A stretch of DNA of 64,000 nucleotides from contig NC_008319.1 in NCBI RefSeq assembly GCF_000014585.1, forward strand, positions 62,001-126,000, in the 5' to 3' direction. The stretch comes from Synechococcus sp. CC9311. Lineage in GTDB: Bacteria; Cyanobacteriota; Cyanobacteriia; PCC-6307; Cyanobiaceae. Shown piece by piece: positions 1 through 64,000 of the stretch (positions are counted from its first letter, which is position 1; each line of letters starts with the position of its first letter). Under the pieces are notes generated by a model, which did not search any database, was not told the origin of the DNA, and worked only from the letters and a program-made list of their open reading frames with translations. The translations under genes were made by a program, and so were the position numbers.

Positions 1-2
1 CT

Positions 3-1208
3 GACGAGAGTGCTAGTCCCGCGAATGGCACGCCTGCAAACGAGGGGGATGAGCCCTCAAGTAAAGACACCTCTTTGGCTGCAGAACCCGCTGTGGTCGA
101 GAGCCTTGCCTCTTGGCCCAACGTGGACGTTGTGGTGGCGGCCAGGGATGAAGAGGCTGTGGTGGCACGTTTGATGGAACGCCTGGGAGCACTTCGCTAT
201 CCAGCTGACCAACTCACCACTTGGATCATTGATGACGGCAGCGAAGACAAAACACCAGATCTGTTGGATGAACTGAAGCCTCAGTACCCGAACTTGAACG
301 TGATTCGCCGGCCGCGCAATGCAGGCGGAGGGAAGTCGGGTGCGCTGAATGCTGCGTTAGCTCAAAGCAGTGGGGAGTGGATTCTCGTGCTGGATGCCGA
401 TGGTCAGATCAGTGAAGACCAGCTGGAACGCTTGATTCCTATCGCCGTGATGGGTGACTGGTCTGGGGTGCAGATGCGCAAAGCGGTGACGAATGCTGAT
501 ACCAACTTGCTGACGCGGCTCCAGGCCATGGAGATGGCGTTTGATGCGCTGATTCAGCAGGGGCGCCTGTTGGGCGGAGGGGTGTCAGAACTTCGTGGCA
601 ATGGGCAGTTGCTGCGTCGTGACGTGTTGGAAGCCTGCGGTGGCTTCAACGAGGACACGGTCACAGACGACCTGGACCTTAGTTTTCGTTTCTTGCTCCA
701 GGGTGCGCGCACAACGCTGCTTTGGAATCCACCGGTGCGAGAAGAAGCGGTGGAGACCATTTCGGCGCTTTGGAAGCAGCGACAACGCTGGGCAGAAGGA
801 GGGTTGCAGCGCTTCTTTGATTACTGGCCGGGGTTGCTATCCAATCGCCTAACGGTTGGCCAGAGACGTGACCTGGCTTGTTTTTTCTTGCTTCAGTACG
901 CCCTCCCTGTTCTCTCCTTTGCCGACTTGCTCACCAGTGTTTTCACGCGAACCTCACCGGCTTACTGGCCCTTGTCGATCGTGGCGTTTGGCGTGTCAGG
1001 CGTGGCGTATTGGAGAGGGTGCCGCCGCTTCAGCGAAGGTCCTTCCCTACCTCAACCCGATCCATTTTCATTGCTGTTGGGTATTGCCTACCTCAGCCAT
1101 TGGTTCTTTGTCATTCCCTGGGTCACGCTCCGAATGGCGGTGCTTCCCAAGCGATTGGTTTGGGCAAAAACCAGCCATCGCGGGAATGAGGAGACGGTCA
1201 AAGCTTGA
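3..1208 (+). CDS. GT2-family membrane glycosyltransferase (5' end outside window)
   Basis: Processive-type family 2 glycosyltransferase that moves a sugar from a nucleotide donor at the inner face of the membrane. Numbered from a TTG at 75, the catalytic signature is complete: DDGS near residue 53, DAD near 107, TDDLD near 198 and QRQRW at 235-239. Three hydrophobic stretches follow (about 265-285, 297-313, 333-355), as in NodC- or BcsA-like enzymes. The reading frame stays open from the TTG to base 3, so the gene probably starts upstream of the window; the acidic, Ser/Pro-rich codons before 75 look like a variable cytosolic leader. It converges on dnaX with a 20-base gap. The acceptor and product cannot be told from sequence. 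Confidence 0.85.
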   Translation, partial: DESASPANGTPANEGDEPSSKDTSLAAEPAVVESLASWPNVDVVVAARDEEAVVARLMERLGALRYPADQLTTWIIDDGSEDKTPDLLDELKPQYPNLNVIRRPRNAGGGKSGALNAALAQSSGEWILVLDADGQISEDQLERLIPIAVMGDWSGVQMRKAVTNADTNLLTRLQAMEMAFDALIQQGRLLGGGVSELRGNGQLLRRDVLEACGGFNEDTVTDDLDLSFRFLLQGARTTLLWNPPVREEAVETISALWKQRQRWAEGGLQRFFDYWPGLLSNRLTVGQRRDLACFFLLQYALPVLSFADLLTSVFTRTSPAYWPLSIVAFGVSGVAYWRGCRRFSEGPSLPQPDPFSLLLGIAYLSHWFFVIPWVTLRMAVLPKRLVWAKTSHRGNEETVKA

Positions 1209-1228
1209 GCTTTGATGGTTAAAACGGT

Positions 1229-3160
1229 TTAGTCATTGTCCAGTTCCACATCCAGGACCTGACCGTTAAAAAAGTCGGCAAAGCGCTTCACTTTTTCATC
1301 CATGATCGAAGGGGGACTCACGTCCGCTTGTGGAGGAGGAGTTGGTGAGCCCATGGATGGGGAGCCCGGTCCAGAGCCCTCAGCTGAGACGACGCTGGGC
1401 GGTTTCGCGCTTGCGGGAGGTGAGTTTGTTGTGGGCGCTGCCACAGGAGTGATGGATGATGGTTGTACAGCAGGCACCGCGACTGGCGCTGGAGACGCTG
1501 GCTTCGGTTGAGAAGGCTGGGCTTGAGACGCCGTTGGAGCTGTGATCGGCGTGGATGGTGTTGATTGCGTTGCGGCGGCTGGCGTTGAGGCCATCGGGGC
1601 TGCGCCACCGTGGTTTTCCAAAACCAGTTGTCGGTTCCCGCCAATGGAACGTTTGATGGCTTGTTCCAGCAAACTGGCCCGGCTTTGCACCATCCCCATC
1701 CAGTTTCCAGCCACCTGCACCACAGCGCGATGGGGATCGAGTCGGACCAGTTGTGCCTGCTGTGACAGCAGCATTCGGGTGGAGGGGAGCTCCAGACTGG
1801 CGAGAATCTGTTGCCATAGTTCAGCCAGGTTGTGGCTGTCAGGGTCTGGATCTTGCACTGATTGTGGCGTCGGAGCAGGCTCTGAGCTCACGACCGGTTG
1901 CGGACTTGTGTTGGGAAGGCTGACGGGTGGTGGTGCTGTTGTTTCAGCTGCTGGATCTGTGCTGGTTAGCGCCGGTGTGCTGATGGCTGGAGGAATGCTT
2001 GCTTGAGCGCTGCTTGGTGGATTGCTGCCCGGTGCTGCAGAACTGGGTTTTGCAACGGGGAGCTCGGCCTCAGCAAGGAGGCCCAGCAGTAACACTTCAA
2101 GCCACAACCTTGGTTGCACGCTTTGACGCAGTTGCTGTTCGCTGCCTTTGAGTTGTGCTTGCCAGTACAGAAGTCGCTGACGGCCTAGGCGTTTCGCGAG
2201 TGCAGGCAACTGCTCTCGAAATTGTGGTGATACCCCGGTGAGCTCTGGGCGGTCCGGTGCGACAGCCATCAACACCAGGTCGCGCAAAATTCCAGCTAAC
2301 CCCTGAAGTACAGCACCTGGATCCCGGCCACGATCCAGCAGGCGTCTGCTCGCCTCCAGAAGCGTGAGCGGTTCTCCCTCCGCAAGCGCTTCAGCCAGGT
2401 TGAGAAGCTCTTGTTCTGGAACGGCTCCCAAGAGATCCCAGACCGCATCCGCCTTGATCGGTCCCGGGAGGAGGCTGAGCTGATCGAGCAGGCTTTCTGC
2501 GTCGCGCAGACCGCCTTGGGCGCGTTGGGCCACCACATGCAGTGCCTCTGGTTGGATCGGAATCGACTCCTGTTCGGCAATCCAGGCGAGGTGCGAGTTC
2601 AAAGCCTCGAGGGGAATTCGCCTGAAGTCAAAGCGTTGGCAGCGGCTCAGGATTGTGGGCAGCACCCGTTGGGGATCGGTCGTGGCCAACACGAACACCA
2701 CCTGCGGCGGTGGCTCTTCCAAGGTTTTGAGCAGCGCGTTAAATGCGGCTGTGGAGAGCATGTGGCACTCATCCACCACGTACACCTTCCAGCGCGCTTG
2801 CACAGGAGCAAACCGGGAGCGTTCGATGAGATCGCGAATGTTATCGACCCCGGTATTGGAGGCGGCATCGATCTCGATCACATCAAGGGCTGTGCCCCGT
2901 GCAATCGTGTTGCACAGCTCACAAGTCCCGCAGGGCTGTGGCGTTGGACCGTCGTGGCTGAGGCAATTGAGGGAGCGCGCAAGGATTCTGGCGCTGGATG
3001 TTTTGCCGGTTCCGCGCGGGCCGCTGAACAGATAGGCCGGTGCGATACGTCCGGAGGTGAGGGCATGGCCGAGCGTGGCGGCAATCGCCTCCTGACCCAC
3101 CAGCTGATCAAACCGTTGAGGACGGTATTTGTGATGCAGCGGCTGATAGGCCTGACTCAT
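1229..3160 (-). CDS. dnaX: DNA polymerase III subunit gamma/tau
   Basis: Clamp-loader ATPase of the replicative polymerase. It shows Walker A GPRGTGKT at 47-54, a zinc-binding cysteine cluster (C66, C77, C80, C83), Walker B with VVDECH at 128-133 and the sensor TTDPQR further on. After the AAA+ core and collar there is a long Ala/Pro/Ser/Thr-rich linker (about 370-435 and again 530-615) separated by a compact domain, as in cyanobacterial tau-like proteins. At 643 residues it is tau-sized; no slippery frameshift site was noticed. It is the last gene of a leftward run tig-clpP-clpX-LRAT gene-dnaX, 23 bases after the LRAT gene. The start is an ATG. Confidence 0.96.
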   Translation of the reverse strand: MSQAYQPLHHKYRPQRFDQLVGQEAIAATLGHALTSGRIAPAYLFSGPRGTGKTSSARILARSLNCLSHDGPTPQPCGTCELCNTIARGTALDVIEIDAASNTGVDNIRDLIERSRFAPVQARWKVYVVDECHMLSTAAFNALLKTLEEPPPQVVFVLATTDPQRVLPTILSRCQRFDFRRIPLEALNSHLAWIAEQESIPIQPEALHVVAQRAQGGLRDAESLLDQLSLLPGPIKADAVWDLLGAVPEQELLNLAEALAEGEPLTLLEASRRLLDRGRDPGAVLQGLAGILRDLVLMAVAPDRPELTGVSPQFREQLPALAKRLGRQRLLYWQAQLKGSEQQLRQSVQPRLWLEVLLLGLLAEAELPVAKPSSAAPGSNPPSSAQASIPPAISTPALTSTDPAAETTAPPPVSLPNTSPQPVVSSEPAPTPQSVQDPDPDSHNLAELWQQILASLELPSTRMLLSQQAQLVRLDPHRAVVQVAGNWMGMVQSRASLLEQAIKRSIGGNRQLVLENHGGAAPMASTPAAATQSTPSTPITAPTASQAQPSQPKPASPAPVAVPAVQPSSITPVAAPTTNSPPASAKPPSVVSAEGSGPGSPSMGSPTPPPQADVSPPSIMDEKVKRFADFFNGQVLDVELDND

Positions 3161-3183
3161 GCACTACCCGCAAGATGTTGAGG

Positions 3184-3879
3184 TTACTCAGCTTGATCGC
3201 TGATGGAAGGCCCATGTTGCTCGTTGAGCAAATCGCTGATGCGTTGCTCGAGTTCTTCTAAGGCTGCGAGTTCATCGGCGAGGCTTTGCCCTGCTTTGAG
3301 TAGCTTTCTGCTCTGTCCTCCGTAGCGATCGCTGGCGCCATTGTTGGGGCCGCCGCGAATCCACCCCTCTGCCTGCTCAAGCGTGCCTTCCAGCTGGTCG
3401 AGCAAACTTTCACGGAGTTTTTTTAGCTGTAAGAGGCCGCGGCGAGCGCGATCTCGGGATTGTTTATTCACCAACCCCTGCTTCAGGAGCAATCGGAGTC
3501 CCGTGAGAAGCGCTGCGGGCATCAGCTGGCCGATTGCCAAAGCGCCGAGGCTGGTGGTGTGCAGGAAGTTCTCCACTTGACCGCTCTGATGCCGGCCGGT
3601 TTTGCACCAGCTGGCGAAGTGTTCGCAGTTGTTGAAGAGCAGGTTGTAGCGCTGTTCGCCGATGCGACTCATTGCGCGCCGCAGTGTGACGCCCGCTGGA
3701 GATGGATGGTCATGCTCAACAACGCTGGTTTCTAATCCGCGTTTGAACTCCTCCAACGGACTGCGCAGAATTTCTCGTCCCTCGAGGTAATGGGCGATGG
3801 TGCCATCGCCCAGATCGATGCCGTGATGCAGAAATAAACCGTGTTGGCGTGGAACTGAAAGATGGTCAGCGGCAGCCAT
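3184..3879 (-). CDS. LRAT-domain (NlpC/P60-like fold) acyltransferase-type protein
   Basis: The first 95 residues match the lecithin:retinol acyltransferase (LRAT) domain: a HHGID motif at 18-22 with the likely catalytic His, and NNCEHF at 83-88 carrying the likely nucleophile Cys85. The family includes thiol acyltransferases, phospholipases and deamidases. The remainder is helical and charged, with one hydrophobic stretch (about 107-128). The substrate in cyanobacteria is not known to me. It lies between clpX (12-base gap) and dnaX (23-base gap) on the same strand, so it is probably cotranscribed with them. Function beyond the domain is inference. Confidence 0.8.
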   Translation of the reverse strand: MAAADHLSVPRQHGLFLHHGIDLGDGTIAHYLEGREILRSPLEEFKRGLETSVVEHDHPSPAGVTLRRAMSRIGEQRYNLLFNNCEHFASWCKTGRHQSGQVENFLHTTSLGALAIGQLMPAALLTGLRLLLKQGLVNKQSRDRARRGLLQLKKLRESLLDQLEGTLEQAEGWIRGGPNNGASDRYGGQSRKLLKAGQSLADELAALEELEQRISDLLNEQHGPSISDQAE

Positions 3880-3891
3880 TCAGGGTGAGGT

Positions 3892-5247
3892 TCAAGCCGA
3901 CTCTTTGTGCTGCTTGGTGCCGGGGAGGGGAAGCACCTTGCCACCGGTGTGTTCCTCGACCATGGCTTTGGTGATGGTGAATGCAGTCACGTTTTGATCG
4001 GAGGGCAGCTCGTACATCAGATCAAGCATCAACTCCTCGACGATGCCGCGCAGGGCTCGGGCGCCTGTTTTGCGACGGTGAGCTTCTTTTGCAATCGCCT
4101 CAACGGCCTGGGCTTCGAAGTCCAGTTGCACGTTGTCCATGCTCAAGAGAGTGCTGAATTGCTTCACCAGGGCGTCGCGTGGCTCAGTGAGAATCGACTC
4201 AAGTGCGTGTTCGTCTAAGGGCTCAAGCACGGCGCTCACAGGCATGCGCCCAATGAACTCTGGGATGAGGCCGTACTTGACCAGATCATCGGGTTCGAGA
4301 TGGCGGAGCACCTGGGCAGCTTGGATATCGCGGGTCGCGCGGTTGCGCCCCCTTCCATCGTTTGGAACAAAGCCGATGGCATTGCGGCCCATACGTTTCT
4401 GCACCACGTCATCCAGGCCGACGAAGGCTCCACCACAAATGAACAGGATTTGGCTCGTATCGATCTGGATGCAGTCCTGGTAGGGGTGCTTACGACCACC
4501 CTGAGGAGGCACATTGGCCACGGTGCCCTCCAGCATTTTCAGAAGGGCCTGTTGAACCCCTTCCCCAGACACGTCGCGTGTGATTGAGGGGTTTTCGCTT
4601 TTGCGAGCGATTTTGTCAATTTCATCGATGTAGATGATCCCTCGCTGGGCCTGTTCCACGTCCATATCGGCTTTCTGCAGCAGCCGTAGCAGGATGTTTT
4701 CAACGTCTTCTCCGACGTAGCCAGCCTCTGTGAGGGTTGTGGCATCGGCAACGGCGAAAGGCACATCGAGCATTTCCGCCAGGGTTTGGGCCAGCAGCGT
4801 CTTGCCGCAGCCGGTTGGACCAATCAGCAGAATGTTGCTCTTATGGAGGCGGGTGGCCGTTTGGGCAGCTTCACCCTGGCCATCGCCCTGCCAGGCCAGA
4901 CGTTTGTAGTGGTTGTAGACGGCAACAGACATCACCTTCTTAGCCGCCTCCTGACCAACAACTTGTTCGTCGAGGAAACCCTTGATCTCTTGGGGTTTGG
5001 GGATCGTGGCCAGCGTTGGCGCAGGTTTGCTGGTTTTGCGAGTGCCGCCTGCAGCAGTTTTTTTGGAAGGTTCGGCGCCGTGACGAGGATTGCCCTGGGC
5101 GTCGATCAGCTCTTCATCAAGAATTTCGTTGCAGAGATCGATGCATTCATCACAGATGTAAACCCCAGGACCTGCGATCAGCTTGCGCACTTGCTCCTGG
5201 GACTTTCCGCAGAAAGAGCACTTCAGATGGGCGTCAAATTTGGCCAT
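3892..5247 (-). CDS. clpX: ATP-dependent Clp protease ATP-binding subunit ClpX
   Basis: Hexameric AAA+ unfoldase that feeds substrates to ClpP. The N-terminal zinc-binding domain has C10, C13, C32 and C35. A Thr/Lys/Ala-rich linker of about 40 residues precedes Walker A GPTGCGKT at 143-150, the pore loop GYVGED near 177-181, and Walker [10 protein letters not shown] at 204-212. The ClpP-docking IGF loop region follows, and the C-terminal small domain contains GARALRG. At 451 residues it has the usual length with a slightly long linker. It is in the conserved order tig-clpP-clpX on one strand, 88 bases downstream of clpP. Confidence 0.97.
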
Positions 5248-5335
5248 CGGGCTCTGGACTCATCAAACGGAAAGACAGAACCGGTCGGAGTGGGATCGGA
5301 CTGAGTACGTAGGATCGTTGGGAATATGGGCTGTG

Positions 5336-6025
5336 TCAGCCCCCCGTAATGATTCCTTCGCCTCCGAGATTGTCCACAACGCGATCGATCAATCCGTATT
5401 CAACCGCTTCTGCCGGAGAAAGGAAGTAGTCCCGTTCGGTGTCCTCGGTGATTTTGGCGAGCGGCTGGCCGGTATGGTCCGCCATCAGGCCGTTCAGGGT
5501 TTCCTTAAGAAATAAAATTTCCTGCGCCATGATTTCGATGTCCACGGCCTGACCTTGGGCACCCCCTAAGGGTTGGTGGATCATGATCCTGGCGTTGGGC
5601 AGGGCTAAGCGTTTGCCTTTGCAGCCTCCGCTCAGCAGAAAAGCGCCCATTGAGGCGGCGAGGCCGTAGCAGATCGTGACGACGTCAGGAGCCACCTGCT
5701 GCATCGTGTCGTAGATCGCCAAGCCTGCAGTAATTGATCCACCCGGTGAATTGATATACACCTGAATGTCTTTTTCGGGGTCTTCTGCTTCTAGAAACAG
5801 AAGTTGAGCAACCAGAGCATCCGCCACCTGGTCGTTTACATCGGTTCCCAGAAAGATGATTCTCTCCCTGAGCAGACGGGAATAAATATCAAACGAGCGT
5901 TCACCCCGCCCGGACTGCTCAACCACCGTGGGAACCCCAGGAGAGGCATGCGGTGTGTGAGCGGAGACGGGAAGGGTTCCCCGCCAGCGGTTTTCTATCG
6001 GGTGGTGGCTGCGGGCGTTGATCAC
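5336..6025 (-). CDS. clpP: ATP-dependent Clp protease proteolytic subunit ClpP
   Basis: Serine peptidase of the Clp complex. The triad is intact: Ser125 in GLAASMGAF, His150 in IMIHQPLGG and Asp199 in the TERDYF segment. An N-terminal extension of about 30 residues, rich in His, Pro and Arg, precedes the core and is probably processed. Cyanobacteria carry several clpP paralogues; the one beside clpX is normally called clpP2, and the tig-clpP-clpX order here fits that. Transcribed between tig (46-base gap) and clpX. Confidence 0.96.
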
Positions 6026-6071
6026 GCGGCGGCGGGCGGGAGGACAGGTTGATGCAATCTATGGACGCCGA

Positions 6072-7421
6072 TCAGGCATCTGTGACGCTCGGCTTGTCCT
6101 TGTCAGGGGCCTTTTCGGTCACGGTGCTGTTTTCTTCCAGCCACCCGAGCAGTTTTTCTTGGAGTAGATCCTCGATCACGGCTTGACGGAGACGGTTGGG
6201 GTCGATGTCACGCTCACCGGAGAGTTGGGCTGTGACCTCTTTCACTTTGGCGTCAATCTCTGGGTCCTCAATCTTGAGGCTTTCTGCTTCCGCCAGGGCT
6301 GAGAGGGCAAGACTGCGGCGTAAACGCTCCTCTGCTTCTGGGCGTGAGGTCTCCATCAAGTTGCGGACTAGATCAGGAGTGAACAGGGATTTCACATCCA
6401 TTCCCTGCTGAGAGAATTGAGCTGCGGTTTGTTCCACCAGGTTGCGGACTTCCTGTTGAACCAGGGTTTCGGGCAGTTCCACCTCGAGTTGCTCGACGAG
6501 AGCGGCGAGGAGGGCATCGCGTCGATTGCTGGTAGTACGGCGCTCAGCGTCGTCCTTCAAACGCTTCTCAAGGTCGGTGCGGAGCTCAGCCAAAGTTTCC
6601 TGCTCGCTGGCTTGTTTGGCGAAGTCGTCATCCAGGTCGGGAAGTTCTCTGGTCTTGAGATCCTTCAGTTCAATCTCGAAGCTGGCCTTGCGTCCGCGCG
6701 CATCTTCTTTGGGGTAGTCCTCAGGAAAATTGCACGCCACTGTTTTGCTGTCACCAACGGTCATCCCCACAACGCCTTCAATGAAGCCGGGGATCATGCG
6801 GCCATGCTCGAGGTCCACATCCATCGATTCGGAGCTGCCGCCTTCGATCTCGCTGCCGTCGTCGCTGTAGGTGCCCTTAAAACCCACCACAGCGATATCG
6901 CCTTGTGCAGCCTTGCGGCCCTCGACAGGGACCACGGTTGCCAGCTGACGGCGTGACTGCTCGAGCATTTCATCCACTTTTGCAGCATCGAAGCTGACGC
7001 TCTCCGCTTCTGCTTTCAGCCCCTTGGTGGTCTTCAGGGTTGGGGTGGGAGCCACATCGGCTTCAAATGTGATGGAAAGGGGTTTTCCAGGTTCAAAAGA
7101 CTCCAGCAGGGCTTCGTAGCCGCCATCCACTTCGGGTTGGCCTAAGGCTTCAATCGTTTCCTGCTTGATCGTGTCCCGCCAGATGGCGTCCACAAGGTTC
7201 TCAAGCGCGGTCGCGCGAATGCGCAGTCCGCCAAGTTGTTGTACGAGAACGGAGCGAGGCACCTTGCCTTTGCGGAATCCAGGCAAATTCACGCTGCGGC
7301 TGAGCTGTGAGATTGCTGCTTCGTAACTAGCTTGACTGCGTTCGGCTGGAATCGCTACTTCAACGGCCAGACGGCTGCCGGGGCGGGCTGTGGAGGTGAC
7401 CTTCAGGCTGGCGGCACTCAT
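6072..7421 (-). CDS. tig: Trigger factor, ribosome-associated chaperone
   Basis: Binds the ribosome exit tunnel and shelters nascent chains. The ribosome-docking signature GFRKGKVP is at 48-55. The FKBP-like prolyl isomerase domain spans about 165-250 ([10 protein letters not shown] and the [12 protein letters not shown] loop), followed by the helical chaperone arms. At 449 residues it is slightly longer than the E. coli protein (432), with an acidic/lysine-rich tail. First gene of the leftward clp cluster and divergent from asd, with the asd leader between them. Confidence 0.96.
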
Positions 7422-7507
7422 CGGCGGCGTTTAAGAGCAGACCCGTCACCTTAATTAAGTGTGAGTCCTTTGCCATCCGCGTAAGGTGGTTGGAACGCTT
7501 TAGCAAC

Positions 7508-7560
7508 TCCCTGCGGCGTCACAACGCCAGGGATCGATGCAGTGAGTGGCTTGTAGCCAC
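7508..7560 (+). promoter_or_regulatory. Two hairpins in the asd leader
   Basis: Two perfect inverted repeats lie just before the preferred asd start at 7595. The first pairs TCCCT (7508-7512) with AGGGA (7529-7533) and GGCGT (7515-7519) with ACGCC (7524-7528), with a two-base bulge and a CACA loop. The second pairs GTGGCT (7546-7551) with AGCCAC (7555-7560). This suggests a structured 5' leader. No U-tract follows, so it is not an obvious terminator. Role unknown. Confidence 0.4.
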
Positions 7561-7594
7561 GGCTTACACCAGATTTTGTTCCAGTTTCATTCGT

Positions 7595-8626
7595 TTGATC
7601 TCCGCCGCTCCATTCCCTAACCGACCCCTAACCGTTGCTGTCCTGGGTGCCAGTGGTGCCGTGGGACAAGAGCTTCTCCAGCTCCTTGAGGAGCGGAATT
7701 TTCCTGTTGCTGAACTGCGCCTTTTGGCATCCGCCCGGTCTGCTGGGAGTCGCTGCTCTTGGAAGGGGCAGGAGCTCATCGTTCAAGAGACCACAGCCAC
7801 AGCCTTCCAAGGAGTTGACTTGGTGCTTGCCTCGGCCGGTGGATCGGTCTCCAAGGCTTGGCGCGAAGCGATCGTGGCGTCGGGAGCTGTGATGGTTGAT
7901 AACTCCAGCGCGTTTCGCATGGAAGATGGTGTGCCTCTTGTCGTGCCCGAGGTGAATCCAGATGCAGCGCATCAGCACCAGGGCGTGATTGCTAATCCCA
8001 ACTGCACCACAATTTTGCTGAGCTTGGCGTTAGCGCCGCTGGCGTTGCGCCGACCATTGCGTCGCGTGGTGGTGAGCACCTACCAATCGGCCAGTGGTGC
8101 AGGTGCTCGCGCCATGGACGAGCTTCGCCAGCTCTCCCAGGTGGTGCTGGATGGAGGCACCCCCACCAGTGAGGTATTGCCCCATTCGCTTGCGTTCAAT
8201 CTTTTTTTGCACAATTCTCCGCTGCAGGCGAATGGCTACTGCGAAGAAGAGCTGAAGATGGTGAATGAAACCCGCAAGATCATGGGACTACCTGATTTGC
8301 GTTTTACTGCAACATGTGTGCGGGTCCCTGTGTTGCGCGCTCACTCAGAAGCGGTCAATGTGGAATTCCATGAGCCGTTCTCCGTAGAGGAGGCACGTTC
8401 ACTTCTGGCTGCAGCTGCCGGTGTTGAGTTACTCGACGATTCCGCCCACAACCGATTCCCAATGCCCACCGATGTAACGGGTCGAGACCCGGTCATGGTG
8501 GGGCGGATTCGTCAGGACATCAGTGAGCCAAATGCTCTTGAGTTTTGGCTGTGTGGTGATCAGATTCGCAAAGGTGCTGCTCTGAATGCCATTCAAATTG
8601 CCGAACTGCTTCTTCCTTCTGTTTGA
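7595..8626 (+). CDS. asd: Aspartate-semialdehyde dehydrogenase
   Basis: Reduces aspartyl phosphate to aspartate semialdehyde with NADPH, the branch point to lysine, threonine and methionine. With the TTG at 7595 as start the protein has 343 residues, the usual length. The NADP loop GASGAVG is at 18-24 and the catalytic cysteine is Cys137 in NPNCTT. The frame stays open upstream to a TTG at 7490, but those 35 codons do not resemble the family and overlie two hairpins, so 7595 is preferred. The stop overlaps the dapA leader: dapA starts six bases later, so the pair is surely one operon. lysC, the preceding enzyme, is also in the window at 16990-18807. Confidence 0.93.
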
Positions 8627-8631
8627 TCTAT

Positions 8632-9540
8632 ATGAGTCCTGCTGCTGAACTTTCTCCAACTCCGTTTGGCCGCTTGTTAACGGCCATGGTGACCCCCTTC
8701 GATGCTGAGGGCCGCGTGGATTTTGCCTTGGCAGGTCGTTTGGCCCGTCATCTTGTCGAGGAAGGTTCAGAGGGGCTAGTCGTTTGTGGCACCACGGGTG
8801 AATCTCCAACCCTGAGCTGGCAGGAGCAAGTCAAGATGCTGGAGGTGGTCCGTCAAGCCGTTGGACCTGGCGTCAAGGTGCTTGCTGGTACGGGCAGCAA
8901 CAGCACGGGGGAGGCGGTGAAGGCCACGCGGGAAGCGGCGGCATCAGGTGCTGATGGTGCCCTTGTGGTTGTGCCTTATTACAACAAGCCTCCCCAAGAA
9001 GGCTTGGAAGCGCATTTTCGAGCGATTGCGAACGCGGCTCCAGAGCTGCCTCTGATGCTCTACAACGTGCCTGGACGCACTGGCACGAGCTTGGCTCCAG
9101 CCACGGCCGCTCAGCTGATGAATTGCGCCAATGTGGTGAGTTTTAAGGCGGCCAGCGGCTCCATTGAAGAAGTCACCGAGCTGCGCTTGGCCTGTGGACC
9201 TCGCCTTGCCGTGTATAGCGGTGATGACGGCTTGCTCTTGCCGATGTTGTCCGCTGGTGCTGTTGGTGTGGTGAGTGTGGCCAGCCATGTTGTTGGCAGG
9301 CGTTTGCGCCACATGATTGATGCTTACCTCAGCGGTCAGAACGCTGTTGCCCTTGGTCAACACGAGCAGTTAACGCCGCTCTTCCAGGCCCTCTTTGCAA
9401 CCTCCAACCCCATCCCTGTGAAAGCTGCTCTTGAGCTGAGTGGATGGCCAGTAGGTGCTCCTCGTCTTCCTTTATTGCCACTTAATTCAGCCATGCGCGA
9501 TTCCTTAGCCGACCTTCTCACTGCCCTGCGTCAGACCTGA
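8632..9540 (+). CDS. dapA: 4-hydroxy-tetrahydrodipicolinate synthase
   Basis: Condenses pyruvate with aspartate semialdehyde, the first committed step to diaminopimelate and lysine. The Schiff-base lysine is Lys172 in FKAASG and the catalytic tyrosine is Tyr144 in [13 protein letters not shown] at 53-58 binds the substrate carboxylate. The ATG at 8632 gives 302 residues. A TTG at 8623 would add three residues but overlaps the asd stop. It uses the product of the gene directly upstream, and RNase J follows after 59 bases. Confidence 0.96.
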
Positions 9541-9599
9541 CGCTCCGGCTGCCAGTACAGATTTTTTTCCTTTTTTTAAATTCTTCGCGAACTTTATCG

Positions 9600-11630
9600 A
9601 TGACATCCACTCTTTCTAAAACCAAGCAGGCGTGTCTCCGTGTGATTCCACTCGGTGGCTTGCATGAAATCGGCAAGAACACTTGCGTGTTCGAGTACGG
9701 CGATGACCTGATGCTTGTGGATGCCGGTTTGGCATTCCCCAGTGATGGAATGCACGGGGTGAATGTGGTGATGCCTGACACCAGCTTCCTGCGTGAAAAC
9801 CAGAGCCGGATTCGGGGCATGATTGTGACCCATGGTCACGAAGATCACATCGGTGGGATCGCTCACCACCTCAAGAATTTCGATATTCCGGTGATTTATG
9901 GGCCTCGTTTGGCCCTATCCATGCTCACTGGAAAAATGGATGAGGCCGGTGTGACCGATCGCACCACGCTCCAGACAGTTGGCCCAAGAGATGTGGTGAA
10001 GGTGGGTCAGCACTTCTCGGTGGAGTTCATTCGCAACACCCACTCGATGGCCGACAGCTTTTCGCTGGCGATCACCACTCCAGTGGGCACTGTGATTTTC
10101 ACTGGTGATTTCAAGTTTGACCACACCCCTGTGGATGGGGAGCACTTTGACTTGGCCCGCCTTGCCCATTACGGCGATCAGGGAGTGCTGTGTCTGTTTA
10201 GTGACTCCACCAATGCGGAGGTCCCTGGGTACTGCCCGCCTGAACGTTCTGTGTTCCCCAACCTCGATCGCCATATCGCGGAAGCGGAAGGGCGGGTGAT
10301 CATCACCACATTTGCGAGCTCGATTCACCGGGTTTCGATGATTCTTGAGCTGGCGCTTAAAAACGGACGGAAGGTGGGTCTACTTGGGCGCTCCATGCTC
10401 AATGTGATCGCCAAAGCCCGTGAACTCGGCTACATGCGTGCACCCGACGAGCTGTTTGTGCCAATCAAGCAGATCAACGATGTGCCAGATCGCGAGACGC
10501 TGTTGCTGATGACCGGAAGCCAGGGTGAGCCTCTTGCTGCTTTGAGCCGGATTTCACGTGGTGATCATCCGCAAGTGAAGGTGAAAACCTCAGACACGAT
10601 CATTTTTTCTGCGAGCCCTATCCCTGGCAACACCATCTCAGTGGTGAACACGATCGATAAGTTGATGATCTTGGGAGCCAAGGTGGTGTATGGCAAGGGT
10701 GAAGGCATTCACGTGTCAGGCCATGGCTTCCAGGAAGATCAGAAGTTGATGTTGGCTCTCACCCGCCCGAAATATTTCGTGCCTGTGCATGGTGAGCACC
10801 GCATGTTGGTGAAGCATGCCCGCACGGGCCATTCCATGGGCGTGCCAGAAGACAACACGCTGATCATCAATAACGGAGATGTCGTTGAGCTCACTCCGGA
10901 TTCAATGCGCAAAGGTGATCCAGTCAAAGCAGGTATCGAGCTGCTCGATCAGTCGCGCAATGGCATCGTTGATGCACGCGTGCTCAAGGAGCGTCAACAG
11001 CTTGCCGTTGACGGAATCGTGACGATCTTGGCCGCGATCAGCACCGATGGGGCGATGGTGGCTCCACCGCGCGTCAACTTGCGTGGTGTGGTCACCACCG
11101 CGGATGCACGCAAGATGTCGCTGTGGACGGAACGTGAAATTAAGTGGGTGCTTGAAAATCGCTGGAAGCAGCTCTGCCGCCATGTGGATGCGGGCTCTCC
11201 CGAAGTGGATTGGATGGGCGTCCAGCGCGAAGTGGAAGTGGGCTTAGGTCGTCGCATGCGCCGCGAAATGCAAGTGGAGCCTTTGATTCTTTGTCTCATT
11301 CAGCCGGCACCTGGTGGCACACCGGTTTACAAAGGCCGGGCCGATGCAGAACCTGATACCCGCCCGGCATCCCGCGGGCGTGGCGGTCGTCATGGTGGTC
11401 CTGGCCGCGATAGCGGCAACGGCCATGTCCGGCGTGATCGCAATGCGGCCCCTGCTCGGGTGGTTCCTTCGCGTGTGATTGGAACACCGGCACCTACAGC
11501 AGAAGCAACGCCAGCGCCCACCCCTGCTCCAGTTAAAGAGCCTGTTGCGTCTTCAGTGGTTGTGACCAGTGCTCCAGAGCCCGAGATGCCAGCTGGTCGT
11601 ACTCGTCGTCGTCGTTCAGCGGCGGCGTAG
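9600..11630 (+). CDS. rnj: Ribonuclease J
   Basis: Metallo-beta-lactamase/beta-CASP ribonuclease with 5'-3' exonuclease and endonuclease activity on mRNA. The metal-binding signature THGHEDH is at 77-83, with further motifs TGDFKFD and the beta-CASP SGH near 375-380. The core runs to about residue 555. Then follows a low-complexity tail of about 110 residues: Arg/Gly-rich (RGRGGRHGG), then Pro/Ala/Thr-rich, ending in an Arg-rich cluster. The tail is longer than in Bacillus RNase J. There is no Shine-Dalgarno before the ATG; the leader is instead rich in T runs (9560-9590). The end overlaps the next, opposing gene by 15 bases. Confidence 0.94.
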   Translation: MTSTLSKTKQACLRVIPLGGLHEIGKNTCVFEYGDDLMLVDAGLAFPSDGMHGVNVVMPDTSFLRENQSRIRGMIVTHGHEDHIGGIAHHLKNFDIPVIYGPRLALSMLTGKMDEAGVTDRTTLQTVGPRDVVKVGQHFSVEFIRNTHSMADSFSLAITTPVGTVIFTGDFKFDHTPVDGEHFDLARLAHYGDQGVLCLFSDSTNAEVPGYCPPERSVFPNLDRHIAEAEGRVIITTFASSIHRVSMILELALKNGRKVGLLGRSMLNVIAKARELGYMRAPDELFVPIKQINDVPDRETLLLMTGSQGEPLAALSRISRGDHPQVKVKTSDTIIFSASPIPGNTISVVNTIDKLMILGAKVVYGKGEGIHVSGHGFQEDQKLMLALTRPKYFVPVHGEHRMLVKHARTGHSMGVPEDNTLIINNGDVVELTPDSMRKGDPVKAGIELLDQSRNGIVDARVLKERQQLAVDGIVTILAAISTDGAMVAPPRVNLRGVVTTADARKMSLWTEREIKWVLENRWKQLCRHVDAGSPEVDWMGVQREVEVGLGRRMRREMQVEPLILCLIQPAPGGTPVYKGRADAEPDTRPASRGRGGRHGGPGRDSGNGHVRRDRNAAPARVVPSRVIGTPAPTAEATPAPTPAPVKEPVASSVVVTSAPEPEMPAGRTRRRRSAAA

Positions 11631-12413
11631 GGAACGCCAGGCCAATCCCAACCGCTTCTGCAAGGAAAGTGAAGTTGTTTGGTCGTCATTAGCTGTCTGA
11701 GCGGATGACGATCCAACTTGTGAAATGTGGTTCAGATTGACGCGCAGCAGTCCGTCCTCCAAACGCTTGGGGGCCGTATCAAAGTCGCGTGTCAGCGATG
11801 GAGCTGAAGCCTTCTGAGGAGCGTGTTCCAAGTTGACTGATTTTTCAGCCCGCTTTTCAGCGCTGTCAAGAACTTTTGGCTGTTGAGATTCCTTTGGCTG
11901 TCGCGACTCATCTTTCAGCCAGGGCATGGCCGTTTCGATTGTTTCAGCTTCGGGGTTGTCTGCCTCTGCGCGCTTTGCGGGGGTGTTTAAAAACGGATCA
12001 CGGATGAGATCGTTGCCTGCTAACTGGCTTGATGCGTTTGCAAAGGGCACTGTTGCCAGCTCTTCTGCCAATGGTGCAGACACGGCAACATCAATAACAG
12101 GTGAGCGCTCCAAAGCTTCGTTGAGACCTTGTTGAGCAAGTTCCCGCAGCGTGTCCGGCGGCTCGCTGGCAAGTACGAGCCTGTAGAAGTCGGCGCTCTG
12201 GCTGACATCATCCTTTCCATAGAGGTGGATGTGACCGAGCAACAGGGCCACAAAGGCTCTCCAGGCCAGGGTTGCTTCCCGTTCCGCTCCTGAGGCAGGA
12301 AGTGGGTCTAGTTGCCCCAGCAGTGGTCGCGCTAAGTCATCGGCCTTATCGAACTCACTGGCGCTGTAGGCCTGTTCAGCGGCGACGTATTGCTCCTGAA
12401 AATCAGCGTCCAA
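11616..12413 (-). CDS. Conserved hypothetical protein with helical repeat-like N-terminus
   Basis: I do not recognise a named family. The first 110 residues are Ala/Leu/Glu-rich helices resembling tetratricopeptide-type packing (ADFYRLVLASEP, RELAQQGLNEAL). The middle is a disordered, charged stretch rich in Glu, Lys and Ser, and the C-terminus is basic and ends in RSLRRR. It lies 9 bases downstream of tilS on the same strand, so the two are likely cotranscribed. Its 3' end overlaps that of the RNase J gene by 15 bases. Confidence 0.65.
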   Translation of the reverse strand: MDADFQEQYVAAEQAYSASEFDKADDLARPLLGQLDPLPASGAEREATLAWRAFVALLLGHIHLYGKDDVSQSADFYRLVLASEPPDTLRELAQQGLNEALERSPVIDVAVSAPLAEELATVPFANASSQLAGNDLIRDPFLNTPAKRAEADNPEAETIETAMPWLKDESRQPKESQQPKVLDSAEKRAEKSVNLEHAPQKASAPSLTRDFDTAPKRLEDGLLRVNLNHISQVGSSSAQTANDDQTTSLSLQKRLGLAWRSLRRR

Positions 12414-12422
12414 GCGAGGTTG

Positions 12423-13418
12423 TTACGGCTGGCTCACCAGTTGTACCGAGTCTCGGGTCCATTGCAGAGTCTTGTGCTCCGCTAAAGAGCGGCTCCCGGG
12501 GGGGCGGCCAGGGCCAATGGCAACACTCAGGGTGTCGAGTTGGCTGGCGGAGAGCGTGCGAACGCCTTGTTGTTGCAGCCAATGATGGAGCAAGAGCCGA
12601 CGGGTGGCGTCTGGCAAAACCTTGAGTGCCTTGCGATGCAAGCCGCGTTCATAGCGCAGCTGTTCCAGGGCCAGTGTGGCGAGGGTGCGTTGGCTGTCCT
12701 CCACTTGGGACACCCGCTCGCTGAGTTGGGCGATGCGTTGGCTGCAACCGGGATGTAACTCCTCAAGCACCGGCAGCACATCGTTGCGGATGCGGTTACG
12801 GCTGAAGGCCGGATTGGCATTCGATGGATCAAGCCAAACGGGCAGTTGCAAGTCCTGGCAGATCTGGGTTGTGTCGTCTCGGCTGAAGGTCAGCAGGGGG
12901 CGCACCAGCCGAGTGCCGTTGGGGTCATTGTTTTGAAGTGGTCTGATGGGCCGCAAGCTGCCAAGGCCGGCTAGATCCGTGCCTCGGGCCAATTGCAGCA
13001 GCAATGTTTCTGCCCGATCGCTCGCCGTGTGAGCGGTGAGAACTGTGCGGCAGCAGAACTGTTGGCTTAATGCGGCAAGTTCTTGGTAGCGCCAGGATCG
13101 GGCGCTGGCCTCTGTGCCTGTGTGATCTCTCGTGTTGCGGCTGATCTGTAGATCCAGCTCCTGGCCTTGGCACCACTCCTTGAGTTCGGAAGCAGTGGCT
13201 GCTGATTGATCGTGCCAACCATGGTCTCCGTGCCACAGCTGAAAGTGCCAATGATGCAGATGCTGAAGCCCCAGGAGTAGGCCTAGTAAGGCCATGGAGT
13301 CTTGACCGCCGGAGAGAGCGATCAGCAATGTTTCCCCATCGGGCAGCAGGTTCGGTTGCCTCAGCAGTTGGCGGTGCAGGGTGTCGTGCCAAGGCAGCCA
13401 TGATTTGGATGCAGCCAT
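12423..13418 (-). CDS. tilS: tRNA(Ile)-lysidine synthase
   Basis: Modifies C34 of the CAU-anticodon isoleucine tRNA to lysidine using ATP and lysine, so that it reads AUA codons. The PP-loop ATP-binding motif SGGQDS is at 36-41, followed by the HGDHGW-type segment, the RAETLLLQLARGTDLAGL helix and the FSRNRIRNDVLP substrate-binding motif. The ATG at 13418 gives 331 residues, the usual length for the short cyanobacterial form. The frame is open far upstream, but that part only reads through the antisense of the neighbouring DUF561 gene. Divergent from that gene. Confidence 0.93.
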   Translation of the reverse strand: MAASKSWLPWHDTLHRQLLRQPNLLPDGETLLIALSGGQDSMALLGLLLGLQHLHHWHFQLWHGDHGWHDQSAATASELKEWCQGQELDLQISRNTRDHTGTEASARSWRYQELAALSQQFCCRTVLTAHTASDRAETLLLQLARGTDLAGLGSLRPIRPLQNNDPNGTRLVRPLLTFSRDDTTQICQDLQLPVWLDPSNANPAFSRNRIRNDVLPVLEELHPGCSQRIAQLSERVSQVEDSQRTLATLALEQLRYERGLHRKALKVLPDATRRLLLHHWLQQQGVRTLSASQLDTLSVAIGPGRPPGSRSLAEHKTLQWTRDSVQLVSQP

Positions 13419-13517
13419 GGTGTGGCCAGCGAGTGGAACAACAGAAATTTGATCTTGCCTGTTCTTAGGCGCGATCACACGTGTGGTGTGAGAATGATGG
13501 AACCTGATTTCGCTGGG

Positions 13518-14291
13518 ATGTCCCGCCTTTCTCTGCTGCCAGCTGAGCTCCGTCGCAGCCTGGAGCAGCGTTCTGCACTCAAGGTGATCGCCGGTCTGAT
13601 GAACTTCGATCAAGCCAACGTGGCGATGGTGGCGGCTGCCGCGGGTCGCGGCGGTGCTGATTTGATTGATGTGGCCTGTGATGCGGCGCTGGTCAAGCTG
13701 GCGATCGAATCCTCCGCTGGTGTGCCTGTTTGTGTGTCTGCGGTGGATCCTGAGCTGTTTCCTGCCGCTGTGGCTGCTGGTGCGGCCATGGTGGAGATTG
13801 GCAATTACGACGCTTTCTATCCTCAAGGCCGCCTCTTTGATGCCGCTGAAGTGCTGGCCATCACCCGCCGAACCCGCGAGCTGCTTCCCGACGTGGTGAT
13901 GAGCGTCACGGTGCCCCATGTGCTGCCGCTGGATCAGCAAGAGCAGTTGGCTGTGGATTTGGTTGCAGCCGGTGCTGATCTGATCCAAACCGAAGGCGGC
14001 ACCAGCGCAAAGCCGTTCAGCGCTGGCAGCCTTGGATTGATTGAAAAAGCAGCTCCTACTTTGGCCGCATCCCACAGCATCAGTGCTGCGCTGCAACAGG
14101 CCGAGTGCGCTGTCCCCGTGCTCTGCGCCTCTGGATTGTCTGCTGTCACCGTGCCAATGGCCATTGCTTCTGGTGCCGCTGGTGTAGGAGTGGGATCAGC
14201 GGTTAATCGCCTCAACGATGAGCTGGCGATGACCGCTGTAGTGCGCGGGCTGCGCGAGGCTTTGGGGCGTCCAGTGATCAGCCGCGTCTGA
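13518..14291 (+). CDS. DUF561 protein, TIM-barrel of unknown role
   Basis: Conserved in cyanobacteria and plastids as DUF561 (also called Ycf23). The sequence has the alternating Gly-Ala-Asp strands of a (beta/alpha)8 barrel: LKVIAGL, ADLIDVACD, PVCVSAVDPE, ADLIQTEGG and a phosphate-binding-like SGAAGVGVGSAV near the end. It may be related to nitronate monooxygenase or thiamine-type barrels; no reaction is assigned. Starts at 13494, 13497 and 13518 are possible; the family begins close to SRLSLLP, so 13518 was chosen. Divergent from tilS. Confidence 0.8.
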   Translation: MSRLSLLPAELRRSLEQRSALKVIAGLMNFDQANVAMVAAAAGRGGADLIDVACDAALVKLAIESSAGVPVCVSAVDPELFPAAVAAGAAMVEIGNYDAFYPQGRLFDAAEVLAITRRTRELLPDVVMSVTVPHVLPLDQQEQLAVDLVAAGADLIQTEGGTSAKPFSAGSLGLIEKAAPTLAASHSISAALQQAECAVPVLCASGLSAVTVPMAIASGAAGVGVGSAVNRLNDELAMTAVVRGLREALGRPVISRV

Positions 14292-14357
14292 TTGCGGTTG
14301 CACTGGCACGACGATCCTGTTCTTGGCAGCTTTGCTCCCGCTGCCTTGACCAGTCGC

Positions 14358-14380
14358 TTTTTTGGGCGGTTTCCAAAAAA
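14358..14380. terminator. A/T-armed hairpin after the DUF561 gene
   Basis: TTTTTTGG (14358-14365) and CCAAAAAA (14373-14380) are perfect inverted repeats with a seven-base loop. The arms are A and T runs, as in bidirectional terminators, but the GC core is only two pairs, so the call is weak. It lies between DUF561 and the following membrane protein gene, both rightward. Confidence 0.35.
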
Positions 14381-14415
14381 ATTTCTAGGTTGCGATCAGT
14401 GCTGATTGGACTGTG

Positions 14416-14838
14416 ATGGGAACGCTTGGCTGGTTGCTGCAATGGCCGATTCGAGCCCTGGTGTTGCTGGTCGTAGCAGCGCTTCCGCTTGGTGTGGAAC
14501 TGGCCAGCTTTGGTACGGCACTCTGGGCAGCGGTGTTGATTGGCTTGTTGGGCACGCTGCTGATCCTGCCGCTCAAAGTGGTGATGGGTCCGGTTTGGGC
14601 CATCACCTCGCTGGGTGGGTTGATCTCGCCGGTGTCTTTTCTGTTCAACTGGCTGATTACGGTCATCTTGTTTGGTTTGGCCGCTTGGCTGATTCCGGGC
14701 TTTCGCCTTAAGAACGGTCTGATCAGTGCCATTGGTGGCGCGGTTATCTACAGCGTGATTAGTGCCGTGGTCTTGCGTGCTCTTGGCCTCGCTGATGTGG
14801 ACTTCACCAGGGCCGCCTTGATCGGGTCGTTGGCCTAG
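14416..14838 (+). CDS. Four-helix membrane protein, phage-holin-like (DUF360 type)
   Basis: Small integral membrane protein of 140 residues with four hydrophobic segments (about 10-28, 32-52, 73-95 and 105-128). It has the family pattern in which a Pro-Leu-Lys turn after helix 2 and a RLKNG-type loop before helix 4 recur. Such proteins are widespread in bacteria and are classed with the 4-TMS phage holin superfamily, but there is no phage context here and no proven lytic role. GTG at 14413 abuts the ATG at 14416; the ATG is preferred. Confidence 0.75.
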   Translation: MGTLGWLLQWPIRALVLLVVAALPLGVELASFGTALWAAVLIGLLGTLLILPLKVVMGPVWAITSLGGLISPVSFLFNWLITVILFGLAAWLIPGFRLKNGLISAIGGAVIYSVISAVVLRALGLADVDFTRAALIGSLA

Positions 14839-14909
14839 AGCTGATACAGCACAGTCCCATGGTTGGCTTTTGGCGCTGGGGAAGGCGCCGTTGCCTTAGC
14901 AATCGCCGT

Positions 14910-14934
14910 AGCCTGATCAACCTTCCTTCAGGCT
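14910..14934 (+). promoter_or_regulatory. Inverted repeat in the uvrB leader
   Basis: AGCCTGA (14910-14916) and TCAGGCT (14928-14934) are perfect inverted repeats separated by 11 bases, ending 15 bases before the uvrB ATG. It could be an operator or a leader hairpin. It does not resemble the cyanobacterial LexA box. Confidence 0.35.
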
Positions 14935-14949
14935 TAACGCCACAGGACC

Positions 14950-16989
14950 ATGCCCGCCTACGAGCTATCGGCGCCTTACACGCCCAAGGGAGATCAACCA
15001 ACGGCGATCTCCAAACTGGTGGAGGGTGTGAATGGTGGAGAGCGTTATCAAACGCTTCTAGGAGCCACGGGTACTGGCAAGACGTTCACGATGGCCAATG
15101 TGATCGCCCAAACCGGACGTCCGGCCTTGGTGTTGGCCCACAACAAAACATTGGCGGCCCAGCTTTGTAATGAGCTCCGGGAGTTCTTTCCTCACAACGC
15201 TGTCGAATATTTCATCTCCTATTACGACTATTACCAGCCGGAAGCCTACGTTCCGGTAAGTGATACCTACATCGCCAAAACAGCATCGATCAACGAAGAG
15301 ATTGACATGCTGCGTCATTCTGCGACGCGCTCTTTATTTGAGCGCCGTGATGTGATCGTGGTGGCTTCGATTAGTTGTATTTATGGGCTAGGAATTCCAA
15401 GTGAATACCTCAAGGCGGCTGTGCCATTCAAGGTTGGTGAGACCTTGAATTTGCGAGGATCTCTGCGCGATTTGGTGAACAATCAGTACAGCCGTAATGA
15501 CACAGAAGCCGGAAGAGGACGCTTCCGCGTTAAGGGTGATGTGCTGGAAATTGGGCCGGCCTATGACGACCGCCTAGTGCGTGTTGAGCTCTTCGGCGAT
15601 GAGGTGGAAGCAATTCGCTATGTAGATCCAACCACCGGCGAAATCCTCCAAAGTTTGGATGCGATCAGTATCTACCCGGCCAAGCACTTTGTGACGCCAA
15701 AAGAGCGTCTTAATGATGCGGTGAAAGCGATTCGTAGTGAGCTTAAAGAGCGACTTGAGTTTTTGAACGGAGAGGGCAAGTTGCTCGAAGCTCAGCGTTT
15801 AGAACAACGCGCTACTTATGACTTGGAGATGCTGCAGCAAATTGGATATTGCAATGGAGTTGAGAACTATGCCCGTCATTTGGCTGGTCGAGAACCTGGA
15901 TCCGCACCTGAATGTTTAATTGATTATTTTCCGGATGATTGGTTGTTGATCGTGGATGAAAGCCACGTGACCTGCTCTCAACTTCTAGCGATGTACAACG
16001 GCGATCAAGCACGTAAAAAGGTACTGATTGATCACGGCTTCCGTTTGCCCAGTGCGGCTGATAATCGGCCGCTTAAATCGGAGGAGTTCTGGAGTAAAGC
16101 CAAGCAAACCGTGTTCGTGAGTGCCACCCCTGGAAACTGGGAGATGGAGGTCAGTGAGGGGCAAGTGGCAGAACAGGTGATTCGCCCTACGGGTGTGCTG
16201 GATCCGCTTGTGGAGGTGCGCCCCACCACTGGACAGGTGGATGATTTGCTTGGCGAGATCCGTGATCGTGCGTCCAAGAAGCAGCGGGTGTTGGTGACAA
16301 CGCTCACCAAGCGTATGGCGGAAGATCTAACGGACTACCTGGCAGAAAATAAAGTTCGAGTGCGTTATTTGCACTCAGAGATTCACTCCATTGAGCGAAT
16401 CGAGATCATTCAGGATTTGCGTCTAGGTGAATACGACGTACTTGTTGGCGTGAATTTGCTTCGGGAAGGATTGGATCTCCCTGAAGTTTCTTTGGTGGCG
16501 ATTCTGGATGCCGACAAGGAAGGCTTCCTGCGCGCCCAGCGCTCCTTGATTCAGACCATCGGACGAGCAGCACGGCATGTGGAAGGCAAAGCGTTGCTTT
16601 ATGCCGAGACCATGACTGACTCCATGGCGAAGGCGATTGAAGAAACCGAGCGCCGCCGCAAGATCCAGCACACCTACAACGAAAAGCACGGCATTACGCC
16701 CACTGCTGCAGGTAAGAAAGCCAGCAATTCGATTTTGAGTTTTCTCGAACTGTCTCGCAAGCTCAAAGCTGATGGCCCAGATGCCGACCTGGTGAAGGTG
16801 GCCGGAAAAGCGGTCCAGGCTTTAGAGGAAGATGTCGATGGCTTGGCGCTCGACGCCCTGCCTGAGCTCATCGATCAACTTGAGCTGAAGATGAAGGAGT
16901 CAGCCAAGAAGCTCGACTTTGAAGAAGCGGCCAACCTGCGGGATCGAATCAAGAAGTTGCGACAGAAACTGGTGGGGAGCAGCAGATGA
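14950..16989 (+). CDS. uvrB: Excinuclease ABC subunit B
   Basis: Damage-verifying helicase-like subunit of nucleotide excision repair. Walker A GATGTGKT is at 38-45, the beta-hairpin that grips damaged DNA is at about 91-100 ([10 protein letters not shown]), the helicase motif [13 protein letters not shown] is in domain 3, and the C-terminal UVR domain that binds UvrC is at about 645-672 ([11 protein letters not shown]). At 679 residues it is the normal length. Its stop codon is directly followed by the stop of lysC on the other strand, with no spacer at all. Confidence 0.98.
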
Positions 16990-18807
16990 TCAGGGTTTAA
17001 AGGCTTCTAACTCAAGAGGAGATTCTGTGCCCTGTGCTTGATGGGATTCAGATCCGCCGAGTTGGAAGCCGGCATGGACGGCTTCAAGGGCTTTGATTCC
17101 ATCGGATTCGGCCACGACGCAACTGGTCCTGATTTCGCTGGTGGCGATCAATTCGATGTTTACGTCAGCTTCGGCAAGGAAGCGGAACATGCGCCCAGCT
17201 GTCCCTGCGGTGGCAGGCATCCCAGCACCGATTGCGCTGACGCGGGCAATTGCAGGCCCATCTTCGAGAACGGCACCGGGCCATTGGGCAAGGAGCGGCG
17301 CTAGAGCTTGATCAGAGGCAGCGCGGTCCTCGCGTTTCACGATGAAGCTGATGTCACGGCTGCCATCGCCGTGCTGGCGTTCGGATTGGACGATGGCATC
17401 AAGGCTGATGCCAGCATCGGCGAGCGCTGAACAGAGGGAACCCGCCATCCCCGGTCGGTCAGGTACATGGCGAACGCTAAGTTGCGCCTGATCACGATCC
17501 AGGGCGACGCCCCTCACCTCGGGCTCACCCTCTCCGCTGGCAGGAGGGTTGATGTGTTGCTGTTGTGTGCTCAGCTCAAAGGCCTGTTGAGCAGCTTGCA
17601 AAGCTTTGCTGCCCATGGAAGCTTCCACCACGCAGCTCACTTTCACTTCGCTGGTAGCGATCAAGCGCAGGTTGATCCCCTCTCGCGAGAGCGTGTCGAA
17701 CAAGCCTGCGGCGATCCCGGGGCGCCCCATGATCCCAGCGCCCCTGATACTCAGCTTGCTCATGCCTCCGTCAGAGCTAAGGATGCCGCCGAGGCTGTCC
17801 ACCAGCGTGGTGCAGATGCTGCGGGCTTGTTCGAGATCCGTTTCCGCCACGGTGAAGGTGATGTCGTTGCTGCTGCCCTCATGGGTGGCCTGAATGATCA
17901 GGTCCACGTTCACGCCGCCTGCAGACAGGCTTTCGAACAAGCGAGCAGCAACCCCTGGCTGATCAGGCACGTGGGAGAGGGCCAGCACGGCTTGATCTTC
18001 GAGGAGCTCCACGCCATCAACAGGACGACCAAGTTCCAGCCCCTCGCGGCCGATCGGTTTGGCATTGCGACTGGTAAGCGTGGTGCCTGGTGCATCGCTC
18101 CAGCTGGATCGAACCACCATCTTCACGCCGTAGTTGCGGGCGATCTCAACAGCACGGGGGTGGAGCACCGCTGCACCCAGGCTGGCGAGTTCGAGCATTT
18201 CATCGCAGCTCACTTGTGGCATCAGTTGGGCATTGGCCACCTTGCGCGGATCGGTGGTGAGCACTCCTGGCACGTCGGTGAAGATCTCGCAGGCATCCGC
18301 ACCCAGGGCTGCTGCTAGGGCTACGGCTGATGTGTCTGAACCTCCGCGGCCCAGGGTGGTGATTTCGGCGGTTCCGCCACTGCTGAGGCTGGTGCCTTGG
18401 AAGCCAGCAACCACCACGACTTGTCCTTCTGCAAGCCGGGCGCGTAGCCGGTCGGTGCGCACATCGAGGATGCGGGCTCTGCCATGGGCGGATTCAGTCA
18501 CGATTCCCACTTGGGCTCCGGTCATCGAAACAGCTGGTACCCCCAGTTCATGCAGGGCCATCGAGAGCAGGGCGATCGAGACCTGTTCTCCTGTGGAAAG
18601 CAACATGTCCATCTCCCGCTGCGGCGGATCGGAGCTGATCGCTTTGGCCTTGGCGGTGAGCTCGTCTGTGGTGTGGCCCATGGCCGACACCACAATCACC
18701 AGATCATTGCCGTCTTCTTTGCAGTCGGCGATTCGCCGGGCGACGGTCTGCAGGCGTTCCACACTGCCGACGGACGTGCCGCCGAACTTCTGCACCAGCA
18801 GGGCCAT
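16990..18807 (-). CDS. lysC: Aspartate kinase with four ACT domains
   Basis: Phosphorylates aspartate to open the lysine, threonine and methionine pathway. The kinase signature KFGGTSV begins at residue 7 of the 605-residue protein (ATG at 18807), with further motifs FQGTS and TTLGRGGSDTSA. After about residue 260 come two tandem pairs of ACT domains (each pair shows an LS.....PG.A motif followed by an RG.GMxG/IGAGM-type segment), twice the usual two. Doubled ACT regions are known in cyanobacterial aspartate kinases and point to allosteric feedback by lysine and threonine. The product goes to asd at 7595. Confidence 0.95.
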   Translation of the reverse strand: MALLVQKFGGTSVGSVERLQTVARRIADCKEDGNDLVIVVSAMGHTTDELTAKAKAISSDPPQREMDMLLSTGEQVSIALLSMALHELGVPAVSMTGAQVGIVTESAHGRARILDVRTDRLRARLAEGQVVVVAGFQGTSLSSGGTAEITTLGRGGSDTSAVALAAALGADACEIFTDVPGVLTTDPRKVANAQLMPQVSCDEMLELASLGAAVLHPRAVEIARNYGVKMVVRSSWSDAPGTTLTSRNAKPIGREGLELGRPVDGVELLEDQAVLALSHVPDQPGVAARLFESLSAGGVNVDLIIQATHEGSSNDITFTVAETDLEQARSICTTLVDSLGGILSSDGGMSKLSIRGAGIMGRPGIAAGLFDTLSREGINLRLIATSEVKVSCVVEASMGSKALQAAQQAFELSTQQQHINPPASGEGEPEVRGVALDRDQAQLSVRHVPDRPGMAGSLCSALADAGISLDAIVQSERQHGDGSRDISFIVKREDRAASDQALAPLLAQWPGAVLEDGPAIARVSAIGAGMPATAGTAGRMFRFLAEADVNIELIATSEIRTSCVVAESDGIKALEAVHAGFQLGGSESHQAQGTESPLELEAFKP

Positions 18808-18944
18808 CTCAACGGTCTCCAACAGCAGGAGATTGTCTCATTGTGGCTGCGTTGAGAATGACCATTGACTCAATTTACTTTGGAAAAGCTGTTGTTTACA
18901 TACTCAGGGAATCGTGGTTAATTTATTTGCTGATACTTATTGTT

Positions 18945-19763
18945 ATGAAAGATCGGACGGCTGCAATCTTTCCCTCGTTTTTTATTGGACTTGCTTTTGT
19001 TGGCTCATTTGCGTCGATCGCAGGTCCAACTGTATCTGTACCAGATTTTAAAAACGAAGTTGGCCAGTTGGCATGGTGGAGTCCCAGGGTGAGTAGGCAA
19101 CTGGCTGATGCTCTTTCGAACGAATTGTCTGCTGCAGGTGGACTCACTGTGGTCGAAAGGCAAAATGTTAGGGCTGTGTTATCCGAGCAGGAGATGGCCG
19201 AACTTGGCATCGTTAGAAATAATGATCGTGCTGCAAAGTCTGGACAGATGACTGGTTCTCAATACGTCATTCTTGGTCGAGTAAGCGGCTTTGAAAATAA
19301 TGTGGAAACAAAGCAGTCTGGAAGCGGAATGAGGTTTCTGGGGTTTGGAGGCTCCAAGGATGTGGCAGAAACTAAGGCGTATGTTTCACTAGATCTTCGT
19401 GTTGTTGATACAACTACGGGTGAAGTTGTTGGCTATAAAACTGTTGAAGGCAGGGCGAAAAATACGGCCAAAGTAAAGGGATCTGGTGGCTCTTTAGCTC
19501 CTCTGGCTGGTTTGGTTGGTGGATTAACAGGTGCTAGCGGTACTGGTGCTTATGGTCTGGCAGCAGCTGGAACATTGAGTTTCAATGAGTCTTCGAGCGA
19601 AACGAAAAAAACTCCAGCTTCCAAAGCTGTTCGTGCCGCTCTAATAGCCGCATCAGATTATGTGTCTTGCCTCTTGGTTCGGAAAGATCAATGCCTTGAT
19701 GATTATGCAAGGGGTGATGCTCAACGTCGGCAGAACACTTTGGACGTATTGGAGATGGATTAA
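18945..19763 (+). CDS. CsgG-family secreted protein
   Basis: 272 residues from the ATG at 18945, with a basic N-terminus and hydrophobic segment (1-27) that looks like a signal peptide. The body matches the CsgG/curli-assembly type domain: PDFKN near the mature start, VVERQNVRAVLSEQ, GSQYVILGRVSGFE and LDLRVVDTTTGEVVG. There is no lipobox Cys, unlike CsgG itself, and no other curli gene is nearby. Related domains occur in LpoB-like and other periplasmic proteins. The gene and its upstream 130 bases look AT-richer than the neighbours. A longer frame opens at 18843 but gives a second, unlikely hydrophobic leader. Confidence 0.72.
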   Translation: MKDRTAAIFPSFFIGLAFVGSFASIAGPTVSVPDFKNEVGQLAWWSPRVSRQLADALSNELSAAGGLTVVERQNVRAVLSEQEMAELGIVRNNDRAAKSGQMTGSQYVILGRVSGFENNVETKQSGSGMRFLGFGGSKDVAETKAYVSLDLRVVDTTTGEVVGYKTVEGRAKNTAKVKGSGGSLAPLAGLVGGLTGASGTGAYGLAAAGTLSFNESSSETKKTPASKAVRAALIAASDYVSCLLVRKDQCLDDYARGDAQRRQNTLDVLEMD

Positions 19764-19807
19764 CAGTGAGGTTGTGGATGCTGTTAGTGCGTGAGGCGGA
19801 TGAGCAA

Positions 19808-20788
19808 TTAGCCCAGCAATCCTTCTCGAAATGCATCTCCTGCTAAAGCTCCTCGTTTAAGCATCGCTTCCACCTTTAAAAGTCGTCCCAAGAGAGATAA
19901 AAGCCGTTTCGGGTTTCCGCCTTGCAATTGCTTGCGCATCACGTAGATCCGCTTTGGATTGCCAATGCCGGCGGCTTTGGCAATCACGGCCACATCGCGT
20001 TCTCCTTGTTGTTCCAGTAGCAGTACCCAAAGCCAGCCACGGATTTGTCCTGTGAGGGTGGCAACGATGCGTAGGGCGGGTTCACCCGCATCAATGAGGG
20101 CATCCAGGAGGCCAATGGCACCCCCAGCATCGCCTTCCAGCAAGGCATCGCCCACGGCCAAGGCACTGGTGGCTTGGCCTTCAATCAGAGTCTGTACGGC
20201 TTCGGCGCTGATGCGCTTGTGCCCATGGCTTTCGGCGTGGAGCGCCAGCTTTTGTAATTCCATCGTGAGGCGTGCGCTGTCATTGCCGATGGCATCAACG
20301 AGGGCGGACACGGCCTCTGCTTCCATATCCACATTGAGACCTGCGGCTGTGCGCTCCACCAGTTGGCGTTGGCCGGCTCCATCCCAGATCGCCGGAAGTT
20401 GGAACTTTTGTTCGCTGGCGAGACCCTGCTTCACCCGTTTCTGCAGAGCCTTCGTGGTGCGTAAGCGTCCATCTGGTTTGGCTGGGTTGGTGAGAACGAG
20501 CTGGGTGCTGTCTGGGATGAGTTCGAGGGCCGCTTCAAAGCGATCGGCCAGTTCGCTTGGGCATGCATTGCAAAAGGGTGAGCGTTGCAGCAATACCACC
20601 CGCATTCCCGCCCCAAAAGGAGGTGTGCGTGCTTCCTCCAGGGCCTGTTGGGCTTGGCCAGCTTCGCTGCCATCGAGGCGGCTCAGGTTGATGCTGCTCC
20701 AGGTGGGATCAATCGCCTCCTCGATCAGGGCTGCGACGGCACGATCGCGGGCAGCGCTGTCGTCACCCCAGAGCAGATGGATTGGCAT
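19808..20788 (-). CDS. holA: DNA polymerase III subunit delta
   Basis: Clamp-opening subunit of the replicative clamp loader, partner of the dnaX product at 1229-3160. The start MPIHLLWGDD followed by INLSRLDGSE is typical of cyanobacterial HolA, with the AAA-like domain lacking a Walker A, then the lid, and the collar with DALIDAGEPALRIVATLTGQIRG. 326 residues is normal. It is divergent from cobH and convergent with the CsgG-like gene. Confidence 0.92.
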   Translation of the reverse strand: MPIHLLWGDDSAARDRAVAALIEEAIDPTWSSINLSRLDGSEAGQAQQALEEARTPPFGAGMRVVLLQRSPFCNACPSELADRFEAALELIPDSTQLVLTNPAKPDGRLRTTKALQKRVKQGLASEQKFQLPAIWDGAGQRQLVERTAAGLNVDMEAEAVSALVDAIGNDSARLTMELQKLALHAESHGHKRISAEAVQTLIEGQATSALAVGDALLEGDAGGAIGLLDALIDAGEPALRIVATLTGQIRGWLWVLLLEQQGERDVAVIAKAAGIGNPKRIYVMRKQLQGGNPKRLLSLLGRLLKVEAMLKRGALAGDAFREGLLG

Positions 20789-20852
20789 GGAGAAGTTGGT
20801 AGCTCAGGAGGCGGCTTTGCGTTGATGATGCCGGAGTTGCGTCTGGATTCCT

Positions 20853-21485
20853 CTGAACAGCGATCATCCGATCTTTACTGAAAGCATTCGCCGCATTCGG
20901 GCCCTGCTGGGAGACACCGGTTTGGACCCGATGTCGAAAGATGTTCTCGAACGGCTGGTGCACAGCAGTGGGGATCCCTCTTTGGCGGCCCTGCTGAAGT
21001 TCAGCCCCGGTGCCTGTGATGCCGGATTTCAGGCCCTCAAAGCGGGAGCTCTGATCCTCACGGACACGGCGATGGCGGCAGCGGCGGTGCGGCCGATGGC
21101 GGCTCGTACCGCTGGCAATGAAGTGCGCTGCTTGCTCGATTGGGCGCCGGCTCAGTCGCCGCAGGGATCCACCCGATCGGCGGCGGCGATGGTTCGCGCT
21201 TGGCCGGAGCTAATCCAGGCAGCTGAGATCGCTGGTCAGCCCCTACCGCTGGTGCTCATTGGCAGTGCGCCAACGGCCTTGGAGCAACTCCTGGATCAAC
21301 TGGATGAGGGAGCACCGGCTCCAAGCCTGTTGATTGGCATGCCGGTGGGGTTTGTGGGAGTTCCGGAAAGCAAGCGTCGCTTAGCGCAGTTCACTCTGGA
21401 TCAGATCCGCTTGGACGGCACCCGCGGCGGGGCAGGTCTGGTGGCAGCAGCAGTGAATGCGTTGCTGCGTCAGGTGGCTAGTTGA
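20853..21485 (+). CDS. cobH: Precorrin-8X methylmutase, probable non-AUG start
   Basis: Moves a methyl group in precorrin-8X to give hydrogenobyrinate in corrin synthesis. Motifs include [18 protein letters not shown] and the [15 protein letters not shown] segment near the end. The first standard start is TTG 20922, but that leaves only 187 residues and removes an N-terminal part, read from 20862 onward, that aligns with known CobH (an I-F-x-x-S-x-x-x-I-R pattern). No ATG, GTG or TTG exists between the upstream in-frame stop and 20922. CTG at 20853 (210 residues) or ATT at 20847, with GGAG at 20833-20836 before them, are the candidates. The 3' end overlaps mutS by 16 bases. Confidence 0.88.
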
Positions 21486-24220
21486 TCCAACACTTGGCGT
21501 GCTCGCTGCACCACGCTGGCAGGCACCCCAGCGAGGCGGGCAGCTTCGATGCCGTAGCTGCGGCTTGCTCCACCAGCGGCGACGCGATGGAGAAACACCA
21601 GATCGCTGCCGGTTTCTTCCACAAGCACTTGGCAGTTGGCCACGTTGGAGCGCTCTCCGGCCAGGGCATTCAGTTCGTGATAGTGGGTGGCAAAAACGGT
21701 GCGGGCCTGGAGATCACCGGCCAGATGTTCGCTCACGGCCCAAGCGATCGAGAGTCCATCAAAGGTGGCAGTACCCCGGCCGATTTCGTCGAGCAGTACG
21801 AGCGAGCGTTCGCTGGCGTGATGCAGGATGTTGGCGGTTTCTGCCATCTCCACCATGAAGGTGGACTGGCCGGCAGCGAGGTCATCCACGGCGCCCACGC
21901 GAGTGAAGATGCGATCAGCGATTCCGATCCTTGCCGCCTGCGCCGGCACCCAGCTGCCGATCTGGGCTAGCAGCTGGATCAACCCGATCTGGCGTAAGTA
22001 GCAGCTTTTGCCGCTGGCATTCGGCCCGGTGAGCACCACTAAATCAATACCTGTCCCCAAGTTGCTGTCGTTAGGGGTGAAGGCGTCCTCCACCAGCAGT
22101 TGCTCGACAACCGGATGACGTCCCTGTTCGATCACCATGCTTCGATCTGCTGTGATCTCAGGAGCGCACCAACCTCCCGTGGCAGCGGCCTCCGCCAAGC
22201 TTGTGAGGGCGTCAAGGCCTGCGATCGCCCGCGCGGATCGGCGGATCGCTTCAGCATGTTCGCCGATCTGCCCTCGCAATTCACAGAACAGTTCGTACTC
22301 GCGTTGGGCGGCACGGGCACGCATCTGAAAGATCTGCCCCTCCCTTGCCTTGAGATCGGGGGTGATGAAGCGTTCCTCATTCGCCAGGGTTTGGCGGCGA
22401 ATCCAGTGATCTGGCACGGCGCCTGAACGGGCCCGGCTCACCGATAGGAAATACCCAAAGGTGCGGTGATATTGAAGCTTGAGGTTGCTGTTGTTGCTGC
22501 TCTGACGTTCGAGTTGCTCCTGTTCTGCCAGCCAGCTCTCCTGGTCATCAAGCTGATTGCGTAAGCCATCTAAGAGTGGGTCAACCCCGTCGTGGATCAG
22601 CCCTCCCTCGCTCAGACTCAGCGGTGGGTTGTCCATCAGTTGATGACGGATGCTCGCTCCGATTACCGCTAGCGCTGGATCAGGTTCCAGTACATCTGAG
22701 AGCCAAGAGGGGCCGCCATCGAGCTGGCTGGTGATCAGGTTCGCAAGTTGAGGTAAGCGCTCTAAGCCGTCGGCGATCGCCACGAGATCTCGGGCACCGG
22801 CATGGCCTGCACCAGCCCTTCCAGCGAGTCGTTCCAAGTCACCCATGGGCCGCAGCAGGCGCCGCAAGGCTTGCCGTAACGGTCGCTTGCTCACCAATTG
22901 GCTCACGCTTGCCTGGCGGGAGCGAATGATCGAAGGGTCCATCAGTGGGGCTTCAATCCAGCGGCGCAGGCAACGCGCGCCCATGGCGGTGAGGGTGCGA
23001 TCGATCGCCCAGAGCAGCGAGCCTTGGAATTGGTTGTCACGCTGGGTGGCGATGAGCTCAAGATTGCGGCGCGTTTGGGCATCCAGCACCAGCGCATCTC
23101 CTGGGAAGCAGGTGATTGGTCTCTCCAAGGGCGGAGGTGTGATGCCGTTGTCGTCTAGGGGACAGGTCTCGCCTAAATAGGCGATCAGTCCGCCGGCGGC
23201 GCGCATGGCAAGGGGAACGTTCTGCAGCCCTAAACCGTCGAGGGTTTGTAACCGAAACCGTTCCAAGAGCAGCGCTTCTGCTTCGGGTTGGCTGAAGGGT
23301 GTATTGCCGATGTCGCAGCGTTGCAGGCGCTCCGGACACCAGCTGGGTGCAACGCTGTTTTGGTTGTGGTGGATCAGTTCCGCTGGATCAAGCCGCGCGA
23401 GTTCTTGATGCAGCGCAGCGCTGTTGTCTTGTTCGCGGACTAAGAATTCGCCCGTGCTCACATCGGCGCAGGCCAGCCCCCAGCGAAAGGGCTGCCGGCC
23501 TTGAGCGGGCTCAACCACCACCGCTGCAAGCCAGTTGTTGCGGCGCGCGCTGAGCAGGCCTTCTTCCAGAACGGTGCCTGGTGTCAGCACCCTTGTGATG
23601 TCGCGCCGCAGCAAGGTCCCCTTGGCAGAGCCACTGGCAGGGGCCGCCTCGAGCTGGTCGCACAGCGCCACGCTAAGGCCGCGGCGAATCAGTTCTGAGC
23701 AGTAGCGCTCAGCAGCGTGATGGGGAATGCCAGCCATGGGCACCCTTCCAATTTGTTTTCCTGCCTCTTTCCCCGTGAGGGTGAGCTCGAGCAGGCGCGA
23801 CAGATGGATGGCGTCTTCGAAAAAGCACTCAAAGAAATCACCGAGCCGATACAGCAAGATCCGCTCGGGATGGGCGGCTTTGAGTTCCACGTAGTGGCGG
23901 AGCATCGGGGTGAGTTGCTCCGGGGTGACCTGGCTGTGGTGTGACCACGGCGGCAGATCGTCGTCGCTGTTGTCTTGGTCTTTGCCTGCGGGCGTGGAGG
24001 CTTCGGAGTGTGCTTCCTCGCTTTGGCTGCTTGCTGAGGGCTCGGAATGCTCTTGTTGGCCTTGACGCTGGCGTGGGCGCTGCTTGGCGTCTTGCGTCAG
24101 CTCGTGATCATCGAGCTGATCGGGCTCATCTTGTCTTTTCTGGCCCTTGCTTGGTGCTGAACTGGCTGGTTCCGCATCCCCAAAAAGGTTGCCCTGCAGG
24201 GCCAAGTCCGGTTGGGGCAC
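21470..24220 (-). CDS. mutS: DNA mismatch repair protein MutS
   Basis: Mismatch-recognition ATPase. The mismatch-wedge FFE motif is at 129-131, Walker [10 protein letters not shown] at 731-739 and Walker [10 protein letters not shown] at about 809. The C-terminal ABC domain is complete, ending just after the helix-turn-helix region. Compared with E. coli MutS the protein carries an extra N-terminal extension of about 95 residues, rich in Asp, Glu, Gln and Ser and probably disordered. The extension is in the same frame with no internal stop, and an ATG opens it. Convergent with cobH with a 16-base overlap. Confidence 0.97.
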
Positions 24221-24370
24221 GGGTGGCTAAGCGATCAGTGAATCGTAAGACTCACAGCAGCGGAAGACATCGCTGGATCACCACAAGCTGTGAAGGTTGA
24301 TTCCAAGGTGGGCAAGGGTTCCTCGTGCATGTGAGAATCTTTCGCACCGCCCTGGCGTCGACCTCTCTCC

Positions 24371-24559
24371 ATGCAGATCCTCAACACCCTCACCGTGCTG
24401 GCCCTGGTGGTGATGTCGTTTGCCCTCATCGTGGCGGTTCCTGTGCTGTACGCCTCGAATGAGGACAGCGGACGTTCCAACCGCTTGATCCTGCTGGGTG
24501 GGATCGCCTGGGTGGCCCTGGTATTGCTCAACTGGGGCGTGAGCTACTTCGTGGTCTGA
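24371..24559 (+). CDS. psbZ: Photosystem II protein PsbZ
   Basis: 62-residue two-helix membrane protein (Ycf9) that sits at the edge of photosystem II and stabilises its contact with light-harvesting units. The two hydrophobic segments (about 4-27 and 40-60) with the intervening [10 protein letters not shown] loop are diagnostic. ribH follows on the same strand; a hairpin with a U-tract lies between them. Clear evidence that the host is an oxygenic phototroph. Confidence 0.95.
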
Positions 24560-24590
24560 AGATCACTTCTGATTTGGTTACGTCTTGATG

Positions 24591-24621
24591 GGAGCATGGA
24601 CATACTTGCTCCTGGCTTTTT
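24591..24621 (+). terminator. Hairpin plus U-tract between psbZ and ribH
   Basis: GGAGCA (24591-24596) pairs with TGCTCC (24607-24612) over a ten-base loop. A TTTTT run at 24617-24621 abuts the ATG of ribH. This looks like an intrinsic terminator for psbZ, or an attenuator that decides read-through into ribH. Confidence 0.5.
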
Positions 24622-25104
24622 ATGGCCACATTTGAAGGACGCTTCACTGATCTAGGCCAAGTTCGTATCGCCGTTGTGGTGGCCCGTTTCAACGATCTGG
24701 TGACGGCAAAGCTGCTGAGTGGATGTTTGGATTGCCTATCCCGTCACGGCGTTGATACGACTGCTGAGAGCAGTCAGCTTGATGTGGCCTGGGTGCCAGG
24801 TTCATTTGAGCTTCCGCTGGTGTCCCAAAACCTGGCCCGTAGTGGGCTCTATCAGGTTGTGATCACTCTCGGGGCCGTGATTCGCGGTGACACCCCCCAT
24901 TTTGATGTGGTGGTCGCGGAAGCCAGTAAAGGCATTGCAGCAGTGGCGCGTGACACTGGTGTTCCTGTGATCTTTGGGGTGTTGACGACCGATACGATGC
25001 AGCAGGCTCTTGAGCGTGCAGGGATCAAGAGCAATCTCGGTTGGAGCTACGGATTGGAGGCTTTAGAGATGGCTTCCTTGATGAAGGTATTGCCGGGGCA
25101 TTGA
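24622..25104 (+). CDS. ribH: 6,7-dimethyl-8-ribityllumazine synthase
   Basis: Penultimate enzyme of riboflavin synthesis, joining a ribityl-aminopyrimidine with dihydroxybutanone phosphate. Recognisable blocks are VVARFND near residue 18, VPGSFELP near 57-64, [13 protein letters not shown] with the catalytic His at about 95, and [12 protein letters not shown]. 160 residues is standard. No classical Shine-Dalgarno precedes the ATG; the U-tract of a hairpin takes its place. Confidence 0.97.
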
Positions 25105-25168
25105 CCAACGGCCCCTTTGTGTTGCATGCTGCCCAAGTCGTAGTGAACACAGCGTTCAACACGGCTTT

Positions 25169-25240
25169 GCGGATGTAGCTCAGTGGTAGAGCATCTCCTT
25201 GCCAAGGAGAGGGTCGAGAGTTCGAATCTCTTCATCCGCT
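25169..25240 (+). tRNA. tRNA-Gly (GCC)
   Basis: Complete cloverleaf of 72 bases. The acceptor GCGGATG pairs with CATCCGC (25233-25239), the D-arm is GCTCAGTGGTAGAGC, the anticodon arm is CTCCTTGCCAAGGAG with GCC at the anticodon, and the T-arm contains TTCGAAT. The discriminator is T, and CCA is not encoded, as is common in cyanobacteria. No tRNA neighbours. Confidence 0.97.
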
Positions 25241-25346
25241 TTTCGTTATAAGTGGGCTTTCGTTGGTTCTCTACTGCACACGTCCTAGTGGTGGGGGAGC
25301 CTGTTAATGGAGAGCACCCAGCCTCTGAGCAGGGGTATTTCAGTTC

Positions 25347-25949
25347 ATGGGGATCCGAGTGTGGTCTGGCTACGTTGGCCGCAACGTTGTCGCTTCATCT
25401 GTGAATTCAGTCTTGCCGCTGCAGCCCTCCTTTTCTCATCTCGGGCTGTACGTGAAAAGCCTGTCCGTGATGGAGCGCTTTTATTGCGATGTTCTCGGGT
25501 TTTACGTTACGGATCGCCTTAGGAATGGTGATCAGGAAATACTGTTTCTCTCCCGCTCCTTATTGGAGCATCATCAAATCGTGCTGGCTCCAGGTCGTTC
25601 GGAAACCAGCGCTTCGACGGTTAACCAGGTCTCATTCGAAATTGAGACCCTGCCCAAGCTTATCGACGCCTTTCAGGCGCTCACTCAACTTGGCATAACA
25701 GGCATGGAGTCCTTGAACCATGGCGGGAGTTGGTCGCTGTATGTCCCAGACCCTGAAGGCAACACGATTGAGCTATTCGTGCGAACGGATTGGTATGTAC
25801 CGCTTCATGCCATGACAGGTCTCGATCTGAACCAGCCGGAAGAAGCTATACGTCAGCAAACAGTGCGCATGGTTCAGCAAACGCCAGGTTCAAAGACCTG
25901 GGAGGTTTGGCGCCAAGAGTTTCAAAAACGCATGGATCAACGCGGCTGA
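25347..25949 (+). CDS. VOC-family (glyoxalase/dioxygenase fold) protein
   Basis: Vicinal-oxygen-chelate fold protein. The domain spans about residues 28-150, with metal-ligand-like FSHLGLYV near the start and DPEGNTIELF near the end, the pair of motifs seen in catechol dioxygenases and glyoxalases. His32 and the Glu of TIELF are likely ligands. The first 27 residues are poorly conserved, and a GTG a little downstream could be the real start. The C-terminal 50 residues are helical and charged. Substrate unknown. Confidence 0.8.
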   Translation: MGIRVWSGYVGRNVVASSVNSVLPLQPSFSHLGLYVKSLSVMERFYCDVLGFYVTDRLRNGDQEILFLSRSLLEHHQIVLAPGRSETSASTVNQVSFEIETLPKLIDAFQALTQLGITGMESLNHGGSWSLYVPDPEGNTIELFVRTDWYVPLHAMTGLDLNQPEEAIRQQTVRMVQQTPGSKTWEVWRQEFQKRMDQRG

Positions 25950-26283
25950 GTCGATCTCAATTGCCTGGAGAATGGATTGAAAAATGTTTAACGAACCGTT
26001 CATTGAAGGGCTGAATATTCTTATTCATTTGCACATTGCTTGGCTCTTTGGCCCTCTCTTTGTGTGAGATCAATTGAGTCTTAATTGTGTATGAAGCTAT
26101 TCCCTAAGGGCCTCATTAAAACCCTGGAAATAGCGTATGTTTGAATCGCTTCGCTATCGGTTTGATTCATTAAAAAACAGGTTTTCTTTGAAAAGTAAAG
26201 TTGTTTTGCGGGAATATTTCTCTAGCGGCAGTTTTTGTCTTTCAATAGGATTTGATTCCTATTTTCCTGGCTGTTTGTTTGCT
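25950..26283. other. 334-base AT-rich gap, no gene recognised
   Basis: Between the VOC gene and the GNAT gene (facing leftward). An ATG at 26137 opens a frame, but after about 48 codons it runs antisense through the GNAT gene and resembles nothing known. A small stem-loop, AATAGGA (26244-26250) with TCCTATT (26257-26263), lies 20 bases from the GNAT stop; it has no U-tract in the GNAT direction and is at best a weak terminator. Nothing else is evident. Confidence 0.5.
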
Positions 26284-26739
26284 TCATTGCTTGCGGATCA
26301 GCAATTGCTGAGTGCTGGCTGGTTCAAACCCCAACTGTTGGTAAAACCCGGAACTGTTGGTGGTCATCAGATACACGCGCTCGGCGTTGCGAATGGCTTT
26401 AGCGCTGAGCAGGGCTTCCACGACCCTCCTGCCGAGTCCGCGGCCTTGAAGGTCTCCGGCAACGACCACATCCCAAAGCACGGCGCGATGGATTCCATCG
26501 CTGGTGGCTCGTCCGAACCCCACCATTCGCTTGCCCCGCCAAAGGCTCACTACAACCCTGCTGCCCGCCAGCATCCGTTTGAGATCTGCTGTGTTGCGCT
26601 GTTGCGCCCAGAACGCATGTTTGTGTAGCAAGCGACGCAGCTTGAGCAGGCTGCGGCTTGGCTTGAGATCAGGGCCCAGTCCAAACCATCTCAGGCCTGG
26701 GGCGCCGGCGGCATGTTGCACGAGTCGGATGCGAGCCAT
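26284..26739 (-). CDS. GNAT-family N-acetyltransferase
   Basis: 151-residue protein with the acetyl-CoA binding signature: a strand VLWDVVVAGDLQGRGLGRRVVEALL (about 88-112) containing the Q/R-x-x-G-x-G loop, and a terminal FYQQLGFEP segment. The family acetylates small molecules or protein amino groups; the substrate is not indicated. Divergent from the GT4 gene. Confidence 0.85.
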   Translation of the reverse strand: MARIRLVQHAAGAPGLRWFGLGPDLKPSRSLLKLRRLLHKHAFWAQQRNTADLKRMLAGSRVVVSLWRGKRMVGFGRATSDGIHRAVLWDVVVAGDLQGRGLGRRVVEALLSAKAIRNAERVYLMTTNSSGFYQQLGFEPASTQQLLIRKQ

Positions 26740-26845
26740 GGCGTTTTGATTCGTCCACCATCATCGACACGGGTCGAACATCAAGCGAACTGCGCCTGGC
26801 TGAGATGATGAAAAGAAAAGATCTAATCCTGTGAACGCTGCAATT

Positions 26846-26873
26846 CCTGATCGTTTGTCTGCTCAAGATCAGG
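26846..26873 (+). promoter_or_regulatory. Inverted repeat before the GT4 gene
   Basis: CCTGATC (26846-26852) and GATCAGG (26867-26873) are perfect inverted repeats with a 14-base spacer, ending ten bases before the start codon. It could fold over the ribosome-binding region. Role not known. Confidence 0.3.
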
Positions 26874-26883
26874 TTGATGGGTG

Positions 26884-28002
26884 ATGGACTCTTTTGTTCA
26901 ACTCCTGCGCGAATGGCCTCCAGGCTATGGAGGAGTGGAGCGGGTGGCCCATGAATTAGCGAGTGAGTGGGGAGCAACGGTGTTCAGCTTTGATGCGCAA
27001 TCCCGCAGCGCTGATGAGATTGATCCTTTGCAGGTTTCTTATCCGCGAGTGGTATTGCCGGCCAGTCCACCTTTCGGCCGGTTGTTGCTTCCTTTGCCAT
27101 CACGTGCGCTATGGAGCCTGTTGCGCTCCCATCGGCCTCTCTATGGGCATTTGCCATCGCCAGGGGTGCTGTTGGTGTTACTGCTGGCCCGTCTTTTGCA
27201 ACCGCGTCGGCCAGTGTTCGCGCATTGGCACTGCTTTGTTGCCCCGGAACCAGGTTCGAAGAATCGCCTCTTTGCTGTCTATCAGTGGTTGGCCCTTCGT
27301 GTTGTCCCACACCTAACCAAAGTCATTACGACCTCTCCCGTACTGGCGAAAGAGTTGATTCGTTGTGGATGCCAGGCCGCTCGTGTGGCTGTTTTGCCCT
27401 GTTGTCTGAATGCAGAGCAAGAAAAGGTTCTATTGGCGTTGCCATCGCGCTCCGCAACAGGAATGCCATTGCGGGTGTTATTCATCGGCCGGCTTGATAG
27501 TTACAAGCGCTTGGACTGGTTGTTGGAAGCTCTTTCCCAGTTAGACGCTCCTTGGTCTTTGGCGGTCGTCGGTGATGGTCCACGCAGGCTTGCCTTTGAA
27601 GCGCTCAGTGCCGAGTTGTTTGGCGTGAGTTCCGCTGTGAATTTCTTGGGCCGTTTGGATGAGACGGCGAAGTTGGCAGAACTCGCCTCTGCAGACGTTT
27701 TGGTGCTCCCCTCGGATCGTTCCACAGAAGCCTTCGGGATCGTGCAGTTAGAGGCAATGGCGGCCGGGATTCCGTCACTTGCTTTTCAAAACAAGCGTTC
27801 TGGGATGGGCTGGGTCGGACAGCTGTCTGGATTGCCTTGGTCTCAACAGCCTGATCAGTTGTCGTTGGTTCTCAATCAATTGGCGACTTCGCCCGCACTT
27901 CGAACAGCGCTGAGCCTTGAGGCGCGCGACAGATATCTCTATTTATTTGCTCGCAAGGTTTGGTCGGAGGCTTTCGATTCGATCTTCTCCTCACAAAAAT
28001 GA
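26884..28002 (+). CDS. GT4-type glycosyltransferase
   Basis: GT-B fold, family 4 enzyme of 372 residues. The N-terminal domain has a PPGYGGVERV loop near residue 12 that contacts the acceptor or donor, as in GT4 enzymes. The C-terminal domain has VLFIGRLDSYKRLDWLLEAL, VVGDGPRR and the donor-binding EAFGIVQLEAMAAG (E-x7-E) motif. A GTG at 26881 is directly before the ATG. It is likely to act on a cell-surface glycan or lipid; nothing nearby tells which. Confidence 0.85.
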   Translation: MDSFVQLLREWPPGYGGVERVAHELASEWGATVFSFDAQSRSADEIDPLQVSYPRVVLPASPPFGRLLLPLPSRALWSLLRSHRPLYGHLPSPGVLLVLLLARLLQPRRPVFAHWHCFVAPEPGSKNRLFAVYQWLALRVVPHLTKVITTSPVLAKELIRCGCQAARVAVLPCCLNAEQEKVLLALPSRSATGMPLRVLFIGRLDSYKRLDWLLEALSQLDAPWSLAVVGDGPRRLAFEALSAELFGVSSAVNFLGRLDETAKLAELASADVLVLPSDRSTEAFGIVQLEAMAAGIPSLAFQNKRSGMGWVGQLSGLPWSQQPDQLSLVLNQLATSPALRTALSLEARDRYLYLFARKVWSEAFDSIFSSQK

Positions 28003-28094
28003 TCGATCGCTAAACAGCCTTAATTTCCCGTCGTCATCCCCATCCCATCCGGTGGGCCTCAGTAGGGTGTAGCGCAGTCGATTTGGCGATTTCC

Positions 28095-30947
28095 ATGCTC
28101 AAGCTCCTGCTGGGTGACCCCAACGCCCGCAAGCTGAAGCGTTATCAGCCGATCGTTTCAGATATCAATCTGCTTGAGGAGGAGATTGAGCCTCTGAGCG
28201 ACGATGACCTGCGCCGCCGTACGGCTGAGTTCCGCCAGCGCTTAGAAGCTGCTGGATCGCTGGATAAACAAAGGCCTTTATTGGATGACTTGTTGCCCGA
28301 GGCCTTCGCCGTTGTGCGTGAAGCCGGTAAGCGAGTGCTGGGCATGCGCCACTTCGACGTGCAAATGATCGGTGGCATGGTGCTGCACGAGGGGCAAATC
28401 GCCGAGATGAAAACCGGTGAGGGCAAAACCCTCGTTGCAACCCTCCCCAGCTACCTCAACGCGCTCACAGGCCGCGGTGTACATGTGGTCACCGTGAACG
28501 ACTACTTGGCTCGCCGCGATGCGGAATGGATGGGGCAAGTGCATCGATTCCTTGGCCTATCGGTGGGCTTGATCCAGCAAGACATGACCCCGGCTGAACG
28601 CCGAATTAATTACGGCTGTGACATCACCTATGCCACTAATTCAGAGCTTGGATTTGATTATCTGCGCGACAACATGGCCGCAGATATCAATGAGGTGGTG
28701 CAGCGTGAGTTTCAGTTTTGTGTGATCGACGAAGTCGACTCAATCCTGATTGATGAAGCACGCACGCCCTTGATCATTTCAGGCCAGGTGGAACGCCCCC
28801 AGGAGAAATATGAGAAGGCGGCAGAGGTGGCGAACGCTCTAGAGCGGGCCGCCGAAATGGGGAAGGACGGCATCGACCCCGAAGGTGATTACGAGGTGGA
28901 TGAAAAGCAGCGCAGTTCCACACTCACCGATGAGGGATTTACCAAGGCTGAGGCCTTAATTGGAGTGGCCGATCTCTACAACCCTCAGGATCCTTGGGCT
29001 CACTACATCACCAATGCCTTAAAGGCAAAAGAACTATTCGTTCGCGATGTCAACTACATCGTTCGCGATGGTGAGGCGGTGATCGTGGATGAGTTCACAG
29101 GAAGGGTGATGCCAGGCCGGCGTTGGAGTGATGGGCAGCACCAAGCGATTGAGGCCAAGGAGGGCTTAGCGATTCAGCCAGAAACGCAAACCCTGGCTTC
29201 GATTACTTATCAAAATTTCTTTCTTCTCTATCCCCGTTTGGCTGGGATGACTGGTACTGCCAAAACGGAGGAAGTGGAATTTGAGAAGACCTACTCCTTG
29301 CAAACCGCCATCGTGCCTACGAACCGGGTGCGTGCTCGCCAGGACTGGGTGGATCAGGTGTACAAAACGGAAACGGCGAAATGGCGTGCCGTTGCCAAAG
29401 AAACCGCTGAGGTGCATAAGCAAGGTCGCCCCGTTTTGGTGGGCACCACCAGTGTTGAGAAAAGTGAGCTACTCAGTGCACTGTTGGCGGAGGAAAACAT
29501 CCCCCACAACCTGCTCAATGCCAAACCAGAAAACGTAGAGCGGGAGGCGGAAATTGTTGCTCAGGCAGGAAGAGCTGGCTCTGTGACCATCGCCACCAAC
29601 ATGGCGGGCCGTGGCACCGACATCATTCTTGGTGGCAACAGCGATTACATGGCGCGCCTCAAGTTGCGCGAAGTGCTACTTCCCCGGCTGGTGCGGCCGG
29701 AGGATGATCATCGCCCCCCCGTGCCTCTCCAGCGCAGCGAGGAAGGCGGTGGCGGGTTCTCTGCCACGGCTCCTGCCAGTGGTCCCCACGGCAATGCCCC
29801 CAGTGAAGCCAAGGCGATTGGCAACCTCTATCCCTGCCAGCTCACGGAGGAGACAGATCAAGCCTTAGTGGAGCTTGCCAAGCAGCTGGTGAAAGCTTGG
29901 GGTGATCGCGCTCTCAGCGTGATCGAACTGGAAGATCGCATTGCCACGGCAGCAGAAAAAGCCCCCACAGAAGATCCTGAGATTGCCCAGTTGCGTGCCT
30001 CGATCGCCCAGGTGAAAGGCGAATACGACGCTGTGGTGAAACAGGAGGAGATGGGCGTGCGCGAGGCTGGAGGCCTGCACGTGATTGGCACCGAGCGGCA
30101 CGAATCACGCCGGGTTGATAACCAACTTCGTGGGCGTGCTGGCCGTCAGGGTGATCCAGGCAGCACGCGATTCTTCTTGTCGCTTGGCGACAACCTTCTG
30201 CGCATCTTTGGTGGTGAGCGTGTGGCTGGATTGATGAATGCCTTCCGGGTGGAGGAAGACATGCCGATTGAATCGGGCATGCTCACGCGCTCTCTTGAGG
30301 GGGCGCAAAAGAAGGTTGAGACGTACTACTACGACATCCGTAAGCAGGTGTTTGAGTACGACGAAGTGATGAACAATCAGCGCAAGGCGGTGTACACCGA
30401 GCGCCGCCGTGTGCTCGATGGCCGTGAACTCAAAAAACAGGTGATTGGCTACGGCGAACGCACCATGAATGAGATTGTTGAGGCCTATGTGAATCCAGAC
30501 CTTCCACCCGAGGAATGGGATGTATCGCAACTGGTAAGCAAGGTAAAAGAGTTTGTTTATCTGCTCGAAGACCTGCAGCCTGACCAACTCCAGGGCCTTT
30601 CGATGGATGATCTCAAGGCCTTCCTGCAAGAGCAGTTACGTAATGCCTACGACCTTAAAGAAGGCGAGATTGAGGAGTTGCGTCCAGGGCTGATGCGAGA
30701 GGCTGAGCGTTTCTTCATCCTTCAACAGATTGACACTCTCTGGCGTGAACATCTTCAGGCCATGGATGCCCTGCGTGAATCGGTGGGATTACGTGGTTAT
30801 GGGCAGAAAGATCCGTTGATTGAATATAAAAATGAGGGCTACGATATGTTCCTCGAGATGATGACGAATATGCGCCGCAATGTGATCTATTCGATGTTTA
30901 TGTTCCGGCCCGCTCCGCCTGCAGCAGCGCAGGCGACCACGGCTTAA
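28095..30947 (+). CDS. secA: Preprotein translocase ATPase SecA
   Basis: Motor of the Sec translocon. [10 protein letters not shown] from the ATG at 28095 is the normal cyanobacterial start; a TTG at 28083 is less likely. Walker A MKTGEGKT is at 105-112, and the [14 protein letters not shown] helicase segment is near 212. [14 protein letters not shown] and GTERHESRR are present later. A Pro/Gly/Ser-rich insert of about 40 residues interrupts the second nucleotide-binding domain near 535-575. The C-terminal zinc finger for SecB contact is absent and the protein ends in an Ala/Pro/Thr tail. 950 residues. Convergent with cysE. Confidence 0.97.
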
Positions 30948-30956
30948 TTCTTAGAG

Positions 30957-31703
30957 TTAATCTCCCAGGAACTCAAGAATTTCCCTGTCCTTGAGGTTTT
31001 GGGATTTGCCCATGCTTATTTCGCGAATGGTTTCTCCGGTTCCTCCTGCGGCAACAGCGCTCAGGCAGCTTTGCAATTCGCTTACCTGATTTTCAAGTTG
31101 ATCAATCCGCTCCATCAAGTTTCGGATCACATTGGCTTCAGCATCAGGTAGAGCTGAGTGCGCCAGGGGGTTAATCCGTACGCCGCTTTGATGGATGACC
31201 CGCCCGGGGATGCCTACAACAGTGCAGTTCTGCTCAACACTGCGCACAACGACGGATCCAGCGCCAATTCTGGTGTTAGCGCCCACCTCAATGGCTCCCA
31301 GCACCTTGGCGCCAGCTCCCACCACAACGTTGTTGGCGAGGGTTGGGTGACGCTTGCCGCTGTCTTTGCCAGTTCCGCCCAGGGTCACGCCTTGATAAAG
31401 AAGGCAGCGATCGCCAATTTCGCTCGTTTCACCAATCACCACCCCCATGCCGTGATCAATGAACACGCCTTGGCCAATCGTGGCTCCCGGGTGGATTTCC
31501 ACCCCGGTGATTCCTCTCCCCAGCTGGCTAAGCAGGCGTGCCGGCAATTTCAGGGGTAGGCGGGAGCGCCAAAGCCGATGGCTCAGCCTGTGCAAGCTGA
31601 TCGCTTGAAAGCCTGGGTAGCAGAGCAGGATCTCCAAAGGTCCGCGCGCCGCAGGATCCCGTTCGCGGATGATTGCAAAGTCGGCCCGAATTTGATCAAG
31701 CAT
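30957..31703 (-). CDS. cysE: Serine O-acetyltransferase
   Basis: Makes O-acetylserine, the sulfur acceptor of cysteine synthesis, from serine and acetyl-CoA. It carries the left-handed beta-helix hexapeptide repeats: [15 protein letters not shown] with the catalytic His, [24 protein letters not shown] and [12 protein letters not shown]. 248 residues; the C-terminal tail, used for cysteine feedback and for binding CysK in other bacteria, differs here and ends charged. It is 80 bases downstream of the GntR-type gene, and a perfect palindrome sits over that gene's end. Confidence 0.95.
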
Positions 31704-31777
31704 GGCCTTGCTGCTTTGAGCCTGTGGCTAGTGCACTCATCATCTCGTGCGGGCAACCCTTTTCGCGGCGAATCAGT

Positions 31778-31800
31778 GCCTGATCAGTGGCTGATCAGGC
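31778..31800. promoter_or_regulatory. Perfect 10+3+10 palindrome upstream of cysE
   Basis: GCCTGATCAG (31778-31787) and CTGATCAGGC (31791-31800) are exact inverted repeats with a three-base spacer. Each arm contains the palindrome TGATCA, and the site also holds two tandem 11-base repeats differing in one base (31774-31784, 31785-31795). It overlaps the last codons and stop of the GntR-type gene and ends 75 bases before the cysE start. It may be an operator or a strong stem-loop; no U-tract follows on the leftward strand. Confidence 0.5.
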
Positions 31801-32773
31801 CGATTTCTTTGCGGAGTAGTTCGATCGTGTCACCACTGAGGTAGCTCTCGGCGCAGTGCACTTGGGGCATGCGCATCAGCTGGGAGCGGTTTTGACGGAG
31901 GCTTTGTTCCACCAACGGCATGCTGGGGCGATCACAGAGCACGTGGCTGGAGGCGCGCAGAAGGGCTAGTAGCCGGCTGCCGATGTCTGGAGTCGCCGTC
32001 ATCAGCAACAGGTCATTGCCGCGCATGCTGTGCAGGATCACCTCGGCGGCTCGCAGGATGCCGGGGCTGATGCTCACAAGGCCAACGCAGCTGCCTTGGC
32101 GGAGCTCTTTGAGCATCCCCAATTCAGCCTTGAAGTCGTTGAGATCCACCGCAACAGCGCGCACACCGTGCTTCTTGGCAAGCTCTTCTACGGGCTGCAG
32201 GAAGTATCTGCTCGTCACCACCGTGCCATTGCTGGCGTTCTCGAGCACGCTTTCCAACTCTTCCATTGGTACCACTTCCACAGGCACGTTGATGTTGGGT
32301 TCGAGTTCCTCTGCGATGAGCATCGAAGCGCCAATGTCTTCTCGAGGGGTGCTCACGAGCACCCTGGCGCCGCAGCGCAGGCGCCAATCGATTTCACGCG
32401 TGAGCATTTCTCTGGTTTGCTGCAGGGTGCAACCCGCGTTGAGCAGGCCATCCACGCATTTGCGCACCTCTCGATCGAGATCGGTGACGCCACGATTGCG
32501 GATATGGGGAGGGGTTCGGATCTCCCGTGGCTTCTGTTGATCACGCACGTAGATCCCGGAACCTGCCATCGCTTCCACCACGCCATCGGTTTCCAGTTGG
32601 CGGTACACCTTGCTGATGGTGTTGCGATGCAAGCCGGTCTGCATCGCGAGCTGTCTCGTACTCGGAAGACGATGCCCTGGCGGGTAGTGCCGGGCGGCAA
32701 TAGCGAAACAGATCTGGTTGTAGAGCTGGGTCGATGCCGGTATGTCGCTTTCCTGTTGGATGTGGAATCGCAC
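31784..32773 (-). CDS. GntR-type transcriptional regulator
   Basis: 329 residues from a GTG at 32773, where the family starts (RFHIQQESDIP); a TTG frame opens further upstream. The N-terminal winged helix-turn-helix has the GntR signature: LYNQICFAIAARHYPPGHRLPSTRQLAMQTGLHRNTISKVYRQLE, about residues 14-60. The long C-terminal domain is specific to cyanobacteria as far as I can tell, and does not resemble the FadR, HutC or MocR effector domains. The effector is unknown. It is upstream of cysE on the same strand and divergent from the hydrolase gene. Confidence 0.85.
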   Translation of the reverse strand: MRFHIQQESDIPASTQLYNQICFAIAARHYPPGHRLPSTRQLAMQTGLHRNTISKVYRQLETDGVVEAMAGSGIYVRDQQKPREIRTPPHIRNRGVTDLDREVRKCVDGLLNAGCTLQQTREMLTREIDWRLRCGARVLVSTPREDIGASMLIAEELEPNINVPVEVVPMEELESVLENASNGTVVTSRYFLQPVEELAKKHGVRAVAVDLNDFKAELGMLKELRQGSCVGLVSISPGILRAAEVILHSMRGNDLLLMTATPDIGSRLLALLRASSHVLCDRPSMPLVEQSLRQNRSQLMRMPQVHCAESYLSGDTIELLRKEIGLISH

Positions 32774-32876
32774 GCCGGTGGACCGGATTGATGTGGCCAC
32801 CTTAAGGACTGGACGGCTTGGTGACAATTGCTGAGCTGATCCTTGCCCCGATCTAGCGGCTTATCTTCACGCGCTG

Positions 32877-33656
32877 ATGTCTATGTCTTCCGTTCTTCCT
32901 CCTGTGTTGCCCGAGCCATCGCCAGGGGCTTGGGTAACGGTGAACACGGGTCCGGTGCCGCTGCATTGCTGGTGGGCGCCCACCAGCAATGCAAAGCCAG
33001 CAACCCATGCAGCGATCGTGCTACCTGAGATCTTTGGCTTGAATCGTTGGGTGCGGGGTGTGGCCGACCGCTTGTCGGCGGCTGGTGTTCCGGCCTTAGC
33101 GATGCCGCTCTTTGCGCGGACTGCTCCAGAGCTTGAGCTGGGGTATGACCCTGAGTCCACCCGCGAAGGTCGGCGTCATAAGGAGACCACGAGCACCGAG
33201 GGGATCCTTACGGATGTCCAGGCCTCAATCGATTGGTTACGGCTGGCCCTTGCATCCACTGGCCAACCGCTGCGGATCACTGTGGTGGGGTTCTGCTTCG
33301 GGGGACATGCCGCTCTACTGGCCGCCACCCTGGCTGATGTGCAGGTCAGCTTGGATTTTTATGGAGCAGGGGTTAGCCGTGGGCGGCCCGGTGGCGGAGC
33401 CCCAAGCTTGGAGCTGTTGCCCTCAGTGGAAGGAGAGCTGCATTGTTTGTGCGGCAGCGTTGATTCCCTGATCTCAGACTCAGATCAACAGGCGATTCAA
33501 TCTGCACTGAAAGCGGGTGATCCCACTGGATTGCGTTTGCGCTACAGCGTCTTTGAGGGAGCTGATCACGGCTTCATGTGTGAAGCCCGTGATCAATATC
33601 ACCAATCCTCAGCTCAGGAGGGATGGCGACTGCTTCTCGACGCAGCTCAGTCTTGA
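32877..33656 (+). CDS. Dienelactone hydrolase-family protein
   Basis: Alpha/beta-hydrolase of 259 residues. The triad is visible: Cys140 in GFCFGGHA, Asp196 in GSVDSLIS and His231 in EGADHGF. A cysteine nucleophile is the family hallmark. The [10 protein letters not shown] strand-turn at 48-56 is also typical. Residues 29-39 are encoded by a perfect 32-base palindrome, an unexpected structure in a coding region. The substrate in cyanobacteria is unknown. The end overlaps infC by 10 bases on the opposite strand. Confidence 0.88.
32962..32993. repeat. Perfect 32-base palindrome inside the hydrolase gene
   Basis: Bases 32962-32977 are the exact reverse complement of 32978-32993, with no spacer: the left arm begins TGCATTGCTGG and the centre is GGGCGCCC. 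Beyond it, 32961 and 32994 do not pair. In the hydrolase frame it encodes residues 29-39. A perfect unspaced palindrome of this size is very unlikely by chance; it may be a cruciform site, a small inserted element or a local duplication-inversion. Confidence 0.85.
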
Positions 33657-34285
33657 GTGTTGATCCGGCGTGCTGGTGAAGGAATCGTGCGCACCGCTTT
33701 GTTCACTACTTCTTCGTCCTTGTCTTTCTTCACCAGAGGTGCTTTGCGGGGTGTGAGAAACATGATCATGTTGCGGCCCTCGCGCTTCGGGGGCTGTTGC
33801 ACCTCGGCTGGCTCTTCCAGGTCTTTGGCCATCCGTCGCAGCAACACCTCAGCCAAAGCAGTGTGCTGAATTTCCCGGCCTCGGAAAATCACCGTGCATT
33901 TCACTTTGTCGCCGGCTTTCAGAAAGCGCTGGGCTTGCCCGATCCGGACGTCGTAATCGTGCTGGTCAATTTTGTAACGCATCTTGACCTCTTTGACTTC
34001 GGTCTGATGCGACTTTTTCTTCGCTTCTTTGGCCTTCTTTTCTTGCTCGAATTTGAATTTGCCGTAGTCCATGATCCGGCAAACCGGAGGATCGGCTTTC
34101 TCGCTCACCAGCACGAGATCGAGTTCGCGTTCGCGCGCAACTTCTAATGCTTGTTCCCGGTCGATCACCCCGAGTTGTTCTCCGTCTGCGTCAACAACCC
34201 TTAGCTGTGGGTAATTGATGCGGTCATTGATGTTGGGGAGCTCCCGGACGGGGGCGCGACGATCAAAGCGAGGACGTGGAGGCAT
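33647..34285 (-). CDS. infC: Translation initiation factor IF-3
   Basis: Binds the 30S subunit and controls start-codon choice. The family motif [20 protein letters not shown] is near residues 20-39, followed by the N domain, the lysine-rich linker [17 protein letters not shown] and the C domain with [13 protein letters not shown]. At 212 residues it is longer than E. coli IF-3 (180), with a basic C-terminal tail. A large stem-loop occupies the short spacer between miaA and this gene. No strong Shine-Dalgarno is seen before the ATG. Confidence 0.96.
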
Positions 34286-34295
34286 TCAGTGTTGT

Positions 34296-34340
34296 GAAGG
34301 GCTGCTGATTGAAAGCGGTGCTCAGCAGAGTTTGCCCTTC
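34296..34340 (-). promoter_or_regulatory. Long stem-loop between miaA and infC
   Basis: GAAGGGC (34296-34302) pairs with GCCCTTC (34334-34340), and TGCTGA (34303-34308) pairs with TCAGCA (34322-34327); the only break is a six-base bulge on one arm. The structure begins at the miaA stop and ends ten bases before the infC start, so it fills the infC leader. It could end the miaA transcript or control infC translation. Confidence 0.5.
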
Positions 34341-35271
34341 AGCCTAGACCCGCTTCGATCAGACGTATCGCTTCGCTGAGGGCATCCTGACCTGTGAGCC
34401 AGTGGGGACTGTGTTGGCGGCGGAACCAGGTGCGTTGACGCTTGGCAAACTGCTGGGTGCGGCGGGTGGTGGTAGCGATAGCCTGAGCTTCGCTTAGGCC
34501 TCCTTGCAGCACCTCTAGTGCTTCGCCGTAGCCGATCGTTTGCAGCATGGGGAGGTCAGGCCCATAGCGCTGGCTCAGCTGCCGCGTTTCTTCAAGCAAG
34601 CCTTCCTGATAAATCTGGAGAGTCCGTTGGGCGATGCGTGAGCGCAGCTCCATGGGATTGAGTCCGAGCTCCAGTACGCGCCAGGGCGGGGGATTGGTCG
34701 ACTGTTGCGCGCTCATCGGTTTGCCGCTGGAGTACAGCACCTCCAGAGCACGTTGGGTGCGAACCGCATCGGCAGGGGCGATCTTGGCGGCTGCTTGGGG
34801 ATCGGCCTGTTGGAGGAGCTGGTGGCAGTTCGCTTGACCGAGTGAGCTCAGCTGGCGGCGAAGCTCGGCTTGAGGAGGCACGGCTGGAGGCTGCAGTCCT
34901 TGGGTGAGAGCCTTGAGGTACAAGCCGCTGCCTCCAGCTAAAAAAGCAACGCCTCGCTCTTTGAGAACCTGGCTCACGGCCGCAGTGGCTTCTTGCTGAA
35001 ATTCCTGAAGCGTGATCGGTTGATCAGGGGAGCGCAGGTCGAGGAGGTGATGGGTGACGCGCTGTTGTTGCTCGGCTGTGGGTTTGGCCGTGCCGATATC
35101 CATCTCTCGGTAAAGCTGGCGAGAATCGATGTTGAGGATCTCCAGTTGGAAGTGCTCAGCAAGCTCAAGCGCGAGCGCGGTTTTGCCGCTCGCCGTTGGC
35201 CCAACGAGCGCCACAACGAGGGGTGCCTTTGCACCGGCATCGGGGCCAAATTCAGAGTTGATCTGATTCAT
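34339..35271 (-). CDS. miaA: tRNA dimethylallyltransferase
   Basis: Adds an isoprenyl group to A37 of tRNAs that read codons starting with U. The P-loop GPTASGKT is at 24-31 when the ATG at 35271 is used. It is followed by the [17 protein letters not shown] segment and [17 protein letters not shown]. 310 residues is a normal length. Earlier ATGs at 35292 and 35391 are in frame; the latter overlaps the gyrB start and the extra residues look unlike the family. Divergent from gyrB. Confidence 0.93.
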
Positions 35272-35304
35272 CGAAGAAACGATGGGGTGCATCCCCTTTA
35301 AAAA

Positions 35305-35314
35305 TGACGCGTCA
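35305..35314. promoter_or_regulatory. Ten-base palindrome between miaA and gyrB
   Basis: TGACGCGTCA is a perfect palindrome in the divergent spacer, where the promoters of both genes should lie. A GGGG/CCCC mini-hairpin is just before it (35284-35296). A regulator-binding role is possible but unproven; ten bases could arise by chance. Confidence 0.25.
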
Positions 35315-35362
35315 GAGGCTTCTGCGAGCGTCTCTGGGATACCGGTGGTAAGTTGAGGTTGA

Positions 35363-37356
<1,994 letters not shown>

Positions 37357-37357
<1 letters not shown>

Positions 37358-37695
37358 TGCGTATGTCGACAGGAGCTGTGTTGCGTTGGGGCTGGTTGCT
37401 GGGAGTCGCATTAATGGCACCAGCGGCCTTGCCTGCTGGTGGAGCTCAGAGGAGGCTTCCTCTCTTACGCCGGCAGGAAGGCAAAAGTCCCCTACTCAGT
37501 GGTGAGTGCTGTGTGCTGAGATCGAGTCCGCTGGTTGAGGCCCCTGCCCTGCGCCGGTTGGAGTTAGGCACGCCGCTACAGCTGTTGCGTCATTGGCGTG
37601 GAGACGACGGCCGCGATTGGATTCAAGTTCAGATGTCCTCAGGTCAGGGCCTGCCAGCTGGCTTTCAGCCAGTTCGCGGTTGGCTACGTGGCTGA
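37357..37695 (+). CDS. Small secreted protein, possible SH3-like domain
   Basis: 112 residues; a second ATG lies two codons in. A hydrophobic segment near 9-27 ending in Ala-rich residues looks like a signal peptide, so it is probably periplasmic. The mature part has a Cys-Cys pair (CCVLRSSP) and the strand pattern [19 protein letters not shown] ... DWIQVQM, which resembles a bacterial SH3 (SH3b) domain. Its ATG overlaps the gyrB stop and its end overlaps the first crcB gene by 8 bases. The family is not certain. Confidence 0.65.
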
Positions 37696-38098
37696 CTCCT
37701 TCACGGCTGGTCAGGTTGTGATGGTGGGGATTGGTGCCATTCCTGGCGCGTGGCTTCGGCTGCGAATTGTCAATCACTTTGAGCCGATGGTTCCCCTCAA
37801 GCACTGGGGAACGTTTGCAGTCAATCTCGTAGCAGCCTTTGCCCTAGGTCTAGTGCTGGGACTGCAGGTGAATGATCCCTGTTCAACGTCTAAAGCTGTT
37901 TCGGCGCTGACTTTGTTGGTGGCAGTGGGCTTTTTCGGCAGCCTCAGTACGTTTTCCACCTTTGCCGTTGAGTTGCTCAACACCCTGAAGCAGAGAAATT
38001 GGCGTGAATCGCTGCTCCTCGGCGTGGGCTCGATCCTGGGTGGCTTGATTGCGGCTGGTCTTGGCTATGGCCTTGGATTGGCCGAGGGGATCGCCTGA
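37688..38098 (+). CDS. crcB: CrcB/Fluc-type fluoride channel, first copy
   Basis: Small membrane protein with four hydrophobic helices and the signature [15 protein letters not shown], which lines the fluoride pore. A GTG at 37688 overlaps the end of the previous gene by 8 bases and gives 136 residues, the usual length; a TTG frame starting at 37598 only reads through that gene. It is followed directly by a second crcB; pairs of such genes often encode a heterodimer. Confidence 0.9.
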
Positions 38099-38493
38099 TG
38101 CCTCAATCTTCTTCCTCTGTGACCGGACAGCTCAGCCTTCGGCAAGACCTGAACGAATTGGCTCTAGTGGCGCTTGGTGCTGTTCCTGGTGCTGTGATGC
38201 GCTGGCAAATTGCGTCTCACTTCCATGACAAAGACCTGATTGTGAACGTGCTCGGAGCGTTCATTTTGGGTTGGTTGGTCGGGCTTCCTCTAAGACCGAA
38301 GCGTCAGTTGTTGATCGGGATTGGTTTCTGCGGTTCGCTTACCACGTTCAGTAGCTGGATGGTGCATTGCGTGACCTTCATCGCCCAAGGTGACTGGCTT
38401 TCTGCCCTGGGGTTGATTGGCCTCACCCTGGGGCTGGGGCTTGGTGCCGCAGCCCTGGGAGTCTTAGTCGGCCGGAGTTTGGTTAGGCGTTAA
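38098..38493 (+). CDS. crcB: CrcB/Fluc-type fluoride channel, second copy
   Basis: 131 residues, four helices, with the matching signature GFCGSLTTFSSWMVH. Its ATG overlaps the stop of the first crcB (TGATG). The two differ considerably in sequence, as in other heterodimeric Fluc pairs; dual topology within one gene is the alternative. The 3' end overlaps the glutathione peroxidase gene by 11 bases. No crcB-type fluoride riboswitch was recognised; the upstream gene is gyrB. Confidence 0.9.
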   Translation: MPQSSSSVTGQLSLRQDLNELALVALGAVPGAVMRWQIASHFHDKDLIVNVLGAFILGWLVGLPLRPKRQLLIGIGFCGSLTTFSSWMVHCVTFIAQGDWLSALGLIGLTLGLGLGAAALGVLVGRSLVRR

Positions 38494-38962
38494 GGGCGGA
38501 TTCAATCGCAGTCTTCAGCTCATCTGAATCGGGCTCAACTCCGCTTTTAAATCTTGCGATGACCGTGCCGTCTTTGCCTACGAGGAACTTCTCAAAGTTC
38601 CAAGCCACATCGCCCGCAGGCTCTGTTTTGTTGAGGGTGGTGTAGGGCTCAGTGGTGCTTCCAGTGGCATGCACTTTGTCGAACAGCTCAAAGCTGGCGT
38701 TGTAAGTGGTGGAGCAGAAGCTTTTGATCTCCTCTAAAGACCCGGGCTCTTGACCGCCAAAGTCGTTGCAGGGGAATCCCAACACCTGAAGCCCTTGAGC
38801 GGCGTAGCTGTCTTGCAACGCTTGCAGACCGCTGTACTGGCGAGTAAATCCGCAGCGGCTAGCCACGTTCACGATTAAAAGCACCTTGCCGGAGTAAGAA
38901 CCGAGTGTTTTGTTGGCGCCGTCGGGGGTGTTGACGGACACGTTGCTGATGTTGGGAGCCAT
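38483..38962 (-). CDS. Glutathione peroxidase (Cys type)
   Basis: Thioredoxin-fold peroxidase that reduces hydroperoxides. The peroxidatic residue is Cys37 in NVASRCGFT (not selenocysteine). The family motifs LGFPCNDFGGQEPG and WNFEKFLV supply Gln and Trp of the catalytic tetrad. 159 residues. Many bacterial members use thioredoxin rather than glutathione. Divergent from mgtE. Confidence 0.93.
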   Translation of the reverse strand: MAPNISNVSVNTPDGANKTLGSYSGKVLLIVNVASRCGFTRQYSGLQALQDSYAAQGLQVLGFPCNDFGGQEPGSLEEIKSFCSTTYNASFELFDKVHATGSTTEPYTTLNKTEPAGDVAWNFEKFLVGKDGTVIARFKSGVEPDSDELKTAIESALNA

Positions 38963-39039
38963 AAGCGTTGAGGGTTCAATCGGCGCCGACGATAACCGGC
39001 TCCAGCCCCACTTACACTGGGAAGGGCCGGGCGGACAGC

Positions 39040-40494
39040 ATGGAAGAAGCCCACGGCCGCAGCGGTGTGAGCGTGACGAATGATTTGGTGGCTGAGGTTG
39101 TCACTCAGCAACTGGAATCGATGTTGTCTGTTGGCAATTACGACGGTGTCAAGTTGCTCTTGGCTCCGGTTCAGCCCGTGGATGTGGCGGAAGCGGTGGG
39201 CTGCCTTCCGCGAACGCTGCAGGCACTCGCCTTTCGCTTGCTCGGGAAGGACGAAGCGATTGAGGTGTACGAATACCTAGAGCCAGCCATTCAGCAAAGC
39301 TTGTTGGAACGGCTGCGCTCCAGTGAGGTTCTGGAGCTTGTGGAAGAGATGTCCCCGGATGACCGGGTGCGCCTGCTTGATGAGTTGCCGGCCAAAGTGG
39401 TGCGCCGTCTTTTGGTGGAGCTCAGTCCTGCCGAGCGGCGTGTGACCGCCCAATTACTTGGCTATGCCCCCGAAACGGCTGGCCGCTTGATGACAACGGA
39501 ATACATCGATCTCAAGGAATTTCATAGTGCTGCTCAAGCTCTCACCATCGTTCGCCGCCGTGCGACAGAAACGGAAACGATTTATAGCCTCTACGTAACC
39601 GATGGGCAGCGCCATCTCACCGGCATCTTGTCATTGCGTGATTTGGTCACTGCCGACCCCACCGATTGCATCGGTGATGTGATGACGCGAGAGGTTGTGA
39701 GCGTTGGCACCGATACCGATCAGGAGGAGGTGGCCCGTGCGATTCAGCGCTATGACTTCCTGGCTGTGCCTGTTGTGGACCGGGAACGTCGTCTTGTCGG
39801 GATCGTCACGGTGGATGACGTGATCGATGTGATCGAGCAGGAGGCCACCCGTGACCTCTATGCCGCTGGTGCGGTGGAGGCTGGTGATGAGGATGACTAC
39901 TTTCAGAGCAATTTGTTCACGGTGGCGCGGCGCCGCGTGTTGTGGCTCGCGGTGTTGGTGATTGCAAATATCTTCACAACCCAGGTGATCGCGATGAACG
40001 ATGCAGTGCTGCGTGAGGTTGTGATGCTCGCGGCATTCATTCCTTTATTGATTGGGACTGGTGGGAATGTGGGTGCCCAGAGTTCCACTGTGGTGATTCG
40101 TGGATTGAGCACGCAGCGCATTCAACCGTTGGGCCCCTTGCGTGCTGTCGTCAGAGAGGCGCTAGCCGGGGCCCTACTTGGTCTGCTGATGCTTTTTGTC
40201 GTGGTGCCATTCGCTTGGTGGCGTGGCGACGGCCCCCTTGTCGGGATGGCGGTCGGGATCAGTTTGCTTGCAATTACCACCCTGGCCGCCACGGCTGGTG
40301 CTGCCTTGCCGTTGCTGTTTAGCCGTATGGGCCTAGATCCAGCGTTGATGTCCGCTCCTTTCATCACCACTGCCACAGATGTGGCGGGCGTGTTCATCTA
40401 CCTGAAAACAGCGGAGTGGTTGCTGCTGCATGCGCCCCAGTTGCTCGAAGCCACGAGTATTTCTACTCATTTACTCGCTGCGCTTGCTTTCTGA
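39040..40494 (+). CDS. mgtE: Magnesium transporter MgtE
   Basis: Mg2+ channel regulated by its own cytosolic domains. An N-terminal helical domain (about 20-150) precedes two CBS domains (about 155-280; DVMTREVVSVGTD and VTVDDVIDVIEQEA), a plug helix, and five membrane helices from about 310 with the pore motif IPLLIGTGGNVGAQSS. The ATG at 39040 gives 484 residues; a TTG at 38968 in the divergent spacer is less likely. Confidence 0.94.
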   Translation: MEEAHGRSGVSVTNDLVAEVVTQQLESMLSVGNYDGVKLLLAPVQPVDVAEAVGCLPRTLQALAFRLLGKDEAIEVYEYLEPAIQQSLLERLRSSEVLELVEEMSPDDRVRLLDELPAKVVRRLLVELSPAERRVTAQLLGYAPETAGRLMTTEYIDLKEFHSAAQALTIVRRRATETETIYSLYVTDGQRHLTGILSLRDLVTADPTDCIGDVMTREVVSVGTDTDQEEVARAIQRYDFLAVPVVDRERRLVGIVTVDDVIDVIEQEATRDLYAAGAVEAGDEDDYFQSNLFTVARRRVLWLAVLVIANIFTTQVIAMNDAVLREVVMLAAFIPLLIGTGGNVGAQSSTVVIRGLSTQRIQPLGPLRAVVREALAGALLGLLMLFVVVPFAWWRGDGPLVGMAVGISLLAITTLAATAGAALPLLFSRMGLDPALMSAPFITTATDVAGVFIYLKTAEWLLLHAPQLLEATSISTHLLAALAF

Positions 40495-40501
40495 GAGTTC
40501 G

Positions 40502-40530
40502 TTTACGTTTCTTAGGGTTACTCTTTACAG
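40502..40530 (+). promoter_or_regulatory. TTAC-type repeats before the sigma factor gene
   Basis: Three TTAC-containing half-sites (near 40503, 40518 and 40525) lie 18-45 bases before the sigma factor ATG. They resemble halves of the HLR1 element bound by RpaB, but the spacing does not match the consensus exactly. The gene for an RpaB-like regulator is in this window at 60862. Confidence 0.3.
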
Positions 40531-40546
40531 AACTCAATGAAGCGTC

Positions 40547-41554
40547 ATGGCTCCTGCTGCTGCTGTTGCTTCCCGCCCCGCATCTGCCTCCACTGGTCGC
40601 GCCTCCGGCGCTGAAGTCGACTTAGTTCGTTCGTATTTACGAGACATCGGCCGAGTGCCGTTGTTGAGCCATCAGCAGGAGATCACCCTGGGCCGTCAGG
40701 TGCAGGAGCTGATGGATTTAGAGGCGTTAGAAGCGGAACTGAAGGATCAGCGTGGTGGTGAGGAGGTCGCGAGAGAAGAGGTAGCCAAAGCTGCTGGTGT
40801 GAGTGCGGCGCAACTGAAGCGAAAACTGCAGGCTGGCCGTCGCGCCAAGGAGCGGATGGTGGCCGCCAATTTGAGGTTGGTGGTGAGCGTCGCGAAGAAA
40901 TACACCAAGCGGAATATGGAACTGCTGGATTTAATCCAGGAGGGAACGATTGGTTTGGTGCGTGGAGTGGAGAAGTTTGATCCCACCCGGGGCTACAAGT
41001 TCAGTACCTATGCGTACTGGTGGATTCGTCAGGGCATCACCCGCGCGATTGCGGAGAAGAGCCGAACCATTCGCTTGCCGATCCACATCACCGAAATGTT
41101 GAACAAGCTGAAGAAAGGCCAACGGGAGTTGAGCCAAGAGCTCGGCCGCACCCCATCGGTGACGGAACTGGCGTCATTTGTGGAACTTCCAGAGGAGGAA
41201 GTGAAGGATCTGATGTGCCGTGCCCGCCAGCCTGTGAGTTTGGAGATGAAGGTGGGCGATGGCGACGACACCGAACTGCTGGAACTTCTGGCGGGTGATG
41301 GTGAACTGCCGTCAGATCAGGTGGAAGGTGAATGCTTGAAGGGAGACCTGCGGGATCTATTGAGCCAGCTGCCTGAATTGCAGGGAAAAGTGTTGCGAAT
41401 GCGCTATGGAATGGATGGAGAAGAGCCGATGAGCCTCACGGGTATTGGCCGCATCATCGGCATTAGCCGTGACCGCGTGCGCAACCTAGAGCGTGATGGT
41501 TTAGCTGGATTGCGTCGCCTTAGCCCTCAAGTTGAGGCCTACGTTGCCTGCTGA
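40547..41554 (+). CDS. Group 2 sigma-70 family RNA polymerase sigma factor
   Basis: Primary-like alternative sigma factor of 335 residues, without the long region 1.1. Region 1.2 is near 22-55, region 2 has NLRLVVSVAKKYTKRN and the -10 contact helix STYAYWWIRQGITRAI, region 3 has RELGRTPSVTELA-like helices, and region 4 (about 265-325) holds the helix-turn-helix GRIIGISRDRVRNLERDGL. Such group 2 factors adjust cyanobacterial transcription to stress and carbon or nitrogen state. Which one is not clear. The stop overlaps the alpha/beta-hydrolase gene. Confidence 0.93.
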   Translation: MAPAAAVASRPASASTGRASGAEVDLVRSYLRDIGRVPLLSHQQEITLGRQVQELMDLEALEAELKDQRGGEEVAREEVAKAAGVSAAQLKRKLQAGRRAKERMVAANLRLVVSVAKKYTKRNMELLDLIQEGTIGLVRGVEKFDPTRGYKFSTYAYWWIRQGITRAIAEKSRTIRLPIHITEMLNKLKKGQRELSQELGRTPSVTELASFVELPEEEVKDLMCRARQPVSLEMKVGDGDDTELLELLAGDGELPSDQVEGECLKGDLRDLLSQLPELQGKVLRMRYGMDGEEPMSLTGIGRIIGISRDRVRNLERDGLAGLRRLSPQVEAYVAC

Positions 41555-42462
41555 TTGACTATTAGCAGCAATTGTTTGTTCACTGGTTTTGGCGATTCGT
41601 CATGGGGGCAATGTCCTGCATGGGGAATCACCAAAAGTGATTGAATACATTCATATTTTTCCTTCCATTCTTTGGCTTCTTTAACTGGTTCCCATGGGTC
41701 AGCTTCGCCCCAAATCATATGGACCGGAATCGACAGATTTTTGAGTAAGTCCGGTGCTAAGTGATCATTGAATAAGTTGATAAACCCGCGGAAGGCTTCT
41801 GAAGCTCCATGCCGTTGGCTGGGTCTCAGTAGAAGAGACACCAACTCATCATCCACATTGCTACCACTCGGATAGGCCTGTTTGAGCACGCTACGGATGA
41901 GAGCTGGGCGGGCCGCGTTTCGGAAAAGGGTTGTACTCAGCCAGCGCTGACTCACCAGAGTTTTAAGGAGGGGGCGAATCCAGGCCATCCAGACCGGTTG
42001 TGTCGCTAACTGTTTGTCATCCATCAGTCGCTGAGCGCAGTCGATTAACACCACTTCTTTGCAGTGTTCCTCTCCAAGAAGTTGAGCAGCTCTTAGCGCT
42101 ACAACACCACCGATTGAATTGCCAACGAGAACCACGGGGCGATCGATCACGTTGTGACAAAAATCTGCGACCTGTTGGGCCCATAGATCAAAACAGTATT
42201 GAACTGTTTTTGCAGTAGCGGGTTCATCGTTCAGCCGTGCCTGTGGCTGATCACTCCTGCCGAAACCCAGTAGATCGATGGCATAGGTGGGAACTTGCTT
42301 GCCGAGGACTGGTTGGTTGAAGCGCCAATGATTTGTATTGGCTCCAAAGCCATGGATCAGGAGCACGGCTGTTGGTGCCGTTCGATCTCCCACCAATGAC
42401 CAGCCAATTTGATGAGACTTCCAGGTCCAAAGCATCTGAATCGGAGCCAAAGGAGTGTTCAT
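41539..42462 (-). CDS. Alpha/beta-fold hydrolase
   Basis: 307-residue serine hydrolase. Ser116 in VLVGNSIGGV is the nucleophile, Asp near 252 (WGEADPWEP) and His284 (HAGHCPHDE) complete the triad, and LIHGFGANTNHW supplies the oxyanion loop. It resembles the plant and cyanobacterial group that includes pheophytinase-like enzymes, but no substrate can be named. It starts inside the stop of the RND transporter gene (four-base overlap), so it is the third gene of the efflux operon. Confidence 0.85.
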   Translation of the reverse strand: MNTPLAPIQMLWTWKSHQIGWSLVGDRTAPTAVLLIHGFGANTNHWRFNQPVLGKQVPTYAIDLLGFGRSDQPQARLNDEPATAKTVQYCFDLWAQQVADFCHNVIDRPVVLVGNSIGGVVALRAAQLLGEEHCKEVVLIDCAQRLMDDKQLATQPVWMAWIRPLLKTLVSQRWLSTTLFRNAARPALIRSVLKQAYPSGSNVDDELVSLLLRPSQRHGASEAFRGFINLFNDHLAPDLLKNLSIPVHMIWGEADPWEPVKEAKEWKEKYECIQSLLVIPHAGHCPHDESPKPVNKQLLLIVNQQAT

Positions 42463-45400
42463 TCCCTTGGTGATAAGAGCCTGCTCTCCAGGTCCTTAAC
42501 CAGCACATAAACGGGTGGGACAACCCCTACTGAGAGCACGGTTGCAACGATCAATCCACCAAAAATGACGGTTCCAAGAGATTGTTGTGCATTCGCTCCT
42601 GCGCCGTTGGCGACCACAAGAGGTAAGAAACCAGCGAGGGCGGCTATCGCTGTCATCAGGATGGGACGAAGTCGAGATTCGGCCGATTCGACAACGGCGA
42701 TCACGGTGCTTTTCCCCTCTTTGAGCTTTTGCTCGGCCACCTCCACGATCAAAATTCCATTCTTGGCCGCTAGGCCGATCAGGGTGACCAGGCCAATTTG
42801 TGCATAGATGTTCAAATCGATTGAACGGATCGCAAGAAAGGCGAGAGCGCCAAGCATGGCCAGGGGAACCGTTGCCAGGATGATGACTGGTGTGATGTAA
42901 CTCTCGTACTGGGCTGAGAGCACCAGATACACAATGAGCACACCAAGTCCAAACACCAGGATGCTGGCGTTCCCGGCTGAGAGCTGCAGAGCTGCCAGAC
43001 CAGTGAAGGCTGAACCGATGTTGGTGTAATTTTCAGCGTTAAACAATTGCTGGATTTTGCTCAGGGCCTGACCGCTGCTCTTGCCGATGGCTTCTGCGCC
43101 CTGAATCAGTACTGTGCGATTCAAGTCGTAGTGGCTGATAATTGGCGGGGCACTGCTGAGCTCGGCTTCAGCAAATTGGGACACCTGGACTAAGTCGCCA
43201 TCCTTTGATCGAACGTAGAAGCTAAGAATGTCGTCGATGTTTTGTCGCTGATTTGGCGTGCCTTGTACGTAGATGTTGCGAACTTGACCACTCTCGTAGG
43301 TGATGCCGGAGTAGTTGTTACCGGCCAGCGCGGAAATGGTGTCCATCGCCTCTTGGAAGTCGACGTTGAGTGCATACATCACCTCTCGATTGATATTGAG
43401 GCCGATCGCTGGAGCGCTTGGAGTGAACTGTGTATAGACGTTGGAAAAGTCTCCACTTGCATTAGCCGTCTTGATGAGTTGGCCTGACAAATTGGAGAGG
43501 TCGTTGAAGCTATAGGTACCGTTGCTGAGATCGTTGAACTGGAAGTAGAAACCTCCTTGAGGTGAGAATCCAGGTACTGCTGGTGGGCCTGAAGCCTTAG
43601 CGAGGCCGTCGCTTAATTGGATTAATTTTGCATTGAGGCGATCCACGATGGCATCTGAACTGTGTTCAGCGCCTTTGCGCTCTTCCAAGGGCTGGAGACC
43701 GAAGAAAAAGATGCCTTGATCGGGACTGGAGCCGTTGAATCCAAAGCCGTTGATGATCGATGCATTGGCTACATCGTCTTCTTCACTGAGAACCTTGGCG
43801 ATTTGCATTCCAAGCTTTTTGGTTTCCACCAGGGAAGCCCCGTTCTGCAGTTGGAAAATTCCCATCCCATAACCTTGATCCTCATCGGGGATAAAGGCTG
43901 TAGGAAGGATGGTGAAGGCGAAGCTGGTCACCACGATTCCTACAACCAAGCCAGCCAGCACAATGCGGCGGGCTTGGATCATCCGTTTGAGGAGCTTTGA
44001 GTAGGTGGTTTCGAGACGCTCGAAGTTGCTGTTAAACACCTTGAAGATAAGCGGCAGGTTCGAACCCGCGAGAGCACCGATCACAATGCCAGCGATGTAA
44101 GTCCAGTTCCCAAAGGAAGCAGCACTAAAGCGGCCAAAGGCCAAGCCCACGATCACTCCCACCACAATCCAGCTGCGCCCCTTGGGTTCCGGTGGTTTTT
44201 TCTGCGAAAGGATCAGACCCGAGAGCATGGGTGAAAACGTCAGGGCATTAAAGGCAGAGATGGCAACCGAAAAGGCGATCGTGAGTGCGAACTGCTTGTA
44301 GATGATCCCGGTCCCACCGGGATAAAAGGCAACCGGTACAAACACCGCCATCAGCACGAGGGCGGTTGCAAGGAGTGCACCGAAGAGTTCGCCCATGCAA
44401 GCGAGTGCTGCCTCGCGGGGCTTCATTCCCTTCTCGATGTTGGTGGAGACGGCTTCGATCACCACGATGGCGTCATCCACCACGAGGCCTGTTGCTAGTA
44501 CGAGACCCAGCAGCGTGAGCTGATTAATCGAAAATCCGAAAACGTTGAGGAATGCGAATGTTCCCACGAGAGAAATCGGAATCGCCAGGCTGGGCACCAC
44601 GGTGGCGCGCCAGTTCTGTAGAAACAGAAACAGGATGATCAGAACCAGCACAATGGCAAGTCCGAGAGCGTCAATCACTCCATCCACGGAGGATTCGATG
44701 AATTGGCCGATGTTATAAATCTGATCAATCGTGACGCCAGGAGGCAACGTGCTTCTGAATTGGTTGATTTGATCAACGACTGCTTCAGAGACGTCGAGAG
44801 CATTGCTGGCAGGGGTCTGATAGACAGCAATCGTGAGCGCTTCGTGTCCGTTTTGATCAACAGCCTGCGCAGAGAAGGTGTTGCTCCCGTAGCGCACTTC
44901 GCCGACATCCTTCAGTTTGAGCAGATTGCCAGATGGCGAGCGGTTGAGGATGAGATTGTTGAAGTCATCGATGGAGATAAGGTTGCCGTTGTTTTTCACC
45001 ACAATCGGATAGGTGAAGGCTTGATCGCCTGAGGCCGGCGGGCCTCCAACAAGTCCTCCAACAGCCACACTGTTTTGAGACTTAACTTGATTGATTACGT
45101 CTTCGGATGTGAGTTTGTTGGCTGCAAGTTTGTTGGGATCAACAAACAGCCAAAATGCTGGAGTGGCGCCTCCGATGATATTGACTGTGGCAACACCCTC
45201 CACCCGAGAGAGTGGATAATAGAGTTGTTCGTAGACGAGTCCATTTAAATAGGCTGCATCAAATTGCCCTTTGCTGGAACTCACTTCATAGGCAAGCAGG
45301 ATCGACGGGTTGCTCTGCTTAACGGATACACCTACTTCGCTTACTTGCTCTGGGAGTTGGGGGTTGGCCAGAGACACACGGTTCTGGACATTGACTTGAT

Positions 45401-45713
45401 CAATATCGATATCAGTTGACTGATCGAAATAGACATTGACTGTGCTATTGCCTGTCATATCTGTGTTCGAGGAGATATAGCTCACTCCGGGAACGCCATT
45501 GATCTGTTGTTCCAATGGATTCGTTACCGCTTGCTCGGTTACCTCCGCATTGGCGCCTCCATAGTTTGCGATGACCTGGATTAGAGGATCGGCAATGTTT
45601 GGCAGGTAGGCGATGGGCAGCATCGGGATCGAGATCATCCCAACTAGCACAATCAAAATGCTGCAGACCGTGGTCAGAACCGGTCGCTTGATGAAATTGT
45701 CGGAAAAGGCCAT
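42459..45713 (-). CDS. RND efflux transporter, inner-membrane pump (HAE1 type)
   Basis: AcrB-like proton-driven pump of 1084 residues. It starts FIKRPVLTTVCSILIVLVG as in the family, has two six-helix bundles with large periplasmic loops after helices 1 and 7, and the proton-relay helix 4 motif GLVVDDAIVVIEAV. Helix 10-11 shows LIGLAAKNGILIVE. It is slightly longer than AcrB (1049), with an extra hydrophobic segment in the middle (about 515-545). The adaptor is 4 bases upstream and the hydrolase overlaps its end. No outer-membrane channel gene is adjacent. Confidence 0.93.
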   Translation of the reverse strand: MAFSDNFIKRPVLTTVCSILIVLVGMISIPMLPIAYLPNIADPLIQVIANYGGANAEVTEQAVTNPLEQQINGVPGVSYISSNTDMTGNSTVNVYFDQSTDIDIDQVNVQNRVSLANPQLPEQVSEVGVSVKQSNPSILLAYEVSSSKGQFDAAYLNGLVYEQLYYPLSRVEGVATVNIIGGATPAFWLFVDPNKLAANKLTSEDVINQVKSQNSVAVGGLVGGPPASGDQAFTYPIVVKNNGNLISIDDFNNLILNRSPSGNLLKLKDVGEVRYGSNTFSAQAVDQNGHEALTIAVYQTPASNALDVSEAVVDQINQFRSTLPPGVTIDQIYNIGQFIESSVDGVIDALGLAIVLVLIILFLFLQNWRATVVPSLAIPISLVGTFAFLNVFGFSINQLTLLGLVLATGLVVDDAIVVIEAVSTNIEKGMKPREAALACMGELFGALLATALVLMAVFVPVAFYPGGTGIIYKQFALTIAFSVAISAFNALTFSPMLSGLILSQKKPPEPKGRSWIVVGVIVGLAFGRFSAASFGNWTYIAGIVIGALAGSNLPLIFKVFNSNFERLETTYSKLLKRMIQARRIVLAGLVVGIVVTSFAFTILPTAFIPDEDQGYGMGIFQLQNGASLVETKKLGMQIAKVLSEEDDVANASIINGFGFNGSSPDQGIFFFGLQPLEERKGAEHSSDAIVDRLNAKLIQLSDGLAKASGPPAVPGFSPQGGFYFQFNDLSNGTYSFNDLSNLSGQLIKTANASGDFSNVYTQFTPSAPAIGLNINREVMYALNVDFQEAMDTISALAGNNYSGITYESGQVRNIYVQGTPNQRQNIDDILSFYVRSKDGDLVQVSQFAEAELSSAPPIISHYDLNRTVLIQGAEAIGKSSGQALSKIQQLFNAENYTNIGSAFTGLAALQLSAGNASILVFGLGVLIVYLVLSAQYESYITPVIILATVPLAMLGALAFLAIRSIDLNIYAQIGLVTLIGLAAKNGILIVEVAEQKLKEGKSTVIAVVESAESRLRPILMTAIAALAGFLPLVVANGAGANAQQSLGTVIFGGLIVATVLSVGVVPPVYVLVKDLESRLLSPRE

Positions 45714-45717
45714 CGGT

Positions 45718-46872
45718 TCAGTTGGATCCCACTGAAACCTTCACAGGCATGCCGCTGCGAAGTCGACTTGTGTTGCTAATCGCCACTTTGTCCCCAGATT
45801 TGAGTCCTGATATCACCGGATAGAGATTGTTTTGTAGATCCCCGAGCTGCACTTTGGTTTGAAGCACGATTGGCGTGTTGCCTGGAAGTTTTTCCAGTGT
45901 TTTCAACGCCTTAGCTGTTGTGTTGGGTGAGCGTTTGATGTTCGGTAGCGCTTTGCTGATGGGCACTACCTCATAGACGAAAGGCTGTTGGGCTTGCATC
46001 ATCACGGCCTGCACCGGTACCGCTAACCGCTCGCTTGATCCAGTAATAATTTCGGAGGTGACGTATTGGCCTGTCTTTAACTGTCCGGTGAGGTTGGGAA
46101 ACTCCGCCTTCACCATCAGTGTGTTGGGTGGATTGCCAGCTTTAGGGATTGCATAGTAAGGAGATACAAATGTGATTGTTCCTTTACCGGTGACCTGCGG
46201 GGTGGATTGAGATGCGAGCCGAACTGGTTGTCCCACTTTCACTTGGGATGCCTGCGATGCGGGGATCTCCATCAATGTCCAGAGGGTTGAGTTGTCCACA
46301 ATCCCCGTGATGATGTCTCCAGTTTTCACGTAATCGCCAATTTTTACGGTGTCCAAGTCACCGATGACTCCGTTAATTGGAGAACGCACAAATTTGTAGT
46401 TAAGGGTGGCCTTATCGGCGATGGCCTGATCTCTTGATGTGATCGCTTTCGTGACGTAGGCATCACGACGTTTCGCTGATGCAGCTCCTTGCTCGTAAAG
46501 GAATTGGTATCGCTCAGCATTCACTCTGTCGTAACGCGCTTGTGATTGAGATGCATCAAGTTGAGCACTCAGTTGCGTGTTGTCGAGCACAAGGATCACT
46601 TGACCTGCTTGAACTTGATCTCCCTCTCTGACAAGTTTTTTGATCACCCGACCATCTGTTTCAGGGCTGAGCGTCACATTGGTGGTGGATTCAAGGGGGC
46701 TTACGGCTTTGATGCTTGGTTTGAAGTTGCCCTGGGAGATCGTTGCAGTGTTGATGGATAAGAAGGTTGGGCCTGATTTCTTGCTCTGCCCGCATGCTGC
46801 AAGCGCAACAGAGAGAGTCAGCACGACAACAAAAGAGCCCCGCACAATGCAACCGATAGTTCCGCGGACCAT
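45718..46872 (-). CDS. RND efflux periplasmic adaptor lipoprotein
   Basis: AcrA-like membrane fusion protein of 384 residues. The N-terminus has a signal with lipobox LAAC (Cys27). Two short lipoyl half-motifs flank a helical hairpin (GRVIKKLVREGDQVQAGQ and YKFVRSPINGVIGDL), followed by the beta-barrel and the C-terminal membrane-proximal domain. It bridges the pump to an outer-membrane channel encoded elsewhere. First gene of the operon. Confidence 0.93.
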   Translation of the reverse strand: MVRGTIGCIVRGSFVVVLTLSVALAACGQSKKSGPTFLSINTATISQGNFKPSIKAVSPLESTTNVTLSPETDGRVIKKLVREGDQVQAGQVILVLDNTQLSAQLDASQSQARYDRVNAERYQFLYEQGAASAKRRDAYVTKAITSRDQAIADKATLNYKFVRSPINGVIGDLDTVKIGDYVKTGDIITGIVDNSTLWTLMEIPASQASQVKVGQPVRLASQSTPQVTGKGTITFVSPYYAIPKAGNPPNTLMVKAEFPNLTGQLKTGQYVTSEIITGSSERLAVPVQAVMMQAQQPFVYEVVPISKALPNIKRSPNTTAKALKTLEKLPGNTPIVLQTKVQLGDLQNNLYPVISGLKSGDKVAISNTSRLRSGMPVKVSVGSN

Positions 46873-47042
46873 ACCTCTTATTGAGTACCAGTGACGCCCT
46901 GGCTTCTCCCTCAGTTCCTATCGGGCACAGTCGGCGAACTGTTGGCGGGTGCTGCCTGGTGGCTTTGGGCCAATGGCGTTGGTCTAGGAAGCGTTAGGTC
47001 CTGCAGTGAAGGTAGGAATCATGAGAGCTTGCGCGCTGATCA

Positions 47043-48197
47043 ATGGAGGAACCCAGTGCATTGACACCGGAACTGAGCCGCTCCTTGTTGGCCTGGTGGG
47101 AGGTGCATGGCCGCAAAGATCCTGCTTTCAAACCCTGGATGTTCACTCCTGAGGGGAAATGGTCTGAGCCCTACGAGCACTTGAATCCATATCCGATCCA
47201 TGTCGCTGAAGTGATGCTGCAGCAAACACAGCTGCAAGTGGTTTTGCCTTACTGGCAGCGCTGGATGGAGTCCTTCCCAACCCTCGAGTCGTTGGCTGAA
47301 GCCGAGGCGCAAATGGTCCTTTTGAGTTGGCAGGGGCTCGGCTATTACTCCCGAGCCCGTCGTTTGCATGGCTCTGCCCAGACTTTGCTAGAGCGAATCG
47401 GCTGTCAGTCCTGCGAAGATCCTCTGAGCTGGCCCCAGGAGCCAGGTTTCTGGTTGGATTTGCCTGGAATTGGCCTTAGTACGGCTGGAGGCATTCTTTC
47501 CTCGGCTTTCAATAGCCCCCTTGCGATCCTGGATGGCAATGTGCGTCGGGTGCTGGCGAGGTTTAGGGCTCATTCGCGCCCGCCGACGCGTGACCTGCGC
47601 TTGTTCTGGAACTGGAGTGAGGCTCTTGTTGAGGCTGCACCCGGTCGGGCTCGTGATCTCAATCAGGCTCTGATGGATCTCGGTGCCACCGTCTGTATTC
47701 CCCGTTCACCCAATTGCGCGTGCTGTCCTTGGCAGATGCATTGCTCTGCTTACGCTGCTTGTGATGTGGAGCGCTACCCCGTGAAAGACACCCCTCGAGC
47801 AGTGCCTTTTCAAGTGATTGGCGTGGGTGTGGTGTTGAACGATTCTGGGGAGGTGTTGATTGATCAACGCCTGAATGAGGGGCTATTGGGCGGGCTATGG
47901 GAATTCCCTGGCGGGAAACAGGAGCCAGGCGAGGCCATCGTTCAGACCATTACCCGTGAATTGCAAGAGGAATTGGCGATCGACGTGGCTGTGGGAGAGG
48001 AGTTGATCAGTCTTGACCATGCCTACAGCCATAAAAAGCTGCGTTTTGTGGTGCACCTCTGCCAGTGGCGAAAGGGTGAACCCCAGCCGCTTGCGAGCCA
48101 GCAAGTGCGCTGGGTGCGTCCGGAGTCTTTGGTTGACTTTCCCTTTCCTGCAGCAAATGCGCGGATCATTGCTGCGCTTTTGGACCATCTCTCCTGA
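47043..48197 (+). CDS. mutY: Adenine DNA glycosylase MutY with NUDIX-type tail
   Basis: Removes adenine mispaired with 8-oxoguanine. The N-terminal domain has the catalytic Glu in AEVMLQQTQ, the helix-hairpin-helix LPGIGLSTAGGI, the Asp of LDGNVRR, and the iron-sulfur ligands in the pattern C-x6-C-x2-C-x5-C (CIPRSPNCACC...C). The C-terminal domain is NUDIX-like, with GGKQEPGEAI and RELQEEL forming a complete NUDIX box, more complete than in many MutY proteins. 384 residues. Start ATG at 47043. Confidence 0.94.
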   Translation: MEEPSALTPELSRSLLAWWEVHGRKDPAFKPWMFTPEGKWSEPYEHLNPYPIHVAEVMLQQTQLQVVLPYWQRWMESFPTLESLAEAEAQMVLLSWQGLGYYSRARRLHGSAQTLLERIGCQSCEDPLSWPQEPGFWLDLPGIGLSTAGGILSSAFNSPLAILDGNVRRVLARFRAHSRPPTRDLRLFWNWSEALVEAAPGRARDLNQALMDLGATVCIPRSPNCACCPWQMHCSAYAACDVERYPVKDTPRAVPFQVIGVGVVLNDSGEVLIDQRLNEGLLGGLWEFPGGKQEPGEAIVQTITRELQEELAIDVAVGEELISLDHAYSHKKLRFVVHLCQWRKGEPQPLASQQVRWVRPESLVDFPFPAANARIIAALLDHLS

Positions 48198-48273
48198 GCG
48201 GCCTGCTTGTGGGGTGAAGTTGGTTGGCATCACGCTTAGCCGCAGCCAGCCTTAAGACATCCGACTTGCTGTT

Positions 48274-49266
48274 ATGGCCGATCTTTCTGCTTTGGCTCCT
48301 CGTGTGATGTGCCTGGGTGAGGCATTGGTTGATCGACTTGGGCCGCTGGGGGGAGATCCCGTGACGGCAGCTCCTGAATCTTGTGATGATCGTTTGGGCG
48401 GTGCACCTGCGAACGTGGCCTGTGCTCTTGCCCGATTGGGCACTCCTGTCGGTCTGGTTGGTCGACTTGGTGAAGACTCAATTGGTTCTGCCTTTCGTGA
48501 TCTATTTCAGCAGCGGGGTGTGGCTGTTCAAGCCCTTCAACGCGATGTAAGTCACCCAAGTCGGGTGGTGTTGGTTCGCCGCCATGCCAATGGTGAGCGT
48601 GTGTTTCAGGGTTTTGCAGGAGATCACGCCCTGGGGTTTGCCGATCAGATGCTGAATCTTGGCGAATTGGAAGCGGTTTGGCCGATGGTGTCGAAGCAGG
48701 CTCGCTGGTTGCTCGTTGGAACGATTCCATTGGCAACGCCAACTTCTGCTGATTCGCTGCAGTGGTTGTTGGCTCAAGCCCAGGCGGCAAGCCTTGCGCT
48801 TGCTGTAGATGTGAATTGGCGCCCCACGTTTTGGGATCCCGAGGCAGATCCAGCAGCTGGTCCTACCGCTGATGCATTGGCGGTGATCAAGCCGTTGTTG
48901 GAACAGGCCTCCCTGATCAAATTGGCTCGGGAGGAGGCGTTGTGGTTCTTCGGCAGTGATGATCCTGCTGCTGTCGCTAAAGATTTGCCGCAGCAGCCCG
49001 ATGTTGTTGTAACCGATGGAGCCAACCCCATTCGCTGGTTTATCGAGCATGAGGCTGGGAGTATGCCGGTGTTTCAGCCTTCTCAGGTCATCGACACCAC
49101 TGGGGCAGGGGACGCGTTCACTGCGGGTCTATTGCACTGTTGGGATCGTCCCGTGAATGAGCGGCTGTACTTTGCGTCAGCCTGCGGTGCTCTTGTTTGC
49201 AGCGGTGCCGGAGCCATCGATCCACAGCCGCAAGAGCAGGATGTTCTCACCTTCCTGAATCGATGA
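48274..49266 (+). CDS. PfkB-family carbohydrate kinase, fructokinase-like
   Basis: Ribokinase-fold sugar kinase of 330 residues. The first PfkB signature GGAPANVACALARLG is near 38-52 and the second, IDTTGAGDAFTAG with the catalytic Asp, near 272-284. Overall it is closest to fructokinases; the sugar is inferred from family likeness. It is convergent with a second, unlike PfkB kinase after a structured 117-base spacer. Confidence 0.9.
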   Translation: MADLSALAPRVMCLGEALVDRLGPLGGDPVTAAPESCDDRLGGAPANVACALARLGTPVGLVGRLGEDSIGSAFRDLFQQRGVAVQALQRDVSHPSRVVLVRRHANGERVFQGFAGDHALGFADQMLNLGELEAVWPMVSKQARWLLVGTIPLATPTSADSLQWLLAQAQAASLALAVDVNWRPTFWDPEADPAAGPTADALAVIKPLLEQASLIKLAREEALWFFGSDDPAAVAKDLPQQPDVVVTDGANPIRWFIEHEAGSMPVFQPSQVIDTTGAGDAFTAGLLHCWDRPVNERLYFASACGALVCSGAGAIDPQPQEQDVLTFLNR

Positions 49267-49311
49267 CGGTTGGGCGTTGCTACGGATGGGGGATCCCTTG
49301 CTTCTCCTCAA

Positions 49312-49360
49312 ACCATCGGATTCTTTTCTGAATAGCTCATTCTGAGCTGATTCCGATGGT
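49312..49360. terminator. Nested inverted repeats between two convergent kinase genes
   Basis: ACCATCGGA (49312-49320) is the reverse complement of TCCGATGGT (49352-49360), and AGCTC (49334-49338) pairs with GAGCT (49344-49348) inside it. Placed between two convergent genes, it probably ends both transcripts or protects their 3' ends. No clear U-tract on either strand. Confidence 0.5.
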
Positions 49361-49383
49361 GCCCTCCTGATGAGGTGCTGTTA

Positions 49384-50331
49384 TCAGACCTCGTGGATGT
49401 GAAGGGTGTGATTTCCCATGAAGCGGAGTGCTTCTTCTTTGCTAAACACGCTGGATGTCGCTGCGGTGCTTCGCACGCAGCTTGCACCCATGGCGCTTCC
49501 CCAGCGTACGCAGCCTTTTAGGTCCTCCCCGTTGAGATACCCAGCAATGAACCCTGCGTCAAAGGCGTCCCCGGCGCCCGTCCCGCCGAGAAAGGAGGTG
49601 GAATAAGCATCACTACGAAGGCGCAGTCCATCGGTCACGACATAGGTCCCTTGAGCACCATCCGTAATCACCACCGTGCTAGCTCCGGCATCGCCGAACA
49701 TCTGTGCCTGGTCCCAAGGGTTCTTACGCCCAGTCAAGAGAGCCGCTTCATCACGATTCGGGAGCACCACGTCGGTGAAGGGCAAAACGCGCTGCACCCG
49801 TTCCATGGCAAGAGGGTCTTTGACCTCAATGACATCCAGCACCACAAGAGCACCGTTAGCGCGGGCCTGTTGAAGGCGTTCTTGGGTTTGAACGCTTTCG
49901 AGGGCGTCTAGCAAGAGAAAGCCGCCGATATGAATGACGGCTGCGGATTCGATCAGGCCCTCCGGAATCATGCTGCATTTGAAAAGCCGGTTGGCTCCCA
50001 CCACTGAGATCAAGCGTCGATCACCCCCCTCCACATTGATCACAGCTGATGTTGCGGTCGTGGCCTGGGAGCAGCGGCTTACCCCAGTGGTTTGAACTCC
50101 AGCTTCCTCCAGGGTTCGCAGAAGAAAGTCGCCGAATGGATCTTCTCCAATGCACCCCCCTAAACACACATCTACGCCCAACTTGGCCAAGTCGTAAGCG
50201 GTATTGGCAGCACAGCCCCCTAAGCAAAGTTCCATTAGGGAGGTCTCTACGATTTGACCGGCGTTTGGCAAGGCCGGCACTGGGTCGCAGACCAGATCAG
50301 CGCAGAGAAGACCAAGGCATAAACAATCCAA
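49384..50331 (-). CDS. PfkB-family kinase beside a glutamine-synthetase-like gene
   Basis: 315-residue ribokinase-fold kinase with CLGGCAANTAYDLAKLG near 36-52 and GGTGAGDAFDAGF near 250-262. Not closely alike to the kinase at 48274. Its start codon directly follows the stop of the glutamine-synthetase-like gene with no spacer, so the two are cotranscribed and probably share a pathway. Sugar or nucleoside-like substrate unknown. Confidence 0.87.
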   Translation of the reverse strand: MDCLCLGLLCADLVCDPVPALPNAGQIVETSLMELCLGGCAANTAYDLAKLGVDVCLGGCIGEDPFGDFLLRTLEEAGVQTTGVSRCSQATTATSAVINVEGGDRRLISVVGANRLFKCSMIPEGLIESAAVIHIGGFLLLDALESVQTQERLQQARANGALVVLDVIEVKDPLAMERVQRVLPFTDVVLPNRDEAALLTGRKNPWDQAQMFGDAGASTVVITDGAQGTYVVTDGLRLRSDAYSTSFLGGTGAGDAFDAGFIAGYLNGEDLKGCVRWGSAMGASCVRSTAATSSVFSKEEALRFMGNHTLHIHEV

Positions 50332-51687
50332 CTACACCAGTCCTCCCACGATCGGCCACCAGCAACTGTCACTCACTTGTTGCTCTTCCGATTTTGTTTC
50401 TACCCGGTGGATTTCAGCGGCAAGGCTGTCTAAGAGTGATCCGTGCAACAGCGGGCCCATGGCCTCAAGAAGGACAGCGTCGCGCTCCAGCGCTATTCGT
50501 GCCTCAACAAGACTGGCTGGAAGCCTGCAAACGCTGTGGTCGTTAACGAGTGCCGGATCGCCGATCTGCTCTGGTGGAAGGATGCGTTTATGTCTCATGG
50601 CATCCAGCACTTGGGCCTGTAGTGCACCGAGTAACAGGTAGGGATTTGCAGTGGGATCGACTGCCTTGATCTCCAGGTGGGCCGCACTTTGATCTGACGC
50701 AGTGGGGATGAACCGAACGGCTGCCTCACGGTTCTCCATCCCCCAGACCTGGAAGGGCGCAGACCAGCTGCTGGGCACTAGGCGTAGATAAGACACGGGT
50801 GATGGGCTAGCCAGGGCTACCAGTCCAGGTAGCTGTTCGAGCACTCCTGCGATCAGGGCTTCGCCCTCAGGACGCAGCCCATAGGGCCCGGAACCTTCCT
50901 GTAGCAAGGGGCCTTGCGAATCTCGGACACTGAAGTGCAGATGGCCGCCATTCCCAACCCAGTCGAGCCTGGGTTTGGCACTGAAGCTGCTGAACCAGCC
51001 GAAGCGGCGTGTCACACGTTGAATCACCAATCGGGCACGAATCAGTTGGTCCGCCGCTTGAAGGGGGGCTTGGGCTGCGAAGGAGAGTTCGAACTGTGAG
51101 GGGCCATATTCGGGATGAAATTGGAGCCAGTCCACATCGGCTGCATCCAATGCCTTGAGGAGTGCCGAGGCGTAATCGAGGCCCTCGATCAAGCGGTCCG
51201 CGCCATAAGGGCCACCAGCGATCACTGCCTTTGGGGAGCCATCGTTGTCTGGGGTGATGACGACCCACTCCAGTTCAAATCCAGCAGTGAGGGAAAGGCC
51301 TTTTCGATGCAATGTTTCTCCCATTCGGCGGCAGAAGTGGCGCTGATCTGCCTCGTAGGCACCAGTGCTGTTGCGGTTCCATCGTTCGCCTGCGGCCCAG
51401 GCCCAGCCTTGATCGGGTTCCAGCATCGCCAGTGATGATGGATCAGCCTTGAGGCGCAGATCCCCATCCGGTCGAGTGAGGCGATGTGCCGGATCGATGA
51501 TTCCGTCCGAGCGGAAGGCGTCGGAGATCGGCGAGAAGCCAACGCCAACGTCGATGGCGAGTTGCCAACGGCGCAATGGAACAACCTTGACGAGCGACTC
51601 GCCCGCGTGGTTGTCCCAGGTGATAGCGATCTGACGAACACCCCTGGCGCTTAACGCTTCGAGAGAGGTGTCATGCTCCGTGCTCAT
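50332..51687 (-). CDS. Glutamine-synthetase-family ligase
   Basis: 451-residue member of the glutamine synthetase superfamily, not the GlnA of nitrogen assimilation. The fold motifs remain: a GFELEW metal-ligand strand, the HPEYGPSQFEL segment that replaces the HEVA-type motif, NGGHLHFS for ATP and metal binding, and EIKAVDPTANPYL near the end. Related proteins form gamma-glutamyl amides with amines such as putrescine or ethanolamine. It is upstream of a PfkB kinase with no gap and divergent from a sodium:solute symporter. Substrate is inferred only by context. Confidence 0.87.
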   Translation of the reverse strand: MSTEHDTSLEALSARGVRQIAITWDNHAGESLVKVVPLRRWQLAIDVGVGFSPISDAFRSDGIIDPAHRLTRPDGDLRLKADPSSLAMLEPDQGWAWAAGERWNRNSTGAYEADQRHFCRRMGETLHRKGLSLTAGFELEWVVITPDNDGSPKAVIAGGPYGADRLIEGLDYASALLKALDAADVDWLQFHPEYGPSQFELSFAAQAPLQAADQLIRARLVIQRVTRRFGWFSSFSAKPRLDWVGNGGHLHFSVRDSQGPLLQEGSGPYGLRPEGEALIAGVLEQLPGLVALASPSPVSYLRLVPSSWSAPFQVWGMENREAAVRFIPTASDQSAAHLEIKAVDPTANPYLLLGALQAQVLDAMRHKRILPPEQIGDPALVNDHSVCRLPASLVEARIALERDAVLLEAMGPLLHGSLLDSLAAEIHRVETKSEEQQVSDSCWWPIVGGLV

Positions 51688-51720
51688 GGCTTGGCGTCCA
51701 GTGTTTCAAGGATGAAGCCT

Positions 51721-51738
51721 GCAGCGTTGAGACGCTGC
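51721..51738. promoter_or_regulatory. Hairpin or operator in the ligase/symporter divergent spacer
   Basis: GCAGCGT (51721-51727) and ACGCTGC (51732-51738) are perfect inverted repeats with a TGAG loop, in the 128 bases between two divergent operons. It may bind a shared regulator or fold in the leader. Confidence 0.4.
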
Positions 51739-51815
51739 GCTCTAGTTGCCTTGGTGTGGGGTCTTGGGCTGAAAAAGTGATTGATCAGAATGAAGGTTGA
51801 GAAGGAGTGCGATTC

Positions 51816-52001
51816 ATGGTTGTCATGCCAAGCCGCTTGCCATGGTTGGCCTTGCTCGCTGCTGTTGCTTTGGCATTAGTGGTGCATTTTCAGGCTGCAT
51901 CGGCCCTGCCGTTTTGGGCTGGCCTGCCTGCCTGGGTGTTGATGTTCATCGTCCTTCAGGCGGCACTCACCCTGATCGCTGCTTGGATCGCCCGCCCATG
52001 A
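51816..52001 (+). CDS. 61-residue two-helix membrane protein, partner of the symporter
   Basis: Two hydrophobic helices (about 8-24 and 37-58) separated by a short loop with LPFWAGLP, ending in Arg-Pro. A strong ribosome-binding site GAAGGAG at 51801-51807 points to the ATG at 51816; a GTG at 51807 overlaps that site and is less likely. Its stop overlaps the ATG of the symporter gene (ATGA), so translation is coupled. Small proteins of this shape (DUF3311 and YhdT types) sit before sodium:solute symporters in other bacteria. Confidence 0.75.
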   Translation: MVVMPSRLPWLALLAAVALALVVHFQAASALPFWAGLPAWVLMFIVLQAALTLIAAWIARP

Positions 52002-53455
52002 CCACCACCCTGATTTCTGCGCTCATCTCTCTTGTTGTCTATCTGCTGGCTTTGCTCTGGCTAGGTGCTCAAAGTCTTGGGGGACAAACCAACAGCGCCG
52101 ACTCCTATTTTTTGGCCGATCGCCGCCTGCGTGCCGGCGTGTTGTTTTTCACGCTGATCGCGACCAACTTCAGTGCTTTTTTCTTTCTTGGCTTTGCCGG
52201 GGCGGGATATCGAATCGGGATTGCCTATTACCCAATGATGGCTTTTGGAACAGGATTAGCTGCTCTCAGCTTCGGCAGCCTTGGCTGTCGGGTGAGGAGA
52301 CTCAGCGCTCAACATGGCCTCATCACTCCTTCTGAATTGATCGGCCATCTCCTGCCTGGAGAAGGGGTGCGCTTATTGGTGCTTGCAGTAATGGTGCTGT
52401 TCACCCTTCCTTATTTGGCTCTGCAGCCATTGGGTGCGGGGTATTTGCTGGAAAGTCTCACTGGAGGCGTCGTTCCTTTTGAAGTGGGAGCAGTACTGCT
52501 CACGGTTGTGATTGTGCTCTATGTCGTTGGCGGTGGTATGCGAGCTGTGGCCCGCACCGATGTGCTTCAAGGAGTGCTGATGTTTTTGCTAATGCTGATG
52601 GCTTTTGTGGCTGTTGCCGTAGGTGTGGGTGGAGTTCAAACCGCAAATCGCACGCTTTTGCAACAGCTTCCTGATCTCTTTAGCGGGGCTGGACGCAATG
52701 ATTTTTTTACGCCTCGAATGATGGCGAGCTATTTGCTCCTTTGGCCGTTATGTCTTCCGATGTTCCCGCAGATGCTGATGCGTTTTTTCGCTGCTGGGGA
52801 TGACCGCTCGCTGAAACAGTCGATGGTGCTTTATCCCGTCGTGGCGGGAGTGCTGTTTATTTGTCCAGTGATGATCGGGATGTGGGGGCATCTGGCCTTC
52901 CCCGATCTGGTGGGTCGCGCATCCGATCAGATCATGCCGTTGATGCTGGGGCGTTACAGCCCGGAGTGGCTGACAGGAATCGTGATGGTGGGGGCTTTGG
53001 CTGCGTTTATGTCCACTTTGGATTCGCAATTGTTGGCCCTGTCTTCCATGTTGACCCGCGACTTATATAAGAGGTATTGGCGCCCACAAGCATCTTTGCC
53101 GGAGCAAGTGCGTGTCGGGCAGCTGGTGGTGATTGCACTTGCTGTCTCTGGTCTGGTCATTGCGCTTCGTCCGCCGGAGGCGATTTTGTCGCTGGCAACC
53201 CATGCGTTTTCGGGTCTCGCTTTGTTGTTCCCGATGCTGGTGGGGGCGGTTTATGGCCTGCGATGGTCCGTTATTGGCGCCATTTTGTCGGTCATCGGGG
53301 GAGAAGCCGTTCTGCTGGGGTTTGCAACCGGCGTGATTCCAGAGGTGTTCCAGGGGGGCTGTTTGCCTTTGATTCCAGCACTGGTGGTCGCATGCTCGAT
53401 TTTGGTTGTGGATCAGGTCATCTCTCGCTGGTCGTCGTCTTTCTTGCAGGCATGA
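51998..53455 (+). CDS. Sodium:solute symporter family transporter
   Basis: 485 residues from the ATG at 51998, with about 13 hydrophobic helices. The family signatures are visible: a GGQTNSADSYFLADRRL segment after helix 1, FSAFFFLGFAGAGYR, and MSTLDSQLLALSSMLTRD in the sodium-site helix near residue 340-355. Related carriers bring in pantothenate, proline, sugars or carboxylates; the solute is unknown. It is translated from the stop of the 61-residue gene and overlaps the end of tsaE by 38 bases on the opposite strand. Confidence 0.9.
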   Translation: MTTTLISALISLVVYLLALLWLGAQSLGGQTNSADSYFLADRRLRAGVLFFTLIATNFSAFFFLGFAGAGYRIGIAYYPMMAFGTGLAALSFGSLGCRVRRLSAQHGLITPSELIGHLLPGEGVRLLVLAVMVLFTLPYLALQPLGAGYLLESLTGGVVPFEVGAVLLTVVIVLYVVGGGMRAVARTDVLQGVLMFLLMLMAFVAVAVGVGGVQTANRTLLQQLPDLFSGAGRNDFFTPRMMASYLLLWPLCLPMFPQMLMRFFAAGDDRSLKQSMVLYPVVAGVLFICPVMIGMWGHLAFPDLVGRASDQIMPLMLGRYSPEWLTGIVMVGALAAFMSTLDSQLLALSSMLTRDLYKRYWRPQASLPEQVRVGQLVVIALAVSGLVIALRPPEAILSLATHAFSGLALLFPMLVGAVYGLRWSVIGAILSVIGGEAVLLGFATGVIPEVFQGGCLPLIPALVVACSILVVDQVISRWSSSFLQA

Positions 53456-53942
53456 CGTTCGGACACTGCAGCGAGATGGTGCGTCCTCCGCCAGGGGCGT
53501 AATTGAGATCTAAAAACCAGGCGTCAGGTAGAGAAAGGCTGAGCCTTTCAGGCCACTCCACCACGAGCAGGGCTCCCATCGCAGAGGCTTCTTCTTCTTC
53601 TTGAAGGAAGAGGTCGTTGGCTGCGAAGGCTTGCTCGAGGCGGTACAGGTCGAGATGGATCAGTGGTGGGGTGCCTTCGGGGTAGTGCTGAGCAAGTGCA
53701 AAGGTTGGGCTGGTGATCGGTTCTTGGATTCCTAGAGCGTCGGCTAGCCCCTGCACGAGAGAGGTTTTGCCTGCTCCGAGTGGTCCCTGTAGGAGCAAGA
53801 TGTCGTGCGGTTTGAGGCGCGCTGCCAACATCCGGCCAAGGTCTTTTGTGGCCTCAAGATCGTCAAGGATCCTTGTCTCATCTGTAGATTGGCGGATAAG
53901 GGAGCCCGAAGCCTCGGCGTCTCCGAAGTATTTATCGTTCAC
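53418..53942 (-). CDS. tsaE: tRNA threonylcarbamoyladenosine synthesis protein TsaE
   Basis: ATPase that cycles the TsaB-TsaD complex making t6A37 in tRNA. The P-loop GPLGAGKTS is at 53-61, followed by [25 protein letters not shown], the family's switch region. 174 residues; the first 28 residues are extra. Its 3' end overlaps the symporter gene by 38 bases. Divergent from ahcY. Confidence 0.93.
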
Positions 53943-53966
53943 ATCCTCCCCAGGGAGCTTTTCAAT

Positions 53967-55397
53967 ATGGTGGCAACAGCCGCGGCAACGGCCGAACTTC
54001 AGGTCGCAAAGGACTACGTCATTGCGGATATCGGTTTAGCCGATTTTGGACGCAAGGAACTCAATATTGCTGAGACCGAGATGCCCGGTCTGATGGCATT
54101 GCGTGCCAAGTACGGCAAGGACAAGCCCTTGAAGGGGGCCCGGATTGCCGGCTCCCTGCACATGACGATTCAGACAGCTGTTCTGATCGAAACCCTGGTC
54201 GAGCTTGGTGCCGATGTGCGCTGGGCCTCCTGCAACATTTTCTCCACCCAAGACCACGCTGCAGCTGCGATGGCTGCTGGTGGGATTCCAGTCTTTGCTG
54301 TTAAGGGTGAAACCCTTGAGGAGTACTGGGATTACACCCATAGCATTCTCGAATGGGGCGATGGCGGAACGCCCAACATGATCCTGGACGACGGTGGGGA
54401 TGCCACCGGTCTGGTGATGTTGGGTAGCAAGGCTGAGCAGGACATCACCGTGCTCGATAACCCTTCCAACGAAGAGGAGACCTTCCTGTTCGCTTCGATC
54501 AAGAAGAAGTTGGCCAAGGATTCCAGTTTCTACAGCCGTATTAAGGCTGAGATTCAGGGTGTGACCGAGGAGACCACCACAGGAGTGGCTCGTCTTTACA
54601 AGATGCAGAAGAGCGGAGAGCTTCCCTTCCCTGCGATCAACGTCAACGATTCGGTCACGAAGAGCAAGTTCGACAACCTCTATGGCTGTCGTGAATCGCT
54701 GGTTGACAGCATTAAGCGCGCGACCGACGTGATGGTGGCTGGCAAGCAAGCCCTCGTGGTTGGTTACGGCGATGTAGGCAAGGGTTCTGCGCAGTCATTG
54801 CGTGGGCTTGGCGCCACCGTTTGCATTGCTGAAGTGGATCCCATTTGCGCACTGCAGGCTGCGATGGAGGGTTACCGGGTTGTCCGCCTCGAGGATGTGG
54901 TGGATCAGATGGACATCTTTGTGACCGCCACGGGTAACTACCAGGTGATCCGCAATGAGCATCTGGTGAAGATGAAGGACGAAGCGATCGTCTGCAACAT
55001 CGGACATTTCGATAATGAGATCGATGTGGCCTCTCTCAAATCCTATGAGTGGGACAACATCAAGCCTCAGGTGGATCACATCACCCTGCCTAGCGGCAAC
55101 AAGATTATTCTTCTTGCCGAAGGCCGTCTCGTGAATCTGGGCTGCGCCACCGGTCACCCTAGTTTCGTGATGAGCAACTCATTTACCAATCAAGTGTTGG
55201 CTCAGATTGAGCTGTTCACGAAGGGCAGTGAGTACGGCAAAGAGGTGTATGTGTTGCCTAAGCATCTCGATGAGATGGTGGCTCGCCTCCATCTTGAGAA
55301 GATCGGATGCAAGCTCACTGAGCTGAGTAAAGATCAAGCTGATTACATCAACGTTCCTGTGGAAGGCCCCTATAAGCCTGATCACTATCGTTATTGA
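53967..55397 (+). CDS. ahcY: Adenosylhomocysteinase
   Basis: Splits S-adenosylhomocysteine into adenosine and homocysteine, keeping methylation reactions going. The NAD loop [18 protein letters not shown], the [15 protein letters not shown] substrate segment and the C-terminal YKPDHYRY are all intact. The ATG at 53967 gives 476 residues, the normal bacterial length. The frame is open upstream to 53805, but that part only reads antisense to tsaE. A strong intrinsic terminator follows. Confidence 0.97.
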
Positions 55398-55415
55398 TCA
55401 TTTTGAACTGATTGA

Positions 55416-55438
55416 GGGCTGCAAAAGCAGCCCTTTTT
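55416..55438 (+). terminator. Intrinsic terminator of ahcY
   Basis: GGGCTGC (55416-55422), AAAA loop, GCAGCCC (55427-55433) and TTTTT (55434-55438): a textbook rho-independent terminator 18 bases after the ahcY stop. Confidence 0.92.
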
Positions 55439-55677
55439 ATGTCCTTTTGCTCTTGGAGATTGTTGAGTAAACGATGGATTTTTGAGTTCGGTTTGTCTTT
55501 GATTTGAGGTTAAGGTGATATGTCTGCTGTGGAACGAGAATGACCTAGTGAACATCACTGTAAATGCAGCATTCCATGCTTCATTGATGAGTGAGATGTT
55601 CAGGGTGTTTAAGAGGCTTTGTTCTAACTGGCAATAAAATTGTGAAGATTTTTCTTTATGCAGTCAGCTTGCTTTGG

Positions 55678-55761
55678 CCTCAAAAATTGAGGAGTCGACT
55701 TAGGCTGTTAGGTCTCAAATGATGCTTTTCTGACTCGTAAGTCGAGACATTTTTCTTTTTT
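55678..55761 (+). ncRNA. Candidate small RNA with paired arms and a T-rich end
   Basis: Two adjacent inverted repeats: CCTCAA/TTGAGG (55678-55683, 55687-55692) and TCGACTTA/TAAGTCGA (55695-55702, 55738-55745), the latter enclosing 35 bases. A T-rich run follows directly (55749-55761). No coding frame fits. The promoter is not clear. It could equally be a leader of the dedA transcript. Confidence 0.4.
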
Positions 55762-55787
55762 CTATGGCTGATTCCGTTTTGCGAATC

Positions 55788-55822
55788 ACGTCATTGTCGA
55801 AGATGACGTTCGCTCATAAAGT
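55788..55822 (+). promoter_or_regulatory. Promoter-like site with overlapping palindrome before dedA
   Basis: A TTGTCG (55794-55799) and TAAAGT (55817-55822) are 17 bases apart, as a sigma-70 type -35 and -10. The palindrome ACGTCAT (55788-55794) with ATGACGT (55803-55809) covers the -35. A repressor bound there could block transcription of the DedA gene. Confidence 0.45.
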
Positions 55823-55856
55823 ATGAAATAATAGCTTTGCTTTGTCATTGTTGTGA

Positions 55857-56516
55857 ATGGGTCTGTCTGAACTGATTACTCAGCTTCCAGAGCTGATTGG
55901 GCAGGCCGTCGAGGCGAATCAATGGTTGGGGTATGGAGCCATTTTTGCTGCCATGTTTCTGGAAAACTTGTTTCCGCCCATCCCCTCAGAGCTGATCATG
56001 CCTCTGGGAGGGTTTTATGTGCAGCAAGGACAATTGCAATTCATCCCTGTTGTCCTTGCGGGTTTGATCGGAACGGTGCTGGGTGCGTTGCCTTGGTATG
56101 GCATCGGCCGCCTCATCAATGAACAACGCATTGAGCAATGGCTGGAGCGCCATGGCCGCTGGATCGGCATCAGCCCTGAGGAGCTCGCGCGGAGCCGCCG
56201 CTGGTTCAGTCGTTATGGCACTGCTTTGGTGTTTTGGGGACGGTTGGTGCCAGGCATTCGCACCCTGATTTCGGTTCCTGCTGGGATTGAACTGATGCCG
56301 ATGGCTCCGTTTTTAATTTGGACCACGGCTGGCAGCTTGATCTGGACGCTCTTGCTCACCATCGCCGGGATGGTGCTTGGTGAGGGCTACAGCAATGTTG
56401 AGGTCTGGATCGACCCCGTCTCCAAAGTGATCAAGGTAGGCCTGGTCATCGCTGTTTTGGCCGGTGGTATTTGGGTTGCCCTCAGGATTTGGCGTCGCCG
56501 CCAATCCGCCGATTAA
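55857..56516 (+). CDS. DedA-family (VTT domain) membrane protein
   Basis: 219-residue membrane protein of the DedA family, whose members flip lipid carriers or phospholipids. The family segments are clear: the ENLFPPIPSELIMPLGGF re-entrant motif near 37-54 with its conserved Glu and Pro, and FWGRLVPGIRTLISVPAGI near 123-141. Helices follow to the C-terminus, which ends in an Arg-rich tail. The gene follows a palindrome-bearing promoter and converges on ssb with a hairpin between. Confidence 0.9.
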   Translation: MGLSELITQLPELIGQAVEANQWLGYGAIFAAMFLENLFPPIPSELIMPLGGFYVQQGQLQFIPVVLAGLIGTVLGALPWYGIGRLINEQRIEQWLERHGRWIGISPEELARSRRWFSRYGTALVFWGRLVPGIRTLISVPAGIELMPMAPFLIWTTAGSLIWTLLLTIAGMVLGEGYSNVEVWIDPVSKVIKVGLVIAVLAGGIWVALRIWRRRQSAD

Positions 56517-56524
56517 CGCGTTGA

Positions 56525-56553
56525 GGCTCACCAGCGAACGGCTGTGGTGAGCC
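56525..56553. terminator. GC-rich hairpin between convergent dedA and ssb
   Basis: GGCTCACCA (56525-56533) and TGGTGAGCC (56545-56553) are perfect inverted repeats over an 11-base loop. It is placed where both genes end and probably serves as their shared 3' structure; no strong U-tract is seen. Confidence 0.5.
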
Positions 56554-56593
56554 CCGCCAACCCGCGGGAAAGCGGTTCGCCATGGCGGATGAT

Positions 56594-56974
56594 TTAGAAG
56601 GGAACCTCCTCGTCGCTGGGGCTTCCTCCCCCAAATCCACCGGAACCCGCTTCGCTGTCGCGCTTGGAGCCAAGAAGTTCGAGGCGATCAACGCGAACCA
56701 CGGGTTTGCTGCGTTCTTCGCCGCTATTGCGATCTGTCCAGCGATCCAATTTGAAGCTACCGATGATGCCGAGGAGTGATCCTTTTTTGACGTAATCAGC
56801 GGCAACCTGGGCCTGTTTGCCCCAGATCTCAAGGTTGAACCAATCCGGCTCGTCGTCGCGGCTGCGGCGATTCACTGCAATGGTCAGGTTGGCCACCATG
56901 CTTCCGGATTCGAAGTAGCGAACTTCGGGGTCTCGGCCAGCGCGGCCGACCAACGTTACGGAGTTGACACTCAT
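56594..56974 (-). CDS. ssb: Single-stranded DNA-binding protein
   Basis: 126-residue OB-fold protein that coats ssDNA in replication and repair. It begins MSVNSVTLVGRAGRDPEVRY, has the FNLEIWGKQAQ strand, a short Gly-rich linker, and the acidic partner-binding tip DEEVPF. Cyanobacterial short form. Divergent from mreB. Confidence 0.94.
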   Translation of the reverse strand: MSVNSVTLVGRAGRDPEVRYFESGSMVANLTIAVNRRSRDDEPDWFNLEIWGKQAQVAADYVKKGSLLGIIGSFKLDRWTDRNSGEERSKPVVRVDRLELLGSKRDSEAGSGGFGGGSPSDEEVPF

Positions 56975-57110
56975 AAAGGTTTGGTTTTGCGTGGATTAAT
57001 GATGCGCCACGGTTGTCGTAGCTGCTTTTAAGGAGTTCCACCCTCAGCGCCGGATGTATCAGCCGGTGCATGACACCCCACCTAAGATTCTGCGACTTGT
57101 GCCATAGCCA

Positions 57111-58163
57111 GTGCTTTTTCGTCGATTTCAGCTTTCCCGTGACATCGGTATCGACCTCGGCACTGCCAATACCCTGATTTATGTCTCCGGCAAGGGGATT
57201 GTGTTGCAAGAGCCTTCAGTGGTGGCGATTGATCTCGAGCGGGGGGTGCCCCTGGCGGTCGGTGATGAAGCGAAGCTGATGCTGGGCCGTACGCCTGGGA
57301 ATATTCGTGCGGTGCGGCCCCTGCGTGATGGTGTGATCGCTGATTTTGATGCAGCTGAGCAGATGCTCAAAAGTTTCATTCAAAAAGGCAACGAGGGGCG
57401 CGGAATCATTGCCCCACGCCTGGTGGTGGGGATCCCCAGCGGTGTGACGGGTGTGGAGCGCCGTGCCGTACGTGAGGCAGGCCTGGCCGGTGCCAGAGAA
57501 GTGCATCTCATCGACGAGCCCGTGGCCGCGGCGATTGGTGCTGGTTTGCCGGTGACGGAGCCAGTCGGCACGATGATTGTGGATATTGGGGGAGGAACCA
57601 CCGAAGTGGCGGTGCTCAGCCTTGGAGGCACCGTACTGAGTGAATCCGTTCGAGTTGCCGGTGATGAAATCAGCGATTCGATCGGTGTCCATCTCAAAAA
57701 GGTTCACAACCTGGTGGTGGGCGAGCGCACTGCCGAAGACATCAAGATTCGAATCGGTTCCGCATTCCCAGACAACGACTTCGATCAGACGGTGATGGAT
57801 GTGCGTGGCTTGCACCTCCTGTCTGGTTTGCCGCGCACGATTCAGCTCCAAGCTGGTGACCTTCGTGAGGCCATCGCTGAGCCCCTCAATGTGATTGTTG
57901 AGGCGGTGAAACGCACGCTCGAACGCACCCCCCCTGAGCTGGCGGCAGACATCGTTGATCGCGGAATCATGCTTGCCGGCGGTGGGGCCCTGGTGAGGGG
58001 GATTAGTGACCTGATCAGCCATGAAACGGGGATCTTCACCCACGTTGCGGAAGATCCTCTTCTCTGCGTGGTGAATGGCTGCGGTCAGGTGCTTGAGGAT
58101 TACAAGCGCCTGCAGCGTGTGCTGGATACACCCGAATTCGTTCGTTCTGCTACGAGCCTCTAA
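57111..58163 (+). CDS. mreB: Rod-shape-determining protein MreB
   Basis: Bacterial actin that guides cell-wall synthesis. It starts with GTG, then DIGIDLGTANTLIYVSGKG (phosphate-1 loop), the connecting IDEPVAAAIGAG, the phosphate-2 loop VDIGGGTTEVAVLSLGG, and the adenosine motif MLAGGGALVRG. 350 residues. First gene of mreBCD, six bases before mreC. Confidence 0.96.
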   Translation: MLFRRFQLSRDIGIDLGTANTLIYVSGKGIVLQEPSVVAIDLERGVPLAVGDEAKLMLGRTPGNIRAVRPLRDGVIADFDAAEQMLKSFIQKGNEGRGIIAPRLVVGIPSGVTGVERRAVREAGLAGAREVHLIDEPVAAAIGAGLPVTEPVGTMIVDIGGGTTEVAVLSLGGTVLSESVRVAGDEISDSIGVHLKKVHNLVVGERTAEDIKIRIGSAFPDNDFDQTVMDVRGLHLLSGLPRTIQLQAGDLREAIAEPLNVIVEAVKRTLERTPPELAADIVDRGIMLAGGGALVRGISDLISHETGIFTHVAEDPLLCVVNGCGQVLEDYKRLQRVLDTPEFVRSATSL

Positions 58164-58168
58164 TTTCA

Positions 58169-58912
58169 ATGGGCTCCTCGCCGTGGCCGCAGGGAACGCG
58201 TTCCCGGAGCCTGAAACGAATCTTGCCTTGGCTCGCTCTTCTCGGAGTGCTGGGGATCGTGCGATGGAGCAAGGGTGCAGGCTTTGCCGATGCCTATGCC
58301 TTGCTGTCGCGTCCATTTTGGCCTGGATCAGCTCAGAAACAGTGGATCCAGTCAGCGCAGCAGCAGAACGATGCCACGCGTTTGCAGCTGCTCGAGGTGG
58401 ATAACGCCCGTTTGAGGGGGTTGCTTGCGCTGGATCGTCAAGGTGCCAACAACGCGATTTCCGCTGCTGTGATCTCCAGAACGCCTGAAGGCTGGTGGCA
58501 GCAGATCTTGCTGGGAAAGGGGACTCTGGATGGCATTCAAAAAGGTGATGCGGTGATCGGTACAGGTGGCTTGATTGGCCGGGTTCAAAGTGCCACGCCT
58601 GCCACAAGCCTTGTGCGTTTGCTCACCGCCCCTGGAAGTCGAATTGGCGTTTGGGTGCCACGGACCCGCCAACATGCCCTGCTGGTGGGAATGGGAACGT
58701 CCCGTCCTGAATTGAAATTCATTGATCGAGATGTGAAGGTGCGACCCGGTGATCTCGTGAGCACCTCCCCAGCCAGCACCCTGCTGCCTGCGAATCTTCC
58801 GGTGGCCGTGGTGCAGTCCTTGAATTCCAGGGAGGTGCCGGCTCCAACGGCTTTGGTTCAGTTGATTGCGCCTCCGGATGCGATCGATTGGGTGCAGGTG
58901 AGTAGGCGCTGA
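58169..58912 (+). CDS. mreC: Rod-shape-determining protein MreC
   Basis: Bitopic periplasmic partner of MreB. A single membrane helix lies near 18-36, followed by a coiled-coil (about 55-90, LQLLEVDNARLRGLLAL) and the beta-barrel pair with VIGTGGLIGRV and VRPGDLVSTSP. 247 residues is short but usual in picocyanobacteria. mreD follows after three bases. Confidence 0.92.
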   Translation: MGSSPWPQGTRSRSLKRILPWLALLGVLGIVRWSKGAGFADAYALLSRPFWPGSAQKQWIQSAQQQNDATRLQLLEVDNARLRGLLALDRQGANNAISAAVISRTPEGWWQQILLGKGTLDGIQKGDAVIGTGGLIGRVQSATPATSLVRLLTAPGSRIGVWVPRTRQHALLVGMGTSRPELKFIDRDVKVRPGDLVSTSPASTLLPANLPVAVVQSLNSREVPAPTALVQLIAPPDAIDWVQVSRR

Positions 58913-58915
58913 TCG

Positions 58916-59419
58916 ATGGCTCGTCTTCATAGCCAACCGATCTGTGTTGCCTCTGGATTGTTGGTGCCGTTGATCAGCTTGGCGGCACCGTCATGGCTGA
59001 GCTTGGGCGGTGTTTTGCCGAGCTGGGCCGTGTTGTGGCTGCTGCCTTGGGCGCTGGTTGATGGACCGGTGTCGGGTTTGATCGCGGGTGCGGCGATGGG
59101 GCTAGTGCTGGATGGCCTCAGTGTGGGAGATGCAAGCCAGGTGCCCGCTTTGATGCTTTTGGGCTGGTGGTGGGGATGGCTTGGGCGGCGCGGACCACCG
59201 ATTCAACGCAGTCTCAATTTGGGGTTGCTGGCTTGGATCGGCACGATGTTGCTAGGGCTGACTCTTTGGGCGCAGCTGTTGGTTCAGGGCGTGGATGCAC
59301 CTCTAGCCCAAGCCTTTGCCTTTCATACCTGTTTGGCGCAAGGGCTGATGACTGGCCTGATGGCTCCGATGATTGGGTCTTGGCAACTTCTGATCTGGCG
59401 ACGGCGCACTCCCGCATGA
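58916..59419 (+). CDS. mreD: Rod-shape-determining protein MreD
   Basis: 167-residue integral membrane protein with five to six hydrophobic helices. Sequence is poorly conserved in general; its place after mreC, the helix pattern, and the DGPVSGLIAGAAMGLVLDGL segment support the call. Its stop overlaps the ATG of the next gene (ATGA), coupling a lipoprotein to the shape operon. Confidence 0.85.
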   Translation: MARLHSQPICVASGLLVPLISLAAPSWLSLGGVLPSWAVLWLLPWALVDGPVSGLIAGAAMGLVLDGLSVGDASQVPALMLLGWWWGWLGRRGPPIQRSLNLGLLAWIGTMLLGLTLWAQLLVQGVDAPLAQAFAFHTCLAQGLMTGLMAPMIGSWQLLIWRRRTPA

Positions 59420-60723
59420 TTCAGCACACTTCCCATCGCCGTAGGTGGCTGGCCCTGGCTCTTCTCAGCACCTCGTTGCTGATCGGGGGCTGCCGGCGTG
59501 CCGCAGCGCCAGAAGGAGCTCTCCAGCTTTGGACGCTGCAACTAGCGCCCAAGTTCAACACTTACATGGAACAGGTGATTGATCGCTGGGACGATGGCCA
59601 TCCAGATGCACCGGTGCGTTGGACCGACTTGCCTTGGGGTTCTGTGGAACGGAAGCTCCTGGCTGCAGTGTTTGCTCGCACTGCCCCGGATGTTGTGAAT
59701 CTCAATCCCCCCTTTGCAGCCAATTTGGCAAGCAAGGGTGGGTTGACCGATCTCACGCCGCTGTTGCCACCGGATGCCGCTCAGCGCTATTTGCCTTCGG
59801 TGTGGCGTGCGGCACGCGATCCAAAGGCTGGCCAGATCGCCGTGCCCTGGTATCTCACGGTCCGCCTCAGCTTGGTCAATCAGAAGCTGCTGCAACAGGC
59901 GGGCGTGAACGCGCCGCCTCGTCGCTGGGAGGATGTTCCTGCCTTTGCTCGTCAAATTCGAGAGCGAACGGGACGTTACGGCCTTTTTGTCACGGCTGTG
60001 CCCGACGATTCAGCCGAATTGCTGGAGTCGATGGTGCAGATGGGGGTTGTTTTGCTGGATGACAAACAGCGAGCGGGATTCAACTCTCCAGAGGGGCGTA
60101 AGGCGTTTGCGTTTTGGACCGATCTGTATCGAGAGGGCCTTCTCCCTAGGGAAGTGGTCAGTCAGGGGCAACGCCGGGCGATTGAGCTTTACCAAAGTGG
60201 ACAGCTCGCGCTGCTGGCCAGTGGGGCTGAATTTTTACGCAGCATCCAGACCAACGCCCCTGGCGTGGCGGCGGTGACCTCCCCGCAACCGCCCCTCACA
60301 GGAGGCGATGGCACCGCCAACGTGGCTTTGATGACGCTTGCCGTTCCTCGCCAGAGTCAGCGCGCGCAAGAGGCGTTGTCGTTTGCACTCGATCTCACCA
60401 ACGGGCCGAACCAAGCGCGCTTTGCGCGCGAGGCCAGGGTGTTGCCCTCCTCCCTAGAGGCGCTCAGGCAGGTGCGTGCTGAGCTTGAAGCTGAGCGTCC
60501 TGCAACCCCTGAGTTGGCTCAAGTTCGAGAAGCAAGGCTTCTCTCGGCCAAGACGCTGGAGCGGGCCAGGGTCCTGGTCCCTGCGACGCCCGGCGTCAAG
60601 CGTCTTCAGAGCATCGTGTACACCCAACTACAGCGGGCGATGTTGGGTCAGATCAGCAGTGAGGAGGCAGTGCGTACGGCTGCTGAGCAGTGGAACCGTT
60701 ACTCAGAGGCGCGATGGCCCTAA
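59416..60723 (+). CDS. Extracellular solute-binding lipoprotein (sugar-type)
   Basis: 435 residues from the ATG at 59416. The N-terminus has Arg-rich start, a hydrophobic segment and lipobox LIGGC (Cys26). The body is a family 1 solute-binding protein, with TAPDVVNLNPPFAANLA, VPWYLTVRLSLVNQKLL and the GQLALLASGAEF segment, as in sugar ABC importers. No permease or ATPase gene is adjacent. It begins inside the mreD stop and is followed by a strong hairpin. The frame is open upstream to 59167 but that overlaps mreD. Confidence 0.87.
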   Translation: MIQHTSHRRRWLALALLSTSLLIGGCRRAAAPEGALQLWTLQLAPKFNTYMEQVIDRWDDGHPDAPVRWTDLPWGSVERKLLAAVFARTAPDVVNLNPPFAANLASKGGLTDLTPLLPPDAAQRYLPSVWRAARDPKAGQIAVPWYLTVRLSLVNQKLLQQAGVNAPPRRWEDVPAFARQIRERTGRYGLFVTAVPDDSAELLESMVQMGVVLLDDKQRAGFNSPEGRKAFAFWTDLYREGLLPREVVSQGQRRAIELYQSGQLALLASGAEFLRSIQTNAPGVAAVTSPQPPLTGGDGTANVALMTLAVPRQSQRAQEALSFALDLTNGPNQARFAREARVLPSSLEALRQVRAELEAERPATPELAQVREARLLSAKTLERARVLVPATPGVKRLQSIVYTQLQRAMLGQISSEEAVRTAAEQWNRYSEARWP

Positions 60724-60724
60724 T

Positions 60725-60752
60725 GCAGCCACGAGTTGCACTCGTTGGCTGC
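60725..60752 (+). terminator. Strong hairpin after the solute-binding protein gene
   Basis: GCAGCCACGAG (60725-60735) pairs with CTCGT-T-GGCTGC (60741-60752), an 11-pair stem with one bulged T and a TTGCA loop, starting right after the stop codon. It probably ends or protects the mreBCD transcript. No U-tract follows. Confidence 0.6.
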
Positions 60753-60861
60753 GTTGAATTGAAAACATAAAAACAATCGAAAGCCTGAGTCCCAGACTTT
60801 TGGTCGCTCACGAACTGTTCACGCTGACCGGTAGAGTTGTTTCTCTTCACATTGTGTTGCG

Positions 60862-61629
60862 ATGCCCACAGATGGGCCTTCTGTAAAAGGAACCATTCTT
60901 GTGGTTGACGACGAGCCCGCAGTGAGGCGGGTTTTGTTGATGCGTCTGCAATTGGCTGGTTACAACGTCGTCTCCGCTGAGGATGGTGAGGAGGCGCTGG
61001 AAAAGTTTCACAGTGAATCGCCGGATCTCGTCGTTCTCGACGTGATGCTTCCAAAAATGGATGGCTTTGCTGTCTGCAGGCGCTTACGCGCTGAGTCATG
61101 CGTTCCGATTATTTTTCTTTCGGCTTTGGAGTCCATCTCTGAGCGCGTGGCTGGCCTTGACCTTGGAGCTGACGACTATCTTCCAAAGCCCTTTAGCCCA
61201 AAGGAACTTGAAGCCCGCATTTTCACGATCCTGAGACGGGTGGGGTCCGGTTCTGCCACCGTTGAGCCCCGCGAGATTCCCAGTGGCCAAGGGGTGATGC
61301 GTGTTGGAGATTTAGTGGTTGACACCAATCGCCGTCAGGTGAATCGGGGAACGGAACGCATCGCTCTGACATACACAGAATTCAGCCTTCTTGAATTGCT
61401 CTTCCGCGACCCGGGTCATGTGGTCCCGAGGGCCGAAATCCTTGAGCAGCTTTGGGGGTATCCGCCCCGACGTGCGGCTGACCTAAGGGTTGTTGATGTG
61501 TACGTGGCACGCCTGCGAGGAAAGCTTGAGCCCGACCCGCGTAATCCTGAAATGATTCTCACGGTGAGAGGGATCGGCTACTCGTCCCAACGCATGGGCG
61601 AACCTGCAGGAGCACCTGCAGCAGTTTGA
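60862..61629 (+). CDS. rpaB: OmpR-type response regulator, RpaB (Ycf27) type
   Basis: 255 residues. Receiver domain with the acidic pocket D16/D17, phospho-acceptor Asp60 in VVLDVMLPKMDG and Lys in LPKPFSPKELEAR; then a winged-helix domain with LTYTEFSLLELLF and GHVVPRAEILEQLWGY, followed by RVVDVYVARLRGKLE and VRGIGYSSQ. The overall pattern fits RpaB, the essential regulator of high-light and photosystem genes, rather than RpaA. The RpaB assignment is by likeness. Confidence 0.85.
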   Translation: MPTDGPSVKGTILVVDDEPAVRRVLLMRLQLAGYNVVSAEDGEEALEKFHSESPDLVVLDVMLPKMDGFAVCRRLRAESCVPIIFLSALESISERVAGLDLGADDYLPKPFSPKELEARIFTILRRVGSGSATVEPREIPSGQGVMRVGDLVVDTNRRQVNRGTERIALTYTEFSLLELLFRDPGHVVPRAEILEQLWGYPPRRAADLRVVDVYVARLRGKLEPDPRNPEMILTVRGIGYSSQRMGEPAGAPAAV

Positions 61630-61700
61630 TGAATTTGGCCTGATCGCTTCGCTCTTGTCCCCGCCGCGGGGCAGGATGGCGCCCGACTGCTTCTTCTCTC

Positions 61701-63170
61701 TTGTCTGAACTTCGTGAGACCCGCTTGGAGAAGGCGAATGCTCTCAAAGAACAGGGGCAAGAGCCGTATGCATTGCGTTTTGATCTCACCGATCGCATGG
61801 CTCGCCTGCAAGCCGATCACGCTGATCTTGCAAAAGGCGCCGAGCGAGACCTCAAAGTTTCGGTTGCTGGTCGGGTGATGACGCGCCGGGTGATGGGCAA
61901 GCTTGCATTTTTCACGCTGGCGGATGAAACGGGAACGATCCAGTTGTTCCTTGAGAAAGCAACGCTGGGCGACAGCTTTGCTCAGCTCAGTTCCTTGGTG
62001 GATGCAGGTGACCTCATCGGGGTTCATGGCATCTTGCGCCGCACCGATCGGGGTGAGTTGTCCGTCAAGGTGAGCAAATGGGAGATGCTCACCAAATCGC
62101 TGCAGCCGTTGCCAGATAAGTGGCATGGCCTGGCGGATGTGGAGAAGCGCTATCGACAGCGCTATCTGGATTTGATCGTGACGCCGCAGTCCCGTGAGAC
62201 GTTCCGGCGTCGGGCGATGGCTGTTAGTGCGATCCGCCGTTGGTTGGATGAACGCGACTTTCTAGAGATCGAAACACCGGTCCTGCAGTCCGAAGCCGGT
62301 GGCGCTGAGGCGCGGCCGTTCATCACGCATCACAACACCCTCGATCTGCCTCTCTACTTGCGGATTGCCACTGAGCTCCATCTCAAACGGCTCGTGGTGG
62401 GTGGATTTGAACGGGTCTATGAGCTCGGGCGGATCTTTCGCAACGAAGGGGTGAGCACGCGCCATAACCCTGAATTCACTTCGGTGGAGGTGTATCAGGC
62501 CTATGCCGATTACAACGACATGATGACGCTCACCGAACAGCTAATCGCTTCGGTTTGTGAGCAGGTATGCGGTACAACCCGCATCAGCTACCAGGGCGTG
62601 GAGGTGGACCTGACGCCGTCCTGGAGACGCGCCACGATGCATGAACTCGTGCAGGAGGCCACCGGCCTGGATTTCACCTCCTTCGAGACCCGTGAAGCGG
62701 CTGTGGAGGCGATGCGAGCGGCCAATCTCCCGGCGCCAGATAAGGCCGACACCGTTGGACGGCTTTTGAACGAAGCGTTTGAGCATGCTGTGGAACCCAA
62801 TTTGATCCAGCCCACCTTTGTGCTCGATTACCCGCAGGAAATTTCACCCCTGGCGCGTAAACATCGCAGCAAGCCAGGGCTTGTGGAGCGCTTTGAATTG
62901 TTCATCGTGGGCCGAGAAACGGCCAATGCCTTCAGTGAGCTCACGGATCCTTTGGATCAAAGAGGCCGCATGGAGCTCCAGCAGGAACGTCGTGCTGCCG
63001 GAGATGTGGAAGCCAGCGGAGTGGATGAAGATTTCATCCAGGCGCTCGAAGTGGGAATGCCCCCCACGGGTGGACTTGGAATCGGCATTGATCGCCTGGT
63101 GATGCTGCTTACTGACAGCCCCTCGATTCGGGATGTCATTGCCTTCCCATTGATGCGACCTGAGGGGTGA
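61701..63170 (+). CDS. lysS: Lysyl-tRNA synthetase, class II
   Basis: Charges tRNA-Lys. An N-terminal OB-fold anticodon-binding domain (about 55-145, [19 protein letters not shown]) is followed by the class II core: motif 2 [21 protein letters not shown] and motif 3 [13 protein letters not shown]. The start is TTG at 61701; no ATG precedes the conserved region. 489 residues. It lies 71 bases after rpaB. Confidence 0.96.
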
Positions 63171-63215
63171 CCTGTCAGCATGGATAATTAAACCCAGTGG
63201 CAGGGTCCAATTCCC

Positions 63216-63479
63216 ATGAGTGGTGAGCGCGTAGGTTTCCGCTTCAAGCACGCCGATGCGGTGGTCAAGCGCAATCCGCAGGGACGTTCCCGTCGCGGAT
63301 GGGTGATGGAGCCAGTGGAGCAGACCACGAGCCGAGGCACCAAGATGCCCGCTTATCGCATCCGCTGGCGCGACAGTGAGCGTCCTGAGATTGTGCTCCA
63401 GCACATGTTGATCGCAGATCCAGACCCCACCCCTCCGCCTGAAAACGTGAGTCTTGAGCCTCCCGCACCGAAGGCTTGA
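63216..63479 (+). CDS. Conserved small cyanobacterial protein
   Basis: 87 residues, no signal peptide. A compact beta-rich part (GERVGFRFKHADAVVKRN, then MPAYRIRWRD and PEIVLQHML) precedes a Pro-rich tail (DPTPPPEN...PPAPKA). The pattern resembles small cyanobacterial proteins of unknown function. It follows lysS by 45 bases on the same strand. Confidence 0.65.
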   Translation: MSGERVGFRFKHADAVVKRNPQGRSRRGWVMEPVEQTTSRGTKMPAYRIRWRDSERPEIVLQHMLIADPDPTPPPENVSLEPPAPKA

Positions 63480-63501
63480 TCGAGAGCAATCTCAAGTTTG
63501 A

Positions 63502-63987
63502 TTAGCTGAGGCCTTGATTGCGCCTCAGTTCTTCAAGCTCTTGTTGCGCTTCAAATAGAGCCCAGTCCTCATCAAGGCTGCGCCGCGATGTGGACTGTTT
63601 TTCCTGGGATTTAAGGCTGTTGAGCTGCTCTTCGAGTTCGGCGAACTGAAGCCCAAGCGCCTCGAACTCCTCCCAGAGCTCGCGACCTTGCTGCATCAGA
63701 GCAGCAACGTGCTGATCCGCCCGTTGTGCGAGTTCAAGGGCACCAGCCCTTCGTGCTTTCTCGCCACGCGTTGTCCAGGCTTGGACCTGTTCGGCAAGGG
63801 TGAGCAGCTGACGGCGTAATTCCCTCGCTTGGAGTTGCTGTTGCCCGCGACGGTTGTGAAGATCCCTTTGGCGGTCCTGGAGATGCTGTTCGCGCAGAAG
63901 TTGATCCTGACTTGGATTGCTGCGCAAAAACTGTTCAAGCCTTTCCTCCAAGCCGCGTTCGAGGTGGTCCAGCCAGGTGGGACTCAT
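63502..63987 (-). CDS. Conserved coiled-coil protein (TIGR04376-like)
   Basis: 161 residues, almost entirely helical. It starts with LDHLERGLEERLEQFLRSNP, a leading helix typical of a cyanobacterial family I recall as TIGR04376. Long coiled-coil stretches rich in Gln, Glu, Arg and Leu follow (about 28-135). The C-terminus is charged. Faces the 87-residue gene. No molecular function is known to me. Confidence 0.7.
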   Translation of the reverse strand: MSPTWLDHLERGLEERLEQFLRSNPSQDQLLREQHLQDRQRDLHNRRGQQQLQARELRRQLLTLAEQVQAWTTRGEKARRAGALELAQRADQHVAALMQQGRELWEEFEALGLQFAELEEQLNSLKSQEKQSTSRRSLDEDWALFEAQQELEELRRNQGLS

Positions 63988-64000
63988 GGGATTTGTTCCG

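Follow-up and report, generated by a model that had tools for sequence, protein, structure and literature searches.

It is still debated which forms of dissolved organic nitrogen marine picocyanobacteria can take up. A glutamyl-amine ligase linked to an amidase or to one of several alternating transporters would give this question a definite enzyme and a small set of assays. Does the window analyzed here, 64,000 nt of NC_008319.1 from Synechococcus sp. CC9311, encode such a system? A first-pass annotation had read four of its genes as a possible uptake pathway, and it had the genes and their coordinates right. On the minus strand lie a glutamine-synthetase-like ligase of 451 aa (GSL, 50332..51687) and a PfkB/ribokinase-type sugar kinase of 315 aa (PFKB2, 49384..50331); divergent from them, on the plus strand, are a hydrophobic protein of 61 residues (SMALL, 51816..52001) and a PanF-like sodium:solute symporter of 485 aa (SSS, 51998..53455). 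The Pfam scores of GSL (PF00120, 198 bits), PFKB2 (PF00294, 179 bits) and SSS (PF00474, 155 bits) are all far above the family cut-offs. To the left, outside the module, the site is bordered by a fructokinase-like PfkB gene (48274..49266, plus strand; PF00294) detected in 28 of the genus's 31 genomes, and to the right by tsaE (53418..53942, minus strand), placed by gene order in 28 genomes. Neighboring genes were picked with a home-made gene caller and then counted by tblastn, and the names tsaE, ahcY, ndk, speA, thiO and transglutaminase-like were given by eye, with no family search behind them.

GSL probably glutamylates an amine, in line with the gamma-glutamylation step suggested by the first-pass annotation, and is a probable glutamyl-organic-amine synthetase. 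The cut-off for PF00120, the catalytic GS domain, is 24 bits. Two more specific assignments failed: GSL reaches 132.7 bits against the GlnA type I glutamine synthetase model (TIGR00653), where 429 are needed, and its nearest NCBIfam model, GGputSyn (PuuA, gamma-glutamylputrescine synthetase), gives 208 bits, under the equivalog cut-off of 650. A separate GS gene in the CC9311 genome was read as its own GlnA. The nearest PDB structure to GSL is 4hpp, that of PA5508. Passages of three papers describe PA5508 as a glutamyl-amine ligase preferring bulky amines, place NpaA1, AtdA1 and others within GoaS, next to a branch holding PA5508 and GlnA3, and give as GoaS traits the loss of a flap glutamate (numbered Glu357), the loss of Asp50' and an extra N-terminal loop by which the amine pocket becomes wider (PMC11335346, PMC9397018, PMC6478659).

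Residues 306-309 of GSL are without Glu in all 32 aligned orthologues, and the other motifs are kept. In an ungapped alignment, the GlnA flap GFEAP faces SWSAP in GSL, and the GlnA Glu falls on the invariant Trp308. From the LEFR motif of GlnA, GSL keeps the Glu, while the Arg is replaced by Lys in 32/32 orthologues. The column facing the catalytic Asp of GlnA varies among Asp, Thr and Gly, the window's residue being Asp, in a region where the alignment is unsure. Compared with its own GlnA, GSL carries a 9-residue insertion near the place of the extra N-terminal loop of GoaS; a structure model built from three sequences was poor (mean pLDDT 39.9) and was set aside. The alignment excludes partial or damaged copies, namely G115 (internal stop), G204, G143, G148, G113 and G194 (partial), and, of the 45 genomes with GSL, also G051, G069, G124, G142, G103, G032 and G187. 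Among the 40 plasmid relatives listed out of 628, identity does not exceed 39%, and two other cyanobacteria give 33-35%; the best plasmid match falls in a stretch of its record without annotated features. Scanning the CC9311 genome with PF07722 (PuuD-like hydrolase) gave six partial matches of at most 34.6 bits, all above the low cut-off of 20.5, which we take as putative other amidotransferases.

To ask how often these genes occur together, a co-occurrence survey had been set beforehand as the refuting test of the four-gene pathway. It found the genes scattered in most relatives: among 201 family genomes, GSL (E <=1e-40) is present in 38, SSS in 5 and PFKB2 in 3 (both E <=1e-50), and all three only in the window's genome. 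The site between the fructokinase and tsaE/ahcY takes nine states in the 28 genus genomes that could be mapped (the fructokinase was not found in three incomplete ones of the 31), and 13 of the 28 are empty. All five GSLs at this site have SMALL-SSS alongside, including that of G204, which has lost the GSL N-terminus and has an internal stop in SMALL. On a five-gene tree, SMALL-SSS is present in 8/8 members of one clade (support 100/100) and the set GSL-SMALL-SSS in 5/8, the three absences of GSL falling in one subclade (90/93); PFKB2 is present in 1/8, the window's genome. DNA identity to the sister genome G101, which has no PFKB2, stands at 94-96% between the spacer and dedA, both included, compared with 79% in GSL and 80% in the fructokinase, a break at the GSL start that looks as after recombination. 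PFKB2 may instead be older at the site and since lost from the other seven clade members; this sevenfold absence is conceivable because its identity between the two clades (58-62%) resembles that of the fructokinase.

The 61-residue protein had been tied to the symporter, and this link holds across the clade just described. SMALL (start ATG 51816) shares 4 nt with the beginning of SSS (start 51998). Its frame is open in all eight aligned sequences, of which the window's is one, and its identity to the seven relatives is 61-95%. The DUF997 model PF06196 scores 9.6 bits for the window's protein against a cut-off of 26.3 and is listed for four of the eight members (best E 0.0035); Wzy_C appears for three (best 0.39) and MreD for one (0.047). 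SMALL may be a diverged DUF997 (YhdT-like) protein that partners SSS. The PF00474 match of SSS spans residues 37-435. Its best NCBIfam model is TIGR02119 (PanF), but at 185 bits, where 328 are needed, SSS is not assigned as the sodium/pantothenate symporter, and its PutP score is likewise far below the cut-off. Among solved structures, a sodium/glucose cotransporter is its best relative and a high-affinity choline transporter the second; the neighbors of a haloarchaeal SSS relative gave no clear pointer.

Some observations run against a GSL-SSS unit. Ten of the 31 genus genomes have a strong SSS match, but the site has no GSL in five of these. Three of the five, G123, G219 and G034, have an apparent operon in which fructokinase and SMALL overlap by stop and start (TAATG), which looks as if SSS served a sugar. 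G204 retains SSS despite its damaged GSL and SMALL, and 39 of the 45 GSL genomes have neither tested transporter (SSS or an MHS permease) beside GSL.

The divergent GSL/SMALL spacer (51688..51815) is 128 bp in the window and 128-178 bp across the five GSL-symporter genomes. The hairpin noted there by the first-pass annotation exists, with seven perfect pairs at 51721-51738 (GCAGCGT-TGAG-ACGCTGC), but it is not conserved: the other four spacers have no perfect stem of at least 6 pairs with a loop of 3-8, although each of them forms other stems when folded. Of 2000 mononucleotide shuffles of the 128-base spacer, 2.45% contained an equally long perfect stem with a loop of 3-8. The hairpin is thus weak evidence for anything, and with its presence in 1/5 spacers we rejected it as a shared regulatory element. 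Common to all five spacers is the 10-bp motif TGATCAGAAT (51782..51791, plus strand), which could be the -10 region of SMALL-SSS. A search of the 300 bp upstream of each GSL match in the 45 genomes found no NtcA-like GTA-N8-TAC.

Beyond this site, the commonest tested partner of GSL is a divergent isochorismatase-like amidase, closest to biuret hydrolase, in 26 of the 45 genomes (flanks were short in some, with 240 bases on one side in G051 and 1999 in G187). moaA lies within 1.5 kb of GSL in 10/45. In L089, a MAG whose intact GSL is, on the tree, the nearest outside the SSS branch, GSL has a stop/start overlap with a permease of the MHS type (MFS). The GSL match of G115 has this permease starting no more than 6 bp away, and this branch of GSL is therefore paired with two unrelated transporters. 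In L089 an ABC-permease-like gene (named by eye) also lies 60 bp upstream of GSL, so the partner is not necessarily the MHS gene. On a midpoint-rooted tree, the GSLs linked to SSS form the sister branch of those linked to MHS, amid amidase-linked ones, and both branches may have swapped the amidase for a transporter, in an order that depends on the root. In the window's genus, the amidase appears only as weak partial matches of 30-34% in 5/31 genomes, and five genomes have a GSL flanked by neither amidase nor SSS. The sole PF00857 match in the CC9311 genome (G000:C1:984784) is distant from the partner amidase and has a sensor-kinase-like gene (by eye) nearby. Among the papers listed in literature searches, none describes this gene set in its title or the opening of its abstract.

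Collectively, we lean, at somewhat better than even confidence, toward a chance grouping of four genes at a variable gene site, three of which form a plausible unit, GSL-SMALL-SSS. SSS and SMALL would import an organic solute with sodium. GSL would be expressed from the divergent spacer that it shares with them and, at the expense of ATP, would link an amine to the gamma-carboxyl of glutamate; this amine is probably the solute taken up or its product, and glutamylation would trap or detoxify the amine, or feed its nitrogen into metabolism. The part of the uptake proposal that stands is the association of GSL with a symporter and its small partner at the site. Its extension to a dedicated pathway, in which one compound is imported, gamma-glutamylated and phosphorylated by all four genes, we regard as highly improbable. 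What favors it is the junction in CC9311, which is spacer-free as first described: the GSL stop TAG occupies 50332-50334, the PFKB2 frame opens immediately with TTG at 50331, and a GGAGG inside the GSL end, its last base 10 nt upstream of the TTG, suggests translational coupling. This TTG is very probably the true start, because the homologous start codons in the four relatives with the start region examined are ATG (two) and GTG (two). However, PFKB2 adjoins GSL in only 1/45 GSL genomes, the window's own, which removes a conserved GSL-PFKB2 operon from consideration, and seven of the eight genus genomes with PFKB2 carry it away from any GSL. At the variable site it stands beside GSL once in 28 genomes, and elsewhere alone (2/28) or with a XylB-type kinase (4/28), one copy of which was scored and exceeds the XylB cut-off. 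Both plasmid relatives whose neighborhoods were read lie within sugar ABC-transporter operons, and the lack of PFKB2 in G101 and the identity break at the GSL start also speak against the pathway. PFKB2 would then be an unrelated sugar kinase, brought behind GSL in this lineage probably via recombination, and may be merely co-transcribed. The site shows how two unrelated genes can mimic a tight operon in one genome, a likeness that dissolves on comparison.

Two other readings concern the remaining genes, and we consider each unlikely, though well ahead of the four-gene pathway. If SSS-SMALL serves the uptake of a sugar, with the fructokinase, or of a vitamin, as a PanF-like pantothenate transporter, then its pairing with GSL is a shared address only. 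The TAATG overlaps, the five SSS genomes with GSL absent from the site, the PanF model as best family and the glucose cotransporter as best solved relative fit this, but G210, at the base of the clade, already combines GSL with SSS, the three GSL-free genomes of one subclade fit a single loss that brought SSS to the fructokinase, PanF and PutP score far below their cut-offs, and the second solved relative transports choline. Alternatively, the core may be nitrogen scavenging by GSL and the amidase, the window's branch having replaced the amidase with a transporter and taking its amine from the surroundings. The frequency and biuret hydrolase affinity of the amidase, the moaA neighbors and the sister position of the transporter-linked GSLs argue for it, whereas the near absence of the amidase from the window's genus, the five GSLs there beside neither partner, the dependence of event order on the root and the chance that moaA is mere address argue against. 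Also doubtful, at a similar level, is the wider proposal that a glutamyl-amine ligase forms the basis of a hitherto undescribed pathway for organic nitrogen in picocyanobacteria. In most genomes a divergent, biuret-hydrolase-like amidase would release the amine within the cell, and one branch would have exchanged it for a transporter of either of two unrelated families, SSS with its small partner or an MHS permease, the window holding the symporter form.

Compared with known systems, PFKB2 resembles PfkB sugar kinases such as IolC and ribokinase, with PF00294 over almost its full length, but its best NCBIfam equivalogs are IolC at 136 bits of 300 and ribokinase at 125 of 300. It falls under every listed cut-off, so the IolC, ribokinase and fructokinase assignments were rejected, and four relatives have a XylB-type kinase alongside. 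PanF pairs with a DUF997 partner, YhdT. SMALL-SSS is similar in that a small hydrophobic protein, matching DUF997 weakly, precedes and overlaps an SSS-family symporter, but differs in that both the PanF and the DUF997 scores lie below their cut-offs. GSL is unlike GoaS in its low identity to the plasmid relatives listed, in the Lys of its LEFR motif and in its partners, an amidase or a transporter; it is like them in its GS fold family, its main catalytic motifs, the absent flap Glu and PA5508 as nearest structure.

The four genes described in the first-pass annotation are real, and lie in the window (C1:62001-126000 of genome G000, whose 2.6 Mb form a single contig) as the PfkB kinase PFKB2 (49384-50331) and the glutamine-synthetase-like ligase GSL (50332-51687) on the minus strand, and the 61-residue protein SMALL (51816-52001) and the sodium:solute symporter SSS (51998-53455) on the plus strand. 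The junction without a spacer was likewise confirmed: the GSL stop codon, TAG, is immediately followed by the PFKB2 start, TTG. This start is supported, because the homologous codon is ATG in two and GTG in two of the four relatives whose start region was compared. Between the convergent fructokinase and PFKB2 genes, at 49313-49359, we also observed by eye an inverted repeat, CCATCGGA...TCCGATGG, whose inner stem is AGCTCA/TGAGCT; it is perhaps a two-way terminator.

Among 31 genus genomes, GSL is carried by 10, PFKB2 by eight and SSS by 10, with one further weak SSS match. We located the fructokinase-like gene on the left border of the site in 28 of these genomes, and mapped all 28 as far as tsaE on the right. 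The intervening stretch is empty in 13. It holds PFKB2 alone in two, a XylB-like kinase with PFKB2 in three, the same pair with SMALL-SSS in one (at a contig end), PFKB2 with a truncated SMALL and SSS in one, SMALL-SSS alone in three, GSL-SMALL-SSS in one, a PRTase-like gene with GSL, SMALL and SSS in three, and the window's own set of GSL, PFKB2, SMALL and SSS in one. One of the three loci with the PRTase-like gene (L104, genome G204) has a GSL lacking its N-terminus and an internal stop in SMALL, and the GSL of G115 (L006/L035) is interrupted by an internal stop; the module is therefore disappearing in places. Downstream of GSL in those three genomes (L033, L034, L104) we observed a 323-aa PRTase-CE protein (PF24390, E 3e-9), a name that we take to point to bacterial conflict systems. 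Five other genus GSLs, 57-58% identical, are located elsewhere, adjoining a gene that by eye is ndk-like (L109-L113); SSS, PFKB2 and amidase genes are all missing within 4 kb of them. At four of these five loci, a gene resembling speA arginine decarboxylase, again named by eye, lies next to the ndk-like gene.

How did PFKB2 come to lie beside GSL? In a tree of five neighboring genes, the window's genome and seven other SSS-bearing genomes form one clade (support 100/100), in which GSL is absent solely from the subclade of G123, G219 and G034 (90/93) and PFKB2 is confined to the window's genome. Identity between the window and its sister genome G101 is 94-96% over the stretch running from the spacer to the end of dedA, 92% in mutY, 80% in fructokinase and 79% in GSL, and the position of PFKB2 is taken in G101 by the PRTase-like gene and an insert of ~8 kb. 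We favor an account in which recombination in either lineage would have swapped the segment from fructokinase to GSL, leaving PFKB2 beside GSL. Alternatively, PFKB2 could be old at the site and lost from the seven other clade members, since its divergence between clades (58-62% identity) is about equal to that of fructokinase.

Across 201 family genomes, GSL is found in 38 (E 1e-40 or better), PFKB2 in three and SSS in five (both E 1e-50 or better), and the window's genome is the only one in which the survey of co-occurrence found the three combined. Among 386 phylum genomes, eight have GSL (E 1e-50 or better), six of the same family and two distant (33-35%). We counted neighbors within 1.5 kb of GSL in 45 genomes (37 family and eight genus loci). 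The commonest of those tested is an isochorismatase-like amidase (26/45, e.g. upstream at L037-L068 in other family genera), always divergent from GSL, at 23-354 bp; its nearest family model is biuret hydrolase, with a score under the cut-off, and biuret hydrolase is among its nearest PDB entries. moaA follows with 10, SMALL-SSS with five, and an MHS permease and PFKB2 with one each. We also observed an FdhF-like oxidoreductase within 4 kb in 11 of the 45 genomes and, by eye, a transglutaminase-like gene directly 3' of GSL in six (L052, L057, L058, L059, L061, L064), which had no NCBIfam match.

The import, gamma-glutamylation and phosphorylation pathway proposed for all four genes is thus not supported as regards the kinase: with PFKB2 near GSL in one of 45 genomes, it is probably outside any unit of GSL and SSS. 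PFKB2 is a PfkB kinase with no NCBIfam equivalog assigned. In four of the eight PFKB2 genomes (L098-L101), a XylB-type xylulokinase (541 bits at L100, cut-off 380) lies between fructokinase and PFKB2, convergent with the latter, a hint that PFKB2 may act on a pentose or polyol.

From gene content, a unit of GSL and the SSS importer is plausible. SSS is PanF-like, scoring under the PanF cut-off (NCBIfam), and four of eight SMALL members match DUF997 (best E 0.0035), the window's own falling under the cut-off. At MAG locus L089, GSL is intact and its stop codon shares bases with the start codon of an MHS-type permease; judging by its first residues, this permease is the one also seen in G115. 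An ABC-permease-like gene is located 60 bp upstream of GSL. In a midpoint-rooted GSL tree of 33 rows, leaving out the damaged G204 and G115 copies, all four SSS-linked rows group together (SH-aLRT 99) with the MHS-linked row as sister (100), among amidase-linked rows. The best argument for an uptake role is the pairing of a single GSL branch with two transporters unrelated to each other. The best arguments against it are that five of 10 genus SSS genomes lack GSL at the site and that in three of these the SSS genes follow fructokinase with overlapping codons. On balance we lean, with modest confidence, toward a chance grouping at a variable site, in which GSL, SMALL and SSS are a plausible unit and PFKB2 an unrelated neighbor; the chance that an old PFKB2 was lost elsewhere in the clade slightly lowers that confidence. 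A literature search, with subscription journals mostly outside its reach, turned up no publication that deals with these genes as a set.

GSL contains a GS catalytic domain, and scores far under the NCBIfam cut-offs for GlnA (132.7 against 429) and gamma-glutamylputrescine synthetase (208 against 650). Aligned to the genome's own GlnA, it shares the main motifs, but SWSAP faces GFEAP of GlnA, and in 32/32 aligned orthologues residues 306-309 lack Glu and the Arg of the LEFR motif is replaced by Lys, the Glu of that motif being retained. Opposite the ammonia-site Asp of GlnA, the orthologues have Asp, Thr or Gly, the placement of Asp being unsure. The closest solved structure is 4hpp. This is PA5508, which, according to PMC6478659, favors bulky amines such as catecholamines over linear polyamines. 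PMC11335346, where the flap residue is numbered Glu357, places PA5508 on a branch adjacent to the glutamyl-organic-amine synthetases and reports that the latter lack residues of the ammonia site.
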